This document shows positions 1 through 64,000 of a stretch of DNA of 64,000 nt, in pieces. The DNA comes from Stappia sp. WLB 29 (GTDB taxonomy: Bacteria; Pseudomonadota; Alphaproteobacteria; Rhizobiales; Stappiaceae). The stretch lies in NCBI RefSeq assembly GCF_023507705.1, contig NZ_JALBGD010000001.1, positions 558,001 to 622,000 of the forward strand, in the 5' to 3' direction. Below the pieces are notes generated by a model that was not told the DNA's origin, searched no databases, and saw nothing but the letters and a program-made list of their open reading frames with translations. The stretch's first letter is position 1, and every line of letters starts with the position of its first letter. A program made the position numbers and the translations under genes.

Positions 1-172
1 GCGGCACGCTCCGCAGGCGCATCCGAGCGGGACTAGGACCCGGACGGACCCCGCAGCCGGCAGCGCTCGATCGCTGCACGCGCCGGGTAAGGCAGTGAAC
101 ACCGCGCCCGACCCACGCGGAGAACTGGGTCGACAGGGCGTCTTGCGACGCGATCAGGGACCAGGCCGAGCG

Positions 173-814
173 ATGCCGATCACGCTTCTCGACGGAATCC
201 TTCTCGTCATCATGCTCCTGTCGGCCGTCCTGGCCATGATCCGCGGCTTCGTCCGCGAGGTCTTGTCTATCGCGTCCTGGATCGCCGCCGCCGTTGCTGC
301 CTTCTACCTGTACGGCCACGTTGTTCCGTTCGTGCGCCAGTACATCAACAACGACAACGTCGCCCTCGGCGTTGCCGCTGCCGCCGTATTCCTGGTGACC
401 CTGATCATCGTCAGCTACATCACGATGCGCGTTTCCGACTTCGTACTGGACAGCCGCATCGGCGCGCTCGACCGGACGCTCGGCTTCGTTTTCGGCGCCC
501 TGCGCGGCCTTCTTCTGGTCGTCGTCGCGATGATGTTCTTCAACTGGTTCGTGCCGCAGGACCAGCCTGCCTGGATCGCCACGGCCAAGTCCAAGCCTGT
601 GATCGACTCGATCGGCAACCGGCTGGTCAACGCACTTCCCGAAAGCCCGGAAAACACCATCCTCAACCGCATCCGCAATCGCTCCGACAGCGCCCCCGCC
701 GGCACGACGGAAACGCCTGCAGCGCCGGCCCCGACCGGCGAGGAGCAGGGCTATACCGACAGCGAGCGTCGCGGGATCGAGCAGTTGACGACTTCGGGGT
801 CGTCCACCAACTAA
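173..814 (+). CDS. cvpA: CvpA family inner-membrane protein
   Basis: A 213-residue membrane protein with four hydrophobic segments in the first ~150 residues and a Pro/Ala/Thr/Glu-rich soluble tail. The opening (MPITLLDGILLVIMLLSAV) and the following segment with the motif RGFVREVLS are typical of the CvpA/colicin V production family. The frame is open upstream to position 95, but the ATG at 173 gives the normal family N-terminus, so the longer version is rejected. The ribosome site is weak. It sits directly upstream of purF on the same strand, the classical cvpA-purF arrangement. The molecular role of CvpA is not well defined, though it has been linked to envelope homeostasis. Confidence 0.85.
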   Translation: MPITLLDGILLVIMLLSAVLAMIRGFVREVLSIASWIAAAVAAFYLYGHVVPFVRQYINNDNVALGVAAAAVFLVTLIIVSYITMRVSDFVLDSRIGALDRTLGFVFGALRGLLLVVVAMMFFNWFVPQDQPAWIATAKSKPVIDSIGNRLVNALPESPENTILNRIRNRSDSAPAGTTETPAAPAPTGEEQGYTDSERRGIEQLTTSGSSTN

Positions 815-959
815 GGCACGTCCGCTGGAACGGACCGCATCATGTGACTGAAATTCTCGTTGCCATGGACGGACCGCCCCGCGGTGCCGTCCCTGGTGCG
901 TTTTGAAGGCCCGTCCGGCGGACGCCTCCGCCGCCCGCGGGCAACCAGGAGCCAAGGCC

Positions 960-2486
960 ATGGCCTACGCCGATAATCACACCGCCCATCACGCAGACAG
1001 CCACAGTTCCGACCGCGACGCAGCCGCCAGGGACTTCTGGCGCGAGGAAATCGAAGGTGACCGCCTCCACGAGGAATGCGGCGTGTTCGGCATTCTCGGT
1101 CATGACGATGCCGCCGCGATTACCGCACTCGGTCTTCACGCCCTGCAGCACCGCGGCCAGGAAGCCGCCGGCATCGTCACGTTCGACGGCAACCAGTTCC
1201 GCTCCGAGCGGCACCTTGGCCTCGTCGGCGACCACTTTTCCGACGCCGAGACGATCCGCCGGCTCAGCGGCCCCTACGCCATCGGCCATGTGCGCTACTC
1301 GACCTCCGGCGAGACCATCCTGCGCAACGTCCAGCCGCTCTTCGCCGAGCTCGACGGCGGCGGCATCGCCGTCTGTCACAACGGCCACTTCACCAACGCG
1401 ATGACCCTGCGCCGCAAGCTCATCAAGGAGGGCGCGATCTGCCAGTCGACCTCCGATTCGGAGGTGGTTCTCCAGCTCGTCGCACGCTCGCGCAAGGACA
1501 AGATCGTCGACCGCTTCATCGACGCCATCACGCAGATGGAGGGCGCCTACTCGCTGGTCGCCCTGACCCGCAAGAAGCTGATCGGCGCACGCGATCCGTT
1601 CGGCATCCGCCCGCTGGTCCTCGGCGATCTCAACGGCGCACCGATCTTCGCCTCCGAGACCTGCGCGCTCGACATCATCGGCGCCAAGTTCATCCGCGAG
1701 GTGGAGAACGGCGAGGTGGTCGTCTGCACTCCCGGCGGGATCGAGAGTTTCTTCCCCTTCGGCCGTCGCCCCGCCCGCCCCTGCATCTTCGAATACATCT
1801 ACTTCTCCCGCCCGGATTCGATCCTCGGCGGGCGCAGCGTCTATGACGTGCGCAAGGAGTTCGGCCGCCAGCTGGCGCTGGAGACCCCGGTCGAGGCGGA
1901 TGTCATTGTCCCGGTGCCGGATTCCGGCGTTCCGGCGGCGCTCGGCTTCGCCGATGCTTCCGGCATCCCCTTCGAGCTCGGCATCATCCGCAACCACTAT
2001 GTTGGCCGCACCTTCATCGAGCCGACGCAGCAGATCCGCACCCTCGGCGTCAAGCTGAAGCACTCGGCCAACCGCGCCCAGATCGAGGGCAAGCGTGTGG
2101 TGCTGGTCGACGACAGCCTGGTGCGCGGCACCACGTCGCTGAAGATCGTGCAGATGATCCGCGACGCCGGCGCCCGCGAGGTCCATTTCCGCCTCGCCTC
2201 GCCGCCGATCCGCTTCTCCGACTATTACGGCATCGACACGCCGGTGCGCGAGAAGCTGCTGGCCGCGAAGTACAGCCTCGAGGAAATGCGCAACTACATC
2301 GGCGCAGACACGCTCGCCTTCCTCTCGGTCGACGGCATCTACAAGGCCATCGGCTATGAGGGGCGCAACAACGAGGCGCCGCAGTTCACCGACCATTGCT
2401 TCACCGGCGACTACCCGACGCCGCTGACCGACATGGCTGAAGACGGGGACGTCACGCACATGCCTCGTCTCGTCGAAGTAGGATAA
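960..2486 (+). CDS. purF: Amidophosphoribosyltransferase PurF
   Basis: First committed enzyme of purine synthesis: it transfers ammonia from glutamine to PRPP, giving phosphoribosylamine. The 508-residue product has the N-terminal nucleophile glutaminase domain, whose catalytic Cys40 (EECGVFGI) implies removal of a 39-residue propeptide. Further marks are the ALQHRGQEAAGI loop and the C-terminal phosphoribosyltransferase domain with the PRPP loop VVLVDDSLVRGTT. The frame is open from 903, but the ATG at 960 is preceded by a good AGGAG site and is preferred. A dehydrogenase gene follows 10 bases downstream, probably on the same transcript. Confidence 0.97.
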   Translation: MAYADNHTAHHADSHSSDRDAAARDFWREEIEGDRLHEECGVFGILGHDDAAAITALGLHALQHRGQEAAGIVTFDGNQFRSERHLGLVGDHFSDAETIRRLSGPYAIGHVRYSTSGETILRNVQPLFAELDGGGIAVCHNGHFTNAMTLRRKLIKEGAICQSTSDSEVVLQLVARSRKDKIVDRFIDAITQMEGAYSLVALTRKKLIGARDPFGIRPLVLGDLNGAPIFASETCALDIIGAKFIREVENGEVVVCTPGGIESFFPFGRRPARPCIFEYIYFSRPDSILGGRSVYDVRKEFGRQLALETPVEADVIVPVPDSGVPAALGFADASGIPFELGIIRNHYVGRTFIEPTQQIRTLGVKLKHSANRAQIEGKRVVLVDDSLVRGTTSLKIVQMIRDAGAREVHFRLASPPIRFSDYYGIDTPVREKLLAAKYSLEEMRNYIGADTLAFLSVDGIYKAIGYEGRNNEAPQFTDHCFTGDYPTPLTDMAEDGDVTHMPRLVEVG

Positions 2487-2496
2487 CGGACAGGAC

Positions 2497-3240
2497 ATGA
2501 CGAAACGCTTCGAGGGACGGGTTGCCGTCGTCACCGGCGCCTCCCGCGGCATCGGCTATTTCACCGCCAAGGCGCTGGCCACTGAGGGAGCGCATGTGAT
2601 CGCGCTCGCCCGCACGGTCGGCGGCCTGGAGGAACTCGACGACGAGATCCGCTCGGACGGCGGTCAGGCGACGCTGGTTCCTGTCGACTTGACGGACTAC
2701 GACGCCATCGACAGGCTGGGCGCCGCCATCCATGAGCGGTGGGGCAAGCTCGACATCCTGGTCGGCAATGCCGGCATCCTCGGCGGCCTGTCGCCGCTCG
2801 GACATGTCTCGCCGCGGATCTGGGACAAGGTGATGGCGATCAACGTCACCGCCAACTGGCGGCTGATCCGTTCGCTCGACCCGCTCTTGCGCCAGTCGGA
2901 TGCCGGCCGCGTGCTGTTCCTGTCCTCGGGTGCCGCGCACAAGTGCAAGGCGTTCTGGGGCCCCTACTCCGTATCCAAGGCGGCCCTCGAGGCCTTGGTG
3001 CGCACCTATGTCGCCGAGACCGCGCAGACACGGATCACCGGCATGCTGGTCAATCCGGGCGCAACCCGCACCGCGATGCGGGCCGAGGCGATGCCGGGCG
3101 AAGATCCGCAGACCCTGCCGCATCCGTCCGAGGTGGCAGCATCCCTGCTCGACTTCGTGGCACCGGAAAACACTGCGAACGGCCAGCTTTTCGACTTCCC
3201 GTCGAAGGAGCTGCGCGACTTCGTGCAAGTGTCCTCGTAA
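2497..3240 (+). CDS. Short-chain dehydrogenase/reductase (SDR)
   Basis: A 247-residue classical SDR fold. The nucleotide-binding motif TGASRGIG is near residue 13, the NAG motif near residue 90, a catalytic Ser in LFLSSGAA, and the active-site pair in YSVSKAA (Tyr-x3-Lys). It probably oxidises or reduces a small alcohol or ketone with NAD(P)H. The substrate cannot be read from sequence, although proteins of this length next to purF are common in Rhizobiales. The gene starts 10 bases after purF and is closed by a strong hairpin terminator, so it is the last gene of the cvpA-purF unit. Confidence 0.9.
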   Translation: MTKRFEGRVAVVTGASRGIGYFTAKALATEGAHVIALARTVGGLEELDDEIRSDGGQATLVPVDLTDYDAIDRLGAAIHERWGKLDILVGNAGILGGLSPLGHVSPRIWDKVMAINVTANWRLIRSLDPLLRQSDAGRVLFLSSGAAHKCKAFWGPYSVSKAALEALVRTYVAETAQTRITGMLVNPGATRTAMRAEAMPGEDPQTLPHPSEVAASLLDFVAPENTANGQLFDFPSKELRDFVQVSS

Positions 3241-3273
3241 CGCCGCCCCGAGTTTCACGGACGGCTAGAAACG

Positions 3274-3309
3274 AAAAAGCCCTGCGTCCGCGGCGCAGGG
3301 CTTTTTTCT
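3274..3309. terminator. Bidirectional intrinsic terminator
   Basis: Perfect 9-bp stem AGCCCTGCG/CGCAGGGCT (3278-3286 with 3294-3302) and a 7-base loop. It is flanked by an A-run on the left and a T-run on the right, so it can stop transcription from both the SDR gene (plus) and pssA (minus). Confidence 0.9.
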
Positions 3310-3347
3310 TGAGGCGATACACTTTCCAGAAAGCGGAAGGCCGCGGA

Positions 3348-4247
3348 CTACGGTGCGTCGTCCTTATCGTCTTCGCTCAGGTGATCGAGATCGGTGTCCT
3401 CGTCCTCGACCGCCAGCGTTGCCTCGTCCGAATCCTCCACCGCCGGGTCGGCCTTGCGATAGCGCTCGTACCAATGCCAGGCAAAGGGGATCGACACCAG
3501 GTAAGCGGCCGCCCCCAGCGCCAGCACCTCGAACGGATAGCTCGCCAGCAACGCCACCAGGAATACGGCGGCCACGAAGAGCGGCAGCACGAGGTCGCGG
3601 CGCACGCGCGTGCCCAGTTTCTTGCCCGAGAAGGTCGGCAAGCGGCTGACCATCAGCAGCGCGATCGCCACCACATAGACCGCGACGGCCGGCGCCAGTT
3701 CCGGCCAGTGCGGCAGGATGCCGACGAATTCGAGATAGACGGGAAACAGCACGCTCAAGGCACCGGCCGGTGCCGGCACCCCGGTAAAGAAGTTCACCGA
3801 CCATGCGGGCTTGTTCGGATCGTCGATGGAGACGTTGAAGCGGGCAAGCCGCAAGGCCGCCGAGATCGCGAAGATCAGCGCCGCGATCCAGCCGATGGAG
3901 CGCACCTCCTGCAGCAGCCAGGAATAGAGGATCAGCGCCGGAGCCACGCCGAAATTGACGAAGTCGGCAAGGGAATCGAGTTCCGCTCCGAATTTCGACG
4001 TGCCCTTGAGCAGCCGCGCCACCCGCCCGTCCAACGCATCCAACACCGCCGCGATGACGATGGCGCCGATGGCATAGTCCCAGCGCGACTCCAGCGCCAT
4101 GCGGATGGCCGTCAGACCCGAGCACAGCGCCAGCAGCGTCACCAGGTTGGGCAGGATCAGCCGCAACGGGACCCGGCGAAAACGCGGGGCATGGCCGCGC
4201 CGGCGACGCGTGGGGCCTGGATCGTAGGGCGCGAAGGGTCCGGTCAT
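3348..4247 (-). CDS. pssA: CDP-diacylglycerol-serine O-phosphatidyltransferase
   Basis: Makes phosphatidylserine from CDP-diacylglycerol and serine in the inner membrane, the step before Psd. The 299-residue protein carries the CDP-alcohol phosphatidyltransferase signature D-G-x2-A-R-x8-G-x3-D-x3-D (DGRVARLL then GAELDSLAD) around residues 80-103. Several membrane helices follow, then an acidic C-terminal tail rich in Asp and Glu. A GTG at 4271 overlapping the end of psd is an alternative start. The ATG at 4247 is chosen because it gives the usual N-terminus, but neither has a clear ribosome site. Downstream partner of psd, as in many alphaproteobacteria. Confidence 0.92.
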   Translation of the reverse strand: MTGPFAPYDPGPTRRRRGHAPRFRRVPLRLILPNLVTLLALCSGLTAIRMALESRWDYAIGAIVIAAVLDALDGRVARLLKGTSKFGAELDSLADFVNFGVAPALILYSWLLQEVRSIGWIAALIFAISAALRLARFNVSIDDPNKPAWSVNFFTGVPAPAGALSVLFPVYLEFVGILPHWPELAPAVAVYVVAIALLMVSRLPTFSGKKLGTRVRRDLVLPLFVAAVFLVALLASYPFEVLALGAAAYLVSIPFAWHWYERYRKADPAVEDSDEATLAVEDEDTDLDHLSEDDKDDAP

Positions 4248-4260
4248 CCGTGGCTGCCGA

Positions 4261-4962
4261 TCAACTGACACGCGCGAGCACGCTGCCGCGCGTCTCGCTG
4301 GTGAGGTCTGCGACCACGGTCTCGCCCGCGATCATCGTCTGGCCGACGGCGACCTTCACGCTGGCCTCCTCCGGCAGGTAGACGTCGAGCCGCGAGCCGA
4401 AGCGGATCAGGCCGAAACGCTCGCCCGCGCCGATATTCTCGCCCTCGCGCACGAAGCAGACGATGCGCCGCGCGACAAGGCCGGCGATCTGCACAACGCC
4501 GATGCGGGTTTCCCCGCTCTCGATGACAAGGCCGTTGCGCTCGTTCTCCTCGCTCGCCTTGTCGGACTCGGCGTTGAGGAAGCTGCCGGCGCGATAGGCG
4601 ACGCGGGTGATCCGGCCGCCAAAGGGCGCGCGGTTCACGTGGCAGTTGAAGACATTCATGAAGATGCAGACGCGCATCATCGGCTCGCTGCCGAGATCCA
4701 GCTCCGGCGGCGGCACAGCCTGACCCACCTGACACACCGTCCCGTCGGCCGGCGAGACGACCAGATCGTCGTCGATCGGCGTCACACGCTGCGGGTCCCG
4801 GAAGAAATAGGCGACCCACGCGGTCAGGATCAGGCCGATCCAGAACAGCGGGTCGACGAACCACCCGATGATCAGCGTCGCCGCACCGGCTGCGGCAACG
4901 AAGGGCCAGCCCTCACGGTGAATGGGGACAAAGGTCTTGGTGATCGTATCGGTCAGCGACAT
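4261..4962 (-). CDS. psd: Phosphatidylserine decarboxylase proenzyme (short type)
   Basis: Converts phosphatidylserine to phosphatidylethanolamine. At 233 residues this is the short, archaeal-type family. Two hydrophobic segments lie at about residues 21-54. The substrate-site region [14 protein letters not shown] is near residue 103, and the self-cleavage site RFGS sits near residue 190, where the Ser becomes the pyruvoyl group. The frame is open much further upstream, but the ATG at 4962 matches the family start. It is followed within 13 bases (or with overlap) by pssA, so the two consecutive steps of phosphatidylethanolamine synthesis are co-transcribed. Confidence 0.95.
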
Positions 4963-5098
4963 GGACGGTTCCGTTTGTGGCGGCCGGTCGCGGAAGAAAG
5001 GGTTCCGCAGACAAGGCGAACCCGCCCCTTTTGCACCGGAGCGGGTCGCAAAATCAATCCATGGCGGCACCTTGCCCCAGGCAAGGCACCTTTCGCCC

Positions 5099-7048
5099 CT
5101 ATTCCGCAGGCACCTCCTCGCCGGCGCGCGGCCCGCGCACCACGAAGCCCTCGCTGTCGGCCGTGGCGGCCCGCAGCCGCTCCTCCGCCTCGCTCGCCTC
5201 CTGCTGGCGTGCCCACATGGAAGCGTAGAGCCCGTCCTTTGCCAGCAGTTCCTGGTGCCGCCCGCGCTCGACGATCCGGCCCTTCTCCAGGACCAGGATC
5301 TCATCGGCATTGACCACGGTCGACAGGCGGTGCGCGATCACCAGCGTCGTGCGGTTGCGCGAGACCTGGTCCAGCGCGGCCTGGATTTCCCGTTCCGTAT
5401 GGGTATCCAGCGCCGAGGTCGCCTCGTCGAGGATCAGGATCGGCGGCGCCTTGAGGATCGTGCGGGCAATCGCCACACGCTGCTTCTCGCCGCCCGACAG
5501 CTTCAGCCCGCGTTCGCCGACCTCGGTACGGTAGCCCTGCGGCAGCGCCTCGATGAAGTCGGCGATCTGGGCCATGCGGGCCGCCTCGCGCACCTCCTCC
5601 TCGCTCGCCTCGGGGCGCCCGTAGCGGATGTTGTAGGCGACCGTGTCGTTGAACAGCACCGTGTCCTGCGGAACCATGCCGGTCGCTCGGCGCAGGCTCT
5701 CCTGCGTTACCTCCCGCACATCCTGTCCGTCGATGGTGATGCGTCCGCCCGTGATATCGTAGAAGCGGAAGAGCAGCCGCGAGATGGTCGACTTGCCTGC
5801 TCCCGACGGCCCGACGATGGCGACCGTCTGCCCGGCCGGAACCTCGAAAGCGATGCCCTGCAGGATCGGCCGGTCGGCATCGTAATGGAAGGTCACGTCC
5901 TCGAAGCGCACCGTGCCGCCTTGAACGGCAAGCGGAGCGGCACCCGGCCGGTCGGTGATCTCCGCCGGCTGACCGAGCAGCTGGAACATCGCCTCGAGAT
6001 CGGTAAGGCCCTGGCGGATTTCCCGGTAGAGGAAGCCGATGAAGTTCAGCGGGATCGACAGCTGCAACAGCAGCGCGTTGATCATCACGAAATCGCCCAG
6101 CGTCTGGGTGCCGGCCATTACCGCCCGGGCCGACATCACCATGCAGATCGCCGTGGCAACGCCCAGGATCACCGCCTGGCCGAAGTTGAGCCAGGCCAGT
6201 GATGTCCAGGTGCGGGTGGCCGCGCGCTCGTAGCCGGCCATCGAGCGGTCGAAGCGCTCCGCCTCCATCTGCTCATTGCCGAAATACTTCACGGTCTCGA
6301 AGTTCAGCAGGCTGTCGATGGCCTTGGAATTCGCCTCGGTATCGTTGTCGTTCATCTCCCGGCGGATGGTGATGCGCCAGTTCGACGTCTGCACCGTAAA
6401 CCAGGTGTAGGCAACGATCATGATCGCGACGACAGCAACGTAGATCCAGCCGAACTGGTACCAGATCACCGCCGCCATCACGGCGAACTCCATCACGGTG
6501 GGGATGCCGTTGAGGATGGTGAAGCGGACGATGTTCTCGATGCCCTTGACGCCGCGCTCGATCACCCGCGACAGGCCTCCGGTGCGCCGGGCCAGGTGAA
6601 ACCGCAGTGACAGCGCATGCAGGTGTCGGAAGGTCAGGAACGCCAGCTGGCGCACCGCATGCTGGCCGACGCGGGCGAACAGCGCGTCGCGCAGCTGGTT
6701 GAAGCCGACGAACAGCACCCGCGCGACGTTGTAGGCGATGACCAGCATCACCGGCGCCACCAGCCACGCAGGCAGCACGTCGAGGCCGAGCGTGCCGCCG
6801 GCAGCCGACGCATCGCCCTGCTGCAGGGTCAGCGCATCCGTCGCCCACTTGAAGAAATAGGGCGAGAGCACCGTGACGATCTTCGCCACGACGAGTGCCA
6901 GAACGGCAAGGCCGACCCTCGCCTTCAGGTCCGGACGATCGGACGGCCAGATATAGGGCCACAGCTGGCCTAGGGTGCGGAAGGTCGAGACCTCGTCCGC
7001 CGATATGCGGGGCGCGGGGCCGGGTACGCCTGAGCGGCGGCTTGTCAT
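5099..7048 (-). CDS. Atm1/HMT1-type ABC exporter (fused permease and ATPase)
   Basis: A 649-residue half-transporter. An N-terminal soluble stretch is followed by six membrane helices (about residues 40-350) and one ATPase domain with Walker [10 protein letters not shown], signature LSGGEKQR and Walker [12 protein letters not shown]. The N-terminal and membrane sequence resembles the Atm1/ABCB7/HMT1 group, which exports glutathione- or thiol-linked metal or sulfur species and supports Fe-S protein maturation and metal detoxification. Its ATG overlaps the stop codon of the upstream ArsR gene (ATGA), so translation is coupled, which suggests metal- or thiol-responsive control. The substrate is inferred from family only. 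Confidence 0.9.
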
Positions 7049-7464
7049 TCCGTGTCCTTTCGACAGGCATCCATGCGCGTTCCGCTCGCCTCTGCCGGCG
7101 CCTCTGCGCAGCAGGCCGCCGCAAAAAGCTCTGCCGCGGCGCCCTCGACCAGCGACCGCGCGCCGTCGGTGAGGCGATAGTGGCAGCAGCGGCCGTTCTC
7201 CTCCGCCTCGATCAGGCCCGCCTCGCGCAGGATGGCGAGATGCTGCGAGACCGTGGACTGCGCCAGCGGCAAACCGCGAACGATGTCGCCGCAAAAGGCA
7301 CCAGCGCAGGCAGCGAGAGAGGAGACGATCTCCACCCGCACCGGATGCGACAGGGCCTTGAAGATGCGGGCAAGCCGCTCGCTGTCGATGGCGGCAGCAG
7401 GGGGGCGGGCCGGCTCGTCGCGGAGCCGGGCAGCGGTTCGGTCGCGCATGGAGTACCCATTCAT
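7045..7464 (-). CDS. ArsR/SmtB family transcriptional regulator
   Basis: A 139-residue winged-helix repressor. The helix-turn-helix region is LPLAQSTVSQHLAILREAG, preceded by a Cys pair in CAGAFCGDI, with further Cys pairs NGRCCHY and AAACCAE and a C-terminal Cys. These thiols are candidate metal or thiol-sensing residues. It overlaps the Atm1-type exporter by four bases and should regulate it. No good ribosome site precedes the ATG at 7464, and a 12-bp inverted repeat covers that start codon, so a leaderless message or a start at the ATG at 7449 are both possible. The family normally represses its own operon and is released by ligand. Confidence 0.88.
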   Translation of the reverse strand: MNGYSMRDRTAARLRDEPARPPAAAIDSERLARIFKALSHPVRVEIVSSLAACAGAFCGDIVRGLPLAQSTVSQHLAILREAGLIEAEENGRCCHYRLTDGARSLVEGAAAELFAAACCAEAPAEASGTRMDACRKDTE

Positions 7465-7486
7465 CGTAATTTACCGATGGATGGGT
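7455..7486. promoter_or_regulatory. Candidate ArsR operator (inverted repeat)
   Basis: ACCCATTCATCG (7455-7466) and CGATGGATGGGT (7475-7486) are reverse complements with one mismatch, separated by an AT-rich 8-base spacer. The repeat overlaps the first codons of the ArsR gene at 7464, the position expected for an autorepressor's operator. This is inference from symmetry and position; binding is untested. Confidence 0.65.
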
Positions 7487-7532
7487 TTTAGTCTGCCTGC
7501 CGCTCCCCGACAAGCGAGGGCTTAGCTTTTCT

Positions 7533-8462
7533 TCAGCCGCGCGAGCGCTCGTGCCTGACCAGCGTATCGGTGGTGAAGATCGCCAGCGAAACCCAGATGA
7601 GGCCGAAGGTCGCCAGCCGCACCGGCTCCACTTCCTCTCCGTAGACGTAGAGCGCCAACAGGAACTGGATGCTCGGCGCGATATACTGCATCAGCCCGAC
7701 GGCCGTCAGCGACAGGCGCCTTGCACCGGCCGCGAACAGCGCCAGCGGCACCGCCGTCACCACGCCGGTGCCCATCAACAGCAGGAACAGGCCCGGCCGA
7801 TCCACCGGCACCACATCGGCCATCGCAGCGCCACCATCGGAAAGGCCCGCATAGACCAGATACGCAAAGGCCAGTGGAGCCAGCACGATGGCCTCGACCA
7901 TCAACCCGGGCGAGGCGCCCACCGCCACCGTCTTGCGCAGATAGCCATAGGCACCGAAGGAAAAGGCCAACGCCATCGACACCCAGGGAAACCCGCCGAG
8001 CGCCACCGCCTGCACCGCCACCGCGACGACGGCCAGGGCGATGGCGATGGACTGCCAGCGGCTCAGCGTTTCCTTCAGCACGATGAGGCCGAGGGCGACC
8101 GAGACCAGGGGATTGGCGAAATAGCCGAAGCTCACTTCCAGGATCCGGCCGCGCTCCACCGCCCAGATGAACACCAGCCAGTTGATCGAGATCACCGCCG
8201 CCGACAACGCCAGCTTGGACAGGGTCGCGGGATCGCGCAGGATCGCCCCCACCTCGCCGAGCTTGCCGCGAAAGCCGAGAAAGATCGCCAGGAACAGCAC
8301 CGACCACAGGATCCGGTGGGCGACCACCAGATCCGCCGGGATCGCCGCCGTCCACTTGTAATAGGCCGGCAGGAAGCCCCACAGCAGGAATGCAGAGAGG
8401 GCGAAGGCAAGCCCGAGGCGCCGCTCGGCATCGGCCGCCGCGGCTGTCGGTTGGGAGGTCAT
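7533..8462 (-). CDS. rarD: EamA/RarD family drug-metabolite transporter
   Basis: A 309-residue permease with about ten hydrophobic helices in two EamA repeats. The opening after a short tail (GLAFALSAFLLWGFLPAYYKW), the stretch AHRILWSV and the later QYIAPSIQFLLAL match the RarD subgroup, first named for chloramphenicol resistance. The natural substrate is unknown. It starts 37 bases after citramalate synthase and probably shares its transcript, which would fit amino-acid or metabolite export, but that is a guess from context. Confidence 0.85.
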   Translation of the reverse strand: MTSQPTAAAADAERRLGLAFALSAFLLWGFLPAYYKWTAAIPADLVVAHRILWSVLFLAIFLGFRGKLGEVGAILRDPATLSKLALSAAVISINWLVFIWAVERGRILEVSFGYFANPLVSVALGLIVLKETLSRWQSIAIALAVVAVAVQAVALGGFPWVSMALAFSFGAYGYLRKTVAVGASPGLMVEAIVLAPLAFAYLVYAGLSDGGAAMADVVPVDRPGLFLLLMGTGVVTAVPLALFAAGARRLSLTAVGLMQYIAPSIQFLLALYVYGEEVEPVRLATFGLIWVSLAIFTTDTLVRHERSRG

Positions 8463-8499
8463 GGTCGCGTGATCCGCTGGGCTGCTGCAAGGCTGCCCG

Positions 8500-10092
8500 T
8501 CAGAGCCCGGCCTTCAGCAGCGTGTAGGTGTGGGAATCGATGAGCGCCTGGAACGACGCATCGACGATATTGCCCGAAACGCCGATCGTGAACCAGCGTT
8601 TGTGCGTCCTCTTGTTGTAGCTCTCGATCAGTACGCGCGTAACGGCATCCGTGCCCCCGTTGAGGATACGCACCTTGAAGTCGGTCAGCTCCATCTCGTC
8701 GATGACCGACTGGAAGCGCCCCAGGTCCTTGCGCAGGGCCGTGTCCAGCGCGTTGACCGGGCCGTTGCCCTCGCCCACCGACATGTGCGTCTCGCCGTCG
8801 ATGTCGATCTTCACCACCGCCTCGGACACTGTGACCAGCTCGCCGATGGCATTGAAGCGGCGCTCGACCATCACGCGGAACGAGTGCACGTCGAAATAGC
8901 GTGGCACTTCGCCGAGCCTGCGGCGTGCCAGCAGCTCGAACGAGGCATCGGCAGCCTCATAGGCATAGCCCTGCGCCTCGCGCTCCTTGACGTCGGCGAG
9001 CAGCGCATCGAGGCGCGGGTCGGCCTTGTCGACGGCGATGCCGAGCCGCGCCAGTTCGCCGATCAGGTTCGACTTGCCGGCCTGGTCGGACACGAGTACC
9101 CGGCGCCGGTTGCCGACGCTCTCCGGCGGCACATGCTCGTAGGTCTCCGGCTCCTTCAGGATCGCCGAGGCATGGATGCCGGCCTTGGTAGCGAAGGCGT
9201 TCTCGCCGACATAGGGCGCGTGCCGGTCCGGCGAGCGGTTGATGATCTCGTCGAAGGCGCGCGAGATCGGCGTGATGTCGGCCAGCGCCTCGGCGCTCAC
9301 GCCGAGCTCGAACCGGTCCTTGTAGGGAGACTTGAGCATCAGGGTCGGCACGAGCGTGATCAGGTTTGCATTGCCGCAGCGCTCGCCGATGCCGTTGAGC
9401 GTGCCCTGGATCTGGCGCACGCCGGCCGCAACGGCCGCCAGCGAGTTGGCGACCGCGTGCCCCGTATCGTCGTGGGCGTGGATGCCCAGATGCGCGCCGG
9501 GCACATGCGCGGTGACCGCCCCGACGATCTCCATCACCTCCGACGGCAACGTGCCGCCATTGGTGTCGCACAGGACCACCCAGCGCGCGCCGGCCTCATA
9601 GGCGGTCTTGGCGCAGGCCAGCGCGTAAGCCGGGTTGGCCTTGTAGCCGTCGAAGAAGTGCTCGCAGTCGATCATCGCCTCGCGGCCGCTCGCCGTCACG
9701 GCCTCGACACTGCCGCGGATCGACTCGAGGTTCTCCTCGTTGGTACAGCCCAGCGCCACGCGCACATGATAGTCCCAGCTCTTGGCGACGAGACACACCG
9801 CCTCGGCCGCCGAGCCCAGCACCATCTGCAGCCCCGGATCGTTCGCGGCCGAGCGCCCTGCCCGCTTGGTCATGCCGAAGGCGGTGAACGTCGCCGACGT
9901 GGTGCGCTTCTCCTCGAAGAACGCCGTGTCGGTCGGATTGGCGCCTGGATAGCCGCCCTCCACATAATCGACGCCCAGCCGGTCCAGCAGCTCCGCAATC
10001 ACGATCTTCTCCTCCACCGAGAAGTCGATGCCGGCCGTCTGCGCTCCATCGCGCAGCGTCGTGTCGAACAGGTAGAGGCGTTCGCGTGTCAT
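8500..10092 (-). CDS. cimA: Citramalate synthase
   Basis: A 530-residue member of the isopropylmalate/homocitrate synthase family. It has a TIM barrel with the catalytic and metal-binding start FDTTLRDGAQ, a His-x-His motif in GIHAHDDTGHA, the GTLNGIGERCGN loop, and a C-terminal LeuA-type regulatory domain. The total length and the GGYPGANPTD start region fit the CimA subgroup, which condenses pyruvate and acetyl-CoA to citramalate for threonine-independent isoleucine synthesis, rather than LeuA itself. An AAGGA site precedes the ATG. The C-terminal domain suggests feedback inhibition, probably by isoleucine. Confidence 0.9.
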   Translation of the reverse strand: MTRERLYLFDTTLRDGAQTAGIDFSVEEKIVIAELLDRLGVDYVEGGYPGANPTDTAFFEEKRTTSATFTAFGMTKRAGRSAANDPGLQMVLGSAAEAVCLVAKSWDYHVRVALGCTNEENLESIRGSVEAVTASGREAMIDCEHFFDGYKANPAYALACAKTAYEAGARWVVLCDTNGGTLPSEVMEIVGAVTAHVPGAHLGIHAHDDTGHAVANSLAAVAAGVRQIQGTLNGIGERCGNANLITLVPTLMLKSPYKDRFELGVSAEALADITPISRAFDEIINRSPDRHAPYVGENAFATKAGIHASAILKEPETYEHVPPESVGNRRRVLVSDQAGKSNLIGELARLGIAVDKADPRLDALLADVKEREAQGYAYEAADASFELLARRRLGEVPRYFDVHSFRVMVERRFNAIGELVTVSEAVVKIDIDGETHMSVGEGNGPVNALDTALRKDLGRFQSVIDEMELTDFKVRILNGGTDAVTRVLIESYNKRTHKRWFTIGVSGNIVDASFQALIDSHTYTLLKAGL

Positions 10093-10158
10093 GGTCTGGT
10101 CCTTGGGGTCGCCGGCCTTTGCGGCCGGTCGTTCGTGGATGGGGTCCGGATCGGCCGG

Positions 10159-10698
10159 TCAGGTCTTCTTGGCTGGCAGGTGAGAGGGAGCATTCGTCCA
10201 GGCGTCCTGCGGCCACTCGTCCGGCGGCCAGCTTTCCGTTTCCCGATCGGGATGCTGGTTGGAACGGATCGTGGCAAGAAACGAGGCGGCCTCCAGGTCG
10301 TCCATCGTGTCGCGCTCGGGCAGCTCCGAGACGGTATCGGCGTAGGGCAGTTTCGCCTCCACGCCGAACTGGATCGTCGGGGCGATCTCCTCAGGATGGT
10401 CGAAGGCGCCGATGGCCAGCGCCAGCTTGTCGCCCGGCTCCTCATAGGTGAGCGGTGTCCCGCAGGACGGGCAGAAGCCGCGAGTCACATGGTTGGAGGA
10501 GCGGAAATGCGCAGGCTCCCCGCGCGTCCAAGTCAGTTGCGGACGCTCGACCGCAACCAGCGGCGCGTAGAATCCGCCGAAGGCTTTCTGACACATGCGG
10601 CAATGGCAGATCGAGGCAGTGCCCAGCGCTCCCTCGACACGAAAGCGGATCGCCCCGCACTGGCATCCACCGGTCTTTACAGCATTGCTTTCAGTCAT
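10159..10698 (-). CDS. GFA (glutathione-dependent formaldehyde-activating) family protein
   Basis: A 179-residue zinc-binding protein of the GFA/CENP-V family, recognised by the Cys clusters CQCGAIRF near residue 14, CHCRMC near residue 32 and CPSCGTPL near residue 96. Founding members speed the addition of formaldehyde to glutathione, but most family members have no proven reaction, so the substrate is open. Its ATG overlaps the cysS stop codon (ATGA) and an internal GGAG serves as its ribosome site, so it is translationally coupled to cysS. The last ~60 residues are acidic and less conserved in appearance. Confidence 0.88.
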
Positions 10699-12140
10699 TG
10701 CGCCAGCTCCCAGGTCGTCACGCGCTTGCCGGTCGCAGGGTCCTTGCCGTCCTTCAGCACGACGCCGGCATCGGCCAGTTCGGCACGGATGCGGTCGGCC
10801 TCGCCCCAGTCCTTCGCCTCGATGAAGGCAAGGCGCTCGGCAATGCGCGCATCCACCTTCGCCACCAGTTCCGGATCGGCAGCTGCTTCCTGGGTCGCTT
10901 CCGCCGCCGCACGGATCTCGGTCAGGTCGAAGCCGAGGAAACCGAGCGCATCGGCCAGCGCCTGGGCGGCTGCGGTATCGCCGCCGCGCGCCTCGCGTGC
11001 GAAGCCGTGCAGAGCAGCGATGGCCCGCGGCGTGTTGAGATCATCGCACAGCGCCTCCACCAGTGCTTCCCGTGGCAGGGCCTCCGCTGCCGGCTGGATG
11101 CCCGCACGGTTGATCAACTCGTCCCAGCGCTGCAGCAGCCCTTCCGCCTCTTCCAGCGCCTTCTCGGTGAAGTCGAGCGGCTGGCGGTACTGCGTCATCA
11201 GCAGGACGAGGCGGATCGCCATGCCCGGCCAGCGACGACCGCCCACCTTCTCGGTCTCCAGCAGGTCATGGAGCGTGATGAAGTTGCCGAGCGACTTCGA
11301 CATCTTCTCGCCTTCCACCTGCAAGAAGCCGTTGTGCAGCCAGTAGCGCGCCATCAGCTTGGTGCCGTGCGCGCAGCAGGACTGGGCGATCTCGTTCTCG
11401 TGGTGCGGGAAAATCAGGTCGAGCCCGCCGCCATGAATGTCGAAGACGGGGCCGAGGTGATGGGCGCTCATCACCGAGCACTCGATATGCCAGCCCGGAC
11501 GACCGCGCCCCCACGGGCTTTCCCAGCCCGGCTCCTCGGCGGACGAGAGCTTCCACAGCACGAAGTCGCCGGGGTTCTTCTTGTGGGCATCGACCGCGAT
11601 CCGCGCGCCCGCCTTCTGGTCCTCCAGATTGCGCTTGGACAGTTCGCCGTAAGCCGGCATCGAGCCGGTGTCGAACAGCACCTCGCCTTCCGCCTCATAG
11701 GCATGGCCCTTTGCGATCAGCGTGCCGATCATCTCGATCATCCCGCCGATATGGGCGGTTGCGCGCGGCTCGTGCGTGGGGGCCAGGCAGCCCAGCGCCT
11801 TCACATCCGCATGGAACTGATCCGCGGTCTTGCCCGTTACCCTGGCGATCGCATCGTTGAGCGGGAGGTCGGGATAGTCGCGCAGGGCGCGCGCGTTGAT
11901 CTTGTCGTCCACGTCGGTGATGTTCCGGACGTAGGTGACGTGGTCCTGCCCATAGAGATGGCGCAGCAGGCGGAACAGCACGTCGAACACAACGACGGGC
12001 CGAGCATTGCCGATATGGGCGTAGTCGTAGACCGTCGGCCCGCACACATACATGCGCACGTTCCCGGCGTCCTCCGGCTCGAAGTCTTCCTTCGCCCGGG
12101 TCAGCGTGTTGGTCAGTTTCAATCGATAAGCGGAAAGCAT
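10695..12140 (-). CDS. cysS: Cysteinyl-tRNA synthetase
   Basis: Charges tRNA-Cys with cysteine in the cytoplasm. The 481-residue class I synthetase has the zinc-ligand and HIGH region [15 protein letters not shown] near residue 33, the family motif HIECSVM, and the KMSKS loop [11 protein letters not shown]. The C-terminal DALR-type region is Ala- and Glu-rich. An AGGAG site precedes the ATG. The GFA-family gene overlaps its 3' end. Confidence 0.97.
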
Positions 12141-12470
12141 GATCGGTCGTCTCCTGGCCGGCTGGCCGGGGCGTCCGTCTCATCTCCCTTGTCGGAGAGC
12201 TTCACGCATGAGGGGAACGGCCACAGCCAGCTTTGTCGCTAGCTGCAAATAATGAGAATCGAAATGGTCTTCCGATGGGCCGTGCACATGGCAAGTGTTC
12301 TGACCCGTTTGCCTGGCCCGGTCAAGCGTCAAAAGGCGGTTTGCCGCGCCTTGCAGCGGCTTTTCGCTGGCGTTCGCCGCGTGTCCTGCATCACACTGGC
12401 GTTGAGGAGACTCCGTCATATTAGGGCTGCGGCTCCACCGTATGATGGAGGTCATTTGTGGGAGAAAATC
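12141..12470. other. Intergenic region between divergent cysS and the L,D-transpeptidase gene
   Basis: About 330 bases holding the divergent promoters. An open plus-strand frame runs through it into the transpeptidase, but it has no signal peptide or ribosome site at its upstream start. No clear palindrome or RNA gene was seen. Confidence 0.5.
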
Positions 12471-14204
12471 ATGAGCCCCTTCGCCTGTGAGCCCCGGTCC
12501 CGACCGGTTGCGTTCTTGCGTCTCGTCCCGGCCCTCGCTCTTGCCGCGCTGCTGTCGGGCACGGCAGTGCCGGCGCTCGCCCAGTCGGCCCTGCCGGTGG
12601 AAAGCGCTCCAACGGGCAGCGTCCAGGTGGGAGAGGCGCACCTGCCGACCGACCCGCTCGCCATGGCGATTGCCCGCGAGCTGTCCGTCAACACGACCGT
12701 GATGCTCGACGCCTCGGCCAATGCAGGCGACGAGGAGGAACTGGGGCTCGGTATCCAGGGCTACTACGAGAACCGCGTGTTCCAGCCGCTCTGGGTCAGC
12801 GAGCAGGGTCTCAATCCCCACGGCGAGTTGCTGATCTCCGCATTCGAGAAGGCCGGCGACCATGCGCTCGACCCTGCCGACTACGCACCCGACCGGCTGC
12901 GCCAGCTGGCAAGCGCGGCGACCGGCACCGAAGGCCTGGCGGAACTGGAAGTCGCGATCTCCAACACTTTCGTGACCTACGCCAACCATCTGACCGCCGG
13001 CCGGGTGAAGCCGAACGAGGTCAACCGCTCGCTGAACCTCTTCCCCAAGGCACCGGATCCGGCCGTGCTGCTGGAGTTCGTTGACACGTCCGAGGACTTC
13101 GCCGCCGCCATCGAGGGGCTTTCCCCCAATACGCCCAACTATGACCGCCTGAAGACGGCACTCGCCGACTACCGCGCCAAGGAAGCCGCCGGCGGTTTCA
13201 CGGCCATTCCCGAAGGCGAGACGCTGAAACCGGGCATGACCGACACCCGGGCAGAGGCACTGCGCACCCGTCTGGCCGAGCAAGACCTCTTCACGCCCGG
13301 CAGCCATACCGGCGACGTCTATGACGGCGCGCTGGTCGAGGCGGTGAAGCTCTTCCAGGAGCGCCACGGCCTGGAGGTGGACGGCGTCATCGGCAAGAAC
13401 ACGCTCGCCGAGATCAACGTGCCGATCTCCACGCGCATCGACCAGATGGAGCTGAACATGGAGCGCCGGCGCTGGATGCCGGACGATCTCGGCTCCCGCT
13501 ACGTCTTCGTCAACCTGGCCGATCAGAACCTCAAGGTCGTGGAGAACGACAAGACCGTCCACACTACCCGTGTGGTTGTCGGCAAGCCGTACCATGCCAC
13601 CCCGGTCTTTTCCGACGAGATGACCTATGCGGAGGTGAACCCCTACTGGACGGTGCCCTACTCCATCGCCACGACCGAATACCTGCCGATGCTCAAGCGC
13701 GACCCCGGCGCGCTGCTGGCCAAGAACATCCGCGTCTTCTCGGGGAACCGCGAGATCGATCCCTGGTCGGTCGCCTGGGGTTCCTACAGCCGCGCCAGCT
13801 TCCCCTTCACGCTGCGCCAGGATCCGGGCGAGGGCAACGCGCTCGGCCGCATCAAGTTCATGTTCCCGAACAAGTTCAACATCTACATCCACGACACGCC
13901 GTCGAAGTCGCTGTTCGACCGCGCCCAGCGCTCCTTCAGCCATGGCTGCATCCGCGCCGAGCACCCGTTCGACCTCGGCCAGGCACTGCTCGGCTCCGAC
14001 GGCTGGACGAAGGCCAAGCTGGAGGCGGTGCGCAACAGCGGCGAACGGCGGGTGATCAAGCTGTCGAAGCCGCTGCCCGTCCACCTCACCTATCTGACCG
14101 CCTGGGTGAACAAGGACGGCTCTGTGCATTTCCGCCGCGACATCTACGACCGCGACAAGGTGCTGGCCAAGGCCATCGCCCAGCTGCGGCCCGCCAATCT
14201 CTGA
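12471..14204 (+). CDS. L,D-transpeptidase, YcbB/LdtD-like
   Basis: A 577-residue periplasmic enzyme that forms 3-3 peptidoglycan crosslinks or attaches proteins to the wall. It has an N-terminal signal peptide (about residues 15-37, cleavage after ALA), a peptidoglycan-binding repeat near residues 280-325 (YDGALVEAVKLFQERHG), then a YkuD catalytic domain with His upstream in IYIHDTP and the motif SHGCIR carrying catalytic Cys493. The arrangement is that of the long YcbB group rather than the short ErfK group. The ATG at 12471 follows a GGGAGAAA site and starts the signal peptide. An upstream in-frame extension to 12252 is rejected. Confidence 0.93.
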   Translation: MSPFACEPRSRPVAFLRLVPALALAALLSGTAVPALAQSALPVESAPTGSVQVGEAHLPTDPLAMAIARELSVNTTVMLDASANAGDEEELGLGIQGYYENRVFQPLWVSEQGLNPHGELLISAFEKAGDHALDPADYAPDRLRQLASAATGTEGLAELEVAISNTFVTYANHLTAGRVKPNEVNRSLNLFPKAPDPAVLLEFVDTSEDFAAAIEGLSPNTPNYDRLKTALADYRAKEAAGGFTAIPEGETLKPGMTDTRAEALRTRLAEQDLFTPGSHTGDVYDGALVEAVKLFQERHGLEVDGVIGKNTLAEINVPISTRIDQMELNMERRRWMPDDLGSRYVFVNLADQNLKVVENDKTVHTTRVVVGKPYHATPVFSDEMTYAEVNPYWTVPYSIATTEYLPMLKRDPGALLAKNIRVFSGNREIDPWSVAWGSYSRASFPFTLRQDPGEGNALGRIKFMFPNKFNIYIHDTPSKSLFDRAQRSFSHGCIRAEHPFDLGQALLGSDGWTKAKLEAVRNSGERRVIKLSKPLPVHLTYLTAWVNKDGSVHFRRDIYDRDKVLAKAIAQLRPANL

Positions 14205-14231
14205 CGAACAGACCCTCGCCCGCTCAAACGC

Positions 14232-14264
14232 TAAAGGCGCTGCCTCGTAAAGGCGGCGCCTTTA
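14232..14264 (+). terminator. Hairpin downstream of the L,D-transpeptidase gene
   Basis: 14-bp arms (14232-14245 with 14251-14264), complementary except for one G-T pair, with a 5-base loop, 27 bases after the stop codon. No T-run follows, so it may end transcripts weakly or protect the 3' end. Confidence 0.6.
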
Positions 14265-14363
14265 CCAATCTGAACGGCACATAAAGGTGCATCTCAGCGC
14301 GGGTTCAGTCGCGCCATTGCATGATCGGCACAGTTCAAGGCCCAGCGTATCGGAGCCAGTGCC

Positions 14364-14606
14364 ATGCAGACGACCTTCTCGACCCGCTCTCCCCGTGCCC
14401 GTGGCGCGCTCATCCGCCAGCTCGTTGCCGCATCCCTGTTCGGCGCCCTGATGCTGGCTCCCGTTGCAGGATTCGTTTTTGCCACGGACTTTGGAGCGCG
14501 CAACCACGAAACCCTCGCCTTCAACGCCCATTGGGTATGCAGAAGCGGCGAAATCGGTTGCAATGTTAACTCTCCGGCTCGGAGTTCGACTTTTAGCAAT
14601 CGCTGA
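14364..14606 (+). CDS. Small putative exported protein, hypothetical
   Basis: An 80-codon frame that looks like a secreted peptide: a basic start (STRSPRARGALIRQ), a hydrophobic stretch (LVAASLFGALMLAPVAGFVFA) and a short tail containing two Cys (WVCRSGEIGC). A GGAG site lies about 9 bases before the ATG. I do not recognise a family, and its codon use cannot be judged at this length. Overlapping frames on both strands are also open, so it may not be expressed. Confidence 0.35.
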   Translation: MQTTFSTRSPRARGALIRQLVAASLFGALMLAPVAGFVFATDFGARNHETLAFNAHWVCRSGEIGCNVNSPARSSTFSNR

Positions 14607-14775
14607 TATCTTGCGCGGAAAGAATTGTTCCACTCTAATGCCGCGACTTCGAATTGCAGACGGTCGGCCCTCTCCGACAGGAGAACGCAGCACCGTTGCG
14701 GCTCGAGGCCGGTGTGTTGTGCAAGCGAGAGATCGGGATCTCGCCGTGCACCCACGGCATTCGGGAAGGACAGAA

Positions 14776-15120
14776 ATGATTGATGCGCTCCAGGGAAAGG
14801 CCGAGGACGCGGCGAGCTTTCTCAAGATGCTCGCCTCCGCGCCGCGCCTCATGCTGCTGTGCCATATGGCCAACGGCGAAACCAATGTCGGACAGCTTGC
14901 CGACCTCACCGGCATGCGTATGCCGACCGTCTCGCAGCAGCTCGCCCTGCTGCGGGCGCAGGGTCTGGTGCGCACACGCCGCGAAGGCACCACTATCTAT
15001 TACAGCCTCGACAGCGAAATTGCCCAGGACGTCCTGTCCCTGCTCGAGAAGCATTTCTGTCCTCCCGAGGCGACGGCAGCCCGCAAAGGCAGGCGGCTGG
15101 AGACGACCGGCGCCGGGTGA
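14776..15120 (+). CDS. ArsR-family regulator, BigR/YgaV-like two-cysteine type
   Basis: A 114-residue winged-helix regulator. Helix-turn-helix residues lie in GMRMPTVSQQLALLRAQG, with a wing at TRREGTTIYY. It has only two cysteines, Cys29 (LMLLCHMANGE) and Cys95 (LEKHFC). Spacing and surrounding sequence resemble the redox/persulfide-sensing BigR/SqrR/YgaV group, where such a pair forms a disulfide or polysulfide link. The start at 14776 has a GGGAAGGA site 5 bases upstream; a longer open frame upstream is rejected. No sulfide-oxidation or rhodanese gene lies next to it, so its target is unknown. Confidence 0.82.
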   Translation: MIDALQGKAEDAASFLKMLASAPRLMLLCHMANGETNVGQLADLTGMRMPTVSQQLALLRAQGLVRTRREGTTIYYSLDSEIAQDVLSLLEKHFCPPEATAARKGRRLETTGAG

Positions 15121-15184
15121 CCGCCGCCGCCGAGCACCTGCCAGCGGCCGCATCTGCCCGACGCGGCGCGCAGGGTCCGGCGGA

Positions 15185-15706
15185 TCAGTTGTCCAGCCAG
15201 TCCCCGCAGCGCGGCGCGCTCGCCTCGCCCCAGGGCATGATCGGCACCGTGGAGGTCGAGTTCTTCGGGCTGCCCTCGATGATCTTGTCGGAATAGACGA
15301 GATAGACCAGCACGTTACGCTTGATGTCGCAACCGCGCACGATCCGCATCTTCTTGAACATGAAGGAGCGGCGCTGGCGGAACATCTCCTCGCCCTGCTC
15401 GAACTTCGCCTTGAACGTCACCGGCCCCACCTGCCGGCAGGCGAGCGAGATGTCCGACACTTCCTCGGCAACGCCGAGCCAGCCCGACACGCCGCCCTTT
15501 TCCGGCACGGTGAAGTGGCAGGCCACACCCTCGACCAGCGGATCGTCCACCGCATAGGTCGCGAGCTTGTGGTCGGGCGTCAGGAACTTCCAGACCGTCG
15601 ACTTCTTGAAGATCAGGTCCGGCTCGTCGGCCGACAAGGCCGGCAGCGCCAGCGCCGCGAGCGCGGCGACGGAAAGAACGGCGGCCCGCAGGAAGGATTT
15701 CATCAT
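15185..15706 (-). CDS. creA: CreA family periplasmic protein
   Basis: A 173-residue protein with a signal peptide (basic MMKSFLR, hydrophobic core, cleavage near ALS-AD), then a CreA domain recognisable from IFKKSTVWKFLTPDHK, the middle block SDISLACRQVGP, and the terminal YLVYSDKIIEGSPKNS. Conserved cysteines may form disulfides. The function of CreA proteins is unknown. The first of two consecutive ATGs, at 15706, has a GGGAGA site 8 bases upstream. It is convergent with the ArsR gene at 14776 and downstream of a small membrane protein gene. Confidence 0.88.
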   Translation of the reverse strand: MMKSFLRAAVLSVAALAALALPALSADEPDLIFKKSTVWKFLTPDHKLATYAVDDPLVEGVACHFTVPEKGGVSGWLGVAEEVSDISLACRQVGPVTFKAKFEQGEEMFRQRRSFMFKKMRIVRGCDIKRNVLVYLVYSDKIIEGSPKNSTSTVPIMPWGEASAPRCGDWLDN

Positions 15707-15779
15707 CTCAGTCTCCCGGTATGGTCGAGCCGCATATGGGGGGCGGCCGGAAGAGGCGCAAGCGGTGCGCCCGCCGCAC

Positions 15780-16193
15780 TCAGATGAACAGCTTCCCGAT
15801 CTGGACGGCCGCAACCAGGGGCGAGGGTGTCGACAAGAGCGCCAGCGCCGCAAGGCTCAAAAGCCCGAGCACGATGTTGGCGCCGGCCAGTCCGCGCTCG
15901 CCGGCCCTTGCAGCCACGCGCCAGCACACGCCATGGGTCAGAACGACCAGCACGGCCAGAACGGCGGCGGCGACCATCCCCTGCCCGTCCTGGATACCGG
16001 CGCGAAACAGCCCCATCGGCAGGAAGGCGCCCGCCAGCGGCAGCAGCAGCACGTGGTTGAGCACCGTCCACACCAGCACCGGGCTTTGCGGTTTCGGCGG
16101 TGCGGCAGCAGCCTTTTCCGGTGCCTGCATCTTGTCCGCCCGTCCTACCGTCTTCGCCATCCTGCCGGTCATCCTGTGTGAAACTGGTCGCAT
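15780..16193 (-). CDS. Small integral membrane protein, hypothetical
   Basis: About 137 residues. A basic N-terminus (RMTGRMAKTVGRADK) and a short Pro/Ala linker precede three hydrophobic segments, roughly residues 42-66, 76-98 and 110-135, the last being leucine-rich. No known family is recognised. The start at 16193 is chosen for the AGGGGGA just upstream, although the spacing is short; 16172 is possible. It is divergent from a MarR regulator, which may control it, and precedes creA on the same strand. Confidence 0.6.
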   Translation of the reverse strand: MRPVSHRMTGRMAKTVGRADKMQAPEKAAAAPPKPQSPVLVWTVLNHVLLLPLAGAFLPMGLFRAGIQDGQGMVAAAVLAVLVVLTHGVCWRVAARAGERGLAGANIVLGLLSLAALALLSTPSPLVAAVQIGKLFI

Positions 16194-16368
16194 TCCCCCT
16201 TGCCTGACTGCCACGCCCGGCCATCGGCCGCAAGCCGATCCGGCAGTACCCTGTGTCGCACCCTTGCCCGCTTCCCGCCAATCGTTAGAATTGCAACCAT
16301 ACATTCAATAATTGCCGCCGCCGGCCGGGCCTGTCTGTCGCCCCATGGCAGCTGAAAGCGAGCACTCA

Positions 16369-16857
16369 ATGGGCAACGATCAACAGCCCCTCGAACTGGA
16401 GGGGTTTCTTCCCTATCGACTCAACGTGCTTGCCGAGACCGTCAGCCAATCGCTCGCCGGCATCTATCGCCGGCGCTACGGGATCAGCGTGCCTGAATGG
16501 CGGATCATGGCGACCCTCGGCCAGTTCGGCACGATGACCGCCAAGGAGATCGGCGCACACAGCCACATGCACAAGACCAAGGTCTCGCGTGCGGTCGCAA
16601 GCCTTGAACATCGCGACTTCCTGCTGCGCAAGGCCAACGCCAGGGACATGCGGGAGAGCTTCCTGCAGCTCACGGACAAGGGCATGGGCGCCTATCGCCA
16701 GTTGGTGCCGGAGGCGCATCGTTTCATCGAAGCGCTTGTGGCCCCGCTCGAGCCAACCGACCGGCTGGTATTCGACCGGGTGCTGGAGCAATTGGCGGGA
16801 CGCGCGAGGGAATTGAGCATCGATCTCGACGGCGCGGACACGGTCACCGCCGGTTAG
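16369..16857 (+). CDS. MarR family transcriptional regulator
   Basis: About 162 residues forming a winged helix: FLPYRLNVLAETVSQ at the start, recognition region MTAKEIGAHSHMHKTKVSRAV, wing around KANARDMRESFLQLTDKG and a dimerisation C-terminus. MarR proteins are dimeric repressors released by small aromatic or oxidant ligands; the ligand here is unknown. In-frame ATGs at 16312 and 16345 would give a longer product. The ATG at 16369 is preferred because it starts closest to the conserved fold. The divergent small membrane protein gene upstream is a possible target. Confidence 0.87.
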   Translation: MGNDQQPLELEGFLPYRLNVLAETVSQSLAGIYRRRYGISVPEWRIMATLGQFGTMTAKEIGAHSHMHKTKVSRAVASLEHRDFLLRKANARDMRESFLQLTDKGMGAYRQLVPEAHRFIEALVAPLEPTDRLVFDRVLEQLAGRARELSIDLDGADTVTAG

Positions 16858-16979
16858 GTGCGAGTTTACTAAAAGTCGAGCATTTCCTTGTGCCCCGCCG
16901 CGACCTGACGCCATAGTCAGACCCGTTGGAACCTGGCTGCGACCAGGCTGTCCCCCTTTTGCGCAATCGGATCGCGTCG

Positions 16980-18242
16980 ATGGCACTTGAGAAAGGCATG
17001 GGAAAAGGACTGCTGCGCGCCCTCGTGACCGCGGGCCTGATCCTTGCCGTCGGCGACCCGGCCGCCGCCGCCAGTTGCTCTGCCCTGCATGCCGAATTGC
17101 AGCAGATCTCGGCCGGCGGCTCGCGCTCGCCCGAATATGCCAAGTGGGACGAGGCCCACCGCGCCCAGTCGCGCGCCCTGGGCCTGGCCGAGCGCGACTT
17201 CCGCCATCTCGGTTGCGCCGGTGCCGCCGGCGCCCCGTCCTGCAAGGGACTGGGTCCGAAGATCGAGACCATGCGTGCCAACCTCGCAAAGATCGAGCGG
17301 CAACGCGCCCGCCACGCCGGAACGACCCGCAGCAACGGCCGCGAGGCCGCCCTGCGCAAGGCTTTGGCCCGCCAGAACTGCGACGCCCCGCGCGAGGCCC
17401 GTGCCTCCGCCAATCCGGGCATCCGTTCCGCACCGCCCTCCGGCGGCGGCTTTCTTTCGCTATTCGGCATCGGCCGCCGCAACGAAGCCGTGACGCATCA
17501 GGTCGCCGCGCAACCGGACCAGAGCGAGCCGCGGCCGCGTTCGACCGTCCGGTTCAGCTCCGGCGACAACGCCACAATCGCGCGCCGTCCCTCCGGCCCC
17601 ACCTACCGGACCATGTGCGTGCGCATGTGCGACGGCTTCTTCTTCCCCGTGAGTTTTTCCACCGGCGAGGAAGGCTTCGGCCGCGACGCCGCCGTGTGCC
17701 GCTCCATGTGCCCGGGCGCCGAGGCCGAGCTCTTCGTCCATCGCAACCCTGGCGAAACGGTCGAGAACCTCGTCTCCGTCACAGGCATGCCCTATGGCGA
17801 ACTGCCCAATGCCAACCGGTTCCGCGTTTCCTATGTGGAAGGATGCGGCTGCCAGCCGAGCGCCGACCGCCGGACCATGGCGAGCCTGATCCGCAGCGGC
17901 GACGACGAAGCCGTCGCCTACCTGCGCGACGTCGACACCGGCAAGGGACAGGAACTGCGCACCGGCGTTGTTCCTGACGGCGTGACTGCCGACGATGCGC
18001 AGGAGGCCATCGAGGCGCTGCAGCTGCAGGACCCGGACACGCGCACAAACATGGAGCTCGGCTATTCGCCCATGCGTCGGGGCCCGGTCCTGCCGGTCCT
18101 CGGCTCGTCCTCACGCCGAAAGGCAGAGCCCACCGTCCCGGCTGAGCTGCCGCTTGCCGAGGCCAGCGGGGAAAGCGCTTCCGAGCCGTCGGCGGAACGC
18201 AATGTCAGGATAGTCGGGCCGCGCTATTTCGTCGCCCAATGA
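16980..18242 (+). CDS. DUF2865 domain exported protein
   Basis: About 420 residues with a signal peptide ([23 protein letters not shown]), a helical and charged region with a Cys pair to about residue 145, a Gly/Pro linker ([14 protein letters not shown]), then a cysteine-rich domain with [17 protein letters not shown] and [13 protein letters not shown]. That last block is the hallmark of DUF2865, a family common in Rhizobiales with unknown function. The even cysteine pattern suggests disulfides in the periplasm. The ATG at 16998 is an alternative start. The 3' end overlaps the convergent gltX gene by 38 bases. Confidence 0.85.
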
Positions 18243-19578
18243 GCGGCAGCAAGGCCTTCATGTCCGGCCCGTGCTCCTCGCCCGTCAGCGCCTTGCGCAA
18301 GGGGAGGAACAGCCCTCGCCCTTTCCGGCCCGTCCGCGCCTTCAGCGCCCCCGTCCAGGCGCCCCAGGTCGTCTCGTCGTAAGGCTCGGGCGGCAGCAGC
18401 TCCGTCGCTGCGCAAAGGAACGCCCGGTCCTCCTCGGCGACAGGCAGCGGCTCCGGCGCGGTCACGGCGCGCCACCAGCGCGCCGCGTCTGCCACCGTCT
18501 CGCAGTTCTCCCGCACCGCCAGCCAGAAGGCCTCGCCTCCCGGCTGCGCATCGCCGATACCCATGCCTGACAGGCGCTCGGCGACATCGGCATATGGCAG
18601 GGCATGCACCAGCTTCGCATTGAGCGGCCGCAGCTCCTGCGGATCGAACTTCGCCGACGAGCGAGACACGTCGGCAAGGTCGAAGACCTGCGCCAGCCGC
18701 TCCAGGCTCTCCGCCGGCTCCACCGCATGGCTGGTGCCGGTCAGAACGGCGAGCGAGGCGACCGCCATCGGCTCGAACCCCTCCTCGCGCAGCGAGCGCA
18801 GCGACAGCGCGCCCTTGCGCTTCGACAGGCCCTCGCCGGACACCGTTGTCAGCAGGTTGTGATGGCCGAAGATCGGCGGTACGGCCCCCAGCGCCTCGAA
18901 GATGGCGATCTGCACGCCGGTGTTCGCCACATGGTCCTCGCCGCGGATGACGTGGGTCACCCCGGCGGCGATGTCGTCGACGATGGATGGCAGCGTATAG
19001 AGATAGCTGCCGTCCTCGCGCACCAGCACCGGATCGGACAGGGAGGCGAGATCGATGCTCTGCGCCCCGCGGCACAGGTCCTCCCAGCTGCGCTCCACCC
19101 GCCGCGTGACGAAAGGATCGCCGTCGTGGTTCGGCAGCAGGAAGCGCCAGTGTGGCCGCCGCCCCTCCGCTTCCAGCCGTGCCCGCTCCGCATCGTCCAG
19201 GCGAAGGGCGGCCCGGTCGTAGACGGGCGGACGCCCGAGCGCGCGCGCCCTTGCGCGCCGCCTCTCCAGCTCGTCCGACGTCTCGTAGCAGGGATAGAGC
19301 AGCCCGGCCGCCTTCAGCTTTTCGGCCGCCGCATCGTAGAGCGGCAGCCGGTCCGACTGGCGGAAGCTTTCATGCGGCACGATGCCGAGCCAGCCGAGAT
19401 CCTCCGCGATCGCCGCGGCGAACTCCTCGGTCGAGCGCTCCTTGTCGGTGTCGTCGTAGCGCAGGATGAAGCGCCCCTTGCGGCGCAGCGCGAAGAGCCA
19501 GTTGATCAGCGCCGGACGGGCATTGCCGATATGCAGGAAACCCGTGGGCGACGGGGCGAAGCGAACGGTGACGGTCAT
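18205..19578 (-). CDS. gltX: Glutamyl-tRNA synthetase
   Basis: A 457-residue class I synthetase: HIGH motif [19 protein letters not shown] at residues 9-27 and the KMSKS-like loop [10 protein letters not shown]. Alphaproteobacteria usually carry two GluRS paralogues, one of which also charges tRNA-Gln for GatCAB. Which one this is cannot be decided here; its length and lack of the zinc-type cysteines fit the second paralogue. A strong AGGGGG site precedes the ATG. It follows an MFS permease gene by 9 bases on the same strand. Confidence 0.95.
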
Positions 19579-19587
19579 GGCCCCCTC

Positions 19588-20835
19588 TTAGCCGGAAGCC
19601 GGAGCGGTCGCAACGGCGCCCTCGGCCTGCCGCTGGCGCACATGGCGCGAGACCAGCGTCAGCGCCAGCGCCGCCAGCAGGCAGTAGAGCGCCATGGCAT
19701 AGACCTGCAGCGAATAGGGCACGCCTGCATCGATCAGATAGCCGGTCAGGCCCGGCCCCAGCGCCGAGGCGAAGACCATCATCGCCACCGTCACCGAGCG
19801 GATCGAGCCGAGGTGCCGCGCTCCGTAGATCTCCGGCCACAGCGCGCCGAACAGGGTCGAGCTGAACCCATAGCTGATGCCGAGCAGCGCCATGAACCCA
19901 AACGCGGCAAAGGGGTGCGTCACCGCGCCCAGCAACACGCAGGCCAGCCCGAGCGGCAGCAGGAAGGTCGGCAGCAGCCGCAGCGCCGTCACCTTGTCGA
20001 CCAGATAGCCGGCCAGTAGCGCGCAACTGATGGTCATTGCCGACATGGCCATGAAGGCCGAGGCGAAGAGCTCCATCGACCAGCCGCGCAGCTCCACCAG
20101 GTAGACCTGGTGAAAGAAGATCGTCGTGCCGATGAAGGGCGGCGCCAGCGTGCCGGCGGAGATGATCCAGTAGGCCGGATCGCGCAACACCTCGGCGCGG
20201 GTCCATTGCCGCTGCGCCACCGGCCGCGCGTCCGTGTGGATGGTGCCGCGCGGCACCCGCTCCACCTTGAGCAGCAGGAGCAGCGCGGGCAGCGCCACCA
20301 GCACCAGCACGGCGGCACCCAGCCACCAGGTGCCGCGCCAGCCCATCAGGCCGGCCAGCGTCACGAAGACCAGAGGCAGGCTCGCCTCGCCGCACTGGAT
20401 GCCGAGCGAGGCGATGGAGACCGCGCGGCCGCGCTGCGCGTCGTACCAGCGCCCCATCGCGGTCATCGCCACATGGGTCATCATACCCTGGCCGAAAAGC
20501 CGCAAGCCATAGAGCACTACGAACAGCATGGCGACCGAGGAGACGCTGGCCATGCCGGCGGTGAACAGGGCGAGCCCCGCCACCACGCCGCCGGCGACCA
20601 GCGCCAGCGGGAAGTTGTCGACCACCTTGCCGACGAAGGTCAGAGACAGCGCCGAGCACAGGGTCGCGGCCATGTAGAGCCCGCCGAACGCACCATGGCT
20701 CAGCCCGAACTCGGCCCTCAGGTCGCCTGCCACCAGCGAGATGAAATAGGTCTGGCCGAAGCTGGAGAAGAAGGTCAGCAGCAGCCCGGCGCCGAGCCAG
20801 CGGAGGTTGTCGCGCAGGAAGGTGAAGAAGGACAT
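19588..20835 (-). CDS. MFS transporter
   Basis: About 415 residues with twelve predicted membrane helices. The start (FFTFLRDNLRWLGAGLLLTFFSSFGQTYF) and the loop GAFGGLYMAATL look like the nitrate/oxalate-formate branch of the major facilitator superfamily. It is an inner-membrane secondary transporter of unknown substrate. The ATG at 20835 is preferred over a TTG six codons upstream. gltX lies 9 bases downstream and probably shares the transcript. It is the first of two unrelated-looking MFS genes in tandem. Confidence 0.88.
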   Translation of the reverse strand: MSFFTFLRDNLRWLGAGLLLTFFSSFGQTYFISLVAGDLRAEFGLSHGAFGGLYMAATLCSALSLTFVGKVVDNFPLALVAGGVVAGLALFTAGMASVSSVAMLFVVLYGLRLFGQGMMTHVAMTAMGRWYDAQRGRAVSIASLGIQCGEASLPLVFVTLAGLMGWRGTWWLGAAVLVLVALPALLLLLKVERVPRGTIHTDARPVAQRQWTRAEVLRDPAYWIISAGTLAPPFIGTTIFFHQVYLVELRGWSMELFASAFMAMSAMTISCALLAGYLVDKVTALRLLPTFLLPLGLACVLLGAVTHPFAAFGFMALLGISYGFSSTLFGALWPEIYGARHLGSIRSVTVAMMVFASALGPGLTGYLIDAGVPYSLQVYAMALYCLLAALALTLVSRHVRQRQAEGAVATAPASG

Positions 20836-21050
20836 GGCAGCAGTCCGCGGCAAAGGTGGGAAGTCCGCAGGTTCGAAAGGCCCGCCCGCGGCAAGCCGGA
20901 GCCGGGCGCGGAACGGAGCGCGGCGAACCGCACAAGTCGATCGTGTGGAGCGCAGGCCGGCGGCACCGGTCGCAGGACCAGGAAAGAGCCGTCAGAATAG
21001 AGAAACTTCTCTCCCGGCGAAAGAGATCGTCCTTTCCGACAATGCCCGTC

Positions 21051-22259
21051 TCAGACCGCCGCGGTTTCCGCCGGCCGCCTCCATGCCAGAACGGCGAGCC
21101 AGATGAGCGCGGCCAGCGCCAGCATCGCCAGCCCCGAAGCGTAGAGCACGACGCCCGCCACACCGGCACTGTCCAGCACCATCGTCACCAGCAGCGGTCC
21201 TGCCGCCATCGCAACGTTGCTCGGCAAGGACAGATTGGCCGCCGCCCGCGCATAGCGGCTCGCCGAGAAGAAGCTGAGCGGCAGCAGCGCCCTTGTCAGC
21301 GCCGAAATGCCCGATCCGAAACCGTAGAACGCGATGAAGAGATAGAGCAGCGAAGCCTGCCCGCCGGCGAGAAGCAGCAGCAAGGGCGAGCCCACCAGCA
21401 GCGCGGCGGCAATGAGGCCAGAGGTCAGCGGCGTTGCGAACCGCCCCGCCAGGATATCGGCGAGCCGCGCCGTGATACCCAGTACCGAGCGCAGCGCGCC
21501 GAGCTCCAGGGCCAAAGCCGGCGAGGCACCCGACATCTGCAGCAGCGCGATCAGCGACGGCGCAAGCCCCGTCGTCACCAGGCTGAAAACGATGGAGACC
21601 AGCGCGATCAGCAGGAAGGTAAGACGCGCCTGCGCCTGCGTCAGCCGCAAGGGCTCCACAGCGGCAGCCGCGGCGCGCGCGGCGCCTCCGTCCTCGTCGC
21701 GCGGCGACGGCAAAGCGAAGAGATAGAGCGGGCACAGCACGAGTTGGGTACCGGCTGCCGCCAGCATCGCCATGCGCCAGCCGATCGCCCCTTCCAGCAG
21801 GCTCCATAGCGGCCAGGCGACGGCGGCCGACAGGCCGGTGAAGATCATCAGAATGCCGATGGAGCGCCGGGCGCCCGCCCCTTCCCGCTCGACCACCGCC
21901 GCATTGCACGGCACGGTCAGGCCGAGCGCGCCGCCGATCCCCATCACCAGCCAGGCGGCGTAGTAGACCAGAACCCCCTGCGCCAGGCTCATGGCGAGAA
22001 GACCGGCCGCCATGGTCGCAGCGCCCGCCGCCAACACCCGTGCCGCGCCATGCCGCTCGATCAACCGTCCGGTCCAGGGGCCGGCAAACCCGCCCAGCAG
22101 CATCATCGCCGTCAGTCCGCCGAAGGCGAGCGCATTCGACATGCCGAGTTCGGCGGCGATCTGCCGCCCCAGCACGCCGGGCATGTCGAAGGTCGTCCCC
22201 CAGCCGACGATCTGGCCGGCGGCAAGGATGGCGACCAGGCGGAGCCTGTCGAGACGCAT
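21051..22259 (-). CDS. MFS transporter
   Basis: A 402-residue permease with twelve hydrophobic segments. After a short cytoplasmic start it shows a substrate-entry motif (VGWGTTFDMPGVLG), and the loop motif ERHGAARVLAAG between helices 2 and 3 marks the major facilitator fold. Substrate unknown. A GAGGG site precedes the ATG. It starts 51 bases after nadE on the same strand and is separated from the next MFS gene by about 215 bases in which nothing distinct was seen. Confidence 0.88.
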   Translation of the reverse strand: MRLDRLRLVAILAAGQIVGWGTTFDMPGVLGRQIAAELGMSNALAFGGLTAMMLLGGFAGPWTGRLIERHGAARVLAAGAATMAAGLLAMSLAQGVLVYYAAWLVMGIGGALGLTVPCNAAVVEREGAGARRSIGILMIFTGLSAAVAWPLWSLLEGAIGWRMAMLAAAGTQLVLCPLYLFALPSPRDEDGGAARAAAAAVEPLRLTQAQARLTFLLIALVSIVFSLVTTGLAPSLIALLQMSGASPALALELGALRSVLGITARLADILAGRFATPLTSGLIAAALLVGSPLLLLLAGGQASLLYLFIAFYGFGSGISALTRALLPLSFFSASRYARAAANLSLPSNVAMAAGPLLVTMVLDSAGVAGVVLYASGLAMLALAALIWLAVLAWRRPAETAAV

Positions 22260-22310
22260 GATCCCTCGCGCGAGGGTTCGTGTGGCGGGAACGACGGCAG
22301 CCCGCTCGGA

Positions 22311-24023
22311 CTAGCTGCGGTCGCGGAATCGGTTGGTGATCGGATAGCGGCGGTCGCGGCCGAAATTCTTGCGGGTGATCTTCACCCCCGGCGCCGACTG
22401 CCGGCGCTTGTATTCAGCGATGTAGAGCAGGTGTTCGATCCGGTGGATCAGTTCGCGGTCGTGCCCGCGCGCCTCGATGTCGCCCACCGACATCTCGTTC
22501 TCCACCAGGCACTCGAGAATATCGTCGAGCACGTCATAGGGCGGCAACGAATCCTGATCCGTCTGGTTCTCGCGCAGCTCCGCGGTTGGCACCTTGTCGA
22601 TGATGTTGACCGGGATGACCTCGCCCGCGGGGCCGAGCAGCCCGTCCGGCCGGTTGGCGTTGCGCCAGGCGGCGAGCCGATAGACCTGCGTCTTGTAGAG
22701 GTCCTTGATCGGGTTGAAGCCGCCGTTCATGTCGCCATAGAGCGTCGCATAGCCGACGGACATTTCCGACTTGTTGCCCGTGGTCGCGACCATGGCGCCG
22801 AACTTGTTGGAGATCGCCATCAGGATCGTGCCGCGCGCGCGCGACTGCAGGTTCTCTTCGGTCACGCCGCTTTCGGTGCCGGCGAACAGGCCGGACAGCG
22901 CCTCGGCAAAGCCCTCCACCGCCGGGGCGATGGCCACCGTGTCGTAGCGCACGCCGAGCGCCTTCGCGCAGGCCTCGGCGTCCTTGAGACTTTCGGCCGA
23001 CGTGTAGCGATAGGGCAGCATCACGCAGTGCACCTTGTCGGCTCCCAGCGCATCCACCGCCATCGCCGCCACCACGGCGCTGTCGATGCCGCCGGACATG
23101 CCCAGCACCACGCCCGGAAAGCGGTTCTTGTTCACATAATCCCGGAAGCCGAGGACGCAGGCCTGCCAGCGCGCCGCATCGATGTCCGGCAGCTCGGCCT
23201 TCGGCCCGCTCTCGCAGACCCAGCCGCCGTCCGTGTCGCGGCGCCAGTCGGTCAGCGCGATCTCCTCGACGAACTCGCCCATCTGAAAGGCAAGGCGCCG
23301 GTCGCCCTGCAGCGCGAAGGACGCGCCGTCGAACACCAGTTCGTCCTGGCCGCCGAGCTGGTTGCAATAGACCAGTGGCAGGCCCGTCTCGACCACGCGC
23401 TGCACCATCACCTGCAGCCGCACCTCGGGCTTGCCGGCATGGAAGGGCGATCCGTTCGGTACCAGCAGCAGCTCCGCGCCGGTCTCCTCGAGGCACTCGC
23501 ACACTTCCTCGGTCCACGCATCCTCGCAAACCGGCAGGCCGAGGCGGATGCCGCGAAAGCCGACGGGACCGGGCAAGGGACCCGCCTGGAACACGCGCTT
23601 TTCGTCGAACTCGCCGTAGTTGGGCAAGTCGTACTTGAACCGAACCCCCTCGATGCGCCCGCCGTCGACCAGCGCCACAGCATTGTGCAGCTTGTCGCCG
23701 TCGCGCCAGGGCAGACCGATCACCACGCCCGGCCCGCCGTCGGCGGTGTCGGCCACCAGCTCGTCCAGCGCTGCGCGGCAGGCGGTGACGAAGGCCGGCT
23801 TCAGCACCAGATCCTCCGGCGGGTAGCCGGACAGGAACAACTCCGACAGCAGCACGAGGTCTGCCCCGCCCGCGGCAGCTTCCGCGCGGGCACGGCGCGC
23901 CAGCGCCAGGTTGCCCTCCACGTCGCCGACGGTCGGGTTCATCTGGGCCACCGCCAGCCGCAACCTGTCGGCTGGGCCGGAAGAGCCGGTCTTCAGGGAG
24001 GATTCGGTCGGTGTCGCGCTCAT
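22311..24023 (-). CDS. nadE: Glutamine-dependent NAD+ synthetase
   Basis: Last step of NAD synthesis: amidates nicotinate adenine dinucleotide with ammonia taken from glutamine. About 570 residues. The N-terminal nitrilase-type glutaminase domain has the triad Glu (LLSELFLSGYPPEDL), Lys (FKYDLPNYGEFDEKR) and Cys (GLPVCEDAW). The C-terminal synthetase domain has the PP-loop GMSGGIDSAVVAA and NKSEMSVGYATLYGD. The frame is open upstream to 24092, but the ATG at 24023 gives the usual short leader. Confidence 0.95.
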   Translation of the reverse strand: MSATPTESSLKTGSSGPADRLRLAVAQMNPTVGDVEGNLALARRARAEAAAGGADLVLLSELFLSGYPPEDLVLKPAFVTACRAALDELVADTADGGPGVVIGLPWRDGDKLHNAVALVDGGRIEGVRFKYDLPNYGEFDEKRVFQAGPLPGPVGFRGIRLGLPVCEDAWTEEVCECLEETGAELLLVPNGSPFHAGKPEVRLQVMVQRVVETGLPLVYCNQLGGQDELVFDGASFALQGDRRLAFQMGEFVEEIALTDWRRDTDGGWVCESGPKAELPDIDAARWQACVLGFRDYVNKNRFPGVVLGMSGGIDSAVVAAMAVDALGADKVHCVMLPYRYTSAESLKDAEACAKALGVRYDTVAIAPAVEGFAEALSGLFAGTESGVTEENLQSRARGTILMAISNKFGAMVATTGNKSEMSVGYATLYGDMNGGFNPIKDLYKTQVYRLAAWRNANRPDGLLGPAGEVIPVNIIDKVPTAELRENQTDQDSLPPYDVLDDILECLVENEMSVGDIEARGHDRELIHRIEHLLYIAEYKRRQSAPGVKITRKNFGRDRRYPITNRFRDRS

Positions 24024-24127
24024 GGAAACGGGTGTAGCCCGGCCCTTGCGCTTGCGCAATCGGCGAGAACGCATGGGCGAGCCGCGCGGCACGCGTCGCC
24101 GCCCGGTCGGTGCGGCAGGTCGAACGG

Positions 24128-24664
24128 TTAGAGGTAGACGGTGCCCTGCCCGCCGGTCGTACCCGGCTGCCTGAGCGCGGCTGCCGCCACGTCCGGCGCC
24201 GGCATCGCCGCGGGCTCGAAACTGCCCCTCGGCGCCGGCCGCAACCGGTCGGTCGCCCGCACGAACGGCCGGTGCTCGGTCAGCACCCGTTGCAGGCGCT
24301 GGTAGAGCATGGCCGGCGAAACCGGCTTTGCCAGGAATTCGTGGATGCCGAGCTCCACCGCCTTGAGCACCACCGGCTTGCGCGCATCCGCGCTTACCAT
24401 GATCACCGGCGTGGTCGCGACGCCCGCATCCGTGTCGCCGCGCAGGACCGACAGAAACTCGGCGCCGTTGAGCGGCGACATCACCCAGTCGCAGATGACG
24501 ACATCGGGCCTGCGCTCCAGCGTCGCCGCCAGCCCGTCGGCGCCGTCCGACGCATCCGAGATGCGACGAATGCCGAAGCCGCCCAGGATGGCCCTGAAAA
24601 GACTTCGCATGTGAGAATTGTCGTCGATGACCAGCACCGACACTGCCGAAAGATCGAGTACCAT
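24128..24664 (-). CDS. Response regulator receiver protein
   Basis: 178 residues. A CheY-like receiver has the acidic pair Asp14-Asp15, the phospho-acceptor Asp59 (VVICDWVM), a Ser in IMVSADA and the conserved Lys in FLAKPVSP. The ~55-residue C-terminal tail is low-complexity and has no DNA-binding domain, so it is a stand-alone signalling output, perhaps acting by protein contact. No histidine kinase is nearby. A GGGGA site precedes the ATG. Confidence 0.88.
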   Translation of the reverse strand: MVLDLSAVSVLVIDDNSHMRSLFRAILGGFGIRRISDASDGADGLAATLERRPDVVICDWVMSPLNGAEFLSVLRGDTDAGVATTPVIMVSADARKPVVLKAVELGIHEFLAKPVSPAMLYQRLQRVLTEHRPFVRATDRLRPAPRGSFEPAAMPAPDVAAAALRQPGTTGGQGTVYL

Positions 24665-24843
24665 GCCGTGCGGTCCCCTCCCGATTGGCTCATACTTACA
24701 AATATGCGAAAGACGGAAAGATTTCCTTACGTAAGTTTCGGCCAGTTCGGTTGGCCGCCTATCCGCCCCGCGGCCTCGGCGCGCGACCCATACCCTGCGA
24801 CACCTTTCAGGAAAGCTACCGTCGCCGGCCTGCGGCGCAAAAA

Positions 24844-24877
24844 ATGAAAAACGCCGCCGGGAGGGACCCGGCGGCGT
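24844..24877 (-). terminator. Intrinsic terminator of the DAHP synthase gene
   Basis: Perfect 11-bp GC-rich arms (24851-24861 with 24867-24877), loop of 5. On the minus strand a T-rich stretch follows, 37 bases beyond the stop codon of the aroG-type gene. Confidence 0.9.
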
Positions 24878-24913
24878 CGATAACGACTGCGCGAGGCGGT
24901 AAAGCGCAGCGGC

Positions 24914-26299
24914 TCAGGCGATGGCCGCCTCGCGCTCCGGCTTGCCTCGCTGATCACGCTCCTTGCGGACGTTCTCGGCCACCATGAAGGCGAGTTCGAT
25001 CGCCTGCTCGGCATTGAGCCGCGGATCGCAATAGGTGTGGTAGCGGTCGGCGAGATCCTCGGCCGTCAGTGCCCGGGCGCCGCCCGTGCACTCGGTGACG
25101 TTCTTGCCGGTCATCTCCACATGGATGCCGCCGGCATAGGTGCCTTCCGCCCGGTGCACCGCGAAGAAGGCCTCGACCTCCCGCATGATGCGCTCGAACG
25201 GGCGCGTCTTGTAGCCGTTGGCGGTGACCGTGTTGCCGTGCATGGGATCGCACGACCACACTACCTTCTTGCCCTCGCGCTCCACCGCACGCACCAGCTG
25301 CGGCAGATGCTCGAACACCTTGTCCGCGCCGAAGCGGCAGATCAGCGTCAGCCGGCCGGCCTCGTTGGCCGGGTTCAGCGTGTCGATGAGGCTCAACAGC
25401 TCGTCGGCCTTCAGGCTCGGCCCGCACTTGAGGCCGATCGGGTTCTTGATGCCGCGGAAGAACTCGACATGCGCATGGTCGGGCTGACGGGTGCGGTCGC
25501 CGATCCACAGCATGTGGCCGGAGGTCGCGTACCAGTCGCCGGACGTGCTGTCGACGCGGGTCATCGCCTGCTCGTAGCCCAGAAGCAGGGCCTCGTGGCT
25601 GGTGAAGAAGTCGGTCGAGCGCAGCTGCGGCGCGCTGTCAGGATCGATGCCGCAGGCGCGCATGAACTCCAGGCTCTCCGAGATGCGGTCGGCGAGCACC
25701 TGGTAGCGATGGCTCTGCGGGCTGTCCTTGACGAAGGACAGCATCCAGCGATGCACGTGGTCGAGATTGGCGAAACCGCCCTGCGCGAAGGCGCGCAGCA
25801 GATTCAGCGTCGCGGCCGACTGGCGGTAGGCCATGACCTGGCGCTGCGGATCCGGCTCGCGGGACTCCGGCGTGAAGGCGATGTCGTTGACGATGTCGCC
25901 GCGGTAGCTCGGCAGCTCCACGTCGCCCTGCTTCTCCATCGGCGAGGAGCGCGGCTTGGCGAACTGGCCGGCGATGCGGCCGACCTTCACCACCGGCTGC
26001 GCCGAGGCATAGGTGAGCACGACGGCCATTTGCAGGAAGACGCGGAAGAAATCGCGGATGTGGTCCGCGTGGTGCTCCGCAAAGCTCTCCGCACAATCGC
26101 CGCCCTGCAGCAGGAATCCGCGACCTTCGGCCACTTCGGCGAGCTGGGACTTCAGCTTTCTCGCCTCACCTGCAAAAACGAGCGGCGGAAAGTCGGAAAG
26201 GCGGCGCTCCACTTCCGCGAGCGCGTCCGCGTCGCGATACTCGGGCACCTGCACGATCGGCATCGACCGCCAGCTATCCGGTGTCCAGTTCTGCGCCAT
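24914..26299 (-). CDS. Class II 3-deoxy-7-phosphoheptulonate (DAHP) synthase
   Basis: Entry enzyme of the shikimate pathway: joins phosphoenolpyruvate and erythrose 4-phosphate. The 461-residue protein is of the plant/AroA-II type, shown by [11 protein letters not shown] near residue 65, the metal-site Cys in that block, [19 protein letters not shown] and the C-terminal [13 protein letters not shown] with [11 protein letters not shown]. The ATG at 26299 has a GGAG site 7 bases upstream; a longer open frame is rejected. It is a single-gene unit with its own terminator. Confidence 0.96.
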
Positions 26300-26597
26300 T
26301 GTTCCAACTCCGTATAAACGACCTTCGGCAAGATCTTGTGCCTGCAGGCATCCGCTCCGGTTGCGTGTTTCGTCTGTCCCCGCTCGCCCGATCATATGTT
26401 GCGTGGGCGACGGGTGCCGGGCGTTATACACGCGGCAGCGGGGCGAGGCCACAGATAACGTCGCAGCACCAGCGGCCGACGGCGGTGACGGCTATGCCCA
26501 AGCGGCCGAGCCCTCGCAGATCACAATCCCGAGAGTCCACCTCCCTGGTGATCGAGCCTCTTGCATCCGAAGGACTTCTGAAACACTCTCCCGCTTC

Positions 26598-27038
26598 ATG
26601 GAGAGTCGCGCCCGCCTCTTTGCCAGAACCCTATGCCGCCTCGTTCTCGTGGCGTTGATCGCGCTTGCCGGTGCAGCCCCCGGTGGCATGGGCGAAGCTG
26701 TGGCCGCAGCGGACCGGATGGACGCTTCCCACATCCATGCGCACGCCTCCCCTCCGATGCCGACCGCGCACGAGACAGGCGAAACGCATGCCGGATCCCA
26801 CGGCGTCGCCCATTCGCACGCCTCTGCCCAACAGGCATCGCACGGGCAGGCGCCGCAGGCCTCGCATCATCACGAGAGCTCGGCCGCCGACTGCTGCCTC
26901 TCCTTCTGTTTTCCCGGCATTGCCGACGATGGCACTGCCGGTTTCGAGCACATCTCCGCAGCGCAGCCGGACAGCGATCCTGCGGTTCGCCTCGAGTCGC
27001 AGCCGCCCCATCTGACAGATCGTCCTCCTCGATCCTGA
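26598..27038 (+). CDS. His-rich exported protein, first gene of the copper operon
   Basis: About 146 residues: a signal-peptide-like start (RLFARTLCRLVLVALIALAG), then a His-rich segment with 14 histidines overall (patterns HIHAHA, HSHA, ASHHHES), followed by CCLSFCF and an acidic tail. Such sequences bind Cu or other soft metals in the periplasm. I do not recognise a named family. The frame is open far upstream, but the signal peptide fixes the start at 26598; its ribosome site is weak. Five more copper-handling genes follow on the same strand, so a metal-buffer or sensor role is inferred. Confidence 0.65.
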   Translation: MESRARLFARTLCRLVLVALIALAGAAPGGMGEAVAAADRMDASHIHAHASPPMPTAHETGETHAGSHGVAHSHASAQQASHGQAPQASHHHESSAADCCLSFCFPGIADDGTAGFEHISAAQPDSDPAVRLESQPPHLTDRPPRS

Positions 27039-27112
27039 CCGCCCTACCTGAAAGGGCCGTTGCCGCGCGATGACCCCGCGCGGCCGCATCCTGTCATTAT
27101 CGAGGACTTGTC

Positions 27113-27340
27113 ATGATACCCAGACTGCTTGCGGCCCTTGCGCCGCTGGCGGTGGCTGCCTGTGCCGCCGTCCCGGCAACCGTGTCCGGTTACGGACCGT
27201 TGCCGGAAGACCCGAACGCCGCCACCCTGCCCTTGCGGCCGGCCAGCGTCGTCGCCCCCTATGAGCATCGCATTCCCGTCGAGCCGGGCAACTGGCGCGA
27301 CCTGAACGACCGTCAGGCTCCCGGCGGAGGTGCGTCATGA
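27113..27340 (+). CDS. Small lipoprotein in the copper operon
   Basis: 75 residues. A signal peptide ends in a lipobox (LAVAAC, lipidation at Cys17), then a proline-rich tail with PEDPNAATLPLRPA and NWRDLNDRQAPGGG. GAGGA lies 6 bases before the ATG. Its last codons overlap the start of the TolC-like gene (ATGA), so the two are translationally coupled. No function is recognised; it may be an outer-membrane accessory of the TolC-like channel. Confidence 0.75.
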   Translation: MIPRLLAALAPLAVAACAAVPATVSGYGPLPEDPNAATLPLRPASVVAPYEHRIPVEPGNWRDLNDRQAPGGGAS

Positions 27341-28809
27341 GACATACCCTTCGTCCTCTCGCCGTCCTGACGGCTCCCCTCCTGCTCGGCGGCTGCATCG
27401 CCACGGCGGCCACGGACGCCTACGGACCCGGCGATGCGGGCTTCGCGCCCGTCGCCGGCCAGGTTGCACCCGCTCTTGGCGGCAGTACCCCGACATGGGT
27501 CCAGACCCCCGAGCAGGCGCGCGCGGTTTCCGAGCGCGTTCGCTCCATGGTGCACAAGAAGACGATCAGCGCAGAAACCGCCGTTCAGGTAGCTCTCATC
27601 AACAATCGCGGCCTGCAGGCGGCCTATTCGGACCTCGGCGTCAGCGCAGCCGACGCCTGGCAACAGACCCTTTTGCCGAACCCGACCATTTCCGTCGGCC
27701 TGCTTGGCATCGGTCAGCCCGGCCTCGTCGCGTTCAAGACCATCGAAGGGATGGTGGCAAACAATATCCTTGCCCTCGCGACACGGAAGCGGCGCAGCGA
27801 AATCGCCGAGACCCGTTTCCGTCAGGCGCAGATGCAGGCGGCGGAGGAAACCCTGCGCGTTGCCAGCGAGACGCGCCGTGCGTGGATCGAGGCGGTTGCC
27901 GCCTTCGAGACCGTCGCCCTTCTCAACCAAGCCCGTCAGGCCGCAGATGCGGCCTCCGAACTCGCACAGAAGCTGGGCGAGACCGGCGCCATGCCGAAGG
28001 CTGCACAGGCGCGCGAACACGCTTTCAACGCGGAACTGGTCGGCCAGATCGCCGAGGCGCGGCTTGCCGCGGCACTCGCCAAGGAGAAGCTCGCCCGCGC
28101 CATGGGACTATGGGGTGCGGACACCGCGTTCTTCGTGCCCGACGCGCTGCCTCCGCTGCCCGGTCGCCTGATGAACAAGGAGCATGTCGAGCGAGAGGCG
28201 CTCCAGCGCCGCGTCGACCTGCAGGTAGCGAAGATCGAGTTGGAGGCAACGGCCCGCGAACTCGGCCTGACCGAAGCCACCCGCTACGTCACTGATCTCG
28301 GCCTCGTCGCCGGCTTCGAAAGCGAGCGCGAGAAGGAGGACGGCAAGACCCGGCTCACCGGCACCGCCCAGGTGGAGCTGGATTTCGCGATCCCGATCTT
28401 CGACAGCGGCGCGGCCCGCATGAAGAAGGCGGAGTTCACCTACATGCGTGCCGCCAATCGCCTGGCGGAACGTGCGGTCAACATCCGCTCGCAGGCCCGT
28501 TCGGCCTACCTGGCCTATCGCGCCTCGCACGAGATCGCCCGTCACTACCGCAACTCGGTCCTGCCCCTGCGCAAGCAGATCGAGGAGGAATCCCTTCTCA
28601 CCTACAACGGCATGATCACCAATACGTTCGAACTGCTGGCCGATACGCGGGCGCGCATCGGCACCGTTCTCTTGGCCTCGCGCGCCAAGCGGGACTTCTG
28701 GCTTGCGGAAGCCGGGCTCGCCACCGCGATCCATGGCGGTGGAGAGGCCCCGGCCGCAGGCGGTGGCGGCGACACTGCCGTCGCCGATGCCGGCGGCGGC
28801 GGACATTGA
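27337..28809 (+). CDS. TolC-like outer-membrane efflux lipoprotein
   Basis: 490 residues. The signal peptide has a lipobox (LLLGGC), so the protein is probably acylated like NodT/CusC-type channels. Two outer-membrane efflux repeats follow, with the characteristic starts AVQVALINNRGLQAAYSDL and, in the second repeat, the long alpha-helical LAERAVNIRSQARSAYLAY. The C-terminus is Gly- and His-rich (GGGGDTA, GGGGH). It should form a trimeric outer-membrane exit duct, but no inner-membrane pump or adaptor is encoded beside it. GGAGG lies 6 bases before the ATG. Confidence 0.88.
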   Translation: MRHTLRPLAVLTAPLLLGGCIATAATDAYGPGDAGFAPVAGQVAPALGGSTPTWVQTPEQARAVSERVRSMVHKKTISAETAVQVALINNRGLQAAYSDLGVSAADAWQQTLLPNPTISVGLLGIGQPGLVAFKTIEGMVANNILALATRKRRSEIAETRFRQAQMQAAEETLRVASETRRAWIEAVAAFETVALLNQARQAADAASELAQKLGETGAMPKAAQAREHAFNAELVGQIAEARLAAALAKEKLARAMGLWGADTAFFVPDALPPLPGRLMNKEHVEREALQRRVDLQVAKIELEATARELGLTEATRYVTDLGLVAGFESEREKEDGKTRLTGTAQVELDFAIPIFDSGAARMKKAEFTYMRAANRLAERAVNIRSQARSAYLAYRASHEIARHYRNSVLPLRKQIEEESLLTYNGMITNTFELLADTRARIGTVLLASRAKRDFWLAEAGLATAIHGGGEAPAAGGGGDTAVADAGGGGH

Positions 28810-28826
28810 TGGCGAAGGAGACTGCA

Positions 28827-30215
28827 ATGCTGAACAGACGTCAGATCCTGGGCGCCGGCGCTGCGGGCGCGGCCCTCGTGTCCTCCGCCGCCTGGTCGCA
28901 GACCAGCAACCGCGGCCTGCCGGAAGCAGCGACGATGGACACGCCGGCAACCCAGGCCCCGCTCGCTCCAACCTCGGGGCCCGACTACAATCCTGTCGTC
29001 ACCCTGAACGGCTGGACCCTGCCCCACCGCATGAACAACGGTGTCAAGGAGTTCCATCTGGTCGCCGAGCCGGTGGAGCGGGAACTCGCCGACGGCATGA
29101 CCGCCTTCCTGTGGGGCTACAACGGCCAGTCCATCGGCCCGACCATCGAGGCGGTGGAGGGCGACAGGGTCCGCATCTATGTCACCAATCGCCTGCCCGA
29201 GCATACCTCGGTGCACTGGCACGGGCTCATCCTGCCCTCCGGAATGGACGGCGTCGGCGGCCTGTCGCATCCGGGCATCCCGCCGGGCAAGACCTTCGTC
29301 TACGAGTTCGACCTCGTGAAGAGCGGGACGTTCATGTACCACCCGCACGCCGACGAGATGGTGCAGATGGCCATGGGCATGATGGGGTTCTTCATCGTGC
29401 ACCCGAAAGACCCTGCCTTCATGCGCGTCGACCGCGACTTCCTGATCATGCTCAACGCCTTCGACATCGATCCCGGCTCCTACGTGCCGAAGATCATGAC
29501 GATGACCGACTTCAACCTGTGGACCTGGAACAGCCGGATCTTCCCGGACATCGATTCGCTCGTCGTCGGGCTGGGCGACCGGGTGCGCGTGCGGGTCGGC
29601 AACCTGACCATGACCAACCATCCGATCCACATGCATGGCTACGACTTCGAGGTGACCTGCACGGATGGCGGCTGGGTGCGCCCGGAAGCTCGCTGGCCGG
29701 AAGTGACGATCGACATCCCCGTCGGCGCCATGCGCGCCTACGAGTTCGATGCGGTCCACCCGGGCGACTGGGCGATCCACTGCCACAAGTCGCATCACAC
29801 GATGAACGCCATGGGCCACGACGTGCCGACCTTCATCGGCGCCGACAAGCGCTCCGTCACGGCGAAGATCCGCAAGCTCCAGCCCGAATACATGCCGATG
29901 GGCTCCAACGGCATGGCGGAGATGGGCGAGATGGAGATGCCCCTGCCCGACAACACTGTCCCGATGATGGCCGGCTGGGGGCCGCACGGCCCGCTGGAAA
30001 TGGGCGGGATGTTCTCCGTGGTGAAGGTTCGCGAGGGTATCGCGCCGGGCGATTACGCCGATCCCGGCTGGTACGAGAACCCTCCCGGAACGCAGGCCTT
30101 CGAGTGGACCGGCGAACTGCCGGACTTCACCCGCGCCGACAGCGCCGCCACCGCGCCGCCCCAGGCTCCGCAGGCTGCGCCGACTGCACGCCCCGTCCAC
30201 AAGCATGGCGGCTGA
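28827..30215 (+). CDS. Multicopper oxidase (CopA/CueO-like)
   Basis: About 462 residues with a twin-arginine leader (NRRQILGAGAAGAALVSSAAW) for export of the folded enzyme. Copper sites: HWHG (His130, His132), HPHAD (His172, His174), HPIHMHG, and HCHKSHHTMNAM (residues 318-329), which supplies the type 1 and trinuclear ligands. The ~140 residues after that site are Met-rich (YMPMGSNGMAEMGEMEM). The family oxidises Cu(I) to less toxic Cu(II) in the periplasm. The ATG at 28827 has an AAGGAG site; the frame is open slightly upstream. It begins 17 bases after the TolC-like gene. Confidence 0.93.
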   Translation: MLNRRQILGAGAAGAALVSSAAWSQTSNRGLPEAATMDTPATQAPLAPTSGPDYNPVVTLNGWTLPHRMNNGVKEFHLVAEPVERELADGMTAFLWGYNGQSIGPTIEAVEGDRVRIYVTNRLPEHTSVHWHGLILPSGMDGVGGLSHPGIPPGKTFVYEFDLVKSGTFMYHPHADEMVQMAMGMMGFFIVHPKDPAFMRVDRDFLIMLNAFDIDPGSYVPKIMTMTDFNLWTWNSRIFPDIDSLVVGLGDRVRVRVGNLTMTNHPIHMHGYDFEVTCTDGGWVRPEARWPEVTIDIPVGAMRAYEFDAVHPGDWAIHCHKSHHTMNAMGHDVPTFIGADKRSVTAKIRKLQPEYMPMGSNGMAEMGEMEMPLPDNTVPMMAGWGPHGPLEMGGMFSVVKVREGIAPGDYADPGWYENPPGTQAFEWTGELPDFTRADSAATAPPQAPQAAPTARPVHKHGG

Positions 30216-30249
30216 CGCCGCTCCCATCCCACGCAGAAAGGAAGACCGA

Positions 30250-30771
30250 ATGAGACTGATCCGTACGAGCGCTTTTGCCGCCGGTTGCGTCCTTGCACTT
30301 GGCGCGGGCGCCGCGCTTGCAGCCGGAAGCCACTCCGGTGGACACGGCCATGACAATTCCGACGGCCATCACGACGCGATGATGTCGGTCGGCAAGCCGG
30401 GAAAGGCCGCAGATGTCAGCCGCACCATCGAGGTCACCATGAAGGAGAGCGACGACGGCCGCATGCTGTTCGAGCCCTCACGCCTGGAGTTCAAGACAGG
30501 CGAGACAATCCGCTTCGCCATCGCCAATGCCGGAGAGATCGACCACGAGTTCGTCCTCGACGACCAAAAGGGCGTCATGGAGCACAAGGAGCTGATGGAA
30601 CGCTTTCCGGACATGGAGCACGACGACCCGAACTCCGTGCGTCTCGCACCGGGCGAAACCGGCGAGATCATCTGGACCTTCGCGAATGGCGGCTCGTTCG
30701 AGTTCGCCTGCCTGATCCCGGGCCACTACGATTCCGGCATGCGCGGCGATCTCGTCGTCGGCGGCCGCTGA
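30250..30771 (+). CDS. Plastocyanin-like cupredoxin
   Basis: 173 residues: signal peptide, a His/Gly-rich linker (SHSGGHGHDNSDGHHD), then one cupredoxin domain. Likely type 1 copper ligands are His in IDHEFVLDD and the Cys, His, Met cluster in FACLIPGHYDSGM. It could carry electrons or copper to or from the multicopper oxidase encoded 34 bases upstream. An AAAGGAAG site precedes the ATG at 30250; the in-frame extension to 30205 lacks a signal peptide and is rejected. Confidence 0.9.
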   Translation: MRLIRTSAFAAGCVLALGAGAALAAGSHSGGHGHDNSDGHHDAMMSVGKPGKAADVSRTIEVTMKESDDGRMLFEPSRLEFKTGETIRFAIANAGEIDHEFVLDDQKGVMEHKELMERFPDMEHDDPNSVRLAPGETGEIIWTFANGGSFEFACLIPGHYDSGMRGDLVVGGR

Positions 30772-30786
30772 GCAAGGAGACCTGAC

Positions 30787-31068
30787 ATGAAACTCGCAAC
30801 AGCACTCGTCGCAACCCTGCTCCTCATCTCCGGAGCCTCCACCGCGCTCGCCGCAGAGTTCACCAAGGGCGTTGTGAAGAAGGTCGACCTTCGCGGAAAG
30901 AAGGTGACGATCATCCATGAGGAACTGAAGTCCCTCGACATGCCGGCCATGACGATGGTCTTTCGCGTTGCCGACGAGGCGATGTGGGAGCGGCTGCAGG
31001 AAGGCAAGGAGATCGAATTCGTCGCCGGCCGGGTGAACGGCAAGATCACCGTGACCGAACTGAAGTGA
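30787..31068 (+). CDS. CusF-like periplasmic copper-binding protein
   Basis: 93 residues with a signal peptide (about residues 1-22) and one small beta-barrel domain. The metal motif is IIHEELKSLDMPAMTMVF, where His and two Met correspond to the CusF ligands. The Trp that caps copper in E. coli CusF is Met here (DMPAMTM). AAGGAGA precedes the ATG, 15 bases after the cupredoxin gene. It is the last gene of the copper operon. CusF normally hands Cu(I) to the CusCBA pump, which is not encoded here. Confidence 0.9.
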   Translation: MKLATALVATLLLISGASTALAAEFTKGVVKKVDLRGKKVTIIHEELKSLDMPAMTMVFRVADEAMWERLQEGKEIEFVAGRVNGKITVTELK

Positions 31069-31073
31069 CATGG

Positions 31074-31105
31074 TGCGCCGGAGCGGTCTTGACTGCTCCG
31101 GCGCA
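31074..31105 (+). terminator. Hairpin at the end of the copper operon
   Basis: Perfect 11-bp arms TGCGCCGGAGC/GCTCCGGCGCA (31074-31084, 31095-31105) with a 10-base loop, lying between convergent genes. There is no strong T-run, so termination may be partial or factor-assisted. Confidence 0.6.
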
Positions 31106-31109
31106 TGTC

Positions 31110-31709
31110 TTACGGGTTGATGTAGCGCAGCCCCGTACCGGCCAGGAGGCCGTCGAACAGCGCCAGCAGGTCCGCGTCCAGCACCTGTGCGCGCGGATAG
31201 CGCGGCGCGCTGCGGTCGGCGAGCATCGGCGCGTCCCAGCCATCCGTCGTCTCGATGAAGTGGCGCACGCCCTCCTCGCCCCAGAAGGCGTGAAAACCGG
31301 CCAGCACGCAGTCCACGTAGCTCTGCAGGATCGGGTGCTCGTCGTTGCCCGGCCGTCGGATCTCGCTGTCCGCCTCATAGAGAAAGGCGCTCGCGGCTCC
31401 CGCCGTTCCATCCTTGTCGCGGCGGAAGGACGGGCCGATGCCGTCGATCCGGCGATAGCGCCGCTCGCGCGCGTCGAGTTCGGCCAGCCGTTCGGCCGGC
31501 TCGCTGACCATCACTCCGCGGATCGCCGTATCCTCCGCCCGGCGAACGGTCAGCGTGCAGACCTTCGGCAGGTTCTCGGCCCCCGCCGGGCGCCACCAGG
31601 CGCGCCATTCGCGGCGCCAGCCTGACAGCGTGCCGGCCTCCGCCACCGCCTGCGGTCCCAGTGTGCGCGTGTTGACGAGCGATCCGTAACCGAAATACGT
31701 GATGGTCAT
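31110..31709 (-). CDS. Gamma-glutamylcyclotransferase-like protein
   Basis: About 199 residues. It begins with the family motif YFGYGSLVN at residues 5-13, which forms the substrate pocket, followed by a segment GTLSGWRREWRAWW and an FLYEADSEIRR block with an acidic residue that may be the catalytic Glu. The family releases 5-oxoproline from gamma-glutamyl compounds, including glutathione, but the substrate here is unproven. The start at 31709 is set by the motif; an upstream extension overlapping the divergent gene is rejected. Confidence 0.75.
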   Translation of the reverse strand: MTITYFGYGSLVNTRTLGPQAVAEAGTLSGWRREWRAWWRPAGAENLPKVCTLTVRRAEDTAIRGVMVSEPAERLAELDARERRYRRIDGIGPSFRRDKDGTAGAASAFLYEADSEIRRPGNDEHPILQSYVDCVLAGFHAFWGEEGVRHFIETTDGWDAPMLADRSAPRYPRAQVLDADLLALFDGLLAGTGLRYINP

Positions 31710-31805
31710 GCCCTGCGTTTCCGTAAGCTGCAATCCAGCGGCAACGGGACCGTACGGCCCCCGCCTTTTCCGTCCATCTCTCCTGCCTAGAGGATCGCCC
31801 CGCCC

Positions 31806-33014
31806 ATGACCACCATCCCCCGCGCGCAATCTTCAGGCTGGACCGACGCCGACACTGCCCGCCTGCGCACCGACACGCCGGCGGCCGCCCGCCTCGTTCA
31901 CTTCAACAATGCCGGCGCCAGCCTGCCGCCCGCCCCGGTCCTTGCCGCCGTCAAGGCGCATCTCGATCTCGAGGCCGAGATCGGCGGCTACGAGGCCGCC
32001 GACCGGGCCGCCCATGCGGTCGCCGACTTCTACCCGGCCATCGCCGCGCTCTTGGGCGCCGCCCCGCACGAGATTGCCTATGTCGAGAATGCCACCCGCG
32101 CCTGGGACATGGCCTTCTACTCGATCCCGTTCCGCCCCGGCGACCGGGTGATCACCGGCCGCGCCGAATACGTCTCCAACTACGTCGCGCTCCTGCAGAT
32201 GAAGGCCCGCGCCGGCATCGAGATCGACCTGATCGACGACGACGCGACCGGCCAGATCGACCTGAAGGCGCTGGAGGCGGCGATCACCCCGAAGACCCGG
32301 CTGATCGCCCTCACCCATGTTCCGACCTTCGGCGGCCTTGTCAATCCGGCGGAGGAAGTCGGCGCCATCGCCCGCCGCCACGGGTTGCTCTACCTGCTGG
32401 ATGCCTGCCAGTCCGCCGGCCAGATCGCGCTCGACGTCGCCCGGCTCGGCTGCCACATGCTCTCCGGCACCGGGCGCAAGTATCTGCGCGGGCCGCGCGG
32501 CACCGGCTTCCTCTATGTCTCGGACGCGGTGCTCGATCAGCTGGAGCCCGCCTTCATCGACCTGGAAGCGAGCGAATGGATCGATGCCAACAGCTACCGC
32601 CTCGTCGACGGTGCGCGCCGTTTCGAAAACTGGGAGCGCTATTTCGCCGGCCAGATCGGTCTCGGCGTTGCCGTGCGCTATGCGCTGGAGACCGGGACGC
32701 AACGGCTGGAGGACCGCATCTCGGCCCTTGCCGCCCTGCTGCGCAGCGAACTCGCCAAGCTCCCGGGTGTCGCGGTGCACGACCGGGGCACGCGCAAATG
32801 CGGCATCGTCACGCTGACAGTGGAAGGCGAAAGTCCGGCGGAAACGCGTGCGCGCCTCACGGCGACCGGCATCAACACCTCGGTCTCCTCCGCCTCCTCC
32901 GCACGCATCGACCTGCCACGGCGCGGCCTCGACGCGGTCCTGCGCGCCTCGCTCCACGCCTACAATACCGAAGTGGAGATCGAGACCCTGCTGAAGGCCC
33001 TGCGGGATCGTTGA
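31806..33014 (+). CDS. Class V aminotransferase-fold PLP enzyme
   Basis: 402 residues related to cysteine desulfurases and isopenicillin-epimerase-like enzymes. Features are [10 protein letters not shown] at residue 33, [11 protein letters not shown] as the cofactor phosphate region, DACQSAGQ with the Asp that pairs with the pyridine ring, and [16 protein letters not shown] with the Schiff-base Lys. The flexible-loop Cys of true desulfurases is not obvious, so a desulfurase role is doubtful. Carbon-sulfur lyase (EgtE-like) or epimerase activity are alternatives. It is divergent from the gamma-glutamylcyclotransferase-like gene. Confidence 0.82.
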
Positions 33015-33027
33015 AGCGCGGAAACGA

Positions 33028-33063
33028 AAAAACCCGCCGGACGGTCGCGTCCGGCGGGTTTTG
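33028..33063. terminator. Bidirectional intrinsic terminator
   Basis: Perfect 12-bp arms AACCCGCCGGAC/GTCCGGCGGGTT (33031-33042, 33049-33060) and a 6-base loop, with an A-run before and T-rich sequence after. It serves the PLP enzyme gene and, on the other strand, sufA. Confidence 0.92.
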
Positions 33064-33088
33064 TGTCTCCAAAGCTCTGATCGGCCGT

Positions 33089-33466
33089 TCAGCCCTGCGC
33101 CCCGAACGCCTCCGCGTCCGCTTGCTTCAGCGAGACGGACTCGCCGCAGCCGCAGGCCGAGACCTCGTTGGGATTGCGGAACACGAAGCCGGAGCGGAAC
33201 TTCGTCACCTCGTGATCCATCTCCGTGCCGAGCAGGAACAGCGCCGCCGAGGGCTCGATGAAGATCTTGACGCCCTTGTCGTCGATCACGTCATCACCCG
33301 GCTTCGCCTCCTCGACGAGGCTCATGTCGTATTCCATGCCGGCGCAGCCGCCCTTCTTGATCCCGACGCGCAGGCCGAGAACGGGCTTGGCCGAATTGCC
33401 GACGATCTCGCGCACGCGCTCGGCGGCGGCGTCCGTCAGCTTCAGGACCTGGAATCTGGAACCCAT
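33089..33466 (-). CDS. sufA: Iron-sulfur cluster assembly A-type carrier SufA
   Basis: 125-residue HesB/IscA-family carrier that receives Fe-S clusters from the SufBCD scaffold and passes them to apoproteins. The three ligand cysteines are visible: GGCAGMEY near residue 41 and CGCGES near residue 106. A GGGGA site precedes the ATG. It is the last gene of the suf operon, separated from sufT by 240 bases that hold two palindromic elements, and closed by a bidirectional terminator. Confidence 0.94.
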   Translation of the reverse strand: MGSRFQVLKLTDAAAERVREIVGNSAKPVLGLRVGIKKGGCAGMEYDMSLVEEAKPGDDVIDDKGVKIFIEPSAALFLLGTEMDHEVTKFRSGFVFRNPNEVSACGCGESVSLKQADAEAFGAQG

Positions 33467-33490
33467 ACTCGTTTCCCCGATTCTAGCGGT

Positions 33491-33564
33491 TAGTCACCCG
33501 AATCTGAAGTTCGTCACATTTGGCGGCGTGCTCTGAACGAACTTCAGATTTAAAAGGGTGACTA
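33491..33564 (+). repeat. Palindromic element, copy A
   Basis: Outer arms TAGTCACCC (33491-33499) and GGGTGACTA (33556-33564) pair perfectly. Inner arms AATCTGAAGTTCGT (33501-33514) and ACGAACTTCAGATT (33537-33550) also pair perfectly. The loop is 22 bases, and the right arm has an A-rich bulge (TAAAA). It lies inside the suf operon between sufT and sufA. Confidence 0.9.
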
Positions 33565-33578
33565 GCAAGTTTATGTTT

Positions 33579-33656
33579 CTAGTGTGGTTTTCGAATTTGA
33601 AATACGCTCTGACGGTCGCTGCCAAAACGAGGCGTATTTCAAATTCACCACACTAG
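33579..33656 (-). repeat. Palindromic element, copy B (inverted relative to A)
   Basis: Outer arms CTAGTGTGGT (33579-33588) and ACCACACTAG (33647-33656) pair perfectly. Inner arms GAATTTGAAATACGC (33593-33607) and GCGTATTTCAAATTC (33632-33646) also pair perfectly. The loop is 24 bases. Read on the minus strand it aligns with copy A along its whole length, including an A-rich bulge in the same arm and a TTTGGC-GCG core in the loop. Confidence 0.9.
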
Positions 33657-33706
33657 CAGGTGCAAGATGCACCCGCGTTACCCTCGAATATAGGGCCGGG
33701 CGCCGC

Positions 33707-34093
33707 TCAATACCAGTTGAGCGCCACCTTGGCCTCTTCCGACATGCGGTCGGGCGTCCACGGCGGATCGAACACCATCTGCACGTTGACGTCGCCGACA
33801 CCCGGCACCGCCCCGACGGCGTTTTCCACCCAGCCCGGCATCTCGCCGGCGACCGGGCAGCCCGGCGCGGTCAGCGTCATGTCGATGGCGACCGAACGGT
33901 CGTCCTCGATATCGACCTTGTAGATCAGGCCCAGCTCATAGATATCGCAGGGAATTTCCGGATCGTAGACGGTCTTCAGCGCCCCGACGATGTCGTCGGT
34001 CAGGCGCTTCAGCTCGTCCTCGGAAAAGGCGGAGCCGGTGGCCGAAATCTCGGCCTGGGCGTCCTCGTCCTGCGTCAGTTGGTCTTCGCTCAT
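33707..34093 (-). CDS. sufT: SufT-like MIP18/DUF59 Fe-S assembly protein
   Basis: 128 residues with an acidic N-terminal extension and a MIP18 (DUF59) domain: DDIVGALKTVYDPEIPCDIYELG near residue 33, and the conserved Cys block LTAPGCPVAG. Proteins of this family assist late steps of Fe-S protein maturation; it is the SufX/SufT member of the alphaproteobacterial suf operon. Its ATG, with a GAGGG site, lies 7 bases after the sufS stop. Confidence 0.92.
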   Translation of the reverse strand: MSEDQLTQDEDAQAEISATGSAFSEDELKRLTDDIVGALKTVYDPEIPCDIYELGLIYKVDIEDDRSVAIDMTLTAPGCPVAGEMPGWVENAVGAVPGVGDVNVQMVFDPPWTPDRMSEEAKVALNWY

Positions 34094-34100
34094 CTCGCCC

Positions 34101-35357
34101 TCATGCGAAAAAGTCGTGGGCCTTCTGCAGCGCCTCGACCAGTCTGTCGACCTCGTCGAACGTGTTGTAGAGGCCGAAGCTCGCCCGGCATGTCGAGGTC
34201 ACTCCATATCGTGCCAGCAGCGGCTGCGCGCAATGGGTTCCGGCCCGCACGGCCACGCCCTCGCGGTCGATGATCATCGACACGTCGTGCGCATGCACCC
34301 CCTTCATCTCGAAGGCGACGATGGCGCCCTTGTCCGGCGCCTCGCCGAAGATGCGGATCGAGTTGATCTGCTTCAGCCGCTCATGCGCGTAGTCGCGAAG
34401 CGCCGCCTCGTGCGCGGCGATCCGCTCGCGGCCGAGCGTGTCCATGTAGTCGAGCGCCGCCGCCAGGCCGATGGCCTGGACGATCGGCGGGGTGCCGGCC
34501 TCGAAGCGGTGCGGCGGGCTGTTGTAGCTTACCATGTCCTCGGTGACATCGAGGATCATCTCGCCGCCGCCGTTGAACGGACGCATCCGCTCCAGATGCT
34601 CCATCTTGCCCCACAGCACGCCGATGCCGGTCGGGCCGTACACCTTGTGGCCGGTGAAGACGAAGAAGTCGCAGCCGAGATCCTGCACGTCGACCGGCAT
34701 GTGCACCGCCGACTGGCTGCCGTCGACCAGCACCGGAATGCCGCGCGCATGGGCGATCCGGCAGATGTCGCGGATCGGCACCACGGTGCCCAGCACGTTC
34801 GACATCTGGGTGATCGCCACCAGCTTCGTCCTGGGCGACAGAGCCGCCTCGAACGCCTCGATGTCGAAGGTCCCGTCCTCGCGCACATAGACCCATTTCA
34901 GCACCGCGCCCTGCCGTTCCCGCAGGAAGTGCCAAGGCACGATGTTGGAGTGGTGCTCCATGATCGACAGGACGATCTCGTCGCCCTCCCCGACCCGTTC
35001 CGCGCCGAAGGTCTGAGCGACCAGGTTGATCGCCTCGGTCGTCGAGCGGGTGAAGATCACCTCGTCCTGCGACGGCGCGTTGAGGAAGCGGCGCACGGTC
35101 TCGCGCGCCGCCTCGAAATTCTCGGTCGCCGTGTTCGACAGGTAGTGCAGGCCGCGATGGACGTTGGCGTATTCGTGCGAATAGGCCTTCGTCACCGCAT
35201 CGATCACCGCCTGCGGCTTCTGGGCCGAGGCGCCGTTGTCGAGATAGACGAGCGGCTTGCCGTAGACCTCGCGCGACAGGATCGGGAAGTCGCGGCGCAC
35301 CGCCATCACGTCATAGGGGGCGCTTGCAACGGCACCGGGATCGGTCATCGACGTCAT
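34101..35357 (-). CDS. sufS: Cysteine desulfurase SufS (group II)
   Basis: 418-residue PLP enzyme that removes sulfur from cysteine for cluster assembly. Motifs: YLDNGASAQKPQ near residue 38, the PLP-lysine loop FTGHKVYGPTGIG, and the persulfide Cys in RAGTHCAQPLL. The short loop around this Cys is typical of group II enzymes, which usually need a SufE or SufU partner; none is encoded in the window. GGGAG lies 7 bases before the ATG at 35357. It is separated from sufD by 117 bases that contain a small GC-rich hairpin (35409-35425). Confidence 0.95.
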   Translation of the reverse strand: MTSMTDPGAVASAPYDVMAVRRDFPILSREVYGKPLVYLDNGASAQKPQAVIDAVTKAYSHEYANVHRGLHYLSNTATENFEAARETVRRFLNAPSQDEVIFTRSTTEAINLVAQTFGAERVGEGDEIVLSIMEHHSNIVPWHFLRERQGAVLKWVYVREDGTFDIEAFEAALSPRTKLVAITQMSNVLGTVVPIRDICRIAHARGIPVLVDGSQSAVHMPVDVQDLGCDFFVFTGHKVYGPTGIGVLWGKMEHLERMRPFNGGGEMILDVTEDMVSYNSPPHRFEAGTPPIVQAIGLAAALDYMDTLGRERIAAHEAALRDYAHERLKQINSIRIFGEAPDKGAIVAFEMKGVHAHDVSMIIDREGVAVRAGTHCAQPLLARYGVTSTCRASFGLYNTFDEVDRLVEALQKAHDFFA

Positions 35358-35474
35358 CTGCGTACTCCCGCTTCGCCGGGGCGCGTGCCCCGGCCTGTAC
35401 GGTGCTGCCGGGGCCCTGGGCCCCGAAAGCGTGTCGTCGGGCTTTTATGCCCCCACAACCTTTGGCGTCGGGGT

Positions 35475-36800
35475 TTAGGCCCCGGCGTCCAGCCACGCGC
35501 GGATGCGCTCCTCGAAGGCCTCCACGACGATCTCCTCGCCGATCTCCTCGACTGCTTCGGACAGGAAGGCGAGAACCAGCAGAGTGCGGGCCTCGGCCTC
35601 CGGAATGCCGCGCGAGCGCAGGTAGAACAGCAGGTCCTCGTCGATCTGGCCGCTCGTCGCGCCATGCGCGCACTGCACGTCGTCCGCGAAGATCTCCAGC
35701 TCCGGCTTCAGCGACATCTCCGCGTCGTCCGACAGGAGCAGCGACTGGGTCATCATCTGACCGTCGGTCTTCTGCGCGTGCGGGCGGACGATGATCTTGC
35801 CTTGGAAGATGCCCTTGGCACCCTCGCCCACCACGGTCTTGAACAGCTCGCGGCTGTCGCAATGCGGCACGGCGTGGTCCACCACCAGCGTCTGATCGAC
35901 ATGCTGGCCGGCCCGCACCATGGTGATGCCGAGCAGGTCCGCGCGCGACCCCTCGCCGGTAAAGGCGATGAAGGACTGGTGCCGGGCAAAGCCCGACCCG
36001 ATGCCGGCGCCGATCAGCTTGACCTTCGTCTCGGCGCCGAGCGTCACGACGGCCGTGCCGATATGGGTGGTGCCGGCGGCCTCTGCCTGCAGGCGAGCGA
36101 CGGTCACCTCCGCCTCGTCGCCTGCGCGGATGTCGGTCAGCGTGTTGGAGAAGCTTCCCTCCGCCCCGCCGACGAAGGTCTCCAGCACGATCGCCTTGGC
36201 GCCCTTGGCCGCCGTCACGATCACCCGTTCGCTGGTGCTGGCGGCAGCTGCCGACAGCGCGTGAACGATCTCGACCGGCTTGTCGAGCGAAGCGCCTTCG
36301 GCCAGCGACAGCACGAGGCCGTCGGCGCAGAACACGGCGTTGAGGCCCGTCGCCGCATCGCCTGCGGCGATCTCCGGCAGCTGCATCAGGCTCTCGCCCT
36401 GCTCGACAAGCGCCTCGGCGAGCGGGCGCACGCTCGCGCCGGCCGCAGCCAGCGCTGCAACGTCCGAGAGGCCCGCGTGGAAGTGGCCGTCGACGATGAC
36501 GAGGCGGTAACGGTCTGCCGCGCCGTAGACGTCGTCGAGCGCGGCAACGGCCGCCTTGGCCTCATCGTCGCTGCGACGCGCGGCAAAGGCCGGAACGCTC
36601 TTCAGCCTTGCGCGCAGGTCGGAATATTTCCACTCCTCGACGCGACGATGCGGCAGCCCGCTCTTGCGGAAGGCATCGAAGGCCGACTTGCGGATCTCGG
36701 CGACCGCCGCACCGCCCGGCAGGGCGTCGCGATCGCGGTAATAGGCCTCGGCCAGGTCGGTCTCGGCCCTGGTTTCCAGGGTGCGTGGTTCGATGGTCAT
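35475..36800 (-). CDS. sufD: Fe-S cluster scaffold subunit SufD
   Basis: About 441 residues of the SufB/SufD beta-helix family: an N-terminal helical part (KSGLPHRRVEEWKYSDLRARL), a repetitive beta-helix core, and the C-terminal SHGATSGQIDEDLLFYLRSRG-like signature (CAHGATSGQIDEDLL). It partners SufB and the ATPase SufC in the scaffold on which clusters are built. The ATG at 36800 has an AGGAAA site; an ATG 21 bases upstream is less likely. It follows sufC by 17 bases. Confidence 0.95.
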   Translation of the reverse strand: MTIEPRTLETRAETDLAEAYYRDRDALPGGAAVAEIRKSAFDAFRKSGLPHRRVEEWKYSDLRARLKSVPAFAARRSDDEAKAAVAALDDVYGAADRYRLVIVDGHFHAGLSDVAALAAAGASVRPLAEALVEQGESLMQLPEIAAGDAATGLNAVFCADGLVLSLAEGASLDKPVEIVHALSAAAASTSERVIVTAAKGAKAIVLETFVGGAEGSFSNTLTDIRAGDEAEVTVARLQAEAAGTTHIGTAVVTLGAETKVKLIGAGIGSGFARHQSFIAFTGEGSRADLLGITMVRAGQHVDQTLVVDHAVPHCDSRELFKTVVGEGAKGIFQGKIIVRPHAQKTDGQMMTQSLLLSDDAEMSLKPELEIFADDVQCAHGATSGQIDEDLLFYLRSRGIPEAEARTLLVLAFLSEAVEEIGEEIVVEAFEERIRAWLDAGA

Positions 36801-36817
36801 GTCTGTTTCCTGACCTG

Positions 36818-37573
36818 TCACGCGGCCGCGTCGACGAAGTCGGCGTAGCCGTTCTTCTCCAGCTCCAGCGCCAGCTCCGGGCCGCCGGTCTTGACGATGC
36901 GTCCCTTCGACAGGACGTGCACCACGTCCGGGACGATGTGGTCGAGCAGGCGCTGGTAATGGGTGATCACCACGAAGGAGCGGTCCGGGCCGCGCAGGCG
37001 GTTGACGCCGTCCGACACGACCTTCAGCGCGTCGATGTCGAGGCCGCTATCGGTCTCGTCGAGCACGCAGAGCGAGGGCTGCAGCAAGGCCATCTGCAGG
37101 ATCTCGGCGCGCTTCTTCTCGCCGCCGGAGAAGCCGACGTTAAGCGGCCGCTTCAGCATGTCCATGGTGATCTGAAGTTCGCCGGCCTTGTCCTTGACCC
37201 GCTTCATGAATTCCGGCGTGGACAGCTCCTCCTCGCCGCGCGCCTTGCGCTGCGCGTTGAGCGCCGTCTTCAGGAAGGTCATGGTCGCCACGCCCGGGAT
37301 CTCGATCGGGTACTGGAAGGCGAGGAAGACGCCGGCGGCGGCGCGCTCGTCCGGCGCCAGCTCCAAGAGGCTCTGGCCGTTGTAGACGATGTCGCCTTCG
37401 GTGACTTCGTAGTCGTCCTTGCCGGCGAGGATGTAGGAAAGCGTCGACTTGCCGGAGCCGTTCGGGCCCATGATGGCGTGCACTTCGCCCGGCTTCACGA
37501 CGAGGTCGATGCCGCGCAGGATCTCGGTGCCGTCTTCGGCGATGCGGGCGTGCAGGTTCTTGATCTCAAGCAT
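36818..37573 (-). CDS. sufC: Fe-S assembly ATPase SufC
   Basis: 251-residue ABC-type ATPase that is soluble and binds SufB and SufD. Walker A is GPNGSGKST near residue 36, the signature FSGGEKKRAEILQ is specific for SufC, and Walker B is LCVLDETDSGLD, followed by the switch His in VVITHYQR. It lies between sufB (51 bases upstream) and sufD. Confidence 0.97.
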   Translation of the reverse strand: MLEIKNLHARIAEDGTEILRGIDLVVKPGEVHAIMGPNGSGKSTLSYILAGKDDYEVTEGDIVYNGQSLLELAPDERAAAGVFLAFQYPIEIPGVATMTFLKTALNAQRKARGEEELSTPEFMKRVKDKAGELQITMDMLKRPLNVGFSGGEKKRAEILQMALLQPSLCVLDETDSGLDIDALKVVSDGVNRLRGPDRSFVVITHYQRLLDHIVPDVVHVLSKGRIVKTGGPELALELEKNGYADFVDAAA

Positions 37574-37624
37574 GATGATGTCCGTCGGTATTCTGGATGT
37601 GCGATGCGAGGCGGTCGGCCGGCG

Positions 37625-39097
37625 TCAGCCGACCGAGCCTTCGAGCGAAATGGAGATCAGCTTCTGCGCCTCGACGGCGAACTCCATCGGCAGCTGCTGG
37701 ATCACGTCCTTGACGAAGCCGTTGACGATCAGCGCCACCGCTTCCTCGTCGGAGAGCCCCCGCTGTTGGCAGTAAAACATCTGGTCGTCCGAGATCTTCG
37801 AGGTGGTCGCCTCGTGCTCGAACACGGCCGTCGCGTTCTTCGACTCGATGTAGGGCACCGTGTGGGCCCCGCAATCCTGGCCGATCAGCAGGCTGTCGCA
37901 CTGCGTGAAGTTGCGCGCGTTCGACGCCTTGCGATGCGCCGAGACGAGGCCGCGATAGGTGTTCTGCGACTTGCCGGCAGAAATGCCCTTGGAGATGATG
38001 CGGCTCGACGTGTTCTTGCCGAGATGGATCATCTTGGTGCCGCTGTCGATCTGCTGGTAACCGTTCGACACCGCGATCGAATAGAACTCGCCGCGCGAAT
38101 TGTCGCCGCGCAGGATGCAGGACGGATACTTCCAGGTGATCGCCGAACCGGTCTCGACCTGGGTCCAGGAGATCTTGGAGTTCTTGCCCCGGCAGTCGCC
38201 GCGCTTGGTGACGAAGTTGTAGATGCCGCCCTTGCCTTCCTTGTCGCCCGGGAACCAGTTCTGGACGGTGGAATACTTGATCTCGGCATCATCCAGCGCG
38301 ATCAGCTCGACCACGGCCGCGTGCAGCTGGTTCTCGTCGCGCTGCGGCGCGGTGCAGCCCTCCAGATAGGAGACGTAGGCGCCCTTCTCGGCGATGATCA
38401 GCGTGCGCTCGAACTGGCCGGTGTTCTTCTCGTTGATGCGGAAGTAGGTGGACAGCTCCATCGGGCAGCGCACGCCCTCCGGCACGTAGACGAAGGATCC
38501 GTCGGTGAAGACGGCCGAGTTCAGCGTCGCATAGAAGTTGTCGGTGACCGGCACGACGGAGCCGAGATACTTCTTCACCAGCTCGGGGTGCTCGCGCAGC
38601 GCCTCGGAGATCGAGCAGAAGATGACGCCGGCCTTCTTCAGCTCCTCCTTGAAGGTGGTGACCACCGACACGCTGTCGAACACCGCATCCACCGCGACGC
38701 GGTTCTTCGGCTCAACGCCGGCCAGGATCTCCTGCTCGCGCAAGGGGATGCCGAGCTTCTCGTAGGTCGCCAGCAGCTCCGGGTCGACCTCGTCGAGGCT
38801 CTTCGGCCCCGGCGCGGACTTCGGCGCGGAGTAGTAGTAGATGTCGTTGAAGTCGATCTTGGGATACTCGACGCGGGCCCAGGTCGGCTCGGTCATCGTC
38901 AGCCAGCGGCGATACGCCTCCAGCCGCCATTCCAGCATCCATTCCGGCTCTTCCTTCTTGGCCGAGATGAAGCGGATGATGTCCTCGTTGAGGCCCTTGG
39001 GCGCCTTGTCGGACTCGATATCGGTGATGAAACCGTACTTGTACTGATCCACATCGATCGACCGGACGCGGTCGATCGTTTCCTGAACTGCAGGCAT
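37625..39097 (-). CDS. sufB: Fe-S cluster scaffold subunit SufB
   Basis: About 490 residues, the main scaffold of the SufBCD complex. Recognisable by [18 protein letters not shown] at the N-terminus, [39 protein letters not shown], and the C-terminal [18 protein letters not shown] with cysteines that may hold the cluster or persulfide. A GGAG site precedes the ATG at 39097; upstream in-frame ATGs are rejected. A 131-base gap separates it from the first desulfurase gene. Confidence 0.97.
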
Positions 39098-39228
39098 GCG
39101 TGTCTCCATCCACTGCGGTGTCAAGGACCGCGGGTTGTCGCACTATGTGATGGGCGCGGCCGCCGGCCGCCCCCGGGTCTTGCTGGACGCAGCCGAGCCG
39201 CGTCCGGGTCGTGATGGTCCGGATCCCG

Positions 39229-40416
39229 TCAGGCGGCGCGTCCCGCGCCTGCCTGCCTGATCCGTCCCGATATCCGCCGCCATGCGGCAAGAAACCGTTC
39301 GATCTCCTCCGGCGCGGTCTGCCGCCCGAGGCTGATCCTGATGGCGCCCCGCGCCAGGTCCTTGTCTATGCCCATCGCCGACAGCACCGGCGAGATGCCG
39401 ACCTTGCCGCTCGAGCAGGCCGACCCGGACGATACCGCGATCCCCTCCAGGTCGAGGGCGATCAGCGCGGTCTCCGCCGCCACGCCCGGCACGGCGAAGC
39501 AGCTGGTGTTGGCAAGCCGCGGCGCATCGGCGCCGAAGACCACCGTGTCAGCCCATATATGGCGAAGCTCGCGCTCCATGCCATCCCGAAGGGCCCGAAT
39601 TTCATCCCACCCAACCAGTTCCGCGGCGGCCTGTTCCGCTGCGAGGCCGAAACCGGCGATCGCCGCGACATTCTCCGTGCCTGCACGGCGCCAGTTTTCC
39701 TGTCCGCCGCCGGTGAGCAAGGGGGTGGGGTGCAACCCTGCCCTGCGCACCACGAGCGCGCCCGCGCCCTGCGGGCCGCCGATCTTGTGGGCCGAAAGCG
39801 CCAGGCTGTCGGCGCCCCAGCCGTCCATGTCGATGGCGATGCGGCCTGCCGCCTGCACCGCGTCCACATGCAGCACCGCGTCGCTGCCCTTGAGCGCCGC
39901 CGAAATCTTGCCCAGCGGCTGTAGGACGCCGGTCTCGTTGTTGGCGGCCATCACCGCCACCAGTACGCTCTCGCCCGCCGCTGTCAGCTCCGCGGCCCGC
40001 GCGGCAAGCGCCGACGGGTCGACGAGGCCCCGGCCGTCGACCGGCACGCTCTCGCGCATCTCGGCCGGAAACCGCCCGCCGGCCGCGACCGACGGATGCT
40101 CGCTCGCCGCAACCAGCAGCCGGGTGAACCGCCGCTCGCCGCGCCCGTCCTTCCAAAGGGGCGACAGCGCCGTCACGTTTGCCTCTGTGGCGCCCGAGGT
40201 GAAGCTCACCTGCGCGCCCGGAACCCCGCACAGCCGGGCGACCTGCGCCCGCGCCGTCTCGATCGCGCCCCGCGCCCGCCGTCCGGGCCCGTGCACCGAG
40301 GACGCGTTTCCCGTGCGCGTCAGCACGCGGCAGACGAGCTCGGCCACCTGCGGACGCAAGGGCGCCCCGGCATTGTGGTCGAGATAGATGTCCGTCCGTG
40401 ACGTCATGACCGTCAT
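39229..40416 (-). CDS. Cysteine desulfurase, IscS/NifS-like (group I)
   Basis: 395 residues. Motifs: IYLDHNAGAPLRP at the start, the SGATEANVTAL phosphate-binding loop, DAVQAAGR, the PLP-lysine loop LSAHKIGGPQGAG, and SSGSACSSGKV with the persulfide Cys in a long mobile loop, as in group I enzymes. It is the first gene of the operon, the position called sufS2 in some Rhizobiales. Two desulfurases in one operon suggests separate sulfur routes or conditions. A GGAG site precedes the ATG at 40416. No IscR/Rrf2 gene precedes it. Confidence 0.92.
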   Translation of the reverse strand: MTVMTSRTDIYLDHNAGAPLRPQVAELVCRVLTRTGNASSVHGPGRRARGAIETARAQVARLCGVPGAQVSFTSGATEANVTALSPLWKDGRGERRFTRLLVAASEHPSVAAGGRFPAEMRESVPVDGRGLVDPSALAARAAELTAAGESVLVAVMAANNETGVLQPLGKISAALKGSDAVLHVDAVQAAGRIAIDMDGWGADSLALSAHKIGGPQGAGALVVRRAGLHPTPLLTGGGQENWRRAGTENVAAIAGFGLAAEQAAAELVGWDEIRALRDGMERELRHIWADTVVFGADAPRLANTSCFAVPGVAAETALIALDLEGIAVSSGSACSSGKVGISPVLSAMGIDKDLARGAIRISLGRQTAPEEIERFLAAWRRISGRIRQAGAGRAA

Positions 40417-40770
40417 ATGTCTCCGCCGGAACCGCCCTGCCCGGCCCGTTCGACCGACAAAACCGCTCCTGACCGCTTCTACCGCGATGCAATTCTTGCA
40501 ATTCCGCGTGGAGATCGGTTTAAGACATCCCTATATACCACGCTGGCCGGACGGACAGATCGACACGACTGGTCGACCGGACCGCCGACGTGAACCGGTC
40601 GAGATGCGGCGTCCGCCGTGAACTTTCGAACGATTCTAAAGAAGTTGTAGGAAGCAGGGCCATCCGAGTCAAGCCGGACTAAGCAATAGCCCTGAGTTTC
40701 GCAACCTTTCGCGACCCCGGTGCGCGGCAACCGCAGTTAAGGAACGAATATCCCATGAACGAGGTGGTCC
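40417..40770. other. Divergent promoter region of the suf operon and an alpha/beta hydrolase gene
   Basis: 354 bases without a gene. It holds an Irr/ICE-like palindrome (40624-40640) and a direct repeat TGCAATTC at 40488-40495 and 40497-40504, nine bases apart. No IscR gene and no obvious Rrf2-type box were seen. Confidence 0.6.
40624..40640. promoter_or_regulatory. Candidate Irr/ICE iron-control box
   Basis: TTTCGAACGATTCTAAA differs at one base from the remembered ICE/Irr consensus TTTAGAA-N3-TTCTAAA used by the iron regulator Irr in Rhizobiales. It lies 208 bases upstream of the first suf gene and 131 bases before the divergent hydrolase gene. Regulation is inferred. Confidence 0.6.
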
Positions 40771-41427
40771 ATGCCTGAAGTGATTTTCAACGGTCCGGCC
40801 GGCCGGATCGAAGGCCGCTTTCAGCCGGCGAAATCGCGGACGGCGCCCATCGCCCTGATCCTGCATCTGCATCCGCAGTTCGGCGGGACGATGAACAACC
40901 AGATCGTCTATCAGCTCTATTACATGTTCGCGAAGCGCGGCTTCGCCGTCCTGCGGTTCAACTTCCGCGGCGTCGGGCGCAGCCAGGGCTCCTTCGACCA
41001 TGGCCAAGGCGAGCTGTCTGACGCCGCTGCCGCGCTCGACTGGGTCCAGACGGTGCATCCCGATGCGCGCTCCTGCTGGATCGCCGGCTTCTCCTTCGGC
41101 GCCTGGATCGGCATGCAGCTCCTGATGCGCCGCCCGGAGGTGGAAGGCTTCATCTCCGCCGCTCCGCCGGCCAACCTGCACGACTTCTCGTTCCTGGCGC
41201 CCTGCCCCTCCTCCGGCCTCATCGTCCATGGCGATGCCGACAAGGTGGTGCCGTCCAAGGACGTCCAGACACTGGTCGACAAGCTCAAGACCCAGAAGGG
41301 CATCGTGATCGACCACAAGGTCATCCCGGGCGCCAACCACTTCTTCGAGAACCACATGGACGAGCTGATGGCCGAGTGCGGCTCCTATCTCGACAAGCGT
41401 CTCGGCGTTACAAGCGAGATCGCCTGA
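40771..41427 (+). CDS. Alpha/beta hydrolase
   Basis: 218 residues. The hydrolase fold shows HLHPQFGGTMNNQIV near the oxyanion region, FNFRGVGRSQGSFD, the nucleophile elbow GFSFGA with Ser108, an acidic residue in HGDADKVVP and a C-terminal His in GANHFFENH. The substrate is unknown; the shape is that of small esterase or dienelactone-type hydrolases. It is divergent from the suf operon and ends at a strong terminator, so it is a single-gene unit that may share the suf regulatory region. Confidence 0.85.
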   Translation: MPEVIFNGPAGRIEGRFQPAKSRTAPIALILHLHPQFGGTMNNQIVYQLYYMFAKRGFAVLRFNFRGVGRSQGSFDHGQGELSDAAAALDWVQTVHPDARSCWIAGFSFGAWIGMQLLMRRPEVEGFISAAPPANLHDFSFLAPCPSSGLIVHGDADKVVPSKDVQTLVDKLKTQKGIVIDHKVIPGANHFFENHMDELMAECGSYLDKRLGVTSEIA

Positions 41428-41453
41428 TCGCATCCGCGGTCTTCAGCCCCTTG

Positions 41454-41484
41454 AAACGCCGGCCCTTTTGGCCGGCGTTTTCGT
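41454..41484 (+). terminator. Intrinsic terminator
   Basis: Perfect 11-bp arms AAACGCCGGCC/GGCCGGCGTTT (41454-41464, 41470-41480) with a 5-base loop and Ts, 26 bases after the alpha/beta hydrolase stop. Confidence 0.92.
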
Positions 41485-41553
41485 ATTTCCTTCCCCGCTC
41501 GCGGCCCACCCGGCTATAAGCCGCAGCAACCGCCACCACGCAGGACAGCGCCC

Positions 41554-42243
41554 ATGACCACGCCCGCCTCCACGCCCGCTCTGGTCTTTGATCTCGACGG
41601 CACCTTGGTCGACACCCGCCACGACCTTGCCGCCGCGCTCAACGCGGTGATGCGCGAGGAAGGTCTGTCCGGCGTCGAGATCGAGACGCTCGGCCACCTG
41701 TTCGGCGTCGGGGCCCGGCCGATGATCGCCAAGGCCCTGTGGGCCAACGGCATCCCCGATCCCGATCCGGCCGAGATCGAGCGGCTCTACCTGCGCTTCA
41801 TCGCCTTCTACACCGCCGACATCGCAGGGCTCAGCCGGCCCTTCCCGGGCATCCACGAGGCGCTGGAGACGGCCCGCAAGGACGGCTGGCGGCTGGCCGT
41901 GTGCACCAACAAGTCCGAACCGATTGCGCGTCAGCTTCTCGACCACCTGAAGATGCTGGAACTGTTCGACTCGCTGGTCGGCGGCGACACGTTCGCACGG
42001 CCGAAGCCGGACGCAACGCCTGTGCTGGGCGCGGTCGAGCGTGCCGGTGCACGCCTTGCCGGCTCGGTGATGATCGGCGACAGCAAGACCGACATCGACG
42101 CGGCCCGCGCCGCTGGCATCCCGGTCGTCGCCGTCACCTTCGGCTACACCGCCGTGCCGGTGCGCGAGCTTTCGCCCGACGCGGTGATCGACCATTTCGA
42201 CGAGTTGCATCCGGCCCTTGCCGGCCTTCCCGGCCCGCGCTGA
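41554..42243 (+). CDS. gph: HAD hydrolase, phosphoglycolate phosphatase-like
   Basis: 229 residues. HAD motif I is FDLDGTLVDTRHD at residue 12, motif II the Thr in AVCTNKSEP, and motifs III/IV the Lys in RPKPDATP and MIGDSKTDIDAA. The helical cap between motifs I and II is of the Gph type. The usual reaction is removal of phosphate from 2-phosphoglycolate, made during DNA repair or photorespiration, but related HAD enzymes accept other small phosphates. AGGAC precedes the ATG. It is convergent with the next gene. Confidence 0.85.
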   Translation: MTTPASTPALVFDLDGTLVDTRHDLAAALNAVMREEGLSGVEIETLGHLFGVGARPMIAKALWANGIPDPDPAEIERLYLRFIAFYTADIAGLSRPFPGIHEALETARKDGWRLAVCTNKSEPIARQLLDHLKMLELFDSLVGGDTFARPKPDATPVLGAVERAGARLAGSVMIGDSKTDIDAARAAGIPVVAVTFGYTAVPVRELSPDAVIDHFDELHPALAGLPGPR

Positions 42244-42270
42244 GCGCTGAAAAGCATACGTTCCGCCCGT

Positions 42271-43401
42271 TCAGAAGTCTGTGAGCAGCCGCGACCAGCT
42301 CTCGGACGACAAACCTTCCGCATAGAGGAGGTCCTGATCGGCCGCCCGATGCAGAGCCGGCATCCGGCCGGCCATACAGAAATAGCCGCGATGCCGGAAA
42401 ACCATATGGGGTTGAGCCTGCAGCGCCAGCATCAGGAAGGGCTGAGTCATGCCGCAGGCCTCCGAATGCCCCTGCCGGTCGAGATCGGCCAGCAATGCGG
42501 ACACGCTCTCGCGCTCGCGCCCTTCCAGGCACAAGAGATTGAGCACGGTCGCCCGCCCGCGGCCCGCTCCGCAATAGGCGGCAGCCGCGATGACCGCGCC
42601 GCTGGCATCGCGTGACAAGCTGAACCGGAGCCGGCCGAGCGCCGGATTGCTCTCCACCATCTCCGTCAGCCAGGAGAATTCGGCCTGGTCCCAGTCGGGG
42701 TGAACGCTGAAGCGGCCGAACATCGGACGCACCTCGGACAGGAAGCGCGCAGCGCCGACCTCTTCGACCTCGATCCCCGACGGCATCTTGGCAACAAGAC
42801 GCGGATACCGCCGCCGCAGGCCGGCATCGACCAGCCGCAGCGGCGCCAGCGCCGTCTGCCCTACGCTGCCGCGCAGAGCCCGGTGCAGGCGCGGCACCTC
42901 GGCCAGGAGCGGACGAAACAAGCGGCGCCACTCCAGGCTCTGGATCGGCAATACCCGACCCTCGCCGGCCTTCCAGTGGCCGGCGCTTACCTCGGAGGAC
43001 GTGTCGGTGAACAGGAAATCGTGGTGGCGCCCGCGGAAGTGCCGGGAAAGGGAAGCCGCACCGCGCGCCGCCTCCTCGCCGGCAGCCATGAAATTGCACA
43101 GAAGCCGCGCCGTCACCGGCTGCCCCTCGACGCGAAAACGCAGCGGCACCGACAAAATCGCCGCGCAGAGCGCGCCGGCCTCGTTCTCGAAGACACGGCT
43201 CCCGATCTCCGGCGATACATGCGGACTGCCGAAGCAGATGCTTTCCAGATAGGCGTCGAGCCCGGGATCGTGCCGCCCATTGCGAAATGCCATGGCAAAC
43301 ATCGCCGCAACACCGGCCACGTCCCGCCGCTCCATCGGGCGACCGGATCGCTGCCTCGCATCTCGCAACATCGCGCTGGTCCTGACGATCTGTCCGTGCA
43401 T
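42271..43401 (-). CDS. GNAT-like acetyltransferase family protein, function unknown
   Basis: About 376 residues. The N-terminal part (MERRDVAGVAAMFAMAFRNG) has the shape of a GNAT start. The middle resembles a second acyltransferase-like unit, and the C-terminus ends in YFCMAGRMPALHRAADQ and SWSRLLTDF. Duplicated GNAT-like proteins of this kind are frequent in Rhizobiales, often near polysaccharide genes, but no such gene is nearby. Start uncertain: a GTG at 43428 and ATGs further in are possible. Confidence 0.6.
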   Translation of the reverse strand: MHGQIVRTSAMLRDARQRSGRPMERRDVAGVAAMFAMAFRNGRHDPGLDAYLESICFGSPHVSPEIGSRVFENEAGALCAAILSVPLRFRVEGQPVTARLLCNFMAAGEEAARGAASLSRHFRGRHHDFLFTDTSSEVSAGHWKAGEGRVLPIQSLEWRRLFRPLLAEVPRLHRALRGSVGQTALAPLRLVDAGLRRRYPRLVAKMPSGIEVEEVGAARFLSEVRPMFGRFSVHPDWDQAEFSWLTEMVESNPALGRLRFSLSRDASGAVIAAAAYCGAGRGRATVLNLLCLEGRERESVSALLADLDRQGHSEACGMTQPFLMLALQAQPHMVFRHRGYFCMAGRMPALHRAADQDLLYAEGLSSESWSRLLTDF

Positions 43402-43638
43402 CCGGAATCTGTTCCTCTTTCCCGCCACTATGACGCAGCAGGTTTGAGGGAGGCTTTACGGACGGGCGGAAAAGACAGAACTCTCCGGGAAAAAGCGGCA
43501 ACTGGTAAACCCGATGCAAACGCCGCAAACTTACGCAAGGTGAGACCGCCCGCGACCATCGCCTTCCCTGTCAGGAATGCGGACGCCGGACGCGTGTCGC
43601 GCTGTCGGGAGGTGTTTGGCTGGTCGTGCGGGAAGGAA

Positions 43639-43713
43639 TGGTGGGCGATACTGGGATTGAACCAGTGACCTTTCCGGTGTGAACGGAACGCTCTCCCGCT
43701 GAGCTAATCGCCC
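43639..43713 (-). tRNA. tRNA-Val (anticodon CAC)
   Basis: Reads on the minus strand as a full cloverleaf: acceptor GGGCGAT pairs with ATCGCCC, D arm GCTC/GAGC, anticodon stem TTCCG/CGGAA around loop TTCACAC (anticodon CAC), T arm ACTGG/CCAGT with TTCAATC, and an encoded CCA end. It reads GUG. Confidence 0.97.
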
Positions 43714-44006
43714 ATGGCCTGTCGGCTGGTGAGGGGTATCTAAAGGAGCCGACCGACTTGCGCAAGGCGGAATTTGGTCCCCTGTGGATTTTGCGGTGGA
43801 AGCGATGTCGCGCCCGCGCATCGCCATGACGTTTTGTTGACGCCGCCCGGCTTTATTTCATGCGTGTCGGCACATTTTCGCCATACATGTATTCGGCGCC
43901 GTTTTTATTTGACAAGCATGTTGCACGAACACAGACTGACCGAAATTAAAAGCAAAAACCTTCCAATGATCTAAGGGGATCGCCCCTCACAGCTCGGGCA
44001 CAGCGC

Positions 44007-45047
44007 ATGGCAGACCAGGCCGCATCCACCGAACAGCAGACGGTGGCCCTCATCCTTCTCGATCAGTTCTCGCTGATCGCCTTCACCTCGACCATCGAGC
44101 CGATCCGCATTGCCAACCGGGTGCTGGGGCAGGAGTTCTACTCCTGGAAGACCTATTCGGTGGACGGCAATCCGGTGCAGGCCAGCAACGGCTGCCATGT
44201 CTCCGTGCAAGGCTCGATCAACGACCTGGACGACGCCGATATCACCTTGATCTGTTCCGGCGTCGACGTGGAGCGCGTGCCGCTGCCGAAGGAACTCGGC
44301 ACCAAGCTGCGCAAGCTGAATGCGCGCGGGCGCACCTATGGTGCGGTCTGCACCGGCTCCTATGTGCTGGCACGCTACCACCTGCTCGACGGGCGCCGCT
44401 GCACCATCCACTGGGAGAACCTGCGCTCCTTCCGCGAGGAGTTTCCCGAGATCGAGGTCTCCGGCGACCTCTTCGCCATCGACCGCAACTGCATCACCTG
44501 CGCCGGCGGCATGGCCGCGCTCGACATGATGCTGCGCGTCATCGCCATCCAGCACGGCGCCTATCTGGCGCACGAGGTGGCCGAGGTCGCGCTCTACCAG
44601 AACATGCGCTCGGGCGAGAGCGCGCAGCGCCACGACCTGGAAAGCCGCACCGGCATTTCCAACGTCAAGATCCTCGACGCCATCCGCATCATGGATCTGC
44701 ATATCGAGGATCCGCTGTCCTGCCAGCAGCTGGCGATGACCGTGAACCTCAGCCCGCGCCAACTCGAACGGCTGTTCCGCCGCCATTTTGACTGCACGCC
44801 GGGCCAGTACTATCTGAAGCTGCGGCTGGAGACGGCGCGCGACCTGCTGCGGCGGACCAACCGTCCGGTGCTCGACGTCGCCATCGCCTGCGGCTTCGCA
44901 TCGACATCGCATTTCACCAAGTGCTACCGCGAACGCTACAATTGCACCCCGACGGAGGAGCGCCAGTCCTATTTCTGGGCCCAGGGGGGACGCAAGCAGG
45001 CCGCCCGCATCGTCGCCCCCGCGCCGCAGCTCGCGAATTCCCGCTAG
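44007..45047 (+). CDS. GlxA family AraC-type transcriptional regulator
   Basis: 346 residues. The N-terminal DJ-1/PfpI-like amidotransferase domain (VALILLDQFSLIAFTS, with Cys in YGAVCTGSYVLA) acts as a ligand sensor. It is followed by a C-terminal AraC double helix-turn-helix (CQQLAMTVNLSPRQLERLFRRHF and DVAIACGFASTSHFTKCYRERY). Members include GbdR and CdhR, activators of glycine-betaine and carnitine breakdown; the ligand here is unknown. About 290 bases lie between it and tRNA-Val; only AT-rich promoter-like sequence was seen there. Confidence 0.9.
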   Translation: MADQAASTEQQTVALILLDQFSLIAFTSTIEPIRIANRVLGQEFYSWKTYSVDGNPVQASNGCHVSVQGSINDLDDADITLICSGVDVERVPLPKELGTKLRKLNARGRTYGAVCTGSYVLARYHLLDGRRCTIHWENLRSFREEFPEIEVSGDLFAIDRNCITCAGGMAALDMMLRVIAIQHGAYLAHEVAEVALYQNMRSGESAQRHDLESRTGISNVKILDAIRIMDLHIEDPLSCQQLAMTVNLSPRQLERLFRRHFDCTPGQYYLKLRLETARDLLRRTNRPVLDVAIACGFASTSHFTKCYRERYNCTPTEERQSYFWAQGGRKQAARIVAPAPQLANSR

Positions 45048-45110
45048 CCGCGCCTGCCGCATCGCAGGGACCGGGCCCGCGCGCCCTCGCAAGCTCCCGG
45101 TCGGTGGAAT

Positions 45111-45129
45111 ACCGCCGCCTGCGGTTTTT
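45111..45129 (+). terminator. Intrinsic terminator of the GlxA-type gene
   Basis: 5-bp stem ACCGC/GCGGT with a 5-base loop, directly followed by a T-run; 64 bases after the stop codon. Confidence 0.7.
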
Positions 45130-45161
45130 GCCGTGTCCGCCGACGACCGCACGATGAGACT

Positions 45162-45187
45162 GCCGCCGGCAACCGGCCGGCGGCTTT
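45162..45187 (+). terminator. Second hairpin after the GlxA-type gene
   Basis: 9-bp arms GCCGCCGGC/GCCGGCGGC (45162-45170, 45176-45184), loop of 5, followed by TTT. A possible back-up terminator. Confidence 0.5.
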
Positions 45188-45386
45188 GACATGGCCGCAC
45201 CCGGCTCCCTGCGCCCGGGGCCTGACGCCAGGTTCCGCCGTTTCCTGACTGCGTAAACCTTTCAGCCAGTGGAGAACTCAGCATTTCTTGCAGTTATGCG
45301 AGACACATTAACGTTTGCACGATTAGGGTCTTTGCCGAGCTTGCGAACCGTATGTCGGATTCGTTGCGGGAGACGGGCGCCTGAGT

Positions 45387-47417
45387 ATGAAATCGTTGGT
45401 CGGTTTCACCGAAAACATCCGCTTTTCCTTGCAGGAAGCGTTCATCGCGCTCGTTCCTTTCATCATTCTGATTTCCGCCATCCGGCTGATCGACTTTGCG
45501 CTTCTCTACAGCGGCGTCGCCCTTCCCTTCCTGTCGGATCACACCCTTCACGATATCGGCCGCCTGCTCGACATCGCCATGCCGGTGATGCTGGCGATCT
45601 CGGTCTCCTATCAACTTTCGATCCTCTTTCGCATCGACCGGGTGACGGGCGCAGCCCTCGCCCTTGCCGTCTTCTTTTTCGATACCTACGGCACCGCCTC
45701 GATCGACGATGTCAAGGCGATCTCGCTCGCCTCCGTCAACGCGGTAATCGCCCCCCTGCTTGCGCTCGTCGTCCTGCGCGCCTGCGCAAGGCTGCCGTTC
45801 CCGCGTCTCCATCACGGCGCGCTCAGCTACAATCTGGAGAACGCGCTGAACATGGCGCTGCCGGCGCTGGTGAGCTTCATTCTCACCGTCGCCGTTCTCA
45901 GCGTGCTGCACGATGCGGCCGACGCAGTCTATGCCGCGCTCGCCCCGGCTTTCCTGAGCCTCGGGTCCGAGGCCGCGCTGGCGCTCTTCCTGGCCGGTTC
46001 GCAGTTCATCTGGTTCCTGGGCCTGCACGGCACCAACCTTGCCTATCTCGCCGTACCGCCCGACTTCGGTATGATCGAGATTGCCGGCGGCATGACGCGC
46101 GACATGTTCATGACCTCGTTCGTCAATCTCGGCGGATCGGGTGCCACGCTCGGCCTGGCGCTGGCGATCCTGCTGTTCTCGCGCAACCCGTACATGCGCT
46201 CCATCGCGCTGGTTTCCCTGCCTTTTATCGCCTTCAACATTTCGGAGATCCTGGTCTTCGGCTTGCCGATCGTCCTCAACCTGCGGCTGCTGGCACCGTT
46301 TGTGGTGGTTCCCATCGCTTGCCAGATGGTTGCCTGGATGGCCATCTCCCATCTCGATCTGACGGCGTACCCGGCCGAGGTGCCCTGGGTGACGCCGATG
46401 TTCCTCAACGTCTACCTGCAGACCGGCGAGGTCTGGACCGTGCTGCTGCAGGCGGCGCTGCTGGGATTGAGCATCCTGCTCTACGCGCCCTTCGTGGTCA
46501 GATACGGGCGCCTGCGGGAAAACACGCTCGGCCCCTCGCTGCTCAATGACGGAGCCGATTTCGACGATCACATGCGCCGCCAGCATGGACGCGCCGTGTT
46601 CGACCACCACACGGAACTGCTGCGCAACAGCGAAGCGGCGCGCGATGCGGTCGAGTTTCTGCGCGAGAACCGGCTGGCCATGCACTATCAGCCGGAGATC
46701 GATTCCCGCACCGGCGCCTGCGTCGGCTTCGAGGCCTTGCTGCGGGTATGGGTCGAGGGGCGCGGCTTCGTCGGCCCCTATTTCCTTGAAACGCTGGAAA
46801 ATGCCGGCTTCGCCCATCTGATCGACCGATGGGTCTGCCGGCAGGTGCTCCAGGACCTCGCACGCGTACAGCAGGCCGGGCGCAGCCTGATCGTCTCCAT
46901 CAACCTGCATCCCGATACGATCGCCGACGACGCCACGGTCGACTGGTTGGCCCAGGCCTTCGCCGAAATGCCGGTCAGTTTCGAGGTCGTCGAGCGCGGA
47001 CTGCGTTCGGATCCGGCCATCGCCAGCAATCTGCGAAGGCTGGCGAAAGCAGGCCTCGGCGTCGCCATCGACGATTTCGGCGCCGGCCACTCCAACTTCA
47101 ACCTGCTGGCCGACCTACCGGTCAGCATCGTCAAGTTCGACCGCTCGCTGCTGCTGAGCGCGGCCGAGCAGCGCGGCCGCATCGTCTACCGCAAACTCAC
47201 CGGCCTGTGCCACGAGCTCGGCTACCAGGTGGTGGCCGAAGGGGTTGAGACACGCGTCCAGGCCGATCTTGTGACCTCCTGCGGCGTCGATCTGATCCAG
47301 GGATGGCTGCATGCGCCGGCCATGCAGCTGGACGAGGCTCTCGCCTTCGCCGACCGCCTCAACGGCGCCTTGCCCGTGAAGGCCCCCGTCTGCTGGCCGC
47401 TTCAGCCGCGCAACTGA
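45387..47417 (+). CDS. PTS EIIC-like membrane domain fused to an EAL c-di-GMP phosphodiesterase
   Basis: 676 residues. Residues ~1-375 form about ten membrane helices resembling the lactose/cellobiose EIIC family, including its conserved FIWFLGLHGTN. No EIIA or EIIB domain is fused. Residues ~415-665 are an EAL domain with a full catalytic set: FEALLR (Glu449), Asn in VSINLHP, Glu in FEVVERG, DDFGAGHSNFNLL, Lys in VKFDRSLL, Glu in VVAEGVET and QGWLHAP. The EIIC part probably senses or transports a sugar and tunes c-di-GMP breakdown. Reading frame is continuous across the join. No GGDEF domain is present. No other PTS gene lies in the window. Confidence 0.9.
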   Translation: MKSLVGFTENIRFSLQEAFIALVPFIILISAIRLIDFALLYSGVALPFLSDHTLHDIGRLLDIAMPVMLAISVSYQLSILFRIDRVTGAALALAVFFFDTYGTASIDDVKAISLASVNAVIAPLLALVVLRACARLPFPRLHHGALSYNLENALNMALPALVSFILTVAVLSVLHDAADAVYAALAPAFLSLGSEAALALFLAGSQFIWFLGLHGTNLAYLAVPPDFGMIEIAGGMTRDMFMTSFVNLGGSGATLGLALAILLFSRNPYMRSIALVSLPFIAFNISEILVFGLPIVLNLRLLAPFVVVPIACQMVAWMAISHLDLTAYPAEVPWVTPMFLNVYLQTGEVWTVLLQAALLGLSILLYAPFVVRYGRLRENTLGPSLLNDGADFDDHMRRQHGRAVFDHHTELLRNSEAARDAVEFLRENRLAMHYQPEIDSRTGACVGFEALLRVWVEGRGFVGPYFLETLENAGFAHLIDRWVCRQVLQDLARVQQAGRSLIVSINLHPDTIADDATVDWLAQAFAEMPVSFEVVERGLRSDPAIASNLRRLAKAGLGVAIDDFGAGHSNFNLLADLPVSIVKFDRSLLLSAAEQRGRIVYRKLTGLCHELGYQVVAEGVETRVQADLVTSCGVDLIQGWLHAPAMQLDEALAFADRLNGALPVKAPVCWPLQPRN

Positions 47418-47504
47418 GACGCGGCGCCGCCCTGTCCCGCTGATTGGCGTGCGCGCCCGCGCGCACCGGCGCACTCCCGGCGCGCTTTTCGTACCGCAAA
47501 GACG

Positions 47505-47534
47505 AAAAAAGGCGCGAGCCTTTCGGCTCGCGCC
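47505..47534 (-). terminator. Intrinsic terminator of the aap operon
   Basis: 10-bp arms GGCGCGAGCC/GGCTCGCGCC (47511-47520, 47525-47534) with a 4-base loop. On the minus strand a six-T run follows. It lies 79 bases beyond the aapP stop. Confidence 0.9.
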
Positions 47535-47613
47535 CCGTTCCTCGATGCCCCCCCGTATGCACGGGCGAGCGAGCAGTCCGCGGTGCCCCCCCGACAGCGC
47601 GGCCCGCCCGACC

Positions 47614-48414
47614 TCAGTGCAGGATCTGGCTGAGGAACAGCTTGGTCCGCTCGTGCTGCGGATTGGTGAAAAAGGGTTCCGGCTCGTTCTGCTCGACGAT
47701 CTGGCCGGCATCCATGAAGATGACGCGGTTGGCCACCTGGCGCGCGAAGCCCATCTCGTGGGTGACGCAGAGCATGGTCATGCCCTCTTCGGCCAGGCTC
47801 ACCATCACGTCGAGCACTTCCTTGATCATCTCCGGGTCGAGCGCCGAGGTCGGCTCGTCGAACAGCATGATCTTCGGGCTCATGCACAGCGAGCGGGCGA
47901 TGGCGACGCGCTGCTGCTGGCCTCCCGACAGCTGGCCCGGATACTTCTTCGCCTGCTCGGGGATCTTGACCCGCTCCAGATAGTGCATGGCGATTTCCTC
48001 GGCCTTCGCCTTGGGCATCTTGCGCACCCAGATCGGTGCCAGCGTGCAGTTTTCCAGGATCGTCAGGTGCGGGAACAGGTTGAAGTGCTGGAAGCACATG
48101 CCGACCTCGCGGCGGATCTCGTCGATCTTCTTCAGATCGTCGGTCAGTTCGATCCCGTCGACGACGATGGAGCCCTTCTGGTGCTCCTCCAGACGGTTGA
48201 TACAGCGGATCATGGTCGACTTGCCGGACCCGGACGGGCCACAGATGACGATCCGCTCGCCGCGCATCACCTTCAGGTTGATGTCGCGCAGCACGTGGAA
48301 GTCGCCGTACCACTTGTTCATGTTGGTGATCTCGATGGCGACGTCGGTCTCCGACACCGTCAACCGGCTGCGGATGGGGGTGATGTCCGCGGCATCGACA
48401 GCGTTTTCAGTCAT
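47614..48414 (-). CDS. aapP: General L-amino acid ABC transporter ATPase AapP
   Basis: 266 residues. Walker A is GPSGSGKST near residue 60, Q-loop [10 protein letters not shown], signature [13 protein letters not shown], Walker [13 protein letters not shown], and switch His in CVTHEMGFA. This is the polar amino-acid branch of import ATPases. It energises the AapQM permease. GGAG precedes the ATG. Last gene of aapJQMP. Confidence 0.96.
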
Positions 48415-48455
48415 GGCTCAGCTCCAAACGTTGTGTCGGCTTCGAAGGGCGTGCG

Positions 48456-49757
48456 TCAGCGCGCGTGCCCCCGGTGCAGGCGGCGCTCCATGTAGATGGA
48501 GTAGCGCGACATGCCGAAGCAGAAGATCCAGAAGACGAAGGCGGCGAAGACGAAGCCCGTCGCCGGCGTGTTGGGCGAGGCCCAGTTCGCGTCCGAGAAG
48601 TTCAGCGAGACGATGCCGAGCAGGTCGAACAGGCCGATGATCAGCACCAGGCTCGTGTCCTTGAACAGGCCGATGAAGGTGTTGACGATGCCCGGAATGA
48701 CCAGCTTCAGCGCCTGCGGCATGATGATCAGGCCGATGCCCTGCCAGAACGACAGGCCCATGGCGTCGGCCGCCTCGTACTGGCCCTTGGGAATCGCCTG
48801 CAACCCGCCGCGCACCACCTCTGCCATATAGGCGGAGGCAAACAGGGCGACGCCGATCAGCGCCCGCAGCAGCTTGTCGAAGTTGACGCCGTCGGGCAGG
48901 AACAGCGGCAGCATCACCGAGGACATGAACAGCACGGTGATCAGCGGCACGCCGCGCCAGAACTCGATGAAGATCACCGAGACCAGCTTGACCGCCGGCA
49001 GCTTCGACCGCCGCCCCAGCGCCAGCAGGATGCCGAGCGGGAACGAGGCGACGATGCCGACGATGGCGACCACGAGCGTCACCAGCAAGCCGCCCCACAG
49101 CTGCGTCTCCACCGGCCTCAGGCCGAAGTCGTAGGAGACGACGGCGAAGACCAGCGCCAGCGCCGCGTAGATCGCCGCCACGACCTTGAGCGGAGAGAGC
49201 GGCTCGATGCCCGCATTCCGACAGATCAGCACGGTGATGGCGAGCGAGAGCACGGCCATGATCGCAAGGCCGATCCAGAAGCTCCCCGACAGGTCCAAAT
49301 TGCCGCCGGTCAACAGGATGAAGCCGGCGATCGGGAAGACGACGAGCAGGTAGAGCACCGTCTCGCGCTTGAACGGCACCCGCGGGATCGCCGCCGGCAC
49401 CAGGCCGGCGATCAGCAGCAGGCCGGTAAGGTCCACCCGCCAGCGTTCGGGGTCCGGATAGCGGCCATACATGAACTGGCCGAACTTGGCATGGACGAAG
49501 GCCCAGCAGGCCCCTGCCCCTTCCACGATGCAGGCATCGCGGCCGGTGCCGGTCCACACCGCATCGATGAACAGCCAGTTGATGGTCGGCGGCAGGATCA
49601 GGGCCAGCATGGCGATGCCGATCACGGTCATGATGGCATTGCCGACGCTGTCGAACAGGTTCTGGCGGATCCAGCCGATCGCACCGGTCTCGGAGACGGG
49701 CGGCGCCATGCGCGGCGCCTCGTCGGTTCGCACATAGGCGATTTTCGACACGGTCAT
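48456..49757 (-). CDS. aapM: General L-amino acid ABC transporter permease AapM
   Basis: 433 residues. A long N-terminal membrane region precedes the His/Glu/Gln/Arg-type permease domain, which has the coupling loop [22 protein letters not shown]. The extended N-terminus with a hydrophilic loop is characteristic of the Aap/Bzt permeases. It starts 4 bases after aapQ and forms a heterodimer with it in the inner membrane. Confidence 0.95.
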
Positions 49758-49761
49758 CGCC

Positions 49762-50964
49762 CTACCTCTCCACCAGCGCCATGCGCGAATTGTACCAGTT
49801 CATGAAGCCCGAGGTGAGCAGCGACAGGGTCAGGTAGACCAGCATGGTGATGATGATCACCTCCACCGCCTGGCCGGTCTGGTTCAGCACCGTCCCGGCG
49901 AACACAGCAACGAGGTCCGGATAGCCGATGGCCACGGCCAGCGAGGAGTTCTTGGTCAGGTTGAGGAACTGGCTGGTCAGCGGCGGGATGATCACCCGCA
50001 TCGCCTGCGGGATGATGACCAGCTGCAGCGTCCGCCGCGGCCGCAGACCGAGCGAATAGGCCGCCTCCGTCTGGCCGTGCGAGACGGCGAGGATGCCCGC
50101 GCGCACGATCTCGGCGATGAACGCCGCCGTGTAGAGCGCAAGACCCAGCAGCAGGGCCATGAATTCCGGGATGACGACGACGCCGCCGCGGAAGTTGAAC
50201 CCGGCAAGCTCCGCATAGGCCAGGTCCACCGGCATGCCGGTCACGAGGAAGGCGAGCAGCGGCAAGCCGACGATCAGGCCGAGACCCACAAGGAGACTGG
50301 GGAACTGGCGTCCGGTCTCCTGCTGGCGCTTGCGCGCCCAGCGCGAGATGCCGATCGAGGCGGCAATGGCGGCGAGCAGCGCCCACAGGATTGCGGACGA
50401 TCCCGGCTGGCCGATCACCTCGGGAAGGATCAGCCCGCGATTGTTGAGATAGACGCCCGACACCGGCTCCAGCGACTGGCGCGGCGACGGCAGCACGGAC
50501 AGTACCGCCTTGTACCAGAACAGCAGTTGCAGCAGCAGCGGGATGTTGCGCAGCAGTTCCACATACCAGGTGGCGATCTGGCGGATCAGGAAGTTCTTCG
50601 ACAGCCGCGCAATGCCGACGATGAAACCGAGCACCGTAGCGATGACGATGCCGATCGACGCCACCAGGAGGGTGTTCAGCAGGCCCACGTAGAAGGCGCG
50701 GAAATAGGTGCTGTCGTTGGTGTAGGGAACAAGGGACTGGGAAATGTCGAAGCCGGCGCGCTCGGACAGGAATCCGAGGCCGGAGGCGATTCCCGCCCGT
50801 TCCAGGTTGATCTTCGCGTTGTAGGCGAAGAAGGCAAGCATCCCCAGGAGGAAGGCGACGACCAGCACCTGGAAGACAACGCCGCGCACGCGCGGGTTGT
50901 AGAACCAGGATGTGCCGGATCCGTCGCCTGCTTGCTCGCGCTCGGCAGAGCTTGCAGATGTCAT
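49762..50964 (-). CDS. aapQ: General L-amino acid ABC transporter permease AapQ
   Basis: 400 residues. Start [19 protein letters not shown], a first helix, a periplasmic insertion, then the permease core with coupling loop [23 protein letters not shown]. It pairs with AapM. It is separated from aapJ by about 195 bases containing a stable hairpin. Confidence 0.95.
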
Positions 50965-51116
50965 GTTAGACAGGTTCCCCTCGCCGGTTCGCTGTTGTTC
51001 AGCGTTACCCGATATCCGCTGAGTTCAGCGCAACCCCGTCAGTGACTGGCCCGTTTCGGGCCCGTCCGGTCCGGTTTTCCGGACTCGGTCGCTTGTCGTT
51101 TGCACGTCACTTCGAA

Positions 51117-51143
51117 AAGGCCCGGCGCGAATGTCGCGCCGGG
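51117..51143 (-). terminator. Hairpin between aapJ and aapQ
   Basis: 10-bp arms CCCGGCGCGA/TCGCGCCGGG (51121-51130, 51134-51143) with a 3-base loop. It begins 16 bases after the aapJ stop on the minus strand and is followed by a short T-run. It probably lets aapJ be made in excess over the membrane genes. Confidence 0.75.
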
Positions 51144-51158
51144 ACCGATGATGCCGTC

Positions 51159-52175
51159 TTAGCGGACCGGCGGAGCGTACTGCAGGCCACCCTTGGTCCA
51201 CAGTGCGTTCACACCACGGGCGATACCCAGCGGGGTGTCCGGCCCGACCGTCTTGTCGAAGACTTCGCCGTAATTGCCGACATGCTTGATGATGCGGGCA
51301 GCCCAGTCGTTGCTGAGGCCGATGGACTCGCCGAACGCGCCCTCGGCGCCGAGCAGGCGGCGGATGTTCGGGTTGTCGGAGTTCTTCATCTCCTCGACAT
51401 TGGCCGAGGTCACGCCCAGCTCTTCAGCATTGAGCATGGCGAAATGGACCCACTTGACCAGGTTGAACCACTGGTCGTCGCCCTGGCGCACTGCGGGACC
51501 GAGCGGCTCCTTGGAGATGATCTCCGGCAGCACGATGTGGTCGGCCGGGTTGGTCAGCTGCAGGCGGATCGAGTACAGGCCCGAGGCGTCGGTCGTGTAG
51601 ACGTCGCAACGGTTGGCGTCGTAGGCGGCGTTCACCTCCTCGAGCTTCTCGAACACGACCGGGTTGTACTCCATGCCGTTGGCCTTGAAGTAGTCGGTCA
51701 GGTTCAGCTCGGTCGTGGTGCCGGTCTGCACGCAGACGGACGCGCCGGACAGCTCGAGAGCCGAAGAGACGCCGAGCGACTTGCGGACCATGAAGCCCTG
51801 GCCGTCATAGTAGTTGACGCCGGTGAAGTTCAGGCCGAGCGTCGTGTCGCGGCTCATCGTCCAGGTGGTGTTGCGCACCAGCACGTCGACTTCGCCGGTC
51901 TGCAGCGCGGTGAAGCGCTCCTTGGCGGTCAGCGGGGTGAACTTCACCGCGTTGGCGTCGTCGAAGATGGCCGCGGCAATGGCCCGGCACATGGAGACGT
52001 CGAGGCCGGTCCATTCGCCCTTGTCGTCCGGAGCGGCGAAACCGGCCAGGCCGGTGTTGGAGCCGCACTGCAGGAAGCCCTTCGCCTTGACGTCGTCGAG
52101 CGTCGCGGCGGAAGCGGCGGTGGCCGTCAGGCCGAGCGCCGCGCCGAGCACGATCGGAATCAGTTTATGCGTCAT
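51159..52175 (-). CDS. aapJ: General L-amino acid-binding periplasmic protein AapJ
   Basis: 338 residues: signal peptide with cleavage near ASA-AT, then a family 3 solute-binding fold starting TLDDVKAKGFLQCGSNTGLAGFA, with DVSMCRAIAAAIFDD and RFTALQTGEVDVL. It delivers a broad range of L-amino acids to AapQMP. The ATG at 52175 starts the signal peptide; an upstream open extension is rejected. It is the first gene of the operon and is divergent from metC across 299 bases of probable promoter sequence, where no clear operator was identified. Confidence 0.95.
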   Translation of the reverse strand: MTHKLIPIVLGAALGLTATAASAATLDDVKAKGFLQCGSNTGLAGFAAPDDKGEWTGLDVSMCRAIAAAIFDDANAVKFTPLTAKERFTALQTGEVDVLVRNTTWTMSRDTTLGLNFTGVNYYDGQGFMVRKSLGVSSALELSGASVCVQTGTTTELNLTDYFKANGMEYNPVVFEKLEEVNAAYDANRCDVYTTDASGLYSIRLQLTNPADHIVLPEIISKEPLGPAVRQGDDQWFNLVKWVHFAMLNAEELGVTSANVEEMKNSDNPNIRRLLGAEGAFGESIGLSNDWAARIIKHVGNYGEVFDKTVGPDTPLGIARGVNALWTKGGLQYAPPVR

Positions 52176-52474
52176 GGATATGCAGCCTTCTCTTTTGCCC
52201 TGTCTAAACTGGGTTTTTTCGAGATCACGCGTGCGGGAATCAGGATGCGGCCATGATGCGTCTGCGAAAAGCAGTGTCGGCACAGGATAACCCCCTCCCG
52301 GCATGTCCGCGGCCCTTCTTGTTTTCTGGCCGTCGGAGATGCCACCGTCATCTCATGGATGCATTCGATGGCATTTATCGCTAAGGGTCAAGTACCCGAC
52401 GCACCGTAAGGTACGATTTGCGAAAAATTTTTCGCTAACCGAAAATCCAGTCAACTCACCGCGAAAGGTACTGC

Positions 52475-53653
52475 ATGTCCGCCTCCCAGTCGAACCGCGC
52501 CCGGGGTCTTGCGACGAAGCTCTCCCATGCCGGCCGCAAGCCCGAGGAGTTCCACGGATTCGTCAATCCGCCGGTCGTTCATGCCTCCACGGTGCTGTTT
52601 CCGGACTGCGCGACCATGCTGTCCGGCGGCCAGACCTATCACTACGCCCGCCGCGGCAATCCGACGACCGATGCACTGGAAGAAGCGCTGGCCGAGCTGG
52701 AAGGCGCGGCCGGCGTGCGCCTTGCTGCCTCTGGCCTGAATGCCGTCTCCTTAGCGCTGCTGTCGTGCCTCTCCTCCGGCGATCATGTCCTGATCACCGA
52801 CAGCGCCTATGGCCCGACGCGCCATTTCGCCGAGACCACCTTGAAGCGGCTCGGCGTTGCGGTCGACTACTACGACCCGGCGATCGGTGCCGGCATCGAG
52901 GCGCTGTTCCGGCCGCAGACGCGCGCAGTGATGACCGAGGCGCCCGGGTCTCTTACCTTCGAGATGCAGGACATCCCGGCCATCGCGAAGATCGCCCATG
53001 CGCGCGATGCGCTGGTCGTGATGGACAACACCTGGGCGACGCCGGTCTTCTTCGACGCCATAGGCCACGGCGTCGACCTGTCGGTGCAGGCCGGCACCAA
53101 GTATCTGGTCGGCCATTCCGACGCGATGCTCGGCACGGTGGCGGCCAGCGAGCGGGCCTGGCCGGGCCTGAAGGAGACCCACGGCGCGCTCGGCATGCAT
53201 GTGGGTCCGGACGACGTCTATCTGGCCTTGCGCGGCCTGCGCACGCTGGAGGTGCGCCTGCGTCGCCACATGGAGAACGGGCTGGAGATCGCCCGCTGGC
53301 TGGCGACGCGTCCCGAGGTTGCCCGCGTGCGCCATCCGGGACTGGAGAGCGATCCGGGCCATGCCGTCTGGAAGCGCGATTTCACCGGCGCCTCCGGCCT
53401 CTTCGCCTTCGACTTCGTCGACAGCGTCAGCGAGGCGCAGAGCCATGCCTTCCTCGATGCGCTGGAACTGTTCGGCCTCGGCTATTCCTGGGGCGGCTTC
53501 GAGAGCCTCGCGATTCCCGTCCGGCTCAAGGGCGCACGCACGGCAACGCCGATGCCGACCGGCGGCCCCGGCGTGCGCCTGCATATCGGCCTGGAGGACA
53601 CCGCCGACATCCGCGCCGATCTGGAAGCAGGCTTTGCCGCGCTGAAGGCCTGA
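52475..53653 (+). CDS. metC: Cystathionine beta-lyase MetC
   Basis: 392-residue PLP enzyme of the Cys/Met metabolism family. It cleaves cystathionine to homocysteine, pyruvate and ammonia in methionine synthesis. Motifs: YHYARRGNPT, LAASGLNAV, the PLP-Asp in VVMDNTWATP, the Schiff-base Lys in QAGTKYLVGHSDAMLG, and the C-terminal SWGGFESLA. This C-terminal block and the length favour MetC over MetB. GAAAGG precedes the ATG. Confidence 0.92.
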   Translation: MSASQSNRARGLATKLSHAGRKPEEFHGFVNPPVVHASTVLFPDCATMLSGGQTYHYARRGNPTTDALEEALAELEGAAGVRLAASGLNAVSLALLSCLSSGDHVLITDSAYGPTRHFAETTLKRLGVAVDYYDPAIGAGIEALFRPQTRAVMTEAPGSLTFEMQDIPAIAKIAHARDALVVMDNTWATPVFFDAIGHGVDLSVQAGTKYLVGHSDAMLGTVAASERAWPGLKETHGALGMHVGPDDVYLALRGLRTLEVRLRRHMENGLEIARWLATRPEVARVRHPGLESDPGHAVWKRDFTGASGLFAFDFVDSVSEAQSHAFLDALELFGLGYSWGGFESLAIPVRLKGARTATPMPTGGPGVRLHIGLEDTADIRADLEAGFAALKA

Positions 53654-53660
53654 GACGGAC

Positions 53661-53700
53661 GCGCATCCGGCGCCGCGCTACGGTGCTGCGCCGGATGCGC
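53661..53700. terminator. 13-bp perfect hairpin between convergent metC and the glycosyltransferase gene
   Basis: GCGCATCCGGCGC (53661-53673) and GCGCCGGATGCGC (53688-53700), 14-base loop. It lies just past the metC stop and runs into the last codons of the opposite gene. It lacks a T-run, so termination strength is uncertain. Confidence 0.55.
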
Positions 53701-55195
53701 CAGAATTCGAAACATCAGGATCCGAAACATCAGGATCCGAAGCGACGGGGTCGGCGGCCACCGCCGCCGGAGCCGGCGTCAGCGACGGCGCGACCGACGG
53801 CAGGGTGAACGCCCACACGGCGGCGGCCAGCAGGATGCCCGCACCCAAAGCCGGCATCAGGGCGGCTGCGGCCTCCCCGCGCGTCAGCCGCCGCAGCGCC
53901 GAAACCCCCGGCATCAGCGCAAGCAGCGCGATCACCGCGCCCGGCGGCGAGGGCCAGGATCCCGTCAGCGGGCCGGCGACAAGGTTTGCCGCCACCAGCG
54001 CGATGAGCGGCACGGCGAAAAGGCCGGCGGCCGCATAGCGCAGGATCCGCCCCGGGCGATGCGGCGCGGCGCTTTCATCCCCCCGCGACAGCAGCAGCGC
54101 GGCCAGCCCGGCCAGCGCCGGCACCAAGAGCAGGGCCTGCTGCGGCGCCTTGGCCGGCAGCAGCTCGATCAGTAGCCAGACCGGCACCAGGCAGCACAGG
54201 AAGAACGCCACCTGCGGCGAGCGAGTGCTGCGAAACAGCATCGGCAGGCCGAGCAGCAGGAACGCCGGCAGCGGCCACATGGCCACCAGCGAAAACAGCA
54301 GATGCGCGAGCGGCGGGGCGCCGACCCCCTGCCCGCCGAGGATCCCGGCAAAGAGCTCCATGCTTCCGCCCGAGAGGACACCGCCCTCGCTCCGCAGCGC
54401 GCTCGCAAGCGCCCAGGGCAGCACGATCAGCGCAAGGATCGCCAGGCCCGGCAGCGGCTGCAACCGGGCGAGCCAGCGCACATCCCGCGCGGCAAGGCAC
54501 AGCGCCAGCACGCTCAGCCCGGCCACCACCGGTCCGCTTGCCCCGGCCAGCAGCACCGAGCCCGCGAGCCCCGTCCAGAACACCGCCGCCAGCCCCCTGG
54601 CCGCAAGGAGACCGGGAGAGGACGCGCCGGGCGTTCGGGAGAGCCAGATCCGCGCGAGCGCGCCCTGCATGGCTAGGATCGCGGCCAGCAACAGTGCGTC
54701 CGGTTCCCCGAACCGTGCGACCGCACCCAGAGGCAGCGCGGTGGCCGTCAGCGCCCCGGCAAGCAGGGCCGGCGGCGGCGCGACGAAGGCGCGGGCACAC
54801 CAGTAGCTCAGCAGCACGGCCAGGACGGCGCCGGCCAGGGAAGGCAGGCGGAAAATCCAGAGCGGGGCCTCCGCCCCCTGCCCGCTCGCCGAAGCGGTCA
54901 AGGCCTGCAGCAGGGGCAGGCCCGGCGGCACGATCCGCTCGCTGCCGTCACGCAACCGCGTGTCGACGAGATCGCCGGTGCCAAGCATGTGCCGCGCGGT
55001 CTCGACCATCTGCATCTCGCCGCTGCCCAGCGGCGGCGCCGCCGCCAGTCCCGGGAGATAGAGCGCAAGGGCGAGCAGCAGCAGCGCCAGCGGCGCCAGG
55101 CCTCGATGTCCCAGCAATCGCAGCCAGCGCGCGCCGGGCCCGGAAAACCGCACCTCGAAACTGTCTGTGGATTGCCGCGCCTGTGTATCCGTCAT
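53678..55195 (-). CDS. GT39/ArnT-like membrane glycosyltransferase
   Basis: 505 residues with about eleven hydrophobic helices. After a short cytoplasmic start comes a periplasmic loop with GSGEMQMVETARHMLGTGD, the position of the acidic catalytic residue in polyprenyl-phosphate-sugar transferases of the GT39/ArnT group. The match is moderate. The C-terminus is a low-complexity Ala/Pro tail with SDPDV repeated twice. It would transfer a sugar from a lipid carrier to an unknown acceptor. Start fixed at the ATG at 55195; a long upstream extension is rejected. Confidence 0.75.
   Translation of the reverse strand: MTDTQARQSTDSFEVRFSGPGARWLRLLGHRGLAPLALLLLALALYLPGLAAAPPLGSGEMQMVETARHMLGTGDLVDTRLRDGSERIVPPGLPLLQALTASASGQGAEAPLWIFRLPSLAGAVLAVLLSYWCARAFVAPPPALLAGALTATALPLGAVARFGEPDALLLAAILAMQGALARIWLSRTPGASSPGLLAARGLAAVFWTGLAGSVLLAGASGPVVAGLSVLALCLAARDVRWLARLQPLPGLAILALIVLPWALASALRSEGGVLSGGSMELFAGILGGQGVGAPPLAHLLFSLVAMWPLPAFLLLGLPMLFRSTRSPQVAFFLCCLVPVWLLIELLPAKAPQQALLLVPALAGLAALLLSRGDESAAPHRPGRILRYAAAGLFAVPLIALVAANLVAGPLTGSWPSPPGAVIALLALMPGVSALRRLTRGEAAAALMPALGAGILLAAAVWAFTLPSVAPSLTPAPAAVAADPVASDPDVSDPDVSNSGASGAAP
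53712..53741. repeat. Two tandem copies of a 15-bp repeat
   Basis: ACATCAGGATCCGAA occurs twice in direct succession (53712-53726, 53727-53741), in frame inside the 3' end of the glycosyltransferase gene, giving a repeated five-residue unit. Confidence 0.9.
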
Positions 55196-55373
55196 GTCAC
55201 GCTCGCCTGCTACTGCGCTCGCCTTGCCTGCCCCTGCGTTTCCTACAGGAGCGCGGGACAAAGGGGAACCGAAGGCGGCAGCGAAGCCCTTTCCTCCCCC
55301 TCGCGCGACGCCGGGACATCCGCTAAATCGAACGGATGCGCTTGCCGCAGCCGACCTATCCAGGGAGACCTTG

Positions 55374-56195
55374 ATGACACTGATCGCCCAGATCACAGAC
55401 CTGCATGTACGCCCCAGCGGGACGGCCTGCTACCGCGTCAGCGAAACCAACATGCTCGCCCGCCGCGCCGTCGAGGCCCTGAATGCCCTCGACCCGCAGC
55501 CCGATGCGGTGATCATCACCGGCGATCTCGCCGACACGCCGGACCCGCGCGAATACGGCGGCGTCCAGCGCCTCGTCTCCCTGATCAAGGCGCCGGTCTA
55601 TGTGCTTCCGGGCAATCACGATTCGGCGGCGATGATGCGCGAGACGCTGATCGGCGTCGGGCCGATCAACGAGGGCGAGAACGGCAAGATGCACTATGCC
55701 GTCGACATCGGCGACGTGCGCCTGATCGCCCTCGACAGCTCGGTGCCCGGCGCGCCCCACGGGAATCTCGGCGAGGCCCAGCTGGCCTGGCTGGACGCGA
55801 CGCTCGCCGCCAGCACCCGGCCGACGCTCATCGCCCTGCACCATCCGCCGGCGCTGACCGGCATTGCCCACATGGACACGATCGGGCTTACCGATTCCGC
55901 CGCCTTTTCCGCCGTCGTCTCGCGCCATTCCCATGTGCGGCGCGTCATGTGCGGCCATGTCCACCGGGCGATCGTCGCCTCGGTCGGCCACACGGTCATG
56001 ACCCTGTGCCCCAGCACCGCCCACCAGGTACATCTCGACTTCATCGACCGCGGCACCGGCCATTTCGTCATGGAGCCGCCGGCTTTCTTCCTGCATCACT
56101 ATGCGCCGACGAGCGACGTGGTCAGCCACCTTGCCTATGTCGAGCGGTTCCCCGGGCCGTTCCCGTTCTTCGCCGACGAAGGCATCAGCTGGTAG
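55374..56195 (+). CDS. Metallophosphoesterase, CpdA/GpdQ-like
   Basis: 273 residues of the calcineurin-like family. All metal-binding blocks are visible: QITDLHV at residue 6, GDLADT, LPGNHDS, ALHHPP and CGHVHRA. The arrangement fits class III cyclic-nucleotide phosphodiesterases and glycerophosphodiesterases. The substrate is not determined. An AGGGAGA site precedes the ATG at 55374. The in-frame extension to 55167 is rejected. It is convergent with the next gene, 13 bases apart. Confidence 0.9.
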   Translation: MTLIAQITDLHVRPSGTACYRVSETNMLARRAVEALNALDPQPDAVIITGDLADTPDPREYGGVQRLVSLIKAPVYVLPGNHDSAAMMRETLIGVGPINEGENGKMHYAVDIGDVRLIALDSSVPGAPHGNLGEAQLAWLDATLAASTRPTLIALHHPPALTGIAHMDTIGLTDSAAFSAVVSRHSHVRRVMCGHVHRAIVASVGHTVMTLCPSTAHQVHLDFIDRGTGHFVMEPPAFFLHHYAPTSDVVSHLAYVERFPGPFPFFADEGISW

Positions 56196-56208
56196 GCGAA
56201 AGGCCGCC

Positions 56209-57801
56209 TCAGACCCGGGCGAGATGGCGCACGATCCGCCACTGATGGTGGGCGACGCGCGCAAGCCATCTCTGCCCGTCGAGGCGGGCGAGCGCGGTCT
56301 CCGCGTCGATCTCGCGCGTCGCGGCGGCATCGATCGCCCCGGCTCGCAGGCGGTCCGCCTGCTTGCGCAACTCGTGCTGGAAGCGGGCCAGCCGCGCTTC
56401 CGGCGGGCGCCGCCCGGCCTCCGCTCCCGTACCGGCCAGCTGCCCGGCCGCCTGCCGCGACAGCCCCGCCAGCAGATGCACCCGCCGCCCCAGCCTCGCA
56501 TCGTCGTGCAGGCCGGCAATGCGCGCATCCTGCGCCGCCCGGGCCGACAGCCGCGACAGGTGGTCGAGCGCATGGCGCAGGGACAGGTTGCGGGAATGCG
56601 CCGCCCGGTCGCTGCGGTCGGTTCGCAGCCCGTCGACATAGAGCCGCAAGGAGGAGATCCCGGCCGCGACCTCGTCGAGCCGCCCGTTGCCGGCGCCGGG
56701 TTCGTCCGCCTCCAGCTTGTCCGCCACCACCAGGAACAGACGCGCGGCCAGTTCGCGCGCCGTAACCCCGGCCGCATCGAGCGCCGCCGCCGGCTCCGTC
56801 AGCAGCGCGGGGTCCAGCCGCCCGGCCCCGGCCGGCTGGCGGTCCGGAATCAGCCGCTCGATCAGCCGGGTGAAGCTTGCGGTGAACGGCAGGATCGCCA
56901 ACACCCCCAGGACGTTGAAGCCCGTATGGAAGGCGACCAGCGCAAGCTGCGCATCGCCGGCCCCGCCGCCGACCCGCTCCGCCAGCATCGCGAACGGCGT
57001 CAGCAGCAGGAAGGCGATCACGGCCGTCATCAGGTTGTAGACCACATGGGCGATGCCCGTGCGCCGCATCGCCACCGATCCGCCGAGAGAGGCGAGCAGC
57101 GCCGTTGCCGTGGTGCCGATGTCCATGCCGATCACCAGCGCCGCCGCCTGCGGCAGCGTGATCGACCCTGCGGCCAGCGCCGCCAGCGCCATCACCACGC
57201 CGGCGCTGGACGACTGGGTCACCAGCGTCACCGCGATGCCGATGCCGATCAGCTGCAGCCGGCCGGCCAGGCTATCGCCGGGAAAGCTGTCGGGCGTCAC
57301 GACGCCCTCGAAGGCGGCCAGCCCATCCTTCAGCGCATCGACGCCGAGGAACAGCAGGCTGAAGCCGGTCAGCGCCCAGCCGGCCTGTGCCACCCTCCCC
57401 CGCGCCAACAGCCGCAGCAGCACACCGGCCAGCAGCAGCGGCAGGGCGACCATGCCGAGATCCAGCTTGAAGCCGACCAGCGCCACGATCCAGCCCTTGG
57501 CCGTGGTGCCGATATTGGCGCCGAGCACGATGCCGAGCGCCTGGGGAAAGCTCATCAGGCCGGCCCCGACGAAGCCGACCGCCGTGACGGTGGTGGCGCT
57601 CGACGACTGCAGGACGGCGGTGCAGGCCGCCCCCGCCATCACGCCGCTTGCCGGGCTGCCCGTCAGGCGGGCGAGGGTGCGCCGCAGCGAGCCGCCGGCC
57701 AGCGTCCGCAACCCGTCGGTCAGAACCACCATTCCCGTCAGGAAGAGCCCGACCCCGCCGAGCGCCAGAAGTCCGTTCGCGATCATCCGCCGATCTTGCA
57801 T
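56209..57801 (-). CDS. Na/Pi cotransporter family protein (NptA-like)
   Basis: 530 residues. Two inverted membrane repeats carry the hallmark QSSSATT near residue 66 and QSSSAGV near residue 196, followed by a cytoplasmic PhoU-like helical region from about residue 330. The family moves phosphate with sodium, but many bacterial members have no proven cargo. No Pho-box-like repeat was noticed upstream. The ATG at 57786 is an alternative start. Confidence 0.87.
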   Translation of the reverse strand: MQDRRMIANGLLALGGVGLFLTGMVVLTDGLRTLAGGSLRRTLARLTGSPASGVMAGAACTAVLQSSSATTVTAVGFVGAGLMSFPQALGIVLGANIGTTAKGWIVALVGFKLDLGMVALPLLLAGVLLRLLARGRVAQAGWALTGFSLLFLGVDALKDGLAAFEGVVTPDSFPGDSLAGRLQLIGIGIAVTLVTQSSSAGVVMALAALAAGSITLPQAAALVIGMDIGTTATALLASLGGSVAMRRTGIAHVVYNLMTAVIAFLLLTPFAMLAERVGGGAGDAQLALVAFHTGFNVLGVLAILPFTASFTRLIERLIPDRQPAGAGRLDPALLTEPAAALDAAGVTARELAARLFLVVADKLEADEPGAGNGRLDEVAAGISSLRLYVDGLRTDRSDRAAHSRNLSLRHALDHLSRLSARAAQDARIAGLHDDARLGRRVHLLAGLSRQAAGQLAGTGAEAGRRPPEARLARFQHELRKQADRLRAGAIDAAATREIDAETALARLDGQRWLARVAHHQWRIVRHLARV

Positions 57802-58085
57802 CGGCCGTCGACACGCGGCAATCGGGAGCAGTCCTGAGGCGACGCCCGCGCGCCCCCGCTACCGCCACGGCCGTTGCAATCGAAAGCCCGCTGGCGAGCG
57901 CAATATGCCCCATAAACCAAGACCCGAGCCAAAGTTGGAAGACGAAAAATTTCAATTTTCATTATACGGAAATTGGACTTACACTCGCAGGATGCGAACA
58001 GGGTTGCCGACGCCTGCAAGGGGCGACGGCCTCCCGGCATTGGCCGGCAGTCCCGGCATGTGCCAGCAGCGGCCGGAAGAGACCT

Positions 58086-60239
58086 GTGGCAAGCACATCG
58101 GCGAAACCGGAACTGGACGACAGGCGAAGTGCCGCGCGAGCGCGAGCGCTCGATACCCCTGCGGCACGGCTGATCCTCGCCAACCCCCTCCCCTTTGCCG
58201 TCATGCGCGTGTCGCGCGGCGCACACGACATCCGCTACCGGATCGACTACATCAGCGACAGCTGCCAGGCCGTGTGGGGCCTTTCGCGGACTGAGATCGG
58301 CGACAATCTCCGTCTGCTGTGGAGCCGGATCGATCCCGACGACCTGACCCATCTCGGCGACCGGCTGCGCACTGCAGAGCGCGACCGCCGCGAATGGACC
58401 GCAACCTTCCGCATCCGCGGCGGCGACGGCCGCCGGGAGAAATGGACGGTCGCCCGCGGCCTGCCGCGTCCGGACCTGCCGGGCGATGCCTGGAACATCA
58501 CCGTCACCGACATCACCGCGCAGATACAGGCCTATGCCGACCTGCAGGCCAGCGAGGCGCGGTTCCGGGCCCTGGCGGAGAACATTCCCGGCGCCGTCTT
58601 CCGCTACCGCCTGCGCGACGACGGCACCCACCAGATCTTCGACATGACGCCGGGCAGCGTCGCCATCTGGGAGCTTCCGGCGGAGGAGATCAACAACGAC
58701 CCCACCCCCATTTGGCAGATGATCCATCCCGAGGATGTGCCGCCGATGCTGGCATCGGTGCAGGAATCCGCCCGCACCTTGCAGCCCTGGCATTACATCT
58801 GGCGGCTGACGACGCCCTCGGGGCGGTTCAAGTGGCTGGAAGGACGCGGCCTGCCGCGGCGCGAGGAGAACGGCGACACCGTCTGGCACAGCGTCATCAT
58901 CGACGTCACCGAGCAGCGGAAGAAGGACGAGGAGATCCGCCGCCTTGCCGAGCGGGACGAACTGACCGGCCTTGCCAATCGCACCCTGTTGCGCCGCCGC
59001 CTCGACGAGGCGCTGCGCCAGCGTCTTGCCGATGGCGGCCGCGGCGCGCTGATCCTGCTCGATCTCGACCACTTCAAGGACATCAACGACACGCTCGGCC
59101 ACGATGCCGGCGACATCTTCCTGCGCGCCACAGCCGAGCGGCTGACCGAGAGCGTCTGCCATCAGGACATCGTCGCGCGGATCGGCGGCGACGAATTCGT
59201 CGCCGTGCTGCCGCAGATCGCCAGCGAGGAGGCGGTGCTGGCCACCATCGGCCGCATCGCCGCGCGCCTCGCCGACGACGTGCATATCGAGGGGCACGTC
59301 CTGTCGAGCAGCGTCTCGATGGGCGTGGCCTTCTTTCCCCGCGACGGGCAGACGCCGAACACGCTGCTCAAGCATGCGGACATAGCCCTGTTCGAGGCCA
59401 AGGCCGCCGGCCGCCAGACCCATGTCTTCTTCTCACCTGTCCTGCGCGAGACGCGCGAGCGCCGCCGCACCCTTGCCGAGGCGCTGCGCACCGCCATCGC
59501 CGCCGACGCGCTGTCCATCGCCTTCCAGCCCATCGTCGAGGCCGGCAACAGCAACCACAGGGGGTTCGAGGCGCTGGCCCGCTGGACGCTGGACGGCCAG
59601 TCGATCTCGCCGGCCGAGTTCATTCCCCTTGCCGAGGAGACGGGCCTTGCCGTACCGCTCGGCAAAGTGCTGCTGGCTCGCGCCCTGCGCCTTGCCGTGA
59701 GGCTCGCCGCGACCGGCATCGATCCCGGCACGATCTCGGTGAACGTTTCCGCCGCCCAGCTGCGCGAGCCGGATTTCGCCGCGACCGTCGCCGCAATGCT
59801 CGCCGAGCACGGCTTTCCTCCCGAGCGGCTGGAGATCGAGGTGACGGAAACGGTCATTTTCGGCCGCTTCGCCGAGCAGATCGCGCTGACCCTGCGCGAG
59901 TTGCGCAGGCTCGGGATCCGCATCGCGCTCGACGATTTCGGCACCGGCTATGCCTCGCTCGCCCATCTCAAGCGCATCCAGGTCGACCGGCTGAAGATCG
60001 ACCAGTCCTTCGTGCGCGACATCGAGGCCGATGGCGACGATGCGGTGATCGTGCGCACCGTGATCGGCCTTGCCAAGGCGCTCGGCATGGATGTGGTCGC
60101 CGAAGGCATCGAGACGCACGAGCAGCTGGATTTCCTGCGCCGCCACGGCTGCGACCTGGCCCAGGGCTATCTCTTCGGCCGGCCGACCACCAGCGAGGAA
60201 GATCTGGTCAGCTACCTGAACGCCGCCGACCACGAGTGA
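58086..60239 (+). CDS. PAS-GGDEF-EAL c-di-GMP turnover protein
   Basis: About 717 residues, soluble. Two PAS-like sensor domains lie at about 35-155 and 155-285, then a GGDEF domain with an intact RIGGDEF motif (residues 367-371), then an EAL domain with FEALARW (Glu495), EVTET, DDFGTGYASL, KIDQSFVRD and VVAEGIET. The inhibitory I-site, normally RxxD five residues before GGDEF, reads CHQD, so product inhibition may be lost. Both activities look possible. A GTG at 58086 with a GGAAGAG site is chosen; the next in-frame ATG is at 58203, and the frame is open further upstream without a plausible start. Confidence 0.87.
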   Translation: MASTSAKPELDDRRSAARARALDTPAARLILANPLPFAVMRVSRGAHDIRYRIDYISDSCQAVWGLSRTEIGDNLRLLWSRIDPDDLTHLGDRLRTAERDRREWTATFRIRGGDGRREKWTVARGLPRPDLPGDAWNITVTDITAQIQAYADLQASEARFRALAENIPGAVFRYRLRDDGTHQIFDMTPGSVAIWELPAEEINNDPTPIWQMIHPEDVPPMLASVQESARTLQPWHYIWRLTTPSGRFKWLEGRGLPRREENGDTVWHSVIIDVTEQRKKDEEIRRLAERDELTGLANRTLLRRRLDEALRQRLADGGRGALILLDLDHFKDINDTLGHDAGDIFLRATAERLTESVCHQDIVARIGGDEFVAVLPQIASEEAVLATIGRIAARLADDVHIEGHVLSSSVSMGVAFFPRDGQTPNTLLKHADIALFEAKAAGRQTHVFFSPVLRETRERRRTLAEALRTAIAADALSIAFQPIVEAGNSNHRGFEALARWTLDGQSISPAEFIPLAEETGLAVPLGKVLLARALRLAVRLAATGIDPGTISVNVSAAQLREPDFAATVAAMLAEHGFPPERLEIEVTETVIFGRFAEQIALTLRELRRLGIRIALDDFGTGYASLAHLKRIQVDRLKIDQSFVRDIEADGDDAVIVRTVIGLAKALGMDVVAEGIETHEQLDFLRRHGCDLAQGYLFGRPTTSEEDLVSYLNAADHE

Positions 60240-60318
60240 CGCGGAAGCGCGAGCGGCGATCGGCGGACCGGCGCAACGCGCCGGCCCTTCCGCTCGCCCT
60301 CCTGGCGGGCCAGCGCGT

Positions 60319-61800
60319 CTAGCGGGCGAGAACCGTCGCCGCCTCGCGGGTGCGTTTGAAGGCGCTATCGATCTGGGACACCGCCGCACCGATATCGGTG
60401 ATCGAGCTGGAAATGTCGCCGACCGCACCGGCGACCTCGTGCATGCTCTGCGACATGCCGCTGGTGACCACGCTCTGCTCTTCCACCGCAGAGGCGGCCG
60501 CCGCGACCTGAGCGAACAGCGTGTCCACCGCCCCGCGGATGTTCTCCAGCGTGCCGGCCACACTGCCCGTGATCGCCTGTACGCCGTCGATCTCGCGCGA
60601 GATCTGGTCCGTCGCCTTGGCCGCCTCGCCGGCAAGGTTCTTCACCTCGCTCGCCACCACGGCAAAGCCCCGTCCCGCCTCGCCGGCCCGGGCCGACTCG
60701 ATGGTCGCGTTCAGCGCCAGAAGGTTGATCTGCGCGGCAATGTCCTGGATCAGGCTGACGATACCGCCCATCGCGGTCGCCGCGCCGACCAGCTTCTCGG
60801 TCGCCGCCTCCGCTTCCCTTGCATGGGTGGCGGCGCTTTCCGTCGCAATGCGCGAGCGCGACATGTTCTGCGATATCTCGGCGATGGACGAGGCCAGTTC
60901 CTCCGCGCTGGAGGCCAGCATCTGGACGTTCTCGGATGTCTTGCCGACCGCCCCTGCCACCGTCTCGGCCCGCTGGTCGGACTTCGACAGCGCGGTCTCC
61001 ACTTCGGCGAAATTCTCGTCGATCATCTTGCGCAGGTTGGCCAGCAACTGCATCTGCGCGGTGATGTCGGTGGCGAACTTGACCACCTTGTAGGGCACCC
61101 CGTCCGGCGTCAGGATCGGATTGTAGGAGGCCTCGATCCACACCGCCCTGCCGCCCTTGCCGAAGCGGCGGAACTGGCCGGCCTGGAACTCGCCGCGTCG
61201 CAGCCGCGCCCAGAACTCGCGATATTCGGGGCTCTCGGCATAGGCAGGATCGACGAACATGCGATGATGCTGCCCGCGGATCTCGCCAAGCCCGTAGCCG
61301 ACCGTCGACAGGAAATTCTCGTTCGCGTCCAGGATGTTGCCGTCGAGATCGAAAGCGATGACCGCGCTGACCTTGCCGATGGCCTCGACCTGGCCCTGCA
61401 TCTCCGCATGCTCGCGGGTGCGCGCCGTCACGTCGGAGGCGAATTTGACGATCTTGTAGACCCGGCCCTTGCCGTCGAGGACCGGATTGTACGAGGCCTC
61501 GATCCAGACTTCGCTGCCGTCCTTGGCGTAGCGTTTGAACCGGCCGGCCTGGAACTCGCCGCGTCGCAGTCGCTCCCAGAAGGCCTTGTAGTCGGCACTG
61601 TCCGCCACCGCCTTGCCCACGAAGATCGCGTGATGGCGGCCACGGATCTCCTCAATGGTATAGCCGAGCGCGTCGAGAAAGTTGCGGTTGGCATCCAGCA
61701 CCGTGCCGTCCGGCTTGAACTCGATGCGGGCCTGAGACCTGTCCAGCGCGCTGGCAATGGCGTCGCAATCTGACTGCCGGCGGCGACCTGAAAGAAACAT
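60319..61800 (-). CDS. Soluble methyl-accepting chemotaxis protein with two PAS domains
   Basis: About 493 residues, no membrane segment and no HAMP. Two near-identical PAS domains (about residues 20-130 and 140-255) each contain RRGEFQAG and VWIEASYNP, so one arose by duplication. The MCP signalling domain follows from ~290, with the kinase-control tip [32 protein letters not shown] domains of this type often bind haem or flavin, so aerotaxis or redox sensing is likely. A strong GGGAGGAGG site precedes the ATG. It is convergent with the GGDEF-EAL gene. Confidence 0.92.
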
Positions 61801-62103
61801 GCATCCTCCTCCCACCTTGAAAGGTGGCTGTGAAATACCTGAATCCCTCCCCTTTTTTTGGCCGCGATTGTCCCCAGCCGATTGCAACTTTAAAGAGAAA
61901 AATATAAATACCAAGTTAACTTGGAATTGCTTTCAGGATCAGAGCTTTACTGCCTTCACTAATGTTACTTCGAAAGTAGTATCGTGCGATTTTCGCCGAA
62001 CACACAGACATTCCGCCTCGGAAACCTAAAAGGAAGAAGGGCGCGGGAATGTCTCCCGCGCCCTATCGTTCACAGCCATTCGCTCATCGGCCGTTCCGGC
62101 CGC
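61801..62103. other. Intergenic region between acdS and the chemotaxis receptor gene
   Basis: 303 bases, markedly AT-richer than its surroundings between about 61850 and 61990. It holds the receptor's promoter side and the acdS terminator at 62039-62063. No gene was recognised. Confidence 0.5.
62039..62063 (-). terminator. Intrinsic terminator of acdS
   Basis: Perfect 10-bp arms GGGCGCGGGA/TCCCGCGCCC (62039-62048, 62054-62063) with a 5-base loop. On the minus strand it is followed by a T-rich run. It lies 40 bases beyond the acdS stop. Confidence 0.85.
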
Positions 62104-63117
62104 TCAGCCGTTACGGAAAGTGTAACCGTAGCCGTTCAGCGCCGGCGCGCCGCCCAGATGCGCATAGAGCACCTTCGAGCCTTCCGGGAAGTAGCCCTTC
62201 TTGACCAGGTCGATCATGCCCTGCATCGACTTGCCCTCGTAGACCGGGTCGGTGATCATGCCTTCCAGGCGGGCGCACAGGCGGATCGCCTCCTTGGTCT
62301 CGTCCGACGGCACGCCGTAGACCGGATAGGCGTAGTCTTCCACCAGCACCACGTCGTCCTTCTCGATCGGCCGGCCGAGCTCGACCAGGTCCGCCGTGCG
62401 CGAGGCGATCTCAAGCACCTGGTCGCGGGTCTGCTCCGGCGTTGCCGAGGCGTCGATGCCGATGACGTTGCGCGCGCGCCCGTCCTTGGCAAAGCCCACC
62501 AGCATGCCGGCATGGGTGGAGCCGGTCACCGTGCACACGACGATGTAGTCGAACTTGTAGCCGAGCGCCTCTTCCTGCGCCCGCACTTCCTCGGCGAAGC
62601 CGACATAGCCGAGGCCGCCATACTTGTGCACCGAGGCGCCGGCGGGAATCGGATAGGGCTTGCCGCCGGAGGCCTCGACCTCGGCAATCGCCTCTTCCCA
62701 GCTTCGGCGGATGCCGATGTCGAAGCCGTCGTCGACCAGGCGCACGTCGGCGCCCATGATGCGGCTCAGCATGATGTTGCCGACGCGGTCGTAGACCGCG
62801 TCTTCGTGCGGCACCCAGCTTTCCTGCACCAGGCGGCACTTGAAGCCGATCTTCGCTGCGACGGCGGCGATCATGCGCGTGTGGTTGGACTGCACGCCGC
62901 CGATGGAGACGAGCGTGTCGGCGCCGCTGGCGATGGCGTCCGGCACGATATATTCCAGCTTGCGCAGCTTGTTGCCGCCGAAGGCGAGACCGGAGTTGCA
63001 GTCCTCGCGCTTGGCATGGATCTCGACCTTGCCGCCCAGATGCCGGCTCAGCCGCTCCAGCTTCTCGATGGGAGTGGGACCGAAGGTCAGCGGATAACGT
63101 TCGAATTTCTCAAGCAT
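62104..63117 (-). CDS. acdS: 1-aminocyclopropane-1-carboxylate (ACC) deaminase
   Basis: 337-residue PLP enzyme that breaks ACC, the plant ethylene precursor, into ammonia and 2-oxobutanoate. The PLP Lys is in [12 protein letters not shown] (Lys50). The residues said to separate true ACC deaminases from D-cysteine desulfhydrases are present: Tyr293-Glu294 in DPVYEGKSM and Leu321 in [11 protein letters not shown], one less than the Pseudomonas numbering. GAGGA precedes the ATG. It is divergent from an Lrp-type regulator, as in known acdR-acdS pairs. Confidence 0.95.
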
Positions 63118-63277
63118 GCCTGTCCTCGCCGATGGGGCCCTTGCGAGCCTTGTGGAACCGGCGAAAAAACTAGCAATCGACGAATGAAATGTGCTCTCTA
63201 ATTTTTGGCATGAAACTCCTGCTGCATATCATGCATACCCGATATGATCTCAATAGCTTCCGATGAAGGCTTCACAA

Positions 63278-63757
63278 ATGAAAGAATCTTCCACGCCTGA
63301 TAGGCTCGACCGCACCGACCTGAAAATCCTCAAGCTGCTGCAGGAAGACGGCCGGCTGAGCAATGCGGAACTGGCGCAGCGGACCAACACTTCGCCGGCC
63401 ACCTGTCACCGGCGCACCCAGCGGCTTTTCGCGGAAGGTTATGTCAGCGGCGTGCGGGCCATGGTGGCGCCGGACAAGGTCGGGCGCGGCTCGCTGGTGA
63501 TGGTCGGCGTGGTGCTGGACCGCTCGACGCCGGAGAGCTTCAGCGAGTTCGAGGCGGCGGTGCGCAAGCTCGCCTTCGTCCTCGACTGCCATCTGGTCGC
63601 CGGCGACTTCGACTACATGCTGAAGATCCGCGTGCGCGACATGGCCGACTTCAACCGCCTGCACGGCGACAAGCTGATCGCCCTGCCCGGCACCCGCCAG
63701 ACCCGCACCTTCTTCGTCATCCGGGAAGTGATCGACAACGCCCTGCTGGAGTTTTGA
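63278..63757 (+). CDS. acdR: Lrp/AsnC family regulator, probable AcdR
   Basis: About 159 residues: an AsnC-type helix-turn-helix (LKILKLLQEDGRLSNAELA, then SPATCHRRTQRLFAEGYV), then a RAM ligand-binding domain (HLVAGDFDYMLKIRVRD). In plant-associated proteobacteria such a protein, AcdR, activates acdS. Its divergent position 160 bases away suggests the same here. ATGs at 63263 and 63278 are both possible; the second has a GAAGG upstream. Confidence 0.88.
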   Translation: MKESSTPDRLDRTDLKILKLLQEDGRLSNAELAQRTNTSPATCHRRTQRLFAEGYVSGVRAMVAPDKVGRGSLVMVGVVLDRSTPESFSEFEAAVRKLAFVLDCHLVAGDFDYMLKIRVRDMADFNRLHGDKLIALPGTRQTRTFFVIREVIDNALLEF

Positions 63758-63846
63758 CGCGCAAGGCGAACCGCAGGCCTTCGACGGGCCTCACGGCACG
63801 CGTTGGCGCGGGGCAATCCGACGCCGGCTTTCGAGTATCTGGAAAA

Positions 63847-63923
63847 TGGCGACCCCGGCAGGATTCGAACCTGCGACCATCGGCTTAGAAGGCCGGTGCT
63901 CTATCCGACTGAGCTACGGGGCC
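63847..63923 (-). tRNA. tRNA-Arg (anticodon TCT)
   Basis: Minus-strand cloverleaf: acceptor GGCCCCG/CGGGGTC, D arm GCTC/GAGC, anticodon loop CTTCTAA (TCT), T arm GCAGG/CCTGC with TTCGAAT, CCA end encoded. The outermost anticodon-stem pair is a C-A mismatch. It reads AGA. Confidence 0.97.
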
Positions 63924-64000
63924 GTTCCGGCGCGCGCGGCGCGAGGATCGCAGGTCAATGCGTCCAGGGCATGAAGCGATCGTAGCGGAAATTGTCCGAA

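Follow-up and report, generated by a model that had tools for sequence, protein, structure and literature searches.

The palindromes that lie between two suf genes of the window (the whole 64,000-base stretch of DNA that was analysed) are the two halves of one dispersed element, probably a MITE (a non-autonomous mobile element) such as IS630/Tc1-mariner-type transposases move. In the proposed mechanism, the outer ends (about 24 bases, CTAGT-N5-GAATYTGAARTWCG) would act as terminal inverted repeats, and a CTAG (or TTAG) sequence would receive the 161-base element at its TA through a transposase provided in trans. This TA would be duplicated on insertion, giving CTAG at each end. Pairing of each end with an inner complementary copy, interrupted by a 4-base bulge, would generate the two hairpins. 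The copy in the window would have landed between suf genes of the same strand, 24 bases before sufA, and the mRNA would be predicted to carry it as two strong hairpins. The mover would be an IS630-type enzyme, probably since lost or only passing through.

The palindrome pair and its host locus

The features of the window are the following, with the strand in brackets where one applies.

33089..33466 (-): sufA, the next gene downstream (NCBIfam SufA, 136.7 bits, just over the cut-off of 136.2)
33490..33656: whole insertion including target bases, T-TA / element / TA-G; the full-length dispersed unit, in a gap without it in 12 of 14 congeneric genomes
33490..33513 (+): P1 outer end, 24 bases resembling an IS870-like IS630 element at its 3' end (end comparison)
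33491..33492: TA, putative target dinucleotide, copy 1 (from one-ended odd outer bases and element-free sites)
33491..33564: hairpin P1, with an A-rich bulge in the inner-side arm (arm search, folds, covariation in alignment A2)
33493..33653: putative element proper, 161 bases, if TA is the duplicated target (from one-ended odd outer bases and element-free sites)
33500..33504: GANTC (GAATC) in the P1 stem, a CcrM-type methylation motif (motif scan)
33566..33578: 13-base spacer CAAGTTTATGTTT with CTAG on either side; a similar spacer occurs in twins from other genera
33579..33656: hairpin P2, with a 4-base bulge in the inner-side arm (arm search, folds, covariation in alignment A2)
33633..33656 (-): P2 outer end, with the same terminal pattern as P1, CTAGT-N5-GAATTTGAAATACG (end comparison)
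33654..33655: TA, putative target dinucleotide, copy 2 (same grounds as copy 1)
33707..34093 (-): SUF-associated FeS assembly gene (FeS_assembly_P), upstream (TIGR02945, 157 bits)

A search for arm pairs recovered four of them at 33491-33656, every one 100% complementary and all placed where a preliminary description of this DNA, made from the sequence, had put its two perfect two-step palindromes 14 bases apart. The outer arms of P1 (33491-33499/33556-33564, 9 bp) and of P2 (33579-33588/33647-33656, 10 bp) are followed inwards by arms of 14 bp in P1 (33501-33514/33537-33550, enclosing 22 bases) and 15 bp in P2 (33593-33607/33632-33646, enclosing 24 bases), and the distance between the palindromes is 14 bases. 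The fold reaches -46.2 kcal/mol as DNA (z -8.9) and -74.6 as RNA of the transcribed strand (z -10.9), and a chance origin of the palindromes is excluded because none of 200 shuffles was equally good for either. CTAG appears 14 times in the window, compared with about 197 expected by base composition; three of these sites (33562, 33579 and 33653) are inside the element and another, at 33483, is 7 bases ahead of it.

The sufA start codon is about 24 bases from the element, and the assignment of this gene in the preliminary description is upheld by a score just over the cut-off. The upstream gene, which had been called sufT, scores under the cut-off of the NCBIfam 'SufT' model and matches TIGR02945 (product of 33707-34093). 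The genes further upstream appear from their translations to be sufS, sufD, sufC and sufB, and the suf genes around the element probably form one operon or transcript. No terminator-like site was found within the element by a scan. A weak promoter-like match pointing toward sufA (33480-33508, minus strand, TTCAGA-17-TAGAAT, 9/12) straddles the element edge, with the first hexamer inside the element and the second in the host flank; 0.3 matches of that score are expected from shuffles of the region.

A dispersed unit and its insertion sites

The own genome was searched with each half of the pair, and at ten sites both halves were found adjoining in the same arrangement; therefore, the dispersed unit is the pair (33490-33656) and not the single palindrome, and what had been described as two copies of one element is one composite element. 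The full copies of this genome measure 163-167 bases and share the layout CTAG-P1-CTAG, 13-base spacer, CTAG-P2-CTAG, with P2 inverted and the CTAGs decayed in some copies; the remaining sites are truncated (L012, L013/L035, L038 and L040). Alignment A1, which comprises the 10 full copies and leaves out the truncated L012, L013, L038 and L040, has a mean column identity of 90%, and its changes concentrate in the loops and spacer (105 in about 690 cells, versus 47 base changes in 980 arm cells). Among its 37 changed pairs (four gapped pairs set aside), 27 changed on one side, nine on both sides and still pair, and one on both sides and is unpaired.

The gene upstream of the suf gap is present in all 14 genomes of the genus, and the gap contains the element in two of them (the own genome, G000, and G008, whose copies are identical across 167 bases) and lacks it in the other 12, seven of which gave no blastn match to the element anywhere. 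Clean element-free gaps with the same flanks are seen in G002 and G012, and the site, read on the transcribed strand, is CTG-CCAA-CCGC when empty and CTG-CTA[...]TAA-CCGC when filled. Insertions of this type can make close relatives differ in a gap within a core operon, as seen here for suf. For eight of the 10 own copies (L001, the copy of the suf gap, L003-L008 and L010), a congener has an element-free alignment spanning the site; outside these eight are L002, with a candidate spanning match in G012, and L009. The preliminary description had preferred a spreading repeat family to chance, against which it had set the possibility that no other copies existed and that homologous gaps aligned as ordinary sequence; further copies are present in the genome and in its relatives, and the homologous gaps of congeners are free of the element.

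The target is of the CTAG type. The element-free site is CTAG, in at least one genome each, at L004, L005, L008 and L010, contains TA at L006 and L007, reads TTGG at L001 and has neither CTAG nor TA at L003; the sites agree with the TA-duplicating insertion of an IS630-type MITE, two of the eight being without TA today. Five sites have an odd outer base next to an intact TA: TTAG/CTAG at L001 and L340, CTAG/CTAA at L117, and CTAG/CTAC at L132 and L342 (the second copy of L341, with a left flank equal to that of L340, was excluded from this count). Because the odd base stands at one end only, the outer bases would fit a duplication of TA at CTAG or TTAG and not a duplication of CTAG, although later mutation could also give such one-ended odd bases. 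Several old copies (L005, L006 and L007) have decayed ends.

Distribution in relatives and in other Alphaproteobacteria

The element was detected by blastn in 18 of 101 genomes (own included) and 3 of 47 genera, with copy numbers per genome that are lower bounds, the best eight candidates having been scored in each. The end pattern, allowing one mismatch at most, has matches in 28 of 87 family genomes (reversed-pattern control, 0), and a scan of contigs with it gave at least 112 stretches. Among the matches listed, 58 were classed as twins, 20 as IS870-like elements, 19 as hairpin only, 14 as end only and one as cut, by a script with thresholds of our own setting. The five listed stretches named outside Alphaproteobacteria (L119, L127, L142, L161 and L192) are all end only. 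The twin-hairpin architecture occurs in other Alphaproteobacteria, and the 37 twins that were measured are 164-169 bases long. Fourteen plasmid records match the element, nine of them with at least 80% of it covered and none of them from Sinorhizobium, and the phage records searched gave no match.

The genome of Roseibium sediminicola (G108) contains 24 copies, five of them equal to the consensus, and the 16 copies fetched are nearly identical (mean pairwise identity 0.968, range 0.842-1.000), so its movement there is recent. All 19 compared copies of G108 and G125 sit in CTAG, the sequence with which the selecting pattern itself begins. At L318, two twins are in direct tandem with one CTAG in common, as if one had been inserted into the end of another, and the twins L340 and L341 share the same left flank over 40 bases and have different right flanks, a T of the flank being matched by an A in the P1 inner arm. 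CTAG is also the site of a second, small repeat (L349, about 2539-2803; L343, about 2206-2466), which measures about 260 bases and has GGGTC(C/T)GGACC-like ends; in one twin it separates P1 from P2, and several G108 twins directly adjoin one of its ends (flanks of L318, L327 and L332).

Short forms of about 72 bases (L085, L087, L088 and L352), in which P1 is reduced to its left half and P2 to its right outer end, exist in the Roseibium-type genomes G060 (Roseibium sp. MMSF_3412) and G125. They were rejected as proof that the outer ends suffice for movement, since the two right arms share a direct repeat in which the junction falls, and recurrent deletion explains them equally. According to rough ORF calls, two of 59 copies (some being one site in two genomes) are covered by an ORF (L066 and L063), several others overlap an ORF at the edge, and in 15 the neighbouring ORF ends inside the CTAG; such a gene end is confirmed by an annotated record, where an SDR gene extends 4 bases into the element.

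Ends shared with IS870-like insertion sequences

The end pattern also detects an insertion sequence (IS) about 1170 bases long in Rhizobium, Agrobacterium and Aquibium, and its matches in Acetobacteraceae are shorter. The 365-aa product of the complete IS is an IS630 transposase (NCBIfam IS630, 284 bits, cut-off 100; PF13358, 71.6 bits), and we take the name IS870, together with its trait of a stop codon made from CTAG, to apply to these insertion sequences. Their far end starts with CTAGT in four of the five elements printed (L131, L170, L148 and L169, not L166). In the L131 gene, the TAG of CTAG serves as the stop codon; the P1 end, read outward, gives by eye T-S-D-S-G-D-stop, and its S-D-S-G-D-stop equals the last residues of that gene. 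End consensuses were derived from six IS 3' ends, three IS 5' ends and 33 twins. P1 equals the IS 3' end in 22 of 24 bases, a figure biased because the pattern selected this end, and the unselected IS 5' end in 16 of 24; P2 equals the IS 5' end in 13 of 24 bases and then in eight of the next 10. Past base 24, the comparison of P1 with the IS 3' end falls to chance level (7/22, no better than shuffles), and N5 is not the same at the two outer ends of an element.

The element thus resembles a MITE in being short and dispersed and in having no transposase gene (163-167 bp, 10 full own copies), and it shares terminal repeats over 24 bases with an IS630 element, mainly in other genera. A cognate transposase in the host, usual for a MITE and not strictly required, was not found: the own genome has no DDE_3 domain, and none of the seven repeat-rich relatives, G108 included, has an IS630 transposase above the cut-off (four of them have weak, mostly partial matches), which discards a resident IS630 partner over the cut-off in these genomes. 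IS870-like matches at E 1e-10 are present in five of 87 family genomes (one near full length, with 85% identity), and two such loci of Stappiaceae, L264 and L266, do show element-like ends. Of 16 carriers elsewhere, 12 have some IS630 match and five have one above the cut-off; the IS630 genes at the loci fetched from these carriers have no such ends, save faint ones at L299 and L307 (4 mismatches). No autonomous copy was found in 20 stretches around apparently single ends, which hold twins and short forms, copies that are truncated or decayed, and an unrelated second repeat located in CTAG. Draft assemblies may lose transposases; G002 and G125, however, are single contigs. Single palindromes that are perfect, lack a bulge and have CTAGTGTCC ends were seen in Limobrevibacterium and Acidisphaera (L104, L173 and L110; 57-58 bases); their genomes have IS630 transposases above the cut-off, and the ones fetched are without these ends.

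The absence of an IS630 transposase over the cut-off from the repeat-rich genomes could also mean that the mover is a different enzyme acting on a folded single strand, as Y1/HUH enzymes do on REPINs, the hairpins and bulges being its signal and IS630 elements sharing these ends or having borrowed them. The bulged, inverted twin hairpins do recall REPINs, and pairing is preserved across lineages. We consider this explanation improbable, since the ends of the element match IS630 ends at the exact terminus and, to our knowledge, Y1 enzymes do not insert by TA duplication at CTAG. In addition, no Y1 (RAYT) transposase (PF01797) was found in the own genome, the one searched for this domain, with positive controls matched (5/14). 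The check for RAYT-type transposases proposed in the preliminary description was therefore negative for this genome, and a RAYT/REPIN reading was dropped.

Matched changes in the arms

The arms change together across genera. Alignment A2 contains 33 twins from many genera (the 37 measured, minus six near-duplicates, plus the window copy and L152, whose range was set by hand and is shifted one base). In it, 97.0% of the cells pair, and two-sided changes are found in 25 of 49 pairs (130 cells), compared with 23-41% of cells and 5-10 two-sided pairs for slid structures. Shuffles fall short of the observed values for every measure but pair types (2/500), and these shuffle figures are not probabilities, because the window copy supplied the structure and the rows are related.

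The covariation noticed in the preliminary description is thus confirmed and extended; the structural selection that it had offered is not needed as its cause, as indicated by the recent copies of G108. The consensus P1 stem of this genome has a single T-G pair (positions 21 and 52), which has been mended both ways, by G to A in L331, L319 and the older type L340, and by T to C in L339. In L319, moreover, the P2 loop is inverted (of its 54 bases, 53 agree with the reverse complement and 40 with the forward reading) and the bulge is lost, as it is in L329. Loop inversion and matched stem changes are described as footprints of template switching in the parts consulted of a 2022 study (PMC8794818). 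Since the wobble pair was mended from either side and a loop was turned round, we infer that template switching between the arms is one cause of the covariation, explaining part of it. Other changes in the same G108 copies break pairs (e.g., L318, L323, L328 and L338), so this correction of the arms is only partial, and the bulge is retained across genera, which speaks for some action of selection as well. The many near-identical, recent copies in one genome constitute a natural data set in which template switching can be weighed against selection.

Selection could also have kept the hairpins as an RNA device between operon genes, such as an insulator, an mRNA stabiliser or a processing site. 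The very stable fold of the transcribed strand, the two-sided changes in 25 of 49 pairs and the many copies adjoining gene ends are in line with such a role, which is nevertheless very improbable: the element is patchy (absent at the suf site in 12 of 14 congeners), truncated copies exist, and the one-sided changes of the own copies do not favour G-U (10, versus 17 mismatches). A known RNA family is ruled out by an Rfam scan at gathering thresholds, which returned only tRNAs, and no match to the element, in the window and in seven loci.

Comparison with known repeats

No description of the element was found in the literature covered, the CC-licensed papers of PMC. Like REP/REPIN sequences with RAYT, it has two inverted palindromes with a short spacer in between; unlike them, its palindromes measure 74-78 bases, its insertion is of the TA type and its own genome has no Y1 transposase. 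RIMEs (Rhizobium-specific intergenic mosaic elements) are palindromic intergenic repeats of rhizobia, and the element, judged by the description of them known to us, is likewise palindromic and intergenic. IS870-like IS630 elements share with it 22 of 24 terminal bases of the P1 consensus, the CTAG target and the stop codon made from CTAG; they differ in their length of about 1170 bp, in carrying a transposase and in the absence of twin hairpins.

The RUP element of Streptococcus pneumoniae (linked to IS630-Spn1), as presented in the portions consulted of a 2007 review (PMC2229807), is also short, intergenic and without a transposase gene, with IS630-like ends and a TA target. Our element departs from RUP in its size of about 166 bp, in its two separate self-paired ends with a spacer, and in that seven repeat-rich relatives have no IS630 transposase over the cut-off.

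The same portions of that review describe the CIRs (Caulobacter CcrM-associated intergenic repeats) as intergenic repeats of Alphaproteobacteria (Caulobacter/Brucella) with two long inverted repeats and a linker, TA at the termini, a conserved GANTC at the terminal loop and a length of about 110 bp, and state that more information is needed on their mobility (Delihas 2007, PMC2229807). That the element belongs to the CIRs, or is a longer version of them, with a functional GANTC, is a plausible reading, to which we give somewhat less than even credence, and it is compatible with the MITE mechanism. Two hairpins (inverted repeats) with a linker, TA ends, GANTC and an intergenic position are common to both, as judged from descriptions of CIRs in the parts of reviews consulted and not from the sequences of CIR1-CIR4. 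GAATC is present in P1 of all 33 aligned twins and of nine of the 10 own copies, although the pattern used to collect twins favoured it. The element is, however, 163-169 bp long, not about 110 bp, and its GANTC is at position 11 of the P1 stem, with another GANTC in the partner arm of most copies, instead of at or in a terminal loop. CIR-like repeats were sought in 572,500 bases of one Asticcacaulis contig, where no dispersed family was seen.

A wider reading, speculative and rather unlikely in our view, would unite these features in a class-wide family of alphaproteobacterial twin-hairpin transposable elements, each terminal repeat being permanently paired with its own inner copy. A candidate enzyme would read the IS630-like end together with the bulged hairpin, movement could be coupled to replication by a methylatable GANTC in the P1 stem, and template switching would keep the arms matched during their drift between lineages. 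The IS630-type MITE that we prefer provides two-hairpin repeats of Alphaproteobacteria with a testable mode of movement, namely TA insertion at CTAG with IS630-like ends, and its nearest described relatives in kind are CIR repeats and, among IS630 MITEs, elements such as RUP.
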